DNA of 31,855 nucleotides, from IMG/VR virus record IMGVR_UViG_3300010430_000324, positions 1 through 31,855 of that record, one strand, 5' to 3'. A program made the position numbers and the translations under genes. The notes under the pieces are model-generated. The model ran no database searches, had not been told where the DNA came from, and was given only the letters and a program-made list of their open reading frames with translations. This DNA is from a virus. Shown here one piece after another: positions 1 through 31,855 of this stretch; the first letter of the stretch is position 1, and the number at the start of each line of letters is the position of its first letter.

Positions 1-13
1 AGGAGGACACCGA

Positions 14-199
14 ATGAGCCTGAGAGACAAATGCATCGAAGCGATTGCCGACGTTGAAGGCATCCCGCCCACGCTCAGACACGAACGGATGTTGGATGCT
101 GTGTTGGACACGTTGGAAGCCAACGCCTTTGAGTTCATGGACGATGTTGAATTGCGGCGAGTCGTGGCTGTGTTGGCGGCAGCGGAGGAGACACCATGA
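14..199 (+). CDS. Small hypothetical protein (61 aa)
   Basis: A 61-residue acidic, mostly helical protein rich in Leu, Ala, Glu and Asp. The start is supported by a perfect AGGAGG at positions 1-6 with a 7-base gap to ATG. The stop overlaps the start of the next gene as ATGA, so it belongs to a tightly coupled run of small genes. I see no membrane segment, signal peptide, Cys motif or catalytic signature, and I do not recognise the family. The window begins just upstream, so the gene may be internal to a longer operon. The coding call is good; the function is unknown. Confidence 0.65.
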   Translation: MSLRDKCIEAIADVEGIPPTLRHERMLDAVLDTLEANAFEFMDDVELRRVVAVLAAAEETP

Positions 200-300
200 G
201 TTGGACATGCCGACCCTGCGCACGTAACGAACACCAACACTGCGACCAAGAAACCAACGGAACATACTGTACTTGCATGGAAGAAGAATGCGGCAAATGA
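196..300 (+). CDS. Tiny Cys-rich protein (34 aa), possible zinc ribbon
   Basis: Thirty-four residues with six cysteines (C5, C8, C16, C25, C27, C33) and two histidines, arranged as CxxC near the N terminus and CxC...C near the C terminus. That spacing suggests a metal-binding knuckle, although the fold is not certain. ATG overlaps the stop of the upstream gene (ATGA) and a GGAG lies 6-10 bases upstream (agcggaggag at 181-190). The stop again overlaps the next start. It is short, so the call rests on the coupling on both sides and on the non-random Cys pattern. Confidence 0.55.
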   Translation: MSWTCRPCARNEHQHCDQETNGTYCTCMEEECGK

Positions 301-464
301 TCGCTAAATGGGGGCCCACTATCCCTGTACCACCAGGCCACGATCTAAACGTAGAGGTCCATTCCTCTATCTGGCCGGATGATTGTCACTGTCAAGGGTT
401 CCACTGGTTCTGTACTCACACACTGGCAGAAGCCATAGCCGAAGCATTAGGAGAAGAAGAATAA
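297..464 (+). CDS. Small Cys/His protein (55 aa)
   Basis: A 55-residue protein starting at the ATG that overlaps the upstream stop (ATGA) rather than at an in-frame ATG 24 bases earlier, because the overlap pattern recurs throughout this cassette. The middle contains a CHCxxxHxxCTH cluster followed by an acidic, Ala/Glu-rich helical tail ending in GEEE. The cluster could bind zinc. The family is unknown to me. It ends in TAATG, sharing bases with the next start. Confidence 0.55.
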   Translation: MIAKWGPTIPVPPGHDLNVEVHSSIWPDDCHCQGFHWFCTHTLAEAIAEALGEEE

Positions 465-565
465 TGATCACACTATTAGAGATTATCAACGGGATACGAA
501 TACGAGTCCGCCGATTCTACCGGACCCACACCCACGGGGTGAACCAGTATCGGAGGATCCCATGA
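464..565 (+). CDS. Tiny basic peptide (33 aa)
   Basis: Thirty-three residues: a hydrophobic start (MITLLEIINGI) followed by an Arg-rich stretch with several Arg, Tyr and His residues. It begins at the A of the upstream TAA (TAATG) and ends in ATGA with the next gene. A ribosome site is weak (GGAGAAGAAG just upstream). It may be a DNA- or RNA-binding peptide, or its translation may simply couple its neighbours. Confidence is limited by its length. Confidence 0.4.
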   Translation: MITLLEIINGIRIRVRRFYRTHTHGVNQYRRIP

Positions 566-732
566 CAATCCCCATGCCCCCAGGCTGCGAAGTTGAAGGA
601 TGCGACCATGATCAAGCATCCCACCTAGTACACCCGTATGAGCAACCCGACCATATACTCATGGTATGCCGGAAATGTTACCAAGAGTTGATCAATGTTT
701 TCGGATGGGAGGAAGCTGTTGAAACGCCCTAA
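562..732 (+). CDS. Small zinc-knuckle-like protein (56 aa)
   Basis: Fifty-six residues with two cysteine pairs, C9/C14 and C36/C39 (MVCRKC), separated by a His-containing linker with HDQASH, a pattern typical of small treble-clef or zinc-ribbon phage proteins. ATG overlaps the upstream stop and is preceded by CGGAGG at 551-556. The tail (INVFGWEEAVETP) is acidic. No specific family is recognised. The gene overlaps the next one by 14 bases. Confidence 0.55.
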   Translation: MTIPMPPGCEVEGCDHDQASHLVHPYEQPDHILMVCRKCYQELINVFGWEEAVETP

Positions 733-931
733 CCCGGGACCACCAGAAGGGTTAGGCCGGATGGTGTGTTACATGTGTGGGAAACCCGTCCGAGACCACA
801 AGATAACCGCTTACTGCCCTGAACTAGTAAAAATCGACGGGCACCGGCGGGTAAGTACAGGAAGCGCACGAGAAACACGACACGAACCGAAAGCACACGA
901 TGACACAAACAATAAAAGCTCGGAAAGTTAG
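719..931 (+). CDS. Small Cys-containing protein (70 aa), TTG start
   Basis: I place the start at TTG 719 because GGGAGG at 707-712 lies exactly 6 bases upstream. The in-frame ATG at 695 has no such site and would overlap the previous gene more, and an in-frame ATG at 761 is the alternative. The core holds a CYMCGKPV knuckle with a further Cys 13 residues on, a half zinc ribbon. The C-terminal 40 residues are polar and low in complexity (Arg, His, Lys, Asp, Asn, Ser) and overlap the start of the dUTPase gene by 32 bases. Function unknown. Confidence 0.45.
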   Translation: MKRPNPGPPEGLGRMVCYMCGKPVRDHKITAYCPELVKIDGHRRVSTGSARETRHEPKAHDDTNNKSSES

Positions 932-1361
932 AGACACCGCCCTCCCCCTCAAATACCGTGAAGGAGACGGCGGAATAGACGTTGCCCTACCAGCTTGGGG
1001 GTTTCCCTCGCTCACAGGGGTAGACAGCATGTTCCCCTCGCTCACGGGGGAAGACAGTATAAAAATCCCGCTAGGTTGGGCGTTCGAGTGTCCCCCCGGT
1101 TGGCATCTGTTAGCCCTGCAGAAAAGCCGGCACGCAGGACGATTCCTGGTCGAAGCGCCCCTGATTGACAACAGTTATCGTGGGGAGATTCACGCTTGTT
1201 TAACCTTCCTCGGGTATGACAACAACATAATCCTCCGGCCCGGAGACTACATACTTCAACTCTTGCCAGTATGGTCCCCCCCGTTTATAGTCCAAGAAAC
1301 CACACAACTATCAGAAACAACAAGAGGAGGCGGAAACTTTGGATCAACAATGGAAACGTGA
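900..1361 (+). CDS. dut: dUTP diphosphatase (trimeric dUTPase)
   Basis: Hydrolyses dUTP to dUMP and pyrophosphate, keeping uracil out of DNA and feeding dUMP to thymidylate synthesis. The 153-residue length and all five motifs of the trimeric family are visible: motif I GGIDVALP (about residue 24), motif II around LQKSRHA, motif III APLIDNSYRGEI with the catalytic Asp and Tyr, motif IV PGDYILQLLPV, and the C-terminal Gly-rich motif V RGGGNFGST. Motif II is divergent (KSRHA instead of the usual PRSS type). A 10-residue tandem duplication sits between motifs I and II. The start is chosen so that the N-terminal strand (TIKARKV) matches the family. It overlaps the next gene, which uses a TTG start. 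Confidence 0.9.
   Translation: MTQTIKARKVRDTALPLKYREGDGGIDVALPAWGFPSLTGVDSMFPSLTGEDSIKIPLGWAFECPPGWHLLALQKSRHAGRFLVEAPLIDNSYRGEIHACLTFLGYDNNIILRPGDYILQLLPVWSPPFIVQETTQLSETTRGGGNFGSTMET
1001..1060 (+). repeat. Tandem duplication of 30 bp inside the dUTPase gene
   Basis: Two adjacent 30-bp units, 1001-1030 and 1031-1060, differ at only four positions and keep the reading frame. Each encodes a version of FPSLTG-x-DS followed by M or I. They lie between motifs I and II, in a surface loop or hairpin of dUTPase rather than in the active site. Confidence 0.85.
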
Positions 1362-1671
1362 CGAAGGGAAACCCCGGCTAGACCTGCTGCCAACACCAGC
1401 TCTAGCGAAAACCGCCGACGTGTTCGAATACGGCACACACAAATACGAACCATGGTCATGGAGAAAACATCCAGCTGAACTCAACCGGTGGTACGCGTCA
1501 ACAATGCGCCACCTGTTCGCCTGGGTCGAAGGAGAAGAAACAGACCCAGAATCCGGGTTACCTCATTTAGCGCATGCTGCTGCTGACCTGCTGATAATGC
1601 TCCAGATCAAAGAAGACCGAGACTATAGAGAGGAAACATCATCGACACTAAAACCAAAACTGTCTTCCTAG
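1339..1671 (+). CDS. dNTP pyrophosphohydrolase-like protein (DUF5664 / dATP-dGTP diphosphohydrolase N-terminal type)
   Basis: A 110-residue protein matching the pattern I know for this phage family: GKPRLDLLP near residue 11, then AKTADVFEYGTHKYEPWSWRK, a RHLFAWVEGEETDPESG stretch with the acidic metal-binding residues, and LPHLAHAAADLLIML. The family is related to all-alpha MazG-type NTP pyrophosphatases, which cleave dNTPs to dNMP and PPi. The start is TTG 1339, since AGAGGAGG at 1323-1330 is 8 bases upstream and no ATG is available in frame. The gene overlaps the dUTPase end by 23 bases. The substrate cannot be read from sequence; next to a hydroxymethylase-like gene, dCTP is one reasonable guess. 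Confidence 0.75.
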   Translation: MDQQWKRDEGKPRLDLLPTPALAKTADVFEYGTHKYEPWSWRKHPAELNRWYASTMRHLFAWVEGEETDPESGLPHLAHAAADLLIMLQIKEDRDYREETSSTLKPKLSS

Positions 1672-1889
1672 AAGTATCCGCCAAACCAGGATACACGTTC
1701 AACGCGTGGCTAGACATGCACCAAGACATGCCCTCCCGGACTGTAACCATAGTTTCCAGGGGGACCCTCAACGGGGTTGTATCCGTATCCTACACGGCCA
1801 AAGGGGCCGCCAAAGAAGACATTATGCGCCCCTATCTGACAAGACCCAAATGGACTCGGGTCGCAACAGTAAAGGAGAACACACTATGA
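1641..1889 (+). CDS. Small protein with apparent non-canonical AUC start (about 82 aa)
   Basis: This frame is open from an in-frame TAG at 1626-1628 to a TGA that overlaps the next start (ATGA at 1886-1889). Between the TAG and the coding body only AGA, GGA, AAC, ATC and ATC occur, so no ATG, GTG or TTG is available. A ribosome site GAGAGG (1628-1633) is 7 bases before ATC 1641 and 4 before ATC 1638. The product looks real: TVFLEVSAKPGY, then alternating strands such as RTVTIVSRGTLNGVVSVSYT and a basic end. The first in-frame ATG (1716) would remove about 25 residues. Alternatives are a -1 frameshift from the upstream gene, or a base-call error. Function unknown. Confidence 0.5.
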   Translation: MDTKTKTVFLEVSAKPGYTFNAWLDMHQDMPSRTVTIVSRGTLNGVVSVSYTAKGAAKEDIMRPYLTRPKWTRVATVKENTL

Positions 1890-2701
1890 CCGACGGGTTA
1901 CATGTTCTAGACTTAAACAACATGACCCTATCCCAACAAGGATACCGGCAGGCCGTAACCGACCTGCATTTCAGGGGACACCCTTACGAAGACAGCAACG
2001 GGGTCATGCTCGAGCTGATAGGCTACACGTACATGATCGACCCCACAAACCCGTGGTTCTCGTTTATGGAACGGAAACTCTCCCCAAGCTTCATAGCTAA
2101 GGAACTCTTCTGGTATGTCAACGGGGACAAAGCAGACGCGAGCATAGGCGAAACCGCCAAAGTGTGGAAAAGTGTTATCGACGCAGACGGAGAAGCCGTA
2201 TCCAACTACGGGTACCAAGCGTTCACAATGCAACGATTAGGACACGCCATCGGGCTACTCGGGATAGAACCCGAAACCCGCCGGGCCATCATCTACTTCG
2301 GAGAAAACGAGCATGTCACCCGACACGAATACAAGAAAGATCAACCCTGCGCCAACAGTATCCAATTCTTGATCAGAGACGGGACACTCCACACGGTCGT
2401 TTCCCAACGCTCTCAAGATCTAATCTACGGGGTGGCCGGTGACGCGGTGTTCTTCAGTTTCCTGTCACTACTAGCTAGTAAAATACTAGACGTGAGCCTG
2501 GGGCTCATCGACCAACAATGTGGGAGTTTCCATCGATACCCCAAACACAAACAAATGGTCGAAAGCTTGCTTAACCCGACCCCCTATCATTTAGACTGGA
2601 AAACCGAGCTAATGACCAAAAAGGAGGCGCTCAACATTGTGCTAACCAAAGATACAAGCGGACCGTTCATGACCTGGCTGAAAGACACCTACATTGGTTA
2701 A
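1886..2701 (+). CDS. Thymidylate-synthase-fold enzyme, probable dCMP hydroxymethylase
   Basis: A 271-residue member of the thymidylate synthase/dCMP hydroxymethylase family, which transfers a one-carbon unit from methylene-tetrahydrofolate to C5 of a pyrimidine dNMP. Visible features are SNYGY (about 106-110), TRRAIIY (131-137), catalytic Cys155 in DQPCANSIQF, QRSQD (174-178), YGVAGD (181-186) and GSFHRY (213-218). Aligned without gaps to E. coli ThyA from QRS onwards, the Asn that recognises uracil (N177) is Asp186 here, as in T4 gp42, and the PCH motif is PCA. Several blocks also resemble T4 gp42 more than ThyA. The start is the ATG at 1886 with AAAGGAG at 1871-1877; a longer open frame upstream is the shadow of the previous gene. 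A true thymidylate synthase remains the alternative. Confidence 0.8.
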   Translation: MTDGLHVLDLNNMTLSQQGYRQAVTDLHFRGHPYEDSNGVMLELIGYTYMIDPTNPWFSFMERKLSPSFIAKELFWYVNGDKADASIGETAKVWKSVIDADGEAVSNYGYQAFTMQRLGHAIGLLGIEPETRRAIIYFGENEHVTRHEYKKDQPCANSIQFLIRDGTLHTVVSQRSQDLIYGVAGDAVFFSFLSLLASKILDVSLGLIDQQCGSFHRYPKHKQMVESLLNPTPYHLDWKTELMTKKEALNIVLTKDTSGPFMTWLKDTYIG

Positions 2702-3392
2702 ACTAACCTCAAGAGGGATCAGCTATGTAATCGCAGGGCAAGAATACCAGCGGGTCACTCGAATCCTAAACCATCTATCCAAACCCGCCTTAACCGGGTG
2801 GGCAGCCCGAATGGCAGCCGAACGAGCCGTCGAAGACTACGATATTTGGAAACAGATGGACCCAGCAGACGCCATCAACTATATCAAAGGAGCACACACG
2901 GTAGGCCGCGATAAGAAAGCCAGCAAAGGCACAAACGCACACGAAGCGATCGCAACCTACTACGATGAAGACCCCAGCAAACACCAACTAGGAGTTTACG
3001 ACGGATACATACAAGCCGCTGACAAGTTCCTGACCGACAAGAACCTAGAAATCGTTCGCACCGAAGTGACCTTCTGTGACCCGTCCGGGTACGCAGGAAC
3101 AGCCGACGTGTGGGCTCAAGAAACCCTGACCGGCGACAACTGGATCGTCGACTGGAAGACAGGAGGACTCTGGCCAGAATCACACCTACAAATAACCGCA
3201 TACGCACAAGCCAAACACTGGGTTGACGAAAGTACCGGAACAGAAATCCTAGTCGAAACCCCCGAATTCGTCGGCGGGCACCTCGTAGGAATCCAAGAAC
3301 ACGGCAACTACAAAACCCAACAAGTAGACACACACAACCAGGAAGCATACAACGCGTTCAAAGGGCTAATGGCCATACACACGTGGAGATAA
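2694..3392 (+). CDS. PD-(D/E)XK nuclease, RecB/Cas4-like exonuclease
   Basis: A 232-residue nuclease of the type encoded by many phages for recombination or DNA end processing. Motifs in order: GTNAHE with His83, Glu124 in RTEVTF, Asp138 in GTADVW, the DWK core at 153-155 (IVDWKTGG), and a QxxxY motif in LQITAY (166-170), as in the RecB/AddB nuclease family. There is no Cys cluster, so it is not an iron-sulfur Cas4. The start is TTG 2694, overlapping the end of the previous gene; ribosome-site support is poor and no ATG is available in frame before the conserved part. It is followed by a possible ssDNA-binding protein, a common exonuclease/partner order. Confidence 0.8.
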   Translation: MVKLTSRGISYVIAGQEYQRVTRILNHLSKPALTGWAARMAAERAVEDYDIWKQMDPADAINYIKGAHTVGRDKKASKGTNAHEAIATYYDEDPSKHQLGVYDGYIQAADKFLTDKNLEIVRTEVTFCDPSGYAGTADVWAQETLTGDNWIVDWKTGGLWPESHLQITAYAQAKHWVDESTGTEILVETPEFVGGHLVGIQEHGNYKTQQVDTHNQEAYNAFKGLMAIHTWR

Positions 3393-3411
3393 ACCGGAAA
3401 GCAGATAAACC

Positions 3412-3825
3412 ATGAAAATAGAAGCAAGAGACCCAGAAGAATTCCTTCACGAAGAAGGAGTACACATCCCCGCCCACATTTACGCTGTCGAAGACGCCGG
3501 CGAAGGAGAATTCGGGCCACAACTCAAATGGATTTTCCTTGACGAAGACGACCAAGAAATATGGGCATGGTCATCCACCACACTATCAGCCCGTTCCAAA
3601 CTCGGCAAATGGGCCACAAACCTTGGGACAGACATCAGCAACGGTGTCGACACCGACGACTACATAGGGTTAACCGTTAACCTCGTGTTCGAACGATACA
3701 ACAAGGCAGACGGCACCCTCGCAGAAAAAGTAGTACACGTGAAAGCCGGCGACGGGAAAAGCCTAAAACTCGCCGACCTCGAAAAACGGGCACCCCTATA
3801 CGACACGCTCGAAGACCCCTTCTAA
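3412..3825 (+). CDS. Hypothetical protein, possible ssDNA-binding or recombination partner (137 aa)
   Basis: A 137-residue acidic protein (pattern: FGPQLKWIF, then EIWAWSS, then ARSKLGKWATNLGT, then a strand LTVNLVFERYNKADG, and an acidic C terminus ending in LEDPF). The beta-rich middle and the acidic tail are reminiscent of phage OB-fold single-strand-binding proteins, and the gene sits directly after the nuclease. I cannot confirm an OB fold by eye. ATG 3412 has only a weak GGAAAG upstream. A conserved hypothetical recombination accessory protein is the safest reading. Confidence 0.6.
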   Translation: MKIEARDPEEFLHEEGVHIPAHIYAVEDAGEGEFGPQLKWIFLDEDDQEIWAWSSTTLSARSKLGKWATNLGTDISNGVDTDDYIGLTVNLVFERYNKADGTLAEKVVHVKAGDGKSLKLADLEKRAPLYDTLEDPF

Positions 3826-3831
3826 ACCAGG

Positions 3832-4089
3832 GTGGAAGAACAAGACACAATATTCGACCAGACCATCCTCCCACCCCCCACCGGACGCAGACGGACCTTC
3901 ATAACCCTACAAATAGGGAACAGGAAATATCAAACAAGCGCGGTATGGGACGGGGACGGTTGGCGAATAGAAAGGAAAGGGGAGAGGTCCAACCAGGGCC
4001 TCACCCCTCTCCTAACCGACTGGACCGAAGTGATACGCAACATGTCCCACTGGGCTGCCACCAGCATACAAGAAACACTACATGACTAA
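3832..4089 (+). CDS. Hypothetical protein (85 aa), GTG start
   Basis: An 85-residue protein starting at GTG seven bases after the previous stop. The middle has a short beta-like section (FITLQIGNRKYQTSAVWDGDGWRIER) followed by a helical C terminus (LLTDWTEVIRNMSHWAATSIQETL). Its last eight bases overlap the start of the HNH gene. No motif or family is recognised. The position within the replication/recombination block suggests an accessory role there, which is only inference. Confidence 0.6.
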   Translation: MEEQDTIFDQTILPPPTGRRRTFITLQIGNRKYQTSAVWDGDGWRIERKGERSNQGLTPLLTDWTEVIRNMSHWAATSIQETLHD

Positions 4090-4432
4090 ACGAAAAAAGA
4101 AACCAGTCAACTACATGAGACAAGCCGACACCGCGTTCTCAATATGGGTAAGAGCACGCGACAAGAAATGTCAAAACTGTGGAAAAAAAGAACGACTCCA
4201 ATGCGCACACCTGATCAGCCGATCCTACAAAACAATCCGATGCGACCCAGACAACGCGACCACCCTCTGCGCTAGCTGTCACGTGTACTACACCCACCGG
4301 CCCCTAGAATGGGAAGACTGGCTAGAAACCAACCATCCAGGCCAATACCAGAAACTCAAAACAAAAGCACTCACCTACAAGCGCATCAACTGGAAAACCG
4401 AGGCCCAGAAATGGAAAACCAAAATCAAATAG
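4082..4432 (+). CDS. HNH endonuclease, NinG/Rap-like
   Basis: A 116-residue basic protein with an HNH/treble-clef core: Cys30 and Cys33 (KCQNCGK), CAHLISRSY with His43, and Cys63/Cys66/His67 (LCASCHVYY). The arrangement with the flanking LQCAHLISRS and a C-terminal EWEDWL resembles phage NinG (lambda Rap), which acts in recombination at branched DNA. The N terminus is Lys/Arg-rich. It lies between a nuclease/ssDNA-binding pair and a RecA-fold ATPase, which fits a recombination role better than a homing one. The gene overlaps the previous one by 8 bases. Confidence 0.75.
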   Translation: MTKRKKKPVNYMRQADTAFSIWVRARDKKCQNCGKKERLQCAHLISRSYKTIRCDPDNATTLCASCHVYYTHRPLEWEDWLETNHPGQYQKLKTKALTYKRINWKTEAQKWKTKIK

Positions 4433-4665
4433 GGAGCCCCCGCACACAAGAGACTCCCCAATTTGAGAACACCAAAAGCGTTCCCACTGATAATAACATA
4501 ATCGAAACCGGTGACCCCGAAACCCGCTACATCATCAAACAATGCAAAACCTGCAAAGGACACGGGGACGCCTGGTATTCTCAAACCCGCCACCTATGCC
4601 CCAACGTTCATACCGACGAGCTAACGTGTCCCCTCTGCGACAATAAGGGACACGTTTGGATATGA
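4411..4665 (+). CDS. Zinc-finger protein with CxxCxGxG-type motif (84 aa)
   Basis: I choose ATG 4411, inside the end of the HNH gene, because CGAGG lies about 9 bases upstream; an in-frame ATG at 4309 would overlap by more than 120 bases. The N-terminal half is polar and probably disordered (Gln, Asn, Thr, Pro). The C-terminal half has CKTCKGHG and, 28 residues later, CPLCDNKGHV, two halves of a DnaJ-like zinc knuckle. Such small proteins occur beside phage primases and helicases. The stop overlaps the ATPase start region. Confidence 0.65.
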   Translation: MENQNQIGSPRTQETPQFENTKSVPTDNNIIETGDPETRYIIKQCKTCKGHGDAWYSQTRHLCPNVHTDELTCPLCDNKGHVWI

Positions 4666-5612
4666 GCACACACGACCCACGAGAATTCAACTGGGACACC
4701 CTCATAACAGGCGGCACACAAATCGAATGGCTCATAGAACCCATCGTGCCAGCCGGCAAATTCACAATGCTTTACGCCGACGCCAGCCAAGGGAAAAGCT
4801 GGCTAGCCCTCTGGTGGGCCTACGAACAAGCCATCAAAGGATTATCAATCTGCTACATCGACAACGAAATGGACGAGCAAGACCTAATCCAACGCATGAC
4901 CGAATTCGGCGGGAAACAACACCTGCTCGAACTCCACCAAAACCTGCACTACAGTTTCCACACGTTCAACGATCTACTAGAACCCCAAAACCGGGAACAC
5001 CTCATGGAATGGGTCACCGACCACTCCCCCGACCTAGTAGTCTTCGACACGTTCATGGCTAGCATCATCGGCGACGAAAACACTGTCGAAACCATCCAAG
5101 CCTTCAGACGCGACATAGCCCAACCCCTAAAAGACACGGGAGCAGCCGTACTCATCATCGACCACGCCGGAAAAAACCCCGAAAACCAGGTACGAGGATC
5201 CTCCGCTAAAAAACAAGCCGTCGACGTGATGTGGAAAGTGTCCCTACACGAAGCAGTCGGCAACATGCGAGACCTCTCCCTATACAACGAAAAAGGGCGA
5301 TCCGGCAAAATGCCTAAAAAAGCACGCTACACCATCTACACCGAACCAGACAAAATCGAGTTCCGACAAGCCGGAGACTGGTACCAGTCCGAAGACGACA
5401 AAGAAGAACGAGCGCTCGCCCTCATCCCCCTAATGGAAAAAGAAGGGGTCCAATGGGAATGGTCCCTCAACCAGACATACCAGCATCTAGTCGAAAAAGG
5501 GCACCACTGGCCCAAATTCCTGATGGCCATAGCCAAACGGTTAGTAAACGAAGAACCAGGACAAGAAGTTCACCCAGAGCAAACATTAGAAACCCAAACC
5601 GTGGAAGTTTAA
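4656..5612 (+). CDS. RecA-fold ATPase (AAA_25/RepA-like), probable replicative helicase or recombinase
   Basis: A 318-residue protein with a P-loop at 41-48 (ADASQGKS, lacking the usual first Gly), IDNE at 68-71, a Walker B DLVVFD at 126-131, an IIDHAGK sensor-like segment and a VRGSSAKKQAVD stretch, the order seen in RepA/AAA_25 ATPases of plasmids and phages. These act as hexameric helicases or helicase loaders in replication. The C-terminal 80 residues are acidic and variable. The start may be TTG 4656 (AAGGGA 6 bases upstream) or ATG 4662. The stop codon lies inside a long inverted repeat. Confidence 0.75.
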   Translation: MDMSTHDPREFNWDTLITGGTQIEWLIEPIVPAGKFTMLYADASQGKSWLALWWAYEQAIKGLSICYIDNEMDEQDLIQRMTEFGGKQHLLELHQNLHYSFHTFNDLLEPQNREHLMEWVTDHSPDLVVFDTFMASIIGDENTVETIQAFRRDIAQPLKDTGAAVLIIDHAGKNPENQVRGSSAKKQAVDVMWKVSLHEAVGNMRDLSLYNEKGRSGKMPKKARYTIYTEPDKIEFRQAGDWYQSEDDKEERALALIPLMEKEGVQWEWSLNQTYQHLVEKGHHWPKFLMAIAKRLVNEEPGQEVHPEQTLETQTVEV

Positions 5613-5677
5613 GATTGTGGAGCGGAGGCGTCCTGAAACGCCCTTCGTATTAGTACGAAGCGACTCCACAATCTTAA
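5609..5677. other. Perfect 14-bp inverted repeat enclosing two hairpins (three-way junction)
   Basis: The outer arms 5609-5622 and 5664-5677 pair perfectly over 14 bp. Between them lie hairpin A (stem 5627-5631 with 5638-5642, 6-base loop) and hairpin B (stem 5643-5649 with 5654-5660, loop TTAG), stacked with no bases between them. Almost every base is paired, giving a cruciform in DNA or a three-way junction in RNA. The left arm contains the stop codon of the ATPase gene. No T-run follows on either strand, so it is not a standard intrinsic terminator, and there is no hammerhead core. It could be a small RNA, an RNA 3'-end stabiliser, or an origin or protein-binding site. Confidence 0.85.
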
Positions 5678-5708
5678 CACGTTGAAAAAAATTACGAGGT
5701 AAACACTC

Positions 5709-6197
5709 ATGGCAACTAGACGGTTAGACGGAACAGAAGAATACCAAAAGCATATTTCGGCGTTGTTGGTGGAAAACCGCCGGCTACAGTCCCGCTCCCA
5801 TCTAGGTGTCCAGAACGCGATCGCTGAATTCCCGGAGCTAGGGGACCTTCTGGATGTTGTTGTTGAAATGATTGATAGGGCTGACCCTTTGCAAGGGGTG
5901 GTTCTGGATGATTCACGAGGTGGCTCTAACATGGACTATATTTCGTCGGATGGGAAGAGCACGGCTGCTGGGCGGGCCACTTTTGGGGATCGTGGAAGGA
6001 TCCGTTATTGGCGGAAACGTGTGGGGGATATTGTTGAGGCTGTCCGGAATGATCTAGATCCTTATTCGGGGTTGCGTAAGGTTGATGATCGTCCTCGGTG
6101 TCGTCGGAGGAAGTGTGATGGGTTTGGGAAGAGGCAAACTAGGGATGCAGCGTTTTGCGGGTTTTGTCGGAAAGAATTCCCGAGAAGTGCTGATTAG
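5709..6197 (+). CDS. Hypothetical protein with C-terminal zinc ribbon (162 aa)
   Basis: A 162-residue protein. Residues 1-60 are helical and partly amphipathic (EEYQKHISALLVENRRLQS...). The middle has GRIRYWRKRVGDIVEAVRNDLDPYSG, and the C terminus has cysteines at RCRRRKC and, about 14 residues later, FCGFC, a plausible zinc ribbon rich in Arg. This looks like a nucleic-acid-binding or regulatory protein. ATG is preceded by CGAGG at 5695-5699. The gene is G/T-rich on the coding strand, unlike the A/C-rich genes upstream. Confidence 0.65.
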   Translation: MATRRLDGTEEYQKHISALLVENRRLQSRSHLGVQNAIAEFPELGDLLDVVVEMIDRADPLQGVVLDDSRGGSNMDYISSDGKSTAAGRATFGDRGRIRYWRKRVGDIVEAVRNDLDPYSGLRKVDDRPRCRRRKCDGFGKRQTRDAAFCGFCRKEFPRSAD

Positions 6198-6200
6198 GGG

Positions 6201-6237
6201 TTTACAGACTGCGTAACATACGACATAATAAACCTTA
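6201..6237 (+). promoter_or_regulatory. Sigma70-type promoter giving a leaderless transcript
   Basis: TTTACA (6201-6206) and CATAAT (6224-6229) are separated by exactly 17 bases. The expected transcription start falls at 6236-6237, which is the A of the next gene's ATG. That gene has no ribosome-binding site, so the pieces fit a leaderless mRNA, common in actinobacteria. Confidence 0.6.
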
Positions 6238-6482
6238 TGAGCACACCACAGAATACAACAGCATGGCGCAACCGGCAAGTAGCATATGCCAACGCTTCAG
6301 CCAAGCAAAGAGACACCTATCAGAAACTCCGCGACCTTCTCGTCAAGACTCTAAACGAAATCGCAATGTCTGATGACGCCCTCATCCGCGAGACCATCAT
6401 TCTTGAGATCAACCGATACGATCAACTAATCAAAGAAATGGACGAAGACTTTCATTACCTGATGGAACTCTCAGTCTCATAA
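6237..6482 (+). CDS. Hypothetical helical protein (81 aa), leaderless
   Basis: An 81-residue, almost wholly helical protein with heptad-like hydrophobics (YQKLRDLLVKTLNEIAM, then IRETIILEINRYDQLIKEMDED). No ribosome site precedes ATG; the promoter just upstream would start transcription at or next to the ATG. It is the first gene of a small accessory group (6237-7509) whose coding strand is A/C-rich, unlike the preceding gene. No family is recognised. A small coiled-coil regulator or inhibitor is possible but unsupported. Confidence 0.6.
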   Translation: MSTPQNTTAWRNRQVAYANASAKQRDTYQKLRDLLVKTLNEIAMSDDALIRETIILEINRYDQLIKEMDEDFHYLMELSVS

Positions 6483-6510
6483 ACAAGAAAGAAACAAGGA
6501 GCCCTACACC

Positions 6511-6927
6511 ATGTTTACCACACAGACCATCAACGAGAACCCCACCATCACCATCAACGACAAGAACTACGAAGTCACCATCAAGCCAAGCGGATACAAC
6601 AACATCAAGCCCCGAGTTTTCGTATCAGGCCAGCCCGACCCTCAAATGGAACGCCCCTCCCACTACACACAAAAATGCGACCGGACCAAAGAGGCATACC
6701 ACAACAAGCTCTCTTGCGGGTCCTGCATTTTTGATGCCATGTGGCGCAAGTACAATCGCGAAGAGATCAAAATCCAACGCGACATCCTCAAGCAAGTGTT
6801 CCCTCACTATACAGGCAAGTACTCATTCAGCCGGACAGCCGGATGCTCTTGCCCTTGCTCTCCTGGTTTTATAGCCGACCCGAGCTTCGGTGAAAGCGTG
6901 CACGTTGGACTCAAGGAGGTCAAGTGA
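6511..6927 (+). CDS. Hypothetical Cys-containing protein (138 aa)
   Basis: A 138-residue protein with an N-terminal beta-like section (PTITINDKNYEVTIKP), then C56 and a CGSC pair about 13 residues later, and near the C terminus a striking GCSCPCSPGFI. I have the impression that the last motif recurs in actinophage proteins of unknown function, but cannot name a family. The Cys groups suggest a metal site. ATG 6511 has AAGGAG about 10 bases upstream. A 19-bp stretch near its end (6855-6873) is repeated downstream at 7147-7165. Confidence 0.65.
   Translation: MFTTQTINENPTITINDKNYEVTIKPSGYNNIKPRVFVSGQPDPQMERPSHYTQKCDRTKEAYHNKLSCGSCIFDAMWRKYNREEIKIQRDILKQVFPHYTGKYSFSRTAGCSCPCSPGFIADPSFGESVHVGLKEVK
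6855..6873 (+). repeat. Short direct repeat R1, first copy
   Basis: This 19-bp stretch inside the preceding gene recurs at 7147-7165 with a single mismatch. The second copy is non-coding and follows directly on copy one of another repeat (7121-7146). Confidence 0.7.
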
Positions 6928-7133
6928 TGAAGACCCTATACACAGTCCTATGCAAACTCCCTGACGACAAGCGTGGGGAATATTCAGAAGAGATAGACGT
7001 TTTAGCATACGACCGGACAAGCGTTCGCACGATCAAGCGGATGGCACAAGATATAATTGATTCAGACTTGTATGACCCTGCTTTGCGACCCATGCGAGTG
7101 ATATCAAACGCTATTCAGATAAAGGTTTGGTGA
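6927..7133 (+). CDS. Hypothetical protein (68 aa)
   Basis: A 68-residue protein. ATG 6927 is preferred over GTG 6924 because AAGGAGGT (6913-6920) then has a normal 7-base gap. It overlaps the upstream stop. The sequence is mixed alpha/beta (KTLYTVLCKLP, then helical TSVRTIKRMAQDIIDSD, then MRVISNAIQIKVW), which could form a small compact domain. The last codons lie inside a repeat that recurs after the next gene. Unknown function. Confidence 0.65.
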   Translation: MKTLYTVLCKLPDDKRGEYSEEIDVLAYDRTSVRTIKRMAQDIIDSDLYDPALRPMRVISNAIQIKVW

Positions 7134-7146
7134 GGGGTGGCCCTGT
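7121..7146 (+). repeat. Direct repeat R2, first copy
   Basis: About 26 bp (AAAGGTTTGGTGAGGGGTGG then CCCTGT) covering the last codons and stop of the 68-residue gene. It recurs at 7510-7536 with one extra C. The two copies bracket the next gene. Confidence 0.8.
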
Positions 7147-7165
7147 TTGCTCTCCTAGTTTTATA
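7147..7165 (+). repeat. Short direct repeat R1, second copy
   Basis: Matches 6855-6873 at 18 of 19 positions and abuts the first R2 copy, so the 49-base gap between the two genes is largely built from repeated pieces. Confidence 0.7.
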
Positions 7166-7182
7166 CAAGATGGGGATTTAAA

Positions 7183-7509
7183 ATGAACAATGGGGACAGG
7201 ATTCTAAAACAAACCCACATTTCAGCAGCAGGAATACTTACCCAAAGCAACGCTTGGAAAGTACTACGATACCTCGAGCATAAGATCGAAATCAACGATC
7301 ACCTGCAAGGCTCCAAAAGGGTGCTAATCGATGGGCGTACTGAAGGAATAGAAGACAACAAATATACCATTAGAGACAAGCTGCCCGTTGCAGTGGCAGT
7401 AAGGGTGGATAACAAGCGGGCATACGTTTTGAATCTCAAACGTTTGACTCGCACTAGAGATGTACCTGTGGAGATGGCGTTGGCTACGGTCAGGGCTCTC
7501 AACGAATAA
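7183..7509 (+). CDS. Hypothetical protein (108 aa)
   Basis: A 108-residue basic protein with an N-terminal helical part (LTQSNAWKVLRYLEHKIEI) and a beta-rich centre (KYTIRDKLPVAVAVRVDNKRAYVLNL). The ribosome site is weak (GGGGA about 10 bases upstream). The gene is bracketed by the R2 direct repeats (7121-7146 and 7510-7536), so it may have been inserted or may be lost by recombination between them. No family is recognised. Confidence 0.6.
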   Translation: MNNGDRILKQTHISAAGILTQSNAWKVLRYLEHKIEINDHLQGSKRVLIDGRTEGIEDNKYTIRDKLPVAVAVRVDNKRAYVLNLKRLTRTRDVPVEMALATVRALNE

Positions 7510-7536
7510 AAAGGTTTGGTGAGGGGTGGCCCCTGT
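7510..7536 (+). repeat. Direct repeat R2, second copy
   Basis: Begins on the last base of the TAA of the 108-residue gene and matches 7121-7146 apart from one additional C. Its GGGGTGGCCC (7523-7532) can pair with GGGCCACCCC at 7592-7601. Confidence 0.8.
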
Positions 7537-7591
7537 AAAACAATCAACACTCTGAAAGGAGTAGAGACTGGTTTGCAAGGGAGTAGGGCCT

Positions 7592-7625
7592 GGGCCACCC
7601 CCCGCCATACACCCCCCCCTACCCC
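7592..7625 (-). promoter_or_regulatory. C-rich tract, G-quadruplex-capable on the - strand
   Basis: The + strand has runs of 6, 8 and 4 C within about 30 bases (7598-7603, 7612-7619, 7622-7625). The - strand therefore has G-runs long enough for four G-tracts. It lies in the 215-base gene-free stretch 7510-7724 between the accessory genes and the late genes, just upstream of a promoter. I see no gene in this stretch. Confidence 0.5.
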
Positions 7626-7663
7626 TGGCCACAGGAATAGTCTTGTAATACCAGACTAAACCA

Positions 7664-7696
7664 CACGATCGTGATATACGTGGTATACTCCTTACA
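7664..7696 (+). promoter_or_regulatory. Extended -10 promoter with palindromic operator candidate
   Basis: TGGTATACT at 7681-7689 matches an extended -10 (TGnTATACT). No good -35 hexamer is at the expected place. Instead a perfect 10-bp palindrome CACGATCGTG (7664-7673) sits there, as an activator or repressor site would. A start near 7696 would give a short leader before the HNH gene, making this the best candidate for the late promoter. Confidence 0.5.
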
Positions 7697-7724
7697 TATT
7701 CTTGGGGGAGTTAGAGGTTAATCA

Positions 7725-7970
7725 ATGCCGGCTAGACCATGGCGCTACCCCAAAGGGATGAGGGAAGCGGTCTATCAACGAGACAATCACGCTTGTCGTA
7801 TCCGGCTGCCTGGCTGTACTGGCACTCCCACTGATCTTGATCACATAGTGCCGGTTAAAGACGGGGGAATGACCTCAATGGATAATCTACGAGCGGCATG
7901 TCATGAGTGTAATCAAGCTCGTGCAAATGGGGGCCCTCGCCGTGCTTATACTCCCCCTGAGCGCTGGTAA
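7725..7970 (+). CDS. HNH endonuclease of the packaging region
   Basis: An 81-residue HNH protein: Cys24/Cys31, the catalytic DLDHIVPVKDGG (His40), Asn54 in DNLRAACHECN and a CHEC zinc pair at 59-62. Small HNH proteins encoded next to terminase genes are known to work with terminase and portal in DNA packaging and cos cleavage in several phage groups. Here the gene stands immediately before the terminase genes and is the first after the putative late promoter. ATG 7725 has GAGG about 9 bases upstream. Confidence 0.85.
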   Translation: MPARPWRYPKGMREAVYQRDNHACRIRLPGCTGTPTDLDHIVPVKDGGMTSMDNLRAACHECNQARANGGPRRAYTPPERW

Positions 7971-8066
7971 AGACACGTTGGCCCCTAGGGGGGACCGCGT
8001 CCGACGGGCTGGATGAGACAGCCTACCGTCAGGCCCCTCTTCTTTTTCTTTCTGGAGGACTTTTTA
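7971..8066 (+). other. Gene-free segment with palindrome and hairpin, candidate cos/packaging site
   Basis: The 96 bases between the HNH gene and the small terminase gene contain a perfect palindrome CCCCTAGGGG and a hairpin near 8000-8029 (GGCTG pairing with CAGCC, flanked by GACG/CGTC). A pyrimidine-rich stretch leads to the ribosome site. Its place beside HNH and terminase genes is typical of a cos site, but no cut position can be read from the sequence. An in-frame ATG at 8013 exists but has no ribosome site. Confidence 0.35.
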
Positions 8067-8330
8067 GTGGCTTCTCAGCTTGTCGCGTTTGAAAAACAGT
8101 TGGTTGCGGTTGGTATTTCTGATATTTGGGCGGCGGAAATCGAAATGTGTAGGGGTCTTGCTGCGCTCCTTGATGAAAATCCGGACCCTTTTATCTGGCG
8201 CGAGTATCGTCAGGCTTTGAAAGCTTTCAGAGAGGTTTTGAACGAGCATGACACTGACCCCTCCCAAGACTTGGATGCAGAGTGGGATGCCCTTGGTGGA
8301 TCCTCTGTTCGAGACACCGAGGAGTCCTGA
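8067..8330 (+). CDS. Probable terminase small subunit (87 aa)
   Basis: The small terminase recognises phage DNA for packaging. I place the start at GTG 8067, 8 bases after GGAGG (8054-8058), not at the upstream ATG 8013, whose extra residues are an unlikely Phe-rich stretch. The product is helical, with LAALLDENPDPFIWREYRQALKAFREVL resembling the C-terminal part of actinophage small terminases, and an acidic tail. The assignment rests mainly on position directly before, and overlapping, the large subunit. No clear helix-turn-helix is visible. Confidence 0.6.
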   Translation: MASQLVAFEKQLVAVGISDIWAAEIEMCRGLAALLDENPDPFIWREYRQALKAFREVLNEHDTDPSQDLDAEWDALGGSSVRDTEES

Positions 8331-9714
8331 GCGTTTAACTGAGGGGCATCGTGTAGGCTGGATTGCGGGGAAACTTGGTTACCCGTTGATGCCTTGGCAG
8401 CAGCTGGTTGCTGATGTTGGTAAGGAAATGATCCCGGCGGATGAGCAAACCTCTGAGGTTTTGGCTCGTCAGGGGGTTGTTGAGCCGGCTGGTGGGTATC
8501 TGGTTCCTGCTTATCGTGAGGTTGTTGTCACTGTTATGCGCCAGTGTGGCAAGACTTCGTTGGTTTTGGCTGTTGAATGTGAGTGTATGTGGACTCCGAA
8601 TCGGACTGTTGCTTACACTGCGCAGACTGGTGTGGATGGCCGGCAGAAGTATACTGATGATCAGATCCCGATTTTGGAGGAGTCTGGGCTGGCGGATAAG
8701 GTGCGCCGGCATTATCGTGCTGCTGATAATACTGGTTCGTGGTGGTGGAATGGGTCGAGGTTGAAAGTGTTGAATGTTGGCCAGTCGCCTGGTCATGGTA
8801 AAACTTTGGATCTGGCCGTGTTGGATGAGACGTTTGAGGATAAGGATGATTCGCGGGAGGGAGCTTTGCGGCCTGCGATGAGGACGAAACCGTTGGCCCA
8901 GTTTTGGCAAACGTCGACGGCTGGCACTCAGGAGAGTGTTTTTCTTAAGCGGAAAGTGGAGTTGGGGCGTGCCGCGGTGGCTGCTGGTAAGCGTGAGGGT
9001 ATCGCGTATTTCGAGTGGGCTATCCCGGATGATGCGGATATTTATTCGCCGGCGGTGTGGGCCGAGTATATTCCTGCTTATGGTGTGACTATTACTGAGC
9101 GGGTGTTGCAGAATGACGCGGATAACATGTCTGAGGGTGAGTTCCGGCGGACTGCTGGTAACCAGTGGACTGAAACCGCGGAAAGGTTGATCCCGTCGGA
9201 TTGGTGGTTGAACGCGCAGGTAAAGTCGTTGAGGGCTGCACCTGAGGTGTATAGTGTGGAGGCGAAACCTGATCGGTCGAGCTCTTGTGTGTTCCGGGCC
9301 GACAGTGAAGGAAATGTTGAACTAGTCGCTAGCCGGCCCGGAACCTCTTGGATTGTTGAAGAGTTCGAGGCGAAGGTTTCTAAGTTCGCGCGGATTGTTA
9401 TTGACGGGTTGGGGCCAGCAGTTACGGTCGGGGATGACTTGCAGAAGGCTGGGTTTACTATCACCCGGTTGAATTCGTTGGAGTCGAGGGGTTGTTGCGC
9501 GCGCATGTTTGACAGTTTGGCTGATGCACTTATTCATGTTCAGTCTGATTCCCGGCTTGATGAGGCGGCTGCTAATGCTACTCGTCGCACGACCGCGGAT
9601 TCTTGGGTTTGGCATAGAGAAGCTATCGGCGGAGAGTTGTTAATGGGGTTGTCCCTTGCTTTTTCGGTGGGGGTTACTAGCCCGTCGCAGACTCCGATGA
9701 TTTCATGGAACTGA
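8248..9714 (+). CDS. terL: Terminase large subunit
   Basis: ATP-driven DNA packaging motor and nuclease. The 488-residue frame has an adenine/Q motif region (PLMPWQQLV, about 47-55), Walker A RQCGKTS (98-104), Walker B DLAVLDE (188-194) and the coupling motif QTSTAGT. The C-terminal nuclease domain has acidic residues at SVEAKPDRS, RIVIDGLGPAV and DSLADALIH. The start is uncertain: ATG 8248 (AGAGAGG 12 bases upstream, overlapping the small subunit by 83 bases), or ATG 8287, which begins just before the conserved FETPRSPE. The coding strand is strongly G/T-rich. Confidence 0.92.
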   Translation: MTLTPPKTWMQSGMPLVDPLFETPRSPERLTEGHRVGWIAGKLGYPLMPWQQLVADVGKEMIPADEQTSEVLARQGVVEPAGGYLVPAYREVVVTVMRQCGKTSLVLAVECECMWTPNRTVAYTAQTGVDGRQKYTDDQIPILEESGLADKVRRHYRAADNTGSWWWNGSRLKVLNVGQSPGHGKTLDLAVLDETFEDKDDSREGALRPAMRTKPLAQFWQTSTAGTQESVFLKRKVELGRAAVAAGKREGIAYFEWAIPDDADIYSPAVWAEYIPAYGVTITERVLQNDADNMSEGEFRRTAGNQWTETAERLIPSDWWLNAQVKSLRAAPEVYSVEAKPDRSSSCVFRADSEGNVELVASRPGTSWIVEEFEAKVSKFARIVIDGLGPAVTVGDDLQKAGFTITRLNSLESRGCCARMFDSLADALIHVQSDSRLDEAAANATRRTTADSWVWHREAIGGELLMGLSLAFSVGVTSPSQTPMISWN

Positions 9715-9863
9715 TCCGGTTTGCTGCGGTGCTTGCTGTTGTGGGTACCGTTTTTGTTGTTGTTTCTGTCTGGTTTATTGCTTCACCCTGGTGGGCGTTG
9801 CTGGTGACCGGGCTGTTTTTATTGGCGGCGGGACTCACATCTTTAAGGAGTTTGAATGGTTGA
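9705..9863 (+). CDS. Small two-segment membrane protein (52 aa)
   Basis: A 52-residue protein with two hydrophobic segments, AAVLAVVGTVFVVVSVWFIA (about 7-26) and ALLVTGLFLLAAGLTSL (about 31-47), joined by a short SPWW turn. Its ATG overlaps the end of the large terminase and its stop overlaps the portal start, so coupling supports translation. Small membrane proteins at this place occur in other phages. A holin-like role is possible from topology alone, but position argues against a lysis cassette. Function unknown. Confidence 0.7.
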   Translation: MELIRFAAVLAVVGTVFVVVSVWFIASPWWALLVTGLFLLAAGLTSLRSLNG

Positions 9864-11241
9864 TGTCCTGACTGCACTTTTGGGTAGATCTTCAGTGGAG
9901 GAACGGTCCTTCGGGGACGCTCTTGAATATTTTAATTTGGATGGGAACACCTCTTGGGGGGCTAACCCGTTCTTTCATCAAACGTTACGGGGCGATAAGG
10001 AGGAGGTCGGGCGAGGGTTTGAGGGTTACACGGCTGGTGTTTATCGTGGAAACGGGATTGTTTTCGCGTTGGAGCAGGTCCGTATGCAAGTGTTTTCTGA
10101 TGCGAAACCTATATATCAGCGGCTGATTGATGGCCGGCCCGGTGAATTGTTCCTTGATACGACCTTGGACATGTTGAGAAATCCTGGTGGGGGGATGACT
10201 GGCCGACAGTTAATGCGCCGGTCTATCGCGGAAGCGGATCTTGCTGGCAACAATTTTACTGTCCGCAGATCGGGCTCGTCTCGTATCCGGACTGTCCGTC
10301 CGGACTGGATGACGATTGTTCTCGGTGTGCCCGATGGTATGGATGACCTTGATGCCGACCCGGTTGATGACCTTAATGCTGAAGTGGTTGGCTACTTGTA
10401 TCATCCTGGTGGTCGGCGTGCCCAAAACGAGGCTGTTCCGTTGCATGTGGATGAGGTTGCCCATTGGGCTCCTGTTCCGGACCCTCTTGCGTTGTATCGT
10501 GGGATGAGCTGGTTGACTCCGGTGCTTCGTGAAGTCCAGTCGGATGGTGCCGCGGTTACCCATAAACAGAAGTTTTATGAGAATGGTGCCACCCCGAACA
10601 TGGTTGTAACTCTTGATTCCGCTCTTTCCCCTGACGTTTTCAAACAGTGGGTAGAGATTTTCAACCAGAAGCACGGGGGAGCCGCGAACGCTTATAAGAC
10701 TTTGTTCTTGGGTGGTGGCGCGGACGTGGATGTTGTCGGTCGTGACTTCGGGCAGATTGATTACGCAGCCACGCAGGGGGCGGGAGAAACCCGGATTGCG
10801 TCGGCTGCTGGTATTCACCCATCAGTTGTTGGGTTTAGTTCTGGTCTTGAAGGTTCCGCGTTGAACGCGGGTAACTATTCAGCCACCCGCAGAGCGGTCG
10901 CAGATAAAACGTTCCGTCCGTTGTGGGGTGACTATTTCGAGACTGTATCGAAGCTAGTGAAACCCCCGCAGGATGCGAGACTCTGGTATGACGACCGGAG
11001 TATTGAGTTTTTACAGGAAGACCAGAAGGACAACGCTCAAATACAGTCAACTCGAGCGCAGTCTATTAGAACACTTATTGATGCTGGTTACACATCCGAG
11101 TCTGTTGTGAAGGCTATCACGAATGATGATATGACCTTACTGGAGCATTCTGGTTTGTTCAGTGTCCAACTTCAAGAAGCCGGTGCGTCTGTTGACAGCG
11201 CTGCTACCCCCACCCCCACCGAGGAATCTTCTAATGAATGA
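9856..11241 (+). CDS. Portal protein (HK97 gp3-like)
   Basis: Forms the dodecameric portal ring at one capsid vertex, through which DNA is packaged and to which the tail attaches. The 461-residue length, the position between terminase and prohead protease, and family-like segments (GNNFTVRR, VPLHVDEVAHWAPVPDP, YRGMSWLTPVLRE, KQKFYENGATPNMVV, RIASAAGIHPSVVGFSSGLEGSALN) fit the phage_portal family. ATG 9856 has AAGGAG 7 bases upstream. The C terminus has a Thr/Pro/Ser-rich tail and overlaps the protease start. Confidence 0.92.
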   Translation: MVDVLTALLGRSSVEERSFGDALEYFNLDGNTSWGANPFFHQTLRGDKEEVGRGFEGYTAGVYRGNGIVFALEQVRMQVFSDAKPIYQRLIDGRPGELFLDTTLDMLRNPGGGMTGRQLMRRSIAEADLAGNNFTVRRSGSSRIRTVRPDWMTIVLGVPDGMDDLDADPVDDLNAEVVGYLYHPGGRRAQNEAVPLHVDEVAHWAPVPDPLALYRGMSWLTPVLREVQSDGAAVTHKQKFYENGATPNMVVTLDSALSPDVFKQWVEIFNQKHGGAANAYKTLFLGGGADVDVVGRDFGQIDYAATQGAGETRIASAAGIHPSVVGFSSGLEGSALNAGNYSATRRAVADKTFRPLWGDYFETVSKLVKPPQDARLWYDDRSIEFLQEDQKDNAQIQSTRAQSIRTLIDAGYTSESVVKAITNDDMTLLEHSGLFSVQLQEAGASVDSAATPTPTEESSNE

Positions 11242-11953
11242 ACGCCAGTCGCGCTCTTACGATTTTACAATTGCCCGTGCCGATTCCGGCGATGATGGTT
11301 TAACCCTTGAAGGGTATGCCGCGGTGTTCGACACACCGACAACTATTAACGATTTTCTTGGTGAGTACACCGAAACGATCGCTCGAGGGGCGTTCTCTAG
11401 AACAATTAATGCTCGCATGCCGGTCTTACAGTTTGATCATGGTACCCATCCGCTTATCGGGTCGATCCCTCTGGGGGCGATCCGTAAGCTAGCTGAGGAT
11501 GATCTTGGTTTGTTTGTTCGTGCTCGCTTGTCTGATAACTGGCTGATTCAGCCGGTACGGGACGCGATCATGGACGGGGCTGTTGATGGCATGTCGTTCC
11601 AGTTTTCTGTTACGCAGGATGATTGGAATGAGGATCGTGACGCTCGGGTTATCCGTGAGGTTAAGCTTTATGAGCTTGGCCCAGTTGTTTATCCGGCGTA
11701 TGAGACTACAACGGTCGGCGTTCGTTCCGAGATTGCGGGTGTTTTGTCGTGCGAAGATCTTCGTACTGACCTGGCCCGTGCCATAACTTTTGCTTCACTC
11801 GAACCCGCCTCTCGCACTTCGGATGAAGACACCGACAACCCGGCAGACCCGCCACTTGTCGTGCCAGATAGGCAAGCCGCGAAAGCAGCACTGAAAATCG
11901 CTGCTGTTGCTGCTATGCCTTCCGATTACTTAAAGGAGAATCATAATGAGTGA
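11234..11953 (+). CDS. Prohead protease (HK97 gp4-like, S78 family)
   Basis: Matures the capsid by cleaving the scaffold or delta domain of the capsid protein. Family features: GYAAVFDTPT near the N terminus, catalytic His69 in QFDHGTHPLIGS, and Ser121 in DGAVDGMSFQFS, followed by ELGPVVYPAYETT. I use ATG 11234, which overlaps the portal stop, giving 239 residues. A longer in-frame reading from 11162 encodes a Pro-rich leader out of character with the family. The C-terminal 60 residues are acidic and Ala-rich, probably removed on maturation. Confidence 0.92.
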   Translation: MNERQSRSYDFTIARADSGDDGLTLEGYAAVFDTPTTINDFLGEYTETIARGAFSRTINARMPVLQFDHGTHPLIGSIPLGAIRKLAEDDLGLFVRARLSDNWLIQPVRDAIMDGAVDGMSFQFSVTQDDWNEDRDARVIREVKLYELGPVVYPAYETTTVGVRSEIAGVLSCEDLRTDLARAITFASLEPASRTSDEDTDNPADPPLVVPDRQAAKAALKIAAVAAMPSDYLKENHNE

Positions 11954-13367
11954 GAAGTATCTCGCCAGGCTCTCTGAGATTCGCGATGAAGCGTCTGAAC
12001 TACGTGATGAACTTACTGTTCTCATGGAGCTAGACGAGCTCGATGAAGCTCAGGAAGCCCGATTTAACGAACTTACTGGAGAGGATTCACCTATCCAGGA
12101 GCTTCGTGTAGAAAGAGACGACGTAGAAAAGCGTCTTGCTATCCTCAAGGCTGCTAGCAATGTTGCTAACACCGAGGTTGGTGAGGGTCCGTCGGCTCCC
12201 CAGTTTATGAAGAAAACCGAAACAGACGTCGATCTTCGTACCGCTAACCGCGGTGAGGTTCGTGACGCTGCCCTTGCTATCCTTTCGGATGAGCATCGTT
12301 CGCAGGATGTTCCAATTCTTGATGAGTCCGCCAAGAAGGTGGAGAAGCTTATCAGGTCTCGGACCCGTCACACCGATGGCGATGTTATCGCCCGTCGATT
12401 GATTCTTACCGAATCTGATGCTTACCGTTCAGCTTTCGGGAAGGCCATGACCCAGGCCCAGCCTGCATGGACCCCCGAAGAGGCTGCAGCTATTAGCCAG
12501 TTCCGTGCTGCGGAACAGTCGTTGACTAACGAGTCTGGTGGTTTCGGTGTTCCGGTTCTCATTGATCCGACGATCATTTTGACTTCGGGCGCTGAGACTG
12601 CACCCCTTTTGGGTGTGTCTCGTATTGAGAACATCACGACCAACGTTTGGAAGGGTGTCAGCTCTGCCGGTGTTGCGTTCGCGAATGAAGCTGAAAACGA
12701 TCCGATTGCTGCCCAACAGGCCACGCTCGCACAGCCGACTGTGACCCCTGAGAAGGCCGCCGCGTTCATCCCTTACTCGTTTGAGATTTCGGGGGATTAC
12801 CCGAATTTCGCGGGTGAAATGAGCGCGCTGATCGAACAGGCGTATGTGGATTTCCTTGCTGCCGAAACTGCCACTGGTGCGGCTGGTGTTGTAGGTATCT
12901 TCACGGCTATTGATGCCACGGCTGGTTCTGAAGTTGCTGTCACTACTGACGGTAGTCTCGGACCAGAGGATGCTCTTATCCCTTATAAGGATTTGAATGA
13001 GCGTGACCGTGCGCGGTCAACCTGGTTCATGGATGTATCCGTTGAATCCCAGCTTCGTGTTGGTGCCGACGGTTACGGAACCCGTGACCTGTCAAGCGAT
13101 GGTATCGGTCCACTGTTGGGCAAGAGGGTTCTGCTCTCTGACTATGCCCCAGCGTTCTCCGGAACGACTGGTGCCTCTAACCTTGCTATCCTCGGTAACT
13201 TCCAGAAGTACGTTATCGCCCAACGTGTGGGCATGAACGTGGAACTGGTACCTCACGTCTTCGACGGTGATGGTCTACCGAAGGGCCAGCGTGGTTGGCT
13301 CGCATGGGCCCGTGTTGGCGCTGATAGCGTCGATGACGGTGCTTTCCGTTTGCTCCAAAACCAGTAG
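11946..13367 (+). CDS. Major capsid protein (HK97 fold) with N-terminal delta domain
   Basis: Builds the icosahedral head. The 473 residues begin with a charged coiled coil (about 1-75) that matches an HK97-type delta/scaffold domain, then a linker, and from about residue 195 the HK97-fold core (TNESGGFGVPVLIDPTII, SRIENITTNVWKG, ... AEMSALIEQAYVDF-like helix, ... NLAILGNFQKYVIAQRVGM). It directly follows the protease and has a strong AAAGGAG at 11931-11937. A hairpin terminator follows the stop, consistent with high expression. Confidence 0.92.
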   Translation: MSEKYLARLSEIRDEASELRDELTVLMELDELDEAQEARFNELTGEDSPIQELRVERDDVEKRLAILKAASNVANTEVGEGPSAPQFMKKTETDVDLRTANRGEVRDAALAILSDEHRSQDVPILDESAKKVEKLIRSRTRHTDGDVIARRLILTESDAYRSAFGKAMTQAQPAWTPEEAAAISQFRAAEQSLTNESGGFGVPVLIDPTIILTSGAETAPLLGVSRIENITTNVWKGVSSAGVAFANEAENDPIAAQQATLAQPTVTPEKAAAFIPYSFEISGDYPNFAGEMSALIEQAYVDFLAAETATGAAGVVGIFTAIDATAGSEVAVTTDGSLGPEDALIPYKDLNERDRARSTWFMDVSVESQLRVGADGYGTRDLSSDGIGPLLGKRVLLSDYAPAFSGTTGASNLAILGNFQKYVIAQRVGMNVELVPHVFDGDGLPKGQRGWLAWARVGADSVDDGAFRLLQNQ

Positions 13368-13390
13368 GTTTTAGAGCCCTAGTGTGGGAG

Positions 13391-13413
13391 GGGGGTGCCG
13401 AACGGTCACCCCC
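13391..13413 (+). terminator. GC-rich hairpin after the capsid gene
   Basis: GGGGGTG (13391-13397) pairs with CACCCCC (13407-13413) around a 9-base loop, 24 bases after the capsid stop. The following bases (TTCTCGCT) hold only a poor T-run, so it is likely a partial terminator or an mRNA 3' stabiliser. Confidence 0.6.
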
Positions 13414-13454
13414 TTCTCGCTAACCGTTCAACTACCGTTAATAAAGGAGCAACG

Positions 13455-13676
13455 ATGAGAATCGTTTATGCCATTTCCACATCAACCGTTGGTCTCGGTG
13501 GCCAACTCGCAAGGATAGTCGTGGGGGAACCCTGGGATGCTGATGATCCCGTAGTGAAAGCCCACCCTGACTTGTTTGAAAAGAAGCCACGTATGGCGCG
13601 CACTTCGAAAATGGCGACCCCTTGGGTTGAGACTGCAACTGCAGTACCCGGAGCTTCGCGTAACGCCAGGCGTTGA
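13455..13676 (+). CDS. Small head-region protein (73 aa)
   Basis: Start at ATG 13455, with AAAGGAG 6 bases upstream; an in-frame ATG at 13395 would lie inside the hairpin. The N terminus is beta-like (MRIVYAISTSTVGLGGQLARIVVGEPWDADDPVV), then AHPDLF and a basic tail. Short proteins with a WDADDPVVKAHPDLF-type segment often follow the capsid gene in actinophages. The role is unknown; a minor capsid-associated protein is likely. Its stop overlaps the TTG start of the glycosyltransferase gene. Confidence 0.6.
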   Translation: MRIVYAISTSTVGLGGQLARIVVGEPWDADDPVVKAHPDLFEKKPRMARTSKMATPWVETATAVPGASRNARR

Positions 13677-15034
13677 GCGTTTTCGTAGGATACCTACACC
13701 CAAACCATATTTCCGCATCGTTCCACAAGTCGGTCAACGATCTACGGTTTTATGATCTAGCGACTAACCAGAATATTTCTGGTTGGGGTCCGGTGAGATC
13801 TTCGGGGTATGGGATACCGGAAGCTCGTAACACGATCGCTGATCATGTTATGCGTGAACCACGGTTTGAGTGGCTGGTATTCATTGACGGAGATATGGGT
13901 TTTGAACCGGATGTGGTAGACCGGCTTCTCGAGGTGGCAGATCCTGAGGAGCGGCCGATTGTCGGTGGGCTTTGTTTTGCATATCAGGACCAAGGGTTTG
14001 ACCAGTACAATGGGGTACGGGGGCAGCCTCGTCCCACTATTTATGATTGGGACGGCAATGATTATCACGGGCGGATGCACTATCCGGTTAACCAGCTAGT
14101 AAGGACTGCTGCGACTGGGACTGCCATGCTGATAATCCATCGCACCGTGTTAGAGCGGGTGCACGAGAAGTACGGGTGGGCCTGGTTTGATAGGATCCCC
14201 CGGAAGAAAACTTCGGTTGGTGGCGGACCGTTCGGTGAGGACATATCGTTCTTTATTCGTGTGAACGCACTGTCAATTCCCACGTACGTACATACGGGTA
14301 TTCGCACGTCGCATCACAAAGAGATTTTCGTGCAGGAGGAAGACTTTTGGCTCTCGTTTCTAGCGCCCCCAGCGACAACCCCCGTCGATGTTATTGTGCC
14401 TACTGTAAAGGCAAGGACTGCGAATGTGGTTGCGCTAAATACCTCGTTGAAAGCATCAACAGGACTTGCTCGGCTTGTTCTTGTACTGGACGACGAGGAG
14501 CATCGCGAGGAATTGGAACGATTAGGGGTCGACACAGGGGATTCGATAATCCAGCCGGGGTTATTCCCAGTGAAGGTGAATGCGGGGTTTAAAGCGACTA
14601 CCGCCCCCTGGGTTCAAATGGTTGGCGATGATTGTATTTTCCATCCGGGTTGGCTTGACCATCAACAACACGTAGCGGGTTTGTACGGGGCGAAAGTGGT
14701 CGGGTCTAACGATCTAGCAAACTCGCGAGTTATGCGCGGGGAGCATGCAACTCATTGGATGATAGACCGGGACTATATTCTTGAAGAGGGGGCATCCTGG
14801 GATGGTCCAGGGATCCTATGCCATGAAGGGTATCACCACTGGTACACTGATGATGAGATTGTTGCGGTCGCTAAACAACGTGACGTGTTTCAATCCGCTT
14901 TAGGCGCGGTCATTGAACACTTGCATCCTATCACTGGGCTTGTGGAATCCGATGAGGTGTATGAGCAGAATGATTCGTTCGCTGATCAGGATTTGCGGAC
15001 GTTCAAACGGCGGGTGAGGGCTAACCATGTCTGA
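13673..15034 (+). CDS. Two-domain GT-A-type glycosyltransferase
   Basis: Transfers a sugar from a nucleotide sugar. Two GT2-like halves are fused. Residues 1-230 have IPEARNTIADHV, the metal-binding IDGDMGF (71-77), ATGTAMLIIHR, and GEDISFF (188-194) followed by THTGIRTSHHKE-like His residues. Residues 238-453 start afresh with VDVIVPTVKAR, then LVLDDE and MVGDDCIFHPGW (316-327). The start is TTG 13673 overlapping the upstream stop (TTGA). It opens a sugar-related group between capsid and connector genes. The acceptor (virion protein, DNA base or host glycan) cannot be told from sequence. Confidence 0.78.
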   Translation: MSVFVGYLHPNHISASFHKSVNDLRFYDLATNQNISGWGPVRSSGYGIPEARNTIADHVMREPRFEWLVFIDGDMGFEPDVVDRLLEVADPEERPIVGGLCFAYQDQGFDQYNGVRGQPRPTIYDWDGNDYHGRMHYPVNQLVRTAATGTAMLIIHRTVLERVHEKYGWAWFDRIPRKKTSVGGGPFGEDISFFIRVNALSIPTYVHTGIRTSHHKEIFVQEEDFWLSFLAPPATTPVDVIVPTVKARTANVVALNTSLKASTGLARLVLVLDDEEHREELERLGVDTGDSIIQPGLFPVKVNAGFKATTAPWVQMVGDDCIFHPGWLDHQQHVAGLYGAKVVGSNDLANSRVMRGEHATHWMIDRDYILEEGASWDGPGILCHEGYHHWYTDDEIVAVAKQRDVFQSALGAVIEHLHPITGLVESDEVYEQNDSFADQDLRTFKRRVRANHV

Positions 15035-15629
15035 ATTTTCTGACTGGTTTGAATCGCGTGGACCGTCGATGACGTATTGGAAAGGCGTCCAGGTTGTTAA
15101 ACACCCTTCGGACCTGTTCGCGATAGCGAAGATTATTTGGGATACGAAACCGGATATTGTTGTTGAAACGGGAACCTGGCATGGCGGGTCGGCCCTGTTT
15201 TATGCGGATCTGGGGGTTGAGGTTCATTCTATCGATGTTGCCCCTTCGAAAACCCCACCGGAACACCCGAATATCACGTATCATCGTGGTTATTCGACAG
15301 CTGCAACAATCCACTATTTTGTTAGTGAGGCGTGTCGGGGTAAACGCACGATGGTGCTGCTTGATTCTGACCATCACAAGAAAACAGTTTTGGACGAGCT
15401 CGGGCTTTATGCAGGGCTTGTCACCCCGGGTTGTTATCTAGTAGTGGAAGACACTCTGCTGGGTGTTGAAGTGTGGAATGAACCGGATAACAGTTTTGTT
15501 GACAATGGCCCTGCGGCCGCTCTGAGTGATTGGCTGCCGGATCATCCCGAATTTGTACTCGATTTTAATGCTGAACCTGTTGGAATCAGCCAAAACCCGG
15601 GGGGCTTCTTATTGCGCTCCCACGGATGA
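15027..15629 (+). CDS. CmcI / rhamnosyl-O-methyltransferase-like SAM methyltransferase
   Basis: A 200-residue protein with the cephalosporin hydroxylase/CmcI pattern: VVETGTWHGGSALFYADL (SAM-binding loop, about 46-63), VHSIDVAP, LLDSDHHKKTVLDELGLYAGLV and PGCYLVVEDT. Despite the family name, relatives are SAM-dependent methyltransferases, including enzymes that O-methylate rhamnose on glycolipids. Between glycosyltransferases and an epimerase, sugar O-methylation is the obvious reading. It overlaps both neighbours by a few bases, so is translated as part of the same unit. Confidence 0.8.
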   Translation: MSEFSDWFESRGPSMTYWKGVQVVKHPSDLFAIAKIIWDTKPDIVVETGTWHGGSALFYADLGVEVHSIDVAPSKTPPEHPNITYHRGYSTAATIHYFVSEACRGKRTMVLLDSDHHKKTVLDELGLYAGLVTPGCYLVVEDTLLGVEVWNEPDNSFVDNGPAAALSDWLPDHPEFVLDFNAEPVGISQNPGGFLLRSHG

Positions 15630-15703
15630 TTCTTGTGTTTGCTTATACTTGTTCACCGATCGGCCAGAAACGTCTTAAAACGAGCCTGGGGCACCTTAAA
15701 TGA
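15626..15703 (+). CDS. Possible 25-residue peptide or glycosyltransferase remnant
   Basis: ATG 15626 overlaps the methyltransferase stop (ATGA) and its TGA overlaps the next ATG (ATGA at 15700). The peptide (MILVFAYTCSPIGQKRL...) resembles the first strand and turn of a GT-A glycosyltransferase and then stops. It may be a coupling peptide or the degraded start of a lost glycosyltransferase gene. Confidence 0.35.
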   Translation: MILVFAYTCSPIGQKRLKTSLGHLK

Positions 15704-16272
15704 GGCTCTCGTTCCTTATAGCTACCGTTCCGGACCGGAAATCGTTGCTATCACGCATGTTGCACTCCGTGCTAGCTAATCCAGGGGTGAACGATCTTTA
15801 TGAGGTGCTAGTTTTCGGTGGTACCAAAACCCCCCACGGAGACAAGATCAACTATATGGTCGAGAAAGCCCAAGGGTCGCACATTGTCATACACGATGAC
15901 GACGACTGGATCACCACTGATTATGTGGCACAGGTTGAACCGTTCAACCAAGATTTTGTGGGGCACCGGATTGTGGCAATGGTCAACGGAAGATACGATC
16001 AGACAGTCTCCCATTCTGCTAGGGATGAAGGCTGGAACGGGCATCAACGGGGTGTGTCGCAGAAGTGTCCCATTCGACGTGAGATAGCGTTGAAGGTTCC
16101 ATACCCGTCCGACTATTACCAGGACGGAACATGGTCCGCTGAAATCCAAACCCATGTCGAGTCAGACGTGTTCGTTGACCGTGACTTGTACTTTTACGAT
16201 TTCCAAGTCCGTGACCGTTACCGGTCAGTGGGAATGTGGCCCTATGAAAAGCAGGCGGTCCGATGGCTTTAA
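15700..16272 (+). CDS. GT-A-type glycosyltransferase (190 aa)
   Basis: A short GT2-like protein: N-terminal strand RLSFLIATVPDR, helix SLLSRMLHSVL, VLVFGGTKTPHGDKINYMVEKAQG and the metal-binding HDDDDW (65-70), then a C-terminal half with CPIRREIALKVPYP and a VESDVFVDRDLYFYDF segment. It is smaller than most family members (250 or more), so may be minimal or may act with a partner. ATG overlaps the upstream micro-ORF stop; its end overlaps the epimerase start by 10 bases. Confidence 0.7.
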   Translation: MRLSFLIATVPDRKSLLSRMLHSVLANPGVNDLYEVLVFGGTKTPHGDKINYMVEKAQGSHIVIHDDDDWITTDYVAQVEPFNQDFVGHRIVAMVNGRYDQTVSHSARDEGWNGHQRGVSQKCPIRREIALKVPYPSDYYQDGTWSAEIQTHVESDVFVDRDLYFYDFQVRDRYRSVGMWPYEKQAVRWL

Positions 16273-17267
16273 CACACCTGATAACTGGCGGAGCAGGGTT
16301 CATCGGTTCACACCTGGCTGAAAAGTTGATACTACGAGGACACGAAGTCATCAATATCGACAACCTGACAGGCGGGTGGGCCGAGAATGTTCATGGCCCT
16401 CTAATAGAAGAGGATCTAGTCACAGCCAACCTAGACGACTTGTTCGAAACGTTCCGTCCTGATTATGTGTGGCACCTCGCAGCATATGCTGCGGAGGGGT
16501 TGTCTCACTGGGTCCGCGAGTTCAACTACCAGAACAACGTGATCGGATCTGTCCGGCTCATCAATGCTGCAGTAAAACACGGGGTGAAACGATTCGTGTT
16601 CACGTCATCGATGGCCGTCTACGGTTCGCAAGAACCCCCGTTCACCGAGCAAATGTTGCCGAGGCCGGAAGACCCCTACGGGATCGCTAAGTATTCCGTG
16701 GAACAAGACCTTCGGGTGGCAGGCGAACTATTCGACCTGCCGTACATGGTTTTCCGGCCTCACAACGTTTACGGCCCGAACCAGAACATCGGCGACCCGT
16801 ATCGGAACGTTGTCGGCATTTTCATGCGGCAAGCCTCGTTGGGGTTGCCGTTGACCGTGTTCGGTGACGGTTCCCAGACTCGAGCGTTCTCGTATATCGA
16901 CGACATTGTCCGCCCGATGGTCCATTCCGTCGGCCTGGATGCGGATGGGGAAACGTTCAATATTGGTGGTGAACAGGTTGTCACGATCCTCGAATTAGCG
17001 GAAAGGGTGTCTGCCTTGTTTCCCGGGTCGGTAGTCGAACACTTGCCGGAACGGTACGAAGCGAAACACGCGTTCTGTGACCACACGAAAGCCCGTGACA
17101 TGCTCGGGTTTGAACCCCAAACAGGGTTAACATTTGGACTCGAGTGGATGGCTGATTGGGTAAAAGAAACCCCGATCCGATGGTCACAAACTCCGCACAT
17201 TGAAGTCCAAAAAGGATTACCCGACTTTTGGAGGGATAATGCGAAAACCCATTTATCTGCCGTCTGA
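16263..17267 (+). CDS. NAD-dependent sugar-nucleotide epimerase/dehydratase
   Basis: An extended short-chain dehydrogenase of 334 residues, in the UDP-glucose 4-epimerase/dTDP-glucose dehydratase group. Visible are GGAGFIG (9-15, NAD binding), Asp33 after strand 2 (INIDN), LAAYA, catalytic TSSMAVYG (114-121) and YGIAK (139-143), PHNVYGPNQ and FSYIDDIV. It makes a nucleotide sugar, probably the donor for the adjacent glycosyltransferases. The coding strand is C-richer than its G/T-rich late neighbours, suggesting separate acquisition. Confidence 0.88.
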   Translation: MALTHLITGGAGFIGSHLAEKLILRGHEVINIDNLTGGWAENVHGPLIEEDLVTANLDDLFETFRPDYVWHLAAYAAEGLSHWVREFNYQNNVIGSVRLINAAVKHGVKRFVFTSSMAVYGSQEPPFTEQMLPRPEDPYGIAKYSVEQDLRVAGELFDLPYMVFRPHNVYGPNQNIGDPYRNVVGIFMRQASLGLPLTVFGDGSQTRAFSYIDDIVRPMVHSVGLDADGETFNIGGEQVVTILELAERVSALFPGSVVEHLPERYEAKHAFCDHTKARDMLGFEPQTGLTFGLEWMADWVKETPIRWSQTPHIEVQKGLPDFWRDNAKTHLSAV

Positions 17268-17532
17268 CTACAAGAACCGAACCCGAACGGTCATAAAAGG
17301 ACGAGCAAGGTCGGGTGAGATTTCCCCTAAGGGGATCGTGGCCGAAACGGAAGATTGGGAAGGTCGCATCAAGGCTGATGTTGGGCCTGCTGCCGTCCGG
17401 TACGTCTTCGAAGACGGTAAGTTTCGTCGGATGACCCTTAAAGAACAAGTGGCTAAGGGTTACTTCTATTTAGGGCGCGGGCCCACAGGTATAAGAACAA
17501 CAGTAAAGGAAGGCATTAATGTCAAACGTTGA
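17239..17532 (+). CDS. Hypothetical basic protein (97 aa)
   Basis: Start ATG 17239, just after GGAGGG (17230-17235), within the end of the epimerase gene; a TTG at 17200 would add 13 residues but has no ribosome site. The product is basic with beta-like sections (RTRTVIKGRARSGEISPKGIVAETEDW, AAVRYVFEDGKFRRM) and GYFYLGRGPTG near the end. No family recognised. Position between sugar genes and virion proteins gives no clear role. Confidence 0.6.
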   Translation: MRKPIYLPSDYKNRTRTVIKGRARSGEISPKGIVAETEDWEGRIKADVGPAAVRYVFEDGKFRRMTLKEQVAKGYFYLGRGPTGIRTTVKEGINVKR

Positions 17533-17728
17533 CAGGCTACGGGCTGAACTGGCCCTGGCGGAAGCGGAAGAAGCGTTCCGTCAAAAGAAAGCGGACGGCG
17601 CGCTGACAAACGAGGATCGTTTGGAACTGCGTCGAATCCGACAGGAATACCGGGACGTTCATCGTAGCCCTGTGGCTGATGGTGCTGCTCCTGGTTCAAT
17701 AGGAACTAGCGCGGAGGCGTCTATCTAA
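17519..17728 (+). CDS. Small charged helical protein (69 aa)
   Basis: The first 48 residues form a highly charged helix with heptad-like leucines (VDRLRAELALAEAEEAFRQK, then DRLELRRIRQEYRDV), followed by a flexible Ala/Gly/Ser tail. This is a probable coiled coil. AAAGGAAGG precedes ATG by about 6 bases. It ends in TAATG with the next gene. It could oligomerise or anchor the following virion protein, which is only a guess. Confidence 0.6.
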   Translation: MSNVDRLRAELALAEAEEAFRQKKADGALTNEDRLELRRIRQEYRDVHRSPVADGAAPGSIGTSAEASI

Positions 17729-18180
17729 TGGCTATAACTGCCTCGGGCCTGTATGGGCTCACTCTCGAGAAAATGTTCATCGACACTTTGGGCGAAAGTC
17801 TGGAAGCTGAGGACAACAAACTTGGTTTGGTGTACGACGCTCACACCCCGGACTTCGACTTGGACGACTTTCATGCGGACCTCGACAACGAGGTCACCGG
17901 CGGCAACTACGCCAAAGAGGCTGTCTTGTCGACTGAAATCACTTTGGCAACTGGCACGTTGACGTTCGATGCTGCGGACACCGTGTTTGATAATGCTGGC
18001 GCTGACGACGTGACTATCACTGACGCGATGGCTGCAATCCTGTGGACCGAAGTCGGTTCGTCTGCGACTGACCAGCTGGTTGGTTGTTGGGACTTTAGTA
18101 CTGCGGCCAGCTGCACGAACAGTACATTTACCGTCCAGTGGAACGGGTCAGGGCTTTTTACGCTCGATTTCACTCCTTGA
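17728..18180 (+). CDS. Probable virion structural protein (150 aa)
   Basis: An acidic, beta-rich protein with repeated Thr/Asp stretches (LSTEITLATGTLTFDAADTVF, DDVTITDAMAAILW) and a C-terminal sequence FTVQWNGSGLFTLDFTP, the style of phage structural proteins. Start overlaps the previous TAA. It is the first of a run of beta-rich genes that I read as capsid or virion-surface components. No specific family is recognised, and the two Cys residues are close together near residue 119-128. Confidence 0.65.
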   Translation: MAITASGLYGLTLEKMFIDTLGESLEAEDNKLGLVYDAHTPDFDLDDFHADLDNEVTGGNYAKEAVLSTEITLATGTLTFDAADTVFDNAGADDVTITDAMAAILWTEVGSSATDQLVGCWDFSTAASCTNSTFTVQWNGSGLFTLDFTP

Positions 18181-18213
18181 CCTGGGGTTTTACCTTTTTG
18201 AAAGGAGCCTTGG

Positions 18214-18576
18214 TTGGCTACTCAATTCGTTGTTCTTGAATCAAGACAGAAAAACAACGGGTCGACTGTTGTTGTCCATACGGAAACCCCGGCAGGGTCT
18301 AACGCTGCTGGGGTCGTGTGGGCGACGGCGTTGTCGGAGTCGTTCGGTGGGGTGTTTGTGTCTGCTGTGCCGGTGTCTGTGATGCCGGGTGGCCGTCAGG
18401 CTGAGTTGGATGCTGGCACCCGTTTTGAGTGGTCTGTCAACGTTCAGTATGACGCGAATGATACGAACGTGAACAAGTTGGCGGCTGTTGAGTCTGCTAT
18501 CACTGCGGACGAACCTGTTCAGCTTGTCTATTTCCAGAACCGGCTCAGGTTTTGGGGTCAAACGGGGAGCGTCTAA
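18214..18576 (+). CDS. Probable virion structural protein (120 aa), TTG start
   Basis: Start TTG 18214 with AAAGGAG 6 bases upstream (18201-18207); no ATG is available nearby. The product is beta-rich (ATQFVVLESRQKNNGSTVVVHTET..., FEWSVNVQYDAND, PVQLVYFQNRLRFWGQTGSV) without Cys or membrane segments. It looks like a small structural domain. The gap before it (18181-18213) holds only the ribosome site. Confidence 0.6.
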   Translation: MATQFVVLESRQKNNGSTVVVHTETPAGSNAAGVVWATALSESFGGVFVSAVPVSVMPGGRQAELDAGTRFEWSVNVQYDANDTNVNKLAAVESAITADEPVQLVYFQNRLRFWGQTGSV

Positions 18577-18936
18577 ATGGCTTTGACTTGGGCGGCTGAA
18601 CAATCCATCACTCAGTTAACTACGGTCAATCAGACTGAGCAGACTTCGACGGCGTTGGATTTGACCGCGTCGTATTGGACGAAGGTGCAAGTGACAGTCA
18701 ACTCGTCGGGGACGACGGACAACTGCATCATCCGTGTGTATAGGTCGTTGGACGATTCGGTGTATGACGATATTGCGTCCGCCGAATTCGAGGTTGTGAT
18801 TCCCGACACGAACGACACGCCGTACACGTTCGACCTTGGCCCTGGCGAAAGGTATGTGAAGTTGGGGGCTGAGTCTGCGGGCGCGACGGACACTTACACG
18901 GTTGATGCTGACTATCAGCGTTTGACGAGCGTGTGA
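18577..18936 (+). CDS. Probable virion structural protein (119 aa), single beta-sandwich
   Basis: ATG follows the previous TAA directly (TAAATG). The sequence alternates Thr/Val-rich strands and ends in a pattern (FEVVIPD, PYTFDLGPGERYVKLGAESAGATDTYTV) often seen in jelly-roll or Ig-like domains of phage fibres and of tail tube extensions. No catalytic residues. It is likely a surface or fibre domain encoded as a separate gene. Confidence 0.6.
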   Translation: MALTWAAEQSITQLTTVNQTEQTSTALDLTASYWTKVQVTVNSSGTTDNCIIRVYRSLDDSVYDDIASAEFEVVIPDTNDTPYTFDLGPGERYVKLGAESAGATDTYTVDADYQRLTSV

Positions 18937-18937
18937 T

Positions 18938-20209
18938 GTGCAGCGGACCAAACCTTCTGTTTGGGTTCCGAACCTTGGTTCGATAGATCCCAACTACGGT
19001 CGCCTGTGGTCGGATTGTGTTTCGTTGGTCCCGTTTTGGACTCCCGGCGAAACCGACAACCTTTCCGCTTTCGATTTCGGTCAACGGAAACTGTTGACTT
19101 CGGATAGCGGTGTGGACGGGTTTCCTGTTGCGACCCCTTATGGGTCTGGTTACGAGTTCGACGACCCTAATGACGGTGACGGGTTGAACGTGATGTCTCA
19201 TGCTGAGTATGGGCGTTGGTTTGCTGGTTCCTCGAACGCAACGTTTTGGATGGTTGGTGCCTACCGGACTGATTATTCGGGTTTGCGTGGTTGGGGGAAG
19301 GGCGACGGGACCACCGTTCAGGATGTCGGTTTGGGGACTACGAACGGGAACGCAGCTAGGTTTGAGTGTCGGATCGGGTCGTCTGATATTGACATTTCGT
19401 CGGCGATTTCGGCTTCGACCTACTACCAGTGGTTCGGGGTTGTCCGTGACGGTGTCGCTGAACTGTGGGTTGTTGACGGGTCCGATTTGAGTCTTGTTGC
19501 TTCTAACTCGTCGGAGGCTGGGTCGACTATTGGTTCGACGGCTTCGTCGCAGGATTTGGCTTTGGGGAATGTTGGCGCTGGGGAGTCTGACAACGCCCGC
19601 GCTTGGAACGGTCCTCTTGTGGTTGCGGGTGCTTGGACTAGGGCACTGTCGGAACCGGATATGCGGTTGTTGCAGCATGACCCGTTCGGGATGGTCCGTC
19701 CGGCTTTGTGGCCGGTGGTGCCGTTCTCGGTTGTGTTGACGGTGTCGTTGTATGCGACTGGTGATGGGACTGTTGCCAGTGTTGTTGACGAGGTTGATGG
19801 GACGACAACGATTTACACGTCGGTTGATGACGACCCTGATTCGCCGTCTGATTCTGACTATATGAATAACACGGCTGAAACGGCGTCCATTTTCCACGAG
19901 TTGACGGATATGCCTGTCGGGTTTGGTACGGCTTCGACGGGGACGATGTTGGTAAGGACTCGGGGCCAGAACTGGTCTGACCACACGATGCTTCTTTATG
20001 CGGAGTTGTTTCAGTCGGACGAGTCGACGTCGTTGTCTGATGAGGTTCATGTTGGGACGGCTGACGCTGACGGTTCGTTCGCTAACGAAACTGAAGTGAC
20101 GTTTACCGGGTTGGTGGCTGGGTCTAAGAGTGTTTGGGATGGGGCCAGGGTGCGGTTCCGTTGGGTTGCGTCTGGTTTTGATTCTGGTTTCGATGGAGGG
20201 TTTTCGTAA
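18938..20209 (+). CDS. LamG/concanavalin-like lectin domain protein (423 aa)
   Basis: GTG start just after the previous stop. Residues about 25-250 follow the lectin-like pattern of phage structural proteins (GSGYEFDDPNDGDGLNV, RWFAGSSNATFWMVGAYRT, then VAELWVVDG, and PLVVAGAWTRALSEPDMRLLQHDPFGMVRP). That last sequence closes such domains in many phage proteins. The remainder is a second beta-rich domain that ends with a Gly/Ser/Phe-rich tail. Lectin-type domains bind glycans, so it could bind host sugars, or sugars added by the phage's own glycosyltransferases. A large antisense open frame here is a composition artefact. Confidence 0.75.
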   Translation: MQRTKPSVWVPNLGSIDPNYGRLWSDCVSLVPFWTPGETDNLSAFDFGQRKLLTSDSGVDGFPVATPYGSGYEFDDPNDGDGLNVMSHAEYGRWFAGSSNATFWMVGAYRTDYSGLRGWGKGDGTTVQDVGLGTTNGNAARFECRIGSSDIDISSAISASTYYQWFGVVRDGVAELWVVDGSDLSLVASNSSEAGSTIGSTASSQDLALGNVGAGESDNARAWNGPLVVAGAWTRALSEPDMRLLQHDPFGMVRPALWPVVPFSVVLTVSLYATGDGTVASVVDEVDGTTTIYTSVDDDPDSPSDSDYMNNTAETASIFHELTDMPVGFGTASTGTMLVRTRGQNWSDHTMLLYAELFQSDESTSLSDEVHVGTADADGSFANETEVTFTGLVAGSKSVWDGARVRFRWVASGFDSGFDGGFS

Positions 20210-20952
20210 TGGTTGACACGGTTCGGACCCTTTCTGCGTTGCAGACTCTTTTGGCGGATAACACTTCTGGTGATGTTTCGCAGCAGGATTTACGGGACTT
20301 TTTGGAGTCGTCCTATCCGCATTTGGGCACACATGAAGGGTCGACAGATGACATCGTGTGGGACGGCGACCTTGCTGGGATGACCACCCAAACGGTGTCG
20401 GGTACTGCGACTTGGACTGAGGCTCGCGGGCGGGTGTCGGTGGTTGTGAACGGTCAGACAGCTGACGATTCGGCGTCTGTCCTTTCAGCTTTCACGTTCG
20501 GAACCGGCGACGAGTGGGTTGTTCCTGTTTACGGGGCGATGAGTATGGCGGCTACTTCGGGGAACCTATCTGCCGGGATCGTTTTTTCTGATGGGACAGC
20601 CACATCATCGAATGCTGTGTTTGGTCATATTCAACTGGCGCAGACGGCGTCGGTCACGGTTACGGAACTTGGTGTGGGTCGTCATGGGACTTTGACGGAC
20701 CATTCGACCGCCCCGTGGGTGTCTGACGGGTATCTGGCTCCTGCCGCTGGTAACCCTGTGTTTATCAAATTGAAGTATTCGGCGTCTAACACGTTTCAAT
20801 TGTCGTTCTCTCCTGACGGGATCACCTATTCGGCGTTCGGTGAGTCTGACATTTCCAAAACGATGACCCCCACCCATGTCGGGGTGGCGGCTTGGCAGAC
20901 GGAAGCCGAGGACGGGATTGTCACGTTCGGGCCGTTGATGAAAGTGGCGTAA
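20209..20952 (+). CDS. Fibre-like virion protein (247 aa)
   Basis: Begins with VRTLSALQTLLADNTSGDVSQQDLRDFLES, a helical N-terminal signature found on phage fibre or head-fibre proteins, followed by a 200-residue beta-rich domain with lectin-like features (FIKLKYSASNTFQLSFSPDG, THVGVAAWQTEAEDGIVTFGPLMKV) as at the end of a jelly roll. ATG overlaps the previous TAA. Probable receptor or surface glycan binding; target unknown. Confidence 0.65.
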   Translation: MVDTVRTLSALQTLLADNTSGDVSQQDLRDFLESSYPHLGTHEGSTDDIVWDGDLAGMTTQTVSGTATWTEARGRVSVVVNGQTADDSASVLSAFTFGTGDEWVVPVYGAMSMAATSGNLSAGIVFSDGTATSSNAVFGHIQLAQTASVTVTELGVGRHGTLTDHSTAPWVSDGYLAPAAGNPVFIKLKYSASNTFQLSFSPDGITYSAFGESDISKTMTPTHVGVAAWQTEAEDGIVTFGPLMKVA

Positions 20953-21239
20953 TGGCTACCTGCACAGGTCGAGGCGACGGCAAGGGCGGGCATTGTTGTT
21001 GGATAGCCGGGGAAGTCTGCGAGTTTCTTTTCACTGATCGGGGTGGGACTCCCCGGTGTGGAGTGTGGGACGAAATGTCCTCTCCCGAATGGGAGGTCGC
21101 GCCGGTTGGTTTGATGTTCGCTGAGAAGTGGCCTGGGAAGACATGCAAAGACTGGCCGCAGAAGATTCCTGCACTGATGGAACGTGAACCGGAGATGGGT
21201 CCGTTCGCGTTGTGTTGTTGGGGTAGGGGGAACGCCTAA
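20952..21239 (+). CDS. Cys-rich small protein (95 aa) inside the structural block
   Basis: Start ATG 20952 overlaps the upstream TAA; a longer in-frame reading from 20892 would overlap by 60 bases. It has eight cysteines, two as CC pairs (HCCWIAGEVC and LCCWG) plus C4, C36 and C66, with aromatic residues around them. Such a composition is unlike the beta-rich neighbours and suggests a disulfide- or metal-stabilised domain. No family recognised. It ends in TAATG with the repeat protein gene. Confidence 0.6.
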   Translation: MATCTGRGDGKGGHCCWIAGEVCEFLFTDRGGTPRCGVWDEMSSPEWEVAPVGLMFAEKWPGKTCKDWPQKIPALMEREPEMGPFALCCWGRGNA

Positions 21240-23734
21240 TGGCTACATGGGTACGGAACAATTCGGCTTCCCCATCTGCCACTGACGACGTACCCCTCCC
21301 GTTTGACACGACGGTAACCCTCGACAATGGGACTGCTCCAGGAGACTTTGACCCTGCGGCAGTCAATTCGGTTCGTATCCAATACGACCTTGTTGTCACA
21401 GGGTTGGACGCGTCTGATACTTGGACGGATTATCAGGAAGCCAATCTAGGGACCACACCGCTTGCCACGGTGGATGGCGGCAACCAGACCCGCTCCACCA
21501 ACTCGACCTTCTCTAAGGACATTACCGACAATTCGCCCGATAACGGTCAAACGGCGGGGACCTGGGAGGCCGCCGATTTAGAGGTTGGCACTAACGGCGC
21601 TTGGGCTACCTGGAACAAGACCAAAGGGCCGGACAATACGACCGCTCAGGTCACGAACGTTACGGTCACGATTGATTATACGCCTGGTGTGGGTGGGACT
21701 CCTGGGTCTGTTGAACCTGCCGCGATTGCTAGGTCGTTCACTGTTGATGCGGTTACGACTGTGGGTGCGGCGGTTGCTACCCCGGCGTTGACGGACCGTT
21801 CGTTCACTGTTGACGCTGCTTCACCTTCTGTTCCGACCACTGTTGAACCGGCGTTGACGGATCGTTCGTTCACTGTTGACGCGGTGACGGTTGCTGGGAA
21901 AGCCAAAACGGAACCGGCTGTCACGGCACGTTCTTTCACTGTTGATGCGGTCACGTTGGTTGGGTCTGCGGTTGTTGTCCCCGACGAGATCGCCAGGTCG
22001 TTTACTGTTGATGCTGTCACGGTTTCGGTGCCTGGTGTTTCTGAGTTTCAGGTTTCTGGTTTCCGTGTCGACCTCACCTATGAGGAATCGAGCGACGGGT
22101 CGGCGACTGTCACTCCGGGTGTTATCGCCAGGTCGTTCACCGTTGACGCGCCGACTCCTGTCGGTGGAGCGGTCACTACACCGGCTGCCACTGCCAGGTC
22201 GTTCACAGTTGACGCTGTTGCGACGGTTGGGGCTGCTGTTACTGAACCGGCTGCAACGGTCAGGTCGTTTACGGTTGATGCTGTCACGTTGGTCGGTGGG
22301 GCTGCTGTAACACCGGCTGTCACGTCTAGGTCTTTCACGGTTGACGCTTCGACTCCGGTTGGTGCAGCGGTTACGACCCCTGCGGCCACGGAACGTTCGT
22401 TCACTGTTGACGCTGCTACTACATCTGGTGGTGGGGTATCCAACCCTGCGGTTACGTCGAGGGTGTTCACGGTTGACGCTCCTACTTTGGTTGGTGGGGC
22501 TGTTGTTGTACCGGCTGTGACGTCGAGGGTGTTCACTGTTGATGACGTTTCTACGCAGGCTGGCGGGTCGAATATCCCTGTTGCTGCTACGGAACGTTCG
22601 TTCACTGTTGATGCTGTCACTGTCCACGGGGCCGCTGTTGTGGTGCCAACTGTAACGGCTAGGTCGTTCACTGTTGATTCGGTGGCGTTGGTTGGTGGCG
22701 CTGTTGCTACACCTGGCGTGACGGCAAGAGTGTTCACGGTCGAAACGGTGACATTGTCGGCTGGGACTGTTCTCACCGCCCCGGCCATCACTAGGTCGTT
22801 CACTGTTGACGCTGTCTCGGTGCATGGGTCCGCGGTTGTGGTCCCTGATGTGACATCAAGACTGTTCGACGTTCTTGCAGCGTCGACTTCTAACACGGAC
22901 GCGGGCGCTGTGTCTGTCACCCCTGGGGTGATAGCGAGACTGTTCACTGTTGACGCTGTCACAACTGTCGGTCCTAGCGTTCCGACACCTGGTGTCATAG
23001 CCCGGTCGTTCACTGTGGACGCTTCTACTCCTGTCGGTGGGGCTCTGGTCACACCCGCGGCGACGGCAAGGGTGTTCACTGTTGATGCGGTGACGGTGGC
23101 GAGTAGCGCATCCGCAACGCCTGCGGTTACGGCACGTTCGTTCACTGTTGACGCTGTGACCCTGGTTGGTGGTGCGGTTGTTGTGCCTGGTGTCACGGAC
23201 AGGGTGTTCGTGTTGCCGGCGGCTGACGTCAAGGTTGGCGGGTCGACCGCTTCGCCTGCTGTCACAGCCAGGTCGTTCACTGTTGACGCACCGTCTGTGT
23301 CTGGTGGTGCTGTTGCCACACCGGGCGAACTGGCCGCCATAGTGGACGTTCTGCAAGGTGTCGTGTCGGCTGGTGGGGTTATCACCCCAGGAACTGTTAC
23401 GGCTTCGCTGCTGATCCCTCAAGCCGCTGTCGTCAACGTCGGGTTGGCTGAACCTGCCGCCACTCCGGTTGTGTTGGTGTTGCCGAACCCGTCCGTTTCT
23501 GGTGGTGGGGTTATCACCCCTGGCGTGTTGGTCGCTGTTCTAACCGTTCCGACACCGGACAAATACAACACCGATGTTCGACCGGCTTATCAGGAAGGCG
23601 GCCTGTCTGTCGCCTATCAGGACGGCGGGTTGACGGTTGTTGTGCAAGGTGGAGGGGTGGCCGTGTCCGTTCAGGAAGATTCTTTAGAGACAACCGTTCA
23701 CGACGGGAAACTCACAGTAGGAAGTCAAGAATGA
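21239..23734 (+). CDS. Large repeat protein (831 aa) with 22-residue repeats
   Basis: Residues 1-150 form a beta-rich domain (TTVTLDNGT, SVRIQYDLVV, VTNVTVTIDYTPG). From about 158 to 690 there are 21 clear copies of a unit close to ARSFTVDA-x-T-x-VGGAV-xx-PA-x-T, usually 22 residues, plus two degenerate copies, then four more decayed units to about 775. Copies 5 and 6 are separated by an extra insertion (SEFQVSGFRVDL...). The C terminus changes to another short repeat (YQEGGLSV, YQDGGLTV, VQGGGVAV). The sequence suggests a rod-like beta-structured fibre. It is translated from TAATG and overlaps the connector gene by four bases. Confidence 0.75.
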   Translation: MATWVRNNSASPSATDDVPLPFDTTVTLDNGTAPGDFDPAAVNSVRIQYDLVVTGLDASDTWTDYQEANLGTTPLATVDGGNQTRSTNSTFSKDITDNSPDNGQTAGTWEAADLEVGTNGAWATWNKTKGPDNTTAQVTNVTVTIDYTPGVGGTPGSVEPAAIARSFTVDAVTTVGAAVATPALTDRSFTVDAASPSVPTTVEPALTDRSFTVDAVTVAGKAKTEPAVTARSFTVDAVTLVGSAVVVPDEIARSFTVDAVTVSVPGVSEFQVSGFRVDLTYEESSDGSATVTPGVIARSFTVDAPTPVGGAVTTPAATARSFTVDAVATVGAAVTEPAATVRSFTVDAVTLVGGAAVTPAVTSRSFTVDASTPVGAAVTTPAATERSFTVDAATTSGGGVSNPAVTSRVFTVDAPTLVGGAVVVPAVTSRVFTVDDVSTQAGGSNIPVAATERSFTVDAVTVHGAAVVVPTVTARSFTVDSVALVGGAVATPGVTARVFTVETVTLSAGTVLTAPAITRSFTVDAVSVHGSAVVVPDVTSRLFDVLAASTSNTDAGAVSVTPGVIARLFTVDAVTTVGPSVPTPGVIARSFTVDASTPVGGALVTPAATARVFTVDAVTVASSASATPAVTARSFTVDAVTLVGGAVVVPGVTDRVFVLPAADVKVGGSTASPAVTARSFTVDAPSVSGGAVATPGELAAIVDVLQGVVSAGGVITPGTVTASLLIPQAAVVNVGLAEPAATPVVLVLPNPSVSGGGVITPGVLVAVLTVPTPDKYNTDVRPAYQEGGLSVAYQDGGLTVVVQGGGVAVSVQEDSLETTVHDGKLTVGSQE
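21710..23560 (+). repeat. Array of about 66-bp coding repeats
   Basis: DNA-level repeats inside the 831-residue gene. A core close to AGGTCGTTCACTGTTGACGC recurs with a 66-bp period (for example at 22130 and 22196). Variation is mostly at third codon positions and in the linker. Long antisense open frames here merely mirror the repeat and are not genes. Confidence 0.85.
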
Positions 23735-24657
23735 TTCAAATACTCGCTAACGCTGGGGATGTAACCCTCACTAAATACTGGTATCAGGACGGCACCCATG
23801 TCGACGTTGGCGACGTGACGATCGGGATTGTCGACGGTAACGGTACTGAGGTTGTTGCTTCTGGTACTGCCACCACGAACAACACGACGTCTTACACGTA
23901 CAGTCTGGCCGATTTGGGTAACCCGCAACAGTTGACGGTCACTTGGACGGACGTTGACACGACCGACACCAGGGTTGACCGGGTCGAAGTGTTGGGTGGT
24001 TGGTTGTTTACTGAAGCGCAGGCTCGGGCGTTCGCTTCAAAAGCGGATGCCACGTCCGCTCTTAAACCATTGGATTCCCCTACAGAATATCCTGACTCGG
24101 TGATAGCTGAGGAGCGTGCTCGCATAACAGACGATCTTGAAAGGTGGACTGGTAAAGGTTGGGTCCCCCGGTATTGTCGGATCGAAATGAAAGGTAATGG
24201 TGGATCGGTCCTCCAGTTAGGAGACGGGATAGCTCGCACCTCTGACGGGTACGCGTTGAATAGGCCGGGCCGGTATAACGATATAGCGGTGGTTCTTTCG
24301 GTGACGATCGGGGGTACAGCCCAAACAGTCGGTAACTATGAGATCAATCCGGTAAGTGGCCAGTTGATCAATAAGAATTCTGTGTTTACGGTAGGGACAC
24401 TGTCAGACCCATATAATGTTGTTGTCGAGTACGTTTATGGAGTGCCGTACACGATCGACGGGGTTGACCGGATCGCCATGAAACTTTTAATAGACCGGCT
24501 TGTTCCTTCAGCGTTCCCCGATAGAGCTTTATCGGTTGACACGGATTATGGGACAACCAGGTTTGTTCAACCCGGTGGACCGATGAAAAACGTGTCTCGT
24601 GTTCCCGAAGTCAACGAATGGATTCGAGCTCATAACAACAAGATTCTGGTAGGCTAA
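23731..24657 (+). CDS. Head-tail connector/adaptor with N-terminal Ig-like domain
   Basis: Residues 1-90 form a beta-sandwich (VTLTKYWYQDGTHVDVGDVTIGIVDGNGTEVV...). The rest resembles gp6-like connector proteins: FTEAQARAF, EYPDSVIAEERARITDDLERWTGKGWVPRYCR, a beta-hairpin part (ALNRPGRYNDIAVVLSVTIGG), and the helical VDRIAMKLLIDRLVPSAFPDR. It joins portal to tail. It would normally follow the capsid gene directly; here 10 kb intervene. ATG overlaps the upstream stop (ATGA). Confidence 0.75.
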   Translation: MIQILANAGDVTLTKYWYQDGTHVDVGDVTIGIVDGNGTEVVASGTATTNNTTSYTYSLADLGNPQQLTVTWTDVDTTDTRVDRVEVLGGWLFTEAQARAFASKADATSALKPLDSPTEYPDSVIAEERARITDDLERWTGKGWVPRYCRIEMKGNGGSVLQLGDGIARTSDGYALNRPGRYNDIAVVLSVTIGGTAQTVGNYEINPVSGQLINKNSVFTVGTLSDPYNVVVEYVYGVPYTIDGVDRIAMKLLIDRLVPSAFPDRALSVDTDYGTTRFVQPGGPMKNVSRVPEVNEWIRAHNNKILVG

Positions 24658-25109
24658 TGGCTACGTCACGATTGACGGCCCTACGGCAAGCGATAGTTAC
24701 CCAGATTGAAGCCCAGTTTGTTACCGACGGGGTATCCAAAGTGACAGTCACTGAGTATCCCCCGATGGGAGATTACGCGCGCGAAGACCGGGTCTGGTTA
24801 TCTGAAATCATTGGTCGTCAAACCCCCTACACTCAAGGGGCTGCAGGTTTCCGTCAGGAGTGGCTTGAAGTCGAATTAAGGGTTGAAGCCCCCACGTTCG
24901 GGGGAACACCCGATGAATTCAAAGCCGGAGAAGAACGCGCCGAAACCATTTTTGCTTCTGTTGAGAACACGCTCCGAGGTGACATAACTGTCTCTTCAAC
25001 TGTCTACAACATTGAACTAGAGACGTTTTCTTCTTCTGTTACCATGGGTGATATTGACGGCCCGTTCGGTTACATCGAAGCAACCCTGACCGCTGAATCA
25101 CATCTCTAA
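24657..25109 (+). CDS. Probable tail terminator / neck protein (150 aa)
   Basis: A 150-residue protein with an N-terminal helix (LTALRQAIVTQIEAQF) followed by mixed strands (VWLSEIIGRQT, QEWLEVELRVEAPTFG) and a helix EEFKAGEERAETIFASVENTL-like segment, the topology of tail terminators or tail completion proteins. Position between connector and tail tube genes supports this. Start overlaps the previous TAA. Confidence 0.6.
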   Translation: MATSRLTALRQAIVTQIEAQFVTDGVSKVTVTEYPPMGDYAREDRVWLSEIIGRQTPYTQGAAGFRQEWLEVELRVEAPTFGGTPDEFKAGEERAETIFASVENTLRGDITVSSTVYNIELETFSSSVTMGDIDGPFGYIEATLTAESHL

Positions 25110-25119
25110 AGGGAGACCC

Positions 25120-25281
25120 ATGACCACCAGCAAGAAAACTAAAACAAAGGTGCAGCCGATCATGCTTGTCGCCCGTGACTATATCGTTACAGCAGACGGC
25201 ACCCGATATGAGAAAGGTGACGAGCTGCCCCCAGAAGTAGCAAAAAATGTTGCCTCTTCTCACATAAAGGAGGCTGAGTAA
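25120..25281 (+). CDS. Small basic protein (53 aa) before the tail tube gene
   Basis: Fifty-three residues with a Lys/Thr-rich N terminus and a compact LVARDYIVTADGTRYEKGDELPPEVAKNV segment. Similar short modules ('..G..Y.kGd.lp..vA..') occur as small head or tail accessory proteins in phages. A clear AAAGGGAG (25108-25115) precedes ATG 25120, and the stop abuts the next ATG (TAAATG). Confidence 0.65.
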   Translation: MTTSKKTKTKVQPIMLVARDYIVTADGTRYEKGDELPPEVAKNVASSHIKEAE

Positions 25282-26004
25282 ATGGCTTTCGTACATGGTA
25301 AGGACGCGAAAGTTCTGATCGCACAATACGATCTTTCTGCTGACCTGACCGGATACAACTGGGGTAAAGGACGCCAGCTGCCTGACGTGACCACAATGGG
25401 AAACGACGACAAGGTTTTCTTAGCCGGTACAAGCGAAGGTAAAATCACTGTTCAAGGTGTATTCAACGGGGCTACAGACAGGTCCGATGAAGAGATCACT
25501 ACCCTATACCAGAACGGAACAGAAACCGTTATATCCGCGTCACCGCAAACGTTCTCTGCGATCGGTGACAGGGTGCACATGGTCAACGGGTTTGTGGAAA
25601 ACTATCAGCCCAGATCGTCTGTTAATGATGCTGTCCGGTTTTCATCCGGAATGCAAGCATCAGCAACAGTATCCGGTGGGGTAGTGTTGCATCACAACAA
25701 TCAGGAGTCGGGAACCGGAAACTTTGCGTCTGTTGACGCGGGAGCTGGTCATGCCCCTTCGACTGTTGGGGCGACCGCTTTCGTGCACGTTACAGAATTC
25801 AATGGGACTGATGCAACAATCACGATTGAAGATTCAGCTAATGATTCAACATGGGGATCGCTTGTTGCTTTCACTCAAGTGACTGCTGTAGGCGCAGAAA
25901 AAGTGACTGTCGCTGGTAATGTAGAACGTTACACGCGGATTGCTCTTACTGGAACGTTCACGACTATCACTTTTGTTGTATCATTTGCAAGGCATCTGAT
26001 TTAA
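25282..26004 (+). CDS. Major tail tube protein, long paralogue (240 aa)
   Basis: Starts MAFVHGKDAKVLIAQYDLSADLTGYNW, typical for actinophage tail tube proteins, continues VTTMGNDDKVFLAGTSEGKITVQGVF, and ends in an additional beta-domain (TEFNGTDATITIEDSANDSTWGSLVAFTQV...) as found on tube proteins with surface Ig-like extensions. AAAGGAG lies 9 bases before ATG. A strong hairpin terminator follows. The next gene starts with the same MAFVHGKD, showing a duplicated family. Confidence 0.8.
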   Translation: MAFVHGKDAKVLIAQYDLSADLTGYNWGKGRQLPDVTTMGNDDKVFLAGTSEGKITVQGVFNGATDRSDEEITTLYQNGTETVISASPQTFSAIGDRVHMVNGFVENYQPRSSVNDAVRFSSGMQASATVSGGVVLHHNNQESGTGNFASVDAGAGHAPSTVGATAFVHVTEFNGTDATITIEDSANDSTWGSLVAFTQVTAVGAEKVTVAGNVERYTRIALTGTFTTITFVVSFARHLI

Positions 26005-26016
26005 ACAACCATAGGG

Positions 26017-26056
26017 AAAACCCCAAGTAAATAACCCTCTTCACTGGGGGTTTTTC
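26017..26056 (+). terminator. Intrinsic terminator after the first tail tube gene
   Basis: AAAACCCCAAGT (26017-26028) pairs with ACTGGGGGTTTTT (26043-26055) with one internal mismatch, and the T-run is the end of the right arm. It lies 13 bases after the stop and 24 bases before the second tube gene start. Confidence 0.7.
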
Positions 26057-26079
26057 ATGTCCAAGATAAGGAGAAAACC

Positions 26080-26457
26080 GTGGCATTTGTTCATGGCAAA
26101 GACTCAACAATCAGCATTGATGCAACAGACATCAGCGCCTATTCAGACAGCACATCCCTCAACAAGATCAAAGACTTGTTCGAAACCACAACTTTCGGCA
26201 GCGACGACAAAACGTTCATTGACGGACTCCGCGAGCATGACGTTTCCCTCGGCGGGAAATGGGATGCGACATGTGACGCTGTCATGGACGGTGCCGACGA
26301 TGGCGCTTCCGTAGCGTTCTCGTATTCGCCCGACGGTGGAACAACCACCTATTCAGGGAACTGTTTCATATCTAACTATACGATCGATTCACCTGTCGGT
26401 GGTGGAGTAACCTGGTCGGCGACGTTCAAGCCCACAGGTGCTGTTTCTCGCGCCTAA
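26080..26457 (+). CDS. Tail tube protein, short paralogue (125 aa)
   Basis: GTG start with AAGGAG (26068-26073) 6 bases upstream. Begins MAFVHGKDSTISIDATDISAYSD and continues TTTFGSDDKTFIDGLREHDVSLGGKWD, the usual tube-protein pattern of actinophages; it lacks the extra C-terminal domain of the longer paralogue. Ends TYSGNCFISNYTIDSPVGGGVTWSATF. It is flanked by terminators on both sides. It may be the main tube subunit with the longer gene contributing decorated subunits, or the two may form different tail parts. Confidence 0.75.
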   Translation: MAFVHGKDSTISIDATDISAYSDSTSLNKIKDLFETTTFGSDDKTFIDGLREHDVSLGGKWDATCDAVMDGADDGASVAFSYSPDGGTTTYSGNCFISNYTIDSPVGGGVTWSATFKPTGAVSRA

Positions 26458-26472
26458 GTAAACCAAGGGTTG

Positions 26473-26502
26473 AACCCCCTGCGTGAAAAATGCGGGGGGT
26501 TT
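26473..26502 (+). terminator. Hairpin terminator after the second tail tube gene
   Basis: AACCCCCTGC (26473-26482) pairs with GCGGGGGGTT (26492-26501) with a single T:G pair, around a 9-base loop. Only three T follow, so read-through to downstream tail genes is likely. Confidence 0.65.
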
Positions 26503-26519
26503 CTAGCGGGAGGTTACCT

Positions 26520-26900
26520 ATGGCTGAACTTGTAGGAAAACGACAACTGATAGAATCCCTGAAGAGACTACCTAAACAATATAAAAGGGATTTACCGAAA
26601 ATTCATAAAACTGCTGCTACGCCTGTTGCTAAGACAGCAGCAAAGCTTGCACCGCACCGGACTGGTGCGCTGTCCGCTTCTTTGCGTGCGTTGGGTTCGC
26701 AAAAGTCCGGTAGAGCGGTTGCTGGTAAAGCTTCTGTTCCTTATGCTGGGGTTATTAACTATGGGTGGGGCGCTCGAAATATTGAACCATCGTTGTTTCT
26801 GGAACGAGCGTTGAAACAAGAAGAAGAGAAGGTTATTAAAATCTTCATCAAGGAACAAGACAGGCTGATTGATAAGGTTTGGGGAGCGTCAAGCATATGA
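26520..26900 (+). CDS. HK97 gp10-like head/tail joining protein (126 aa)
   Basis: Pattern of the gp10 family: helical ESLKRLPKQYKRDL, then PVAKTAAKLAPHRTGALSASLRAL, then AGKASVPYAGVINYGWGARNIEPSLFLERAL. Proteins of this family close the head or complete the tail. I use ATG 26520, 6 bases after GGGAGG (26508-26513). It is unusual that the gene lies after, not before, the tail tube genes. Confidence 0.75.
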   Translation: MAELVGKRQLIESLKRLPKQYKRDLPKIHKTAATPVAKTAAKLAPHRTGALSASLRALGSQKSGRAVAGKASVPYAGVINYGWGARNIEPSLFLERALKQEEEKVIKIFIKEQDRLIDKVWGASSI

Positions 26901-27235
26901 ACAATCCGCAGATTGTTGTTGAAGTAGACGGAAAAGACACGACTGTTGAACTGTTGTTGTTGGCGTCATCCCGCCGGTTGTCCGATGAATGCTTCCTGCA
27001 AGCCCGATTGGGGTTCGAAAGGTATCGCGATTGGACGGGTAACGGGGAGGGATGGACTGCACCAGACGCGCAAGATGCGCTGATTCGCACGAGCCTGAAC
27101 CGTGCGGGTGTCAATTTCAGTGAAATGGATGTGGAAGCCGACGCGATCATTGAAGCGATCGTAGAAGCCCTCAAACAAGCGGTGGATTTAGAGGATGACG
27201 AGCTGGACCCTACCAGCGGCAAGTCGTCGGGTTAA
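26897..27235 (+). CDS. Probable tail assembly chaperone, first part (112 aa)
   Basis: ATG 26897 overlaps the upstream stop (ATGA). Mixed N-terminal strands (QIVVEVDGKDTTVEL) followed by helices with RDWTGNGEGWTAPDAQDALIRTSLNRAG and an acidic C terminus. The position just before the tape measure gene is that of the G/GT-type tail assembly chaperones, and a short second gene follows from TAATG. I recognise it from context more than from motifs. Confidence 0.6.
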   Translation: MNNPQIVVEVDGKDTTVELLLLASSRRLSDECFLQARLGFERYRDWTGNGEGWTAPDAQDALIRTSLNRAGVNFSEMDVEADAIIEAIVEALKQAVDLEDDELDPTSGKSSG

Positions 27236-27339
27236 TGCCAACGCTTGCCCGTGTTTACCACCTGTCTCCTACTGACGTTTGGAATTTGACCACCCCGGAA
27301 CTTGACATGTTTATTAAAGATTTGGAGGCTAACACATAA
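27235..27339 (+). CDS. Short second chaperone-like peptide (34 aa)
   Basis: ATG shares the last A of the upstream TAA, and its own TAA shares a base with the tape measure ATG. The sequence (VYHLSPTDVWNLTTPELDMF) resembles the C-terminal extension of actinophage tail assembly chaperones, which elsewhere is reached by a programmed frameshift. Here it has its own start and the -1 frame upstream is closed by a TGA at 27196, with no obvious slippery heptamer between. Confidence 0.6.
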   Translation: MPTLARVYHLSPTDVWNLTTPELDMFIKDLEANT

Positions 27340-29165
27340 TGGCCGGATCAACCATTGCCGTTAAAGTTGTTGGCGATATTTCTAACTTGTCTCGTGACCT
27401 GTCTCGAGCGGAAACGAAGGTCGAAAAGTTCGCGAAGGTTGCCGGAAAACTGAAACTGCCGATCATCGCTGCGGGTGCTGCATCGTTCAAACTTGCTTCG
27501 GATTTCGACTCTTCCATGTCGAAAATCACTGGCCTGGTCGGTATCGCTGAGGAGAAGGTTGACGCGATGGGCGAATCCGTTCGCGGGTTAGCCGGCGAAA
27601 CCGCTAAATCTCCCACCGAGCTCGCTGAAGCTTTGTTCTTCGTTACCTCTGCTGGTCTACGTGGTGACGAAGCATTGCAGGCCCTAGAAGTTTCCGCGAA
27701 AGCGTCTGCTGCTGGTCTAGGTGAAACCGCTGTTGTAGCTGACGCTGTCACCTCCGCAATGAACGCGTATGCTGCATCCGGGTTGACCGCTACTGAATCC
27801 ACGGACATTCTGGTGGCGACTGTCCGTGAAGGTAAACTATCAGCCGAAGAACTCGCCTCATCTATTGGCGCTGTTCTTCCTATCGCTTCGGCGATGGGTG
27901 TCGAATTCGACGAGGTTGGCGCATCTATCGCTGCCATGACTCGTTTAGGTTTGAACTCTGCAGAATCCGTTACCGCTCTGCGAGCATTGTTCTCGACAAT
28001 TCAGAAGCCTGGTGCACAAGCCAAAACCGCTCTAGACAATGTTGGTTTATCCGCTGAACTGTTACGCACTACCCTCCGTGAGGACGGGTTGCTTGCTGTC
28101 CTACAACTCTTGAAAGAAAAGTTCAAGGGGAACGATGACGAGCTAGTCAAAGTGATCCCGAACGTGAAAGCATTAACTGGTTTCCTGTCGTTGACCGGGG
28201 ATGCCGCTGAAGATACCGCAGGCATTTTCGATCGGATGGAAGACACCACTGGAGCGCTAGATACCGCGTTTGATTCAGCTTCTGACACTATCGAATTCCG
28301 GTTCAACAAGGCGATGGCTGAAGCAAAAGAGCTGGCATTAGGAGTGCGTGACCCGTTGACCCGGTTCGCCGGTCAGTTTCTACCGGCTCTGTCGGCGGCG
28401 ATGGGCAACCTGTCCCACGAGGCTGCGTTGACTGAACGGGCCATAAATGCTGTCAGTGATGGTGTTATCAGCGGGAGAAATCCGGTCGATGCCTTCGCTA
28501 AAGCTATCGCCTTTACGGGTGGTGCGGCACTTTCATCCAACGAAACCCTTTATCGACTGATAGACGGTCTTGGACTTACCAGCGAATCGTTCGACGCCAT
28601 CATCAAAGACACTGACGGGTTTGCTAAGGCTGCTGGGTTGAACCGGAAAGAACTCGACTTGCTGATAGGCGTGGCGAACATTCTCCGAACTAGGGAAGTC
28701 GACCCTCTTTCTGTTGCCATGTCCGAAGGGGCCGACAAGGTTCTGTTGATGAAAGCCGCCGTGTCGGAGGTTGGGGATTCTGCGTCTGATGCGAGCGGCG
28801 GTGTCGCCGATTTGAACACTGAACTGGAGATTTTGTTGGGGTTGGCCGAAGAGGACTTCTCAGTGAACATCACCGGAAAGTTCGGGTTTTCTGGTGGGTC
28901 GGCGTCTGACTTCGAGGGAAACCCACAGACCCCCATAGTTCCAGGGTCAACCCACATCCAATTTCATGAGGGCGGCATCGTTCCTGGGGTCCCCGGTTCG
29001 AACGTGCCGATCATCGCGCAGGCCGGCGAAACCGTCACACGACGTTCTGAAACCAGCGGGAACAACGGGCACGGCGGCGGCGGCCAGGTGTTACAGAACG
29101 TGTACGTCACGAACCCGTCGCCGACTCTGATTGATGAACTGATCGAAACGAACCGTCGACAATGA
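27339..29165 (+). CDS. Tape measure protein, TP901 type (608 aa)
   Basis: Sets tail length and helps tail tube assembly. N-terminal coiled-coil SNLSRDLSRAETKVEKFAKV, then the TP901 core (DFDSSMSKITGLVG, SPTELAEALFFVTSAG, SAEELASSIGAVLPIASAMGVEFDEV, AMTRLGLNSAESVTALRA), helices continuing to about 500, and a Gly-rich C terminus. At roughly 1.5 angstrom per residue, the expected tail is near 90 nm, short for a siphovirus. Starts with TAATG; ends overlapping the next gene (ATGA). Confidence 0.88.
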   Translation: MAGSTIAVKVVGDISNLSRDLSRAETKVEKFAKVAGKLKLPIIAAGAASFKLASDFDSSMSKITGLVGIAEEKVDAMGESVRGLAGETAKSPTELAEALFFVTSAGLRGDEALQALEVSAKASAAGLGETAVVADAVTSAMNAYAASGLTATESTDILVATVREGKLSAEELASSIGAVLPIASAMGVEFDEVGASIAAMTRLGLNSAESVTALRALFSTIQKPGAQAKTALDNVGLSAELLRTTLREDGLLAVLQLLKEKFKGNDDELVKVIPNVKALTGFLSLTGDAAEDTAGIFDRMEDTTGALDTAFDSASDTIEFRFNKAMAEAKELALGVRDPLTRFAGQFLPALSAAMGNLSHEAALTERAINAVSDGVISGRNPVDAFAKAIAFTGGAALSSNETLYRLIDGLGLTSESFDAIIKDTDGFAKAAGLNRKELDLLIGVANILRTREVDPLSVAMSEGADKVLLMKAAVSEVGDSASDASGGVADLNTELEILLGLAEEDFSVNITGKFGFSGGSASDFEGNPQTPIVPGSTHIQFHEGGIVPGVPGSNVPIIAQAGETVTRRSETSGNNGHGGGGQVLQNVYVTNPSPTLIDELIETNRRQ

Positions 29166-30349
29166 CAGCTGCCTACGACTCGGATGTTGATGTGACTGTC
29201 GAGGCGGCGTTTGGGTATGACCCGTTGGCGACTCCGACGTGGACTGACATTTCGGCATATGTGCGTGGGTTCACCATCAACCGGGGCCGGTCGCGACTGT
29301 TGGACGACATGAAAGCCGGTAAAGCCCAAATCACCCTAGACAACACTGACTCCCGGTTCGACCCTGCCCACACAGGCGGGGCTTACTCACCCGATGTCAA
29401 AGTGTTCACACCTATCCGCATCCAGGCGGACTACAACGCCGCCACCTACGACTTGTTTCGTGGGTTCGCTGAGTCGTGGCCGCAGACGTATCCGGGTATG
29501 AAAGACTCTGTTGTTGTGTTGCCGTGTGTTGACGGGTTCCGATTGTTGGCTATGTACGAGGCGGAACTGACAGAAATCGCGGAGGATGCTGGCACCCGTA
29601 TCGATAACCTTTTGGACACTGCCGGTTGGCCTGGTGGCGCATGGCGGGACACCGACTCGGGGAACCATGTTGTCGCCGCGTTGGACGCCGAGTTCAGTTC
29701 TGTGTTGGGTGAAATCAAACGGGCTGTCCTCGTCGAACAGGGACTGTTCTGGATTGCTGGTGACGGGACCGCAACGTTCCGCGACGGCAACACCCGGCTC
29801 GAGGACGACAGTATCCAGGCGACGTTCTCGGACGACGGTAACGACTTGGCGTACACGTCGATCCAACTCGACCATGACGACTCCCAACTTTGGAACAAGG
29901 CTGTTGTTACTAGGTCGGATGGGACGGCGCAGACAGCGTCGGACGCCACCAGCATCGGCGACCACGGCGAACGTGACTTACATTTGTCTGAAACGGTGCA
30001 TGTCGCTGACGGTGAGGCGAACGCTTTGGCTGAATGGTTAGTCAGCGAGTTCAAAGACATCCGGGTGAGGGTGCCGGCTTTGACGGTGAAACCGGGCCAA
30101 GACCCTTCGAACCTGTGGCCGAAAGCGTTGGGACTCGAATTCTTAGACAAGGTGAACGTGGAACGGACCCCACCTTCGGGGACAACCGTCGACGTTGACT
30201 GTTACGTCGAAGGTGTTTCTCACACTGTTTCGATGGTTGGTGGACGTCGGTGGGAGACAACCTTCCAACTGTCACCTGATTTGCAACACACAGACTTTTG
30301 GATTCTCGGCACGTCCGAATTGGGTACTGAAACAAGATTGGGGTACTGA
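29162..30349 (+). CDS. Minor tail protein, tail-tip type (395 aa)
   Basis: A large beta-rich protein after the tape measure gene: TWTDISAYVRGFTINRGRSRLLDDMKAGKAQITLDN, RFDPAHTGG, IRIQADYNAATYDLFRGFAE, DGFRLLAMYEAELTEIAE, and a C-terminal beta domain. This sequence is the typical form of actinophage distal tail or baseplate hub-like proteins. ATG overlaps the tape measure stop. Confidence 0.8.
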   Translation: MTAAYDSDVDVTVEAAFGYDPLATPTWTDISAYVRGFTINRGRSRLLDDMKAGKAQITLDNTDSRFDPAHTGGAYSPDVKVFTPIRIQADYNAATYDLFRGFAESWPQTYPGMKDSVVVLPCVDGFRLLAMYEAELTEIAEDAGTRIDNLLDTAGWPGGAWRDTDSGNHVVAALDAEFSSVLGEIKRAVLVEQGLFWIAGDGTATFRDGNTRLEDDSIQATFSDDGNDLAYTSIQLDHDDSQLWNKAVVTRSDGTAQTASDATSIGDHGERDLHLSETVHVADGEANALAEWLVSEFKDIRVRVPALTVKPGQDPSNLWPKALGLEFLDKVNVERTPPSGTTVDVDCYVEGVSHTVSMVGGRRWETTFQLSPDLQHTDFWILGTSELGTETRLGY

Positions 30350-30351
30350 AA

Positions 30352-30876
30352 ATGCCAACATCCAACGGGCAAGTGTCGTCGCGGGACATCCGTCAGAAGG
30401 CAATCAAAACCCTTCATATTGTGGACGAGTCGATAGCGACAGCGAAGTTAGCGAACCTGGCTGTGACTGTCGCTAAGAACGAAACGGTTGTTGATTGGGA
30501 GTGGGTCAACCCGAACTTTGAACAGAACGTCACGATTAACACGACTTGGACGGTCCACAACACGTTAGACATTGACGTTCCGTCTTGGGCCGGGATCATG
30601 GCTTTGTCGACGACCGCTGACCTTCAAGCCACCATCACTTCGGACACGACCTTCTATTTTTGGACGACGATAGATTCGCCGTCCACCGAACCATCCGGGG
30701 CGAACACCCACGAACTTGCGGCGACAGGGACAAGACATTTACAGCAGACCCGGTATTGGGAGTCGACTGTCACCCCAGGGTCAACTATCACCGTCGAGTT
30801 CTGGATCAAAACGGCTTCGGGTTCTAACAGTTCGAACATTGTACGCCTCGACGCTTTGGCCTTGTTCGCACGATGA
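30352..30876 (+). CDS. Minor tail/fibre protein (174 aa)
   Basis: An N-terminal adaptor-like helix (SSRDIRQKAIKTLHIVDESIATAKLANLAVT) that is widely seen in phage fibre proteins, followed by a beta-sandwich domain (NVTINTTWTVHNTLDIDVPSW, TITVEFWIKTASGSN, VRLDALALFAR). It likely sits at the tail tip. The stop overlaps the next start (ATGA). Confidence 0.7.
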   Translation: MPTSNGQVSSRDIRQKAIKTLHIVDESIATAKLANLAVTVAKNETVVDWEWVNPNFEQNVTINTTWTVHNTLDIDVPSWAGIMALSTTADLQATITSDTTFYFWTTIDSPSTEPSGANTHELAATGTRHLQQTRYWESTVTPGSTITVEFWIKTASGSNSSNIVRLDALALFAR

Positions 30877-31154
30877 TTATTGAACCTGACGGCAACGGAG
30901 GTTGGTTCGTTGACGGTGTTGACAGTTTGAACGCGTCGATTCACCTGACGGAATCCTGGTTGGTCGAATACGAGGAACATCAAGGCCCACAACATGGGTT
31001 GCGTCATTTGTTGGCTACGGGTTCGACGGACGCTGACAGGGTCCGTGACGGGTTGAGGAACGCTTTGACTGGTCGCAGACCTGGCAGACAGAGGATGGTC
31101 CGGTCGCAACAGCTTCGTGACTGGAAGAAGGAGAAACGTGCGAACCGCCGATAA
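30873..31154 (+). CDS. Hypothetical protein with basic tail (93 aa)
   Basis: N-terminal half contains NGGWFVDGVDSLNASIHLTESWLVEYEEHQGP, an acidic domain, and the C-terminal third is strongly basic (TGRRPGRQRMVRSQQL...KKEKRANRR). It overlaps both neighbours. Family unknown. The strong charge split may reflect contact with DNA or with a partner in the tail region. Confidence 0.6.
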   Translation: MIIEPDGNGGWFVDGVDSLNASIHLTESWLVEYEEHQGPQHGLRHLLATGSTDADRVRDGLRNALTGRRPGRQRMVRSQQLRDWKKEKRANRR

Positions 31155-31479
31155 GTACACCCGTAAACGGATCGAAACGACTCTTGCGAAAGTGGGGGTT
31201 GTTCCTTATGACGGTGGAACCGTCACCGCGTATCTGAATCATGGGCGTTGGGTTGCTGACTGTCCTTGTAATGGGAGCGAACTGGTCGCCCCCGGTGAGG
31301 AAATGTTGTGTGGTTCTTGCGGAGCGAAGCATCAACCGAAGTTTCCGGGTCCGAAAACGAAGGCCCGTATCGAAGTGTTGTTGGGTCGGCGTGACCCGTT
31401 CAACCAGAACTGGTCAGGTGAAACCGTTTCGGATCTCGAGGCTGAAAACATTGAAAACGGATTGTGGGAGGACTTGTAA
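31138..31479 (+). CDS. Zinc-ribbon protein of the tail region (113 aa)
   Basis: Start GTG 31138 with AAGGAG 5 bases upstream (31128-31133), inside the end of the previous gene. It carries CPCNG and, 17 residues later, CGSCG, a four-Cys zinc ribbon, after a basic N terminus (TRKRIETTLAKVGVV). The C terminus is acidic. Similar small zinc proteins occur amid minor tail genes of actinophages. Function unknown. Confidence 0.65.
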   Translation: MRTADKYTRKRIETTLAKVGVVPYDGGTVTAYLNHGRWVADCPCNGSELVAPGEEMLCGSCGAKHQPKFPGPKTKARIEVLLGRRDPFNQNWSGETVSDLEAENIENGLWEDL

Positions 31480-31855
31480 TGGCATGGACCGCACCGAGGA
31501 CTTGGGTCACGTCAGAGGTCGTAACGGCTTCGCACATGAACACTCATGTCCGAGATAACCTTTTAGAGACTGGCCCTGCGATTGTCACCGCTGGGGACAA
31601 GATTTTGGTGTCCGACGCCGCTAACAGTCTAGTGGAACGCGAGGTCACCGCCAACGAAGTCGGCGCGGCGGAAACTACAACGAGCGGTTCTTATACTAAT
31701 CTGACCACTTCTGGCCCTTCGGTGACTGTCACCACCGGCACAACCGCCCTGGTGGTTCTGACCACTCGCGTATCTAATTCAAGTGCAGGGCAAAGCTGCT
31801 TTATGGGGTTCGATATTTCAGGAGCGTCCACGGTTGCGGCTAGCGACGGGCGTGC
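31479..31855 (+). CDS. Tail fibre protein, N-terminal part (runs off the window)
   Basis: Begins MAWTAPRTWVTSEVVTASHM then NTHVRDNLLET, the standard N terminus of many tail fibre/minor tail proteins, followed by a beta-rich domain rich in Thr, Ser and Gly. ATG shares a base with the previous TAA. At least 125 residues are present and the frame is still open at the window edge, so the gene is truncated by the window and not by mutation. Confidence 0.8.
   Translation, partial: MAWTAPRTWVTSEVVTASHMNTHVRDNLLETGPAIVTAGDKILVSDAANSLVEREVTANEVGAAETTTSGSYTNLTTSGPSVTVTTGTTALVVLTTRVSNSSAGQSCFMGFDISGASTVAASDGR

Follow-up and report, generated by a model that had tools for sequence, protein, structure and literature searches.

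The window analysed here is the whole of a linear IMG/VR virus record, IMGVR_UViG_3300010430_000324, comprising 31,855 bases from an uncultured actinophage-like virus. A ThyA-family gene (1886-2701) adjoins a dUTPase-like gene and a dATP/dGTP diphosphohydrolase-type gene (900-1671), and the head genes begin at 8248 and follow the usual siphophage order of terminase, portal, protease and capsid. Between the end of the capsid gene at 13367 and the start of a connector gene at 23731 lie two gene modules, the features of which are given below together with the bounding genes; L006 and L023 are related contigs.

11946-13367, plus strand: major capsid protein, HK97-type (PF05065 Phage_capsid, 4.5e-20)
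13395-13676, plus strand: small head-region protein, 93 aa (weak match to phrog_9538, connector, 1.1e-4; conserved xxATAxPG C-terminal motif)
13673-15034, plus strand: GT1, a tandem GT-A glycosyltransferase of 453 aa (PF00535 Glycos_transf_2, two matched stretches)
15027-15629, plus strand: CmcI/rhamnosyl-type SAM O-methyltransferase (PF04989 RMNT_CmcI, 9.5e-38)
15700-16272, plus strand: GT2, a second GT-A glycosyltransferase (phrog_14775, 8e-14; Pfam match weak)
16263-17267, plus strand: NAD-dependent nucleotide-sugar epimerase/dehydratase (PF01370, 4.8e-53)
17239-17532, plus strand: small conserved protein that starts the second, beta/repeat module (common to L006, 50%, and L023)
17728-18180, plus strand: phrog_644 protein, a marker of the second module (phrog_644, 2.2e-15; 74% identical in L006)
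18214-18576, 18577-18936, 18938-20209 and 20209-20952, plus strand: four second-module proteins
20949-21239, plus strand: small Cys-rich ORF, overlapping its neighbours by 4 nt and 1 nt
21239-23734, plus strand: repeat protein of 831 aa (at least 21 RxFTVDA-like units, mostly with a 22-residue period)
23731-24657, plus strand: connector-like protein that closes the interval (phrog_30828; 67% identical in L006)

The interval genes abut or overlap by 4-17 nt, with only two gaps, of 70 nt between the CmcI-type gene and GT2 and of 33 nt in front of 18214, and the block therefore belongs to a single head operon; a promoter and terminator scan of the sequence gave signals no more frequent than in shuffled sequence. 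The small head-region protein likely starts at the ATG at 13455. A second contig, L002, matches the window at 99.8% identity over 12.7 kb; since the match starts ahead of the terminase and runs into the ORF at 18938, the junctions in that stretch are not an assembly error. The initial annotation held that a connector usually follows the capsid directly, and this is the case in the cultured relatives identified by portal, Shagrat, RavenCo17 and REQ1, which leave only 0.1-0.5 kb between the capsid and the adaptor or next head-tail gene, so that the gap in the window is unusual for phages with related portals. A DNA search of the island against 50,697 phage records returned no match. The minus strand carries long ORFs at 18728-20332 and 22078-23385, antisense to the 18938 ORF and to the repeat gene; they were set aside as a probable by-product of composition.

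Enzymes of the sugar module and their cultured precedents

Pfam and PHROG matches bear out the four sugar-related genes that had been annotated in this gap, namely a fused double glycosyltransferase, a CmcI-like methyltransferase, a second glycosyltransferase and an epimerase. The AF2 model of GT1 (pLDDT 94.9) consists of two GT-A-like halves, both domains retain intact acidic motifs, and D72, D74, E189, D190, D320, H384 and E395 are invariant or nearly so among 46 sequences. The best solved Foldseek matches were COLGALT1 and K4 chondroitin polymerase and the best viral match was gp91 of Gordonia phage Sixama, each of which, like GT1, has two GT-A-like halves per chain; because identity to GT1 is 10-14% and global TM about 0.3, their domain arrangement and substrates may differ from those of GT1, and a collagen substrate suggested by the COLGALT1 match was not accepted. 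A tblastn search of cultured phages gave only a remote unannotated match for GT1 and none for the CmcI-type methyltransferase, and a GT1 profile run against 84,980 prokaryote genomes yielded no confirmed relative.

The methyltransferase is a member of PF04989, scoring 130 bits against a curated cut-off of 23.2, and it matches the CmcI structure 2br3 at 2.5e-6. It reached 1.4e-21 and 77 bits against the rhamnosyl O-methyltransferase family NF045824 of NCBIfam, below the equivalog cut-off of 400, and is therefore described only at the level of the PF04989 family; the CmcI family includes enzymes that act on non-sugar substrates. The best PDB match of the epimerase was UDP-glucose 4-epimerase (4zrm, 2.5e-55), and the galE NCBIfam equivalog cut-off was not reached. 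GT2 is homologous to the glycosyltransferase domain of Che8 gp108 (2.7e-14; 1e-14 with a profile of GT2 relatives) and to LittleE gp15 (1.8e-11; 9e-18 with the profile in a small database), and the profile also matches Sixama gp91 and Yvonnetastic gp25.

Two sets of cultured phages provide precedents. In the Cluster J (Omegavirus) mycobacteriophages Omega, LittleE, Thibault and BAKA, an insertion between the capsid and head-tail connector genes was published in 2013 (PMC3706429); it occupies the same slot as in the window and contains several glycosyltransferases, including a two-domain enzyme (Omega gp16), and SAM methyltransferases, and the window likewise combines glycosyltransferase and SAM methyltransferase genes in this slot. 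LittleE has the order GT-kinase-MTase/GT-GT-GT between capsid and connector, and its gp17 is weakly homologous to GT1, whereas GT1 belongs to a separate and more conserved family than the Cluster J glycosyltransferases. The window differs in having the CmcI-type methyltransferase, the epimerase and the second module, and its island proteins gave no Pfam match to the probably accessory protein-kinase-like gene of the LittleE gp16 type.

For Che8, capsid glycans are credited to Freeman et al. 2023 by the citing papers PMC11256854 and PMC12619734, gp108-110 are the virion glycosylation genes and the glycans are reported at C-termini, so that GT2 is homologous to an enzyme of a phage for which these papers report virion glycans. 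The Che8 genes lie at the far right genome end whereas the window sugar genes lie beside the capsid, and GT1 and gp110 give only a marginal profile match. A glycan site identical to that of Che8 is unlikely, because the window capsid ends in ...LLQNQ and its tail protein in ...ARHLI, against ...TGS and ...DGS for their Che8 counterparts. O-methylation, which had been singled out as notable for a phage capsid, is less exceptional than it seemed, since Che8 gp108 (a glycosyltransferase domain plus a Methyltransf_24/TylF methyltransferase domain) and LittleE gp17 already fuse the two activities. A few cultured mycobacteriophages already show the capsid-connector glycan arrangement itself; what is new is the capsid-coupled GT1 family and its exchangeable capping enzymes.

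The beta/repeat module and its independence in relatives

The giant repeat protein of the initial annotation was confirmed at 831 aa; its gene directly overlaps the connector gene, and L006 and L023 encode a related repeat protein upstream of their connector. The second-half proteins appear beta-rich by eye. A LamG-like lectin at 18938-20209 found no support, as LamG/concanavalin matches were absent from Pfam, NCBIfam and PDB sequence searches and the protein was also missed by a profile built from the LamG proteins of relatives' capsid-connector slots. The proteins at 18577 and 20209 have weak or unnamed matches only. The phrog_644 protein has 13 matches, spread over 13 loci and located in capsid-adaptor slots; its AF2 model (pLDDT 55) was discarded. 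Searches of cultured phages for the connector, the phrog_644 protein and the repeat protein found none.

A comparison with relatives that lack the island separated its two halves. L006 has the 67%-identical connector, the 74%-identical phrog_644 protein, a homologue of 17239-17532 and a related repeat protein, and no glycosyltransferase, methyltransferase or epimerase, while the portal relatives have the short gaps noted above. Conversely, L010-L016 and other loci have GT1 and sugar-modifying genes followed directly, where the contig extends, by the adaptor and no second module. Both modules occur together in the window, in L023, the closest full relative, which keeps the order GT1-GT2-CmcI-GT2-epimerase, and in several other loci; the more distant L003 and L004 carry a different fused methyltransferase-glycosyltransferase and a CmcI homologue in the slot. 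Because each module occurs without the other, the island consists of two separable modules, exchangeable units that are paired in the window by chance or by selection. The description of the island as a self-contained system is therefore not supported, and the sugar genes would in any case depend on nucleotide sugars from the host and on an acceptor.

Association of GT1 with the capsid gene in uncultured phages

A GT1 profile scan of IMG/VR found 205 stretches encoding GT1 relatives, of which the best 80 were kept, with loci cut at 10 kb on either side; sampling thus starts from GT1 similarity. In all 74 loci that have both genes, GT1 lies on the same strand as the capsid gene and 23-2070 bp (median 387) downstream of it, and of the 11 other GT1 loci most start at the edge of their contig or encode a capsid missed by the profile. 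Homologues of the small head-region protein lie immediately upstream of GT1 in 56 of the 74 loci. For loci whose capsids share less than 95% identity, the distance correlation with GT1 was r=0.85 for the capsid (bootstrap 0.75-0.90), 0.59 for the portal and 0.31 for the terminase; the partial correlation was 0.76 for the capsid given portal and terminase, and -0.05 for the portal given capsid and terminase. In the 21 loci that contain an adaptor, the GT1-adaptor correlation was 0.84, about as high as that of capsid and GT1, and physical linkage therefore explains part of the capsid-GT1 correlation. GT1 is the conserved element of the interval, and the capsid is its constant partner.

The other enzymes vary. 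In the 66 loci with enough downstream sequence to be scored, a SAM methyltransferase was present in the interval in 44, of the CmcI/Methyltransf_24 type in 25 and of another type in 21, and a TOD1/MUCI70-type glycosyltransferase in 19, an epimerase in 14 and a 2OG-Fe(II) oxygenase in nine; L074 encodes an enzyme of the sugar C-methyltransferase type. Of the modification genes in 38 bounded loci, 57 lie inside the interval, which makes up less than one-third of the DNA, and 5 outside, an enrichment favoured by the fact that the seeds were themselves drawn from such intervals. The oxygenase, of a prolyl-hydroxylase-like family, lies in the GT1-adaptor interval in L021 (2694-3308) and eight other loci, often with a methyltransferase after it.

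The slot also holds diverse surface-type proteins. True LamG domains occur in L038 and L060, and a CEMIP-type beta-helix in L023. In L006 (7364-8470) and L023 (10710-12293), proteins combine a hydrophobic N-terminal stretch, a mucin-like linker rich in Thr and a domain resembling a beta-helix. L025 (8518-9549) encodes collagen triple-helix repeats with a T4 Gp10-type C-terminal domain between GT1 and the connector, L011 (8979-9611) a fasciclin-domain protein with a signal-peptide-like start between the capsid and the small head protein, and L087 (9435-10853) an apiosidase-like glycoside hydrolase domain with a collagen-binding-type domain. Just upstream of the major tail protein, L041 (18528-19547), L049 (15150-16229) and L087 (15693-16742) encode mutually related proteins, each about 340-360 aa long, that may represent an additional glycosyltransferase family.

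Proposed virion glycosylation and competing explanations

From these sequence comparisons we consider it probable that 13673-17267 is a virion-glycosylation module within the head operon, with the capsid as the most probable acceptor and with a CmcI-type enzyme that O-methylates the sugar. The epimerase would adjust a nucleotide sugar supplied by the host; GT1, through its two catalytic domains, and GT2 could then transfer up to three sugars to a co-produced protein, most probably the capsid; and the CmcI-type enzyme would O-methylate one of these sugars, rather than the protein, and so cap the glycan. Location inside the head operon implies late expression of the sugar genes, and the capsid is favoured as acceptor for its constant pairing with GT1, although co-evolution of the two can also result from linkage alone. 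The second module (17239-23734) would contribute separate, exchangeable structural or display proteins, perhaps head decorations or fibres, which may or may not bear the glycan; head fibres built from it are possible. Of the particle-modifying system first envisaged, the glycan-making and O-methylating part is thus well supported by GT1-capsid conservation, the homology of GT2 to gp108 and the late head-operon setting, and its self-containment is what was lost.

Less likely, if the foremost competitor, is an acceptor other than the capsid, such as a second-module product of the repeat or beta-rich kind, the small protein at 13395-13676 or tail proteins. In its favour, the slot holds Thr/Ser/Ala-rich repeat proteins and Thr-rich mucin-like linkers in L006 and L023 and a collagen-like protein in L025, but loci such as L010-L016, L045 and L055 retain GT1 while lacking the second module altogether, L006 retains the second module without GT1, and the small protein is present in phages without GT1 (L006 and L008).

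DNA glycosylation and host-surface modification fit worse than virion glycosylation. That the module alters a host glycolipid, teichoic acid or capsule, blocking superinfection or aiding release, we regard as improbable: rhamnosyl O-methyltransferases of the PF04989 family do modify mycobacterial glycolipids, and phages are known to encode serotype-converting systems, but the module has no membrane glycosyltransferase or flippase, a simple hydropathy scan having found no strongly hydrophobic segment in GT1, the CmcI-type enzyme, GT2 or the epimerase. The head-operon position and conserved capsid linkage further imply late expression, and bacterial genomes yielded no confirmed relative of GT1, which disfavours prophage conversion. 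More improbable still is glycosylation of DNA as in T-even phages, with the ThyA-family product making a hydroxymethylated nucleotide to which GT1 and GT2 add sugars; this protein is indeed closer to T4 dCMP hydroxymethylase (5.6e-18) than to any thymidylate synthase, the window genome may carry a modified base, and glycosyltransferase-based DNA hypermodification is published (Pyle et al. 2024, as cited in PMC12619734), but GT1 lies in the late head operon and tracks the capsid, none of 23 other GT1 contigs, many of them partial, gave a ThyA-family gene in a search that recovers the window's own, and the oxygenase of L021 matches 2OG-FeII_Oxy_3 and not Tet_JBP (the search of the genomes for Tet_JBP lacked a positive control).

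Within the preferred reading, virion glycosylation of the HK97-type capsid, we also entertain an improbable extension, in which a large group of uncultured tailed phages would decorate this capsid through a dedicated, capsid-coupled GT1. In the branch formed by nine of the 66 loci, the oxygenase of the interval would hydroxylate a side chain, GT1 would then glycosylate it and exchangeable O- or C-methyl caps would diversify the coat. If true, this oxygenase branch would use a collagen-like chemistry of hydroxylation followed by glycosylation. Virion glycosylation in phages has been established recently, and in a few cultured mycobacteriophages. A glycosyltransferase tied to the capsid gene in dozens of diverse environmental contigs, and accompanied by exchangeable enzymes for methylation, epimerisation and hydroxylation, would make glycosylation of phage particles common in nature, and the capsid-GT1 gene order would provide a marker for finding it, while a methyl-capped glycan would bear on the recognition, attachment and stability of the particle.
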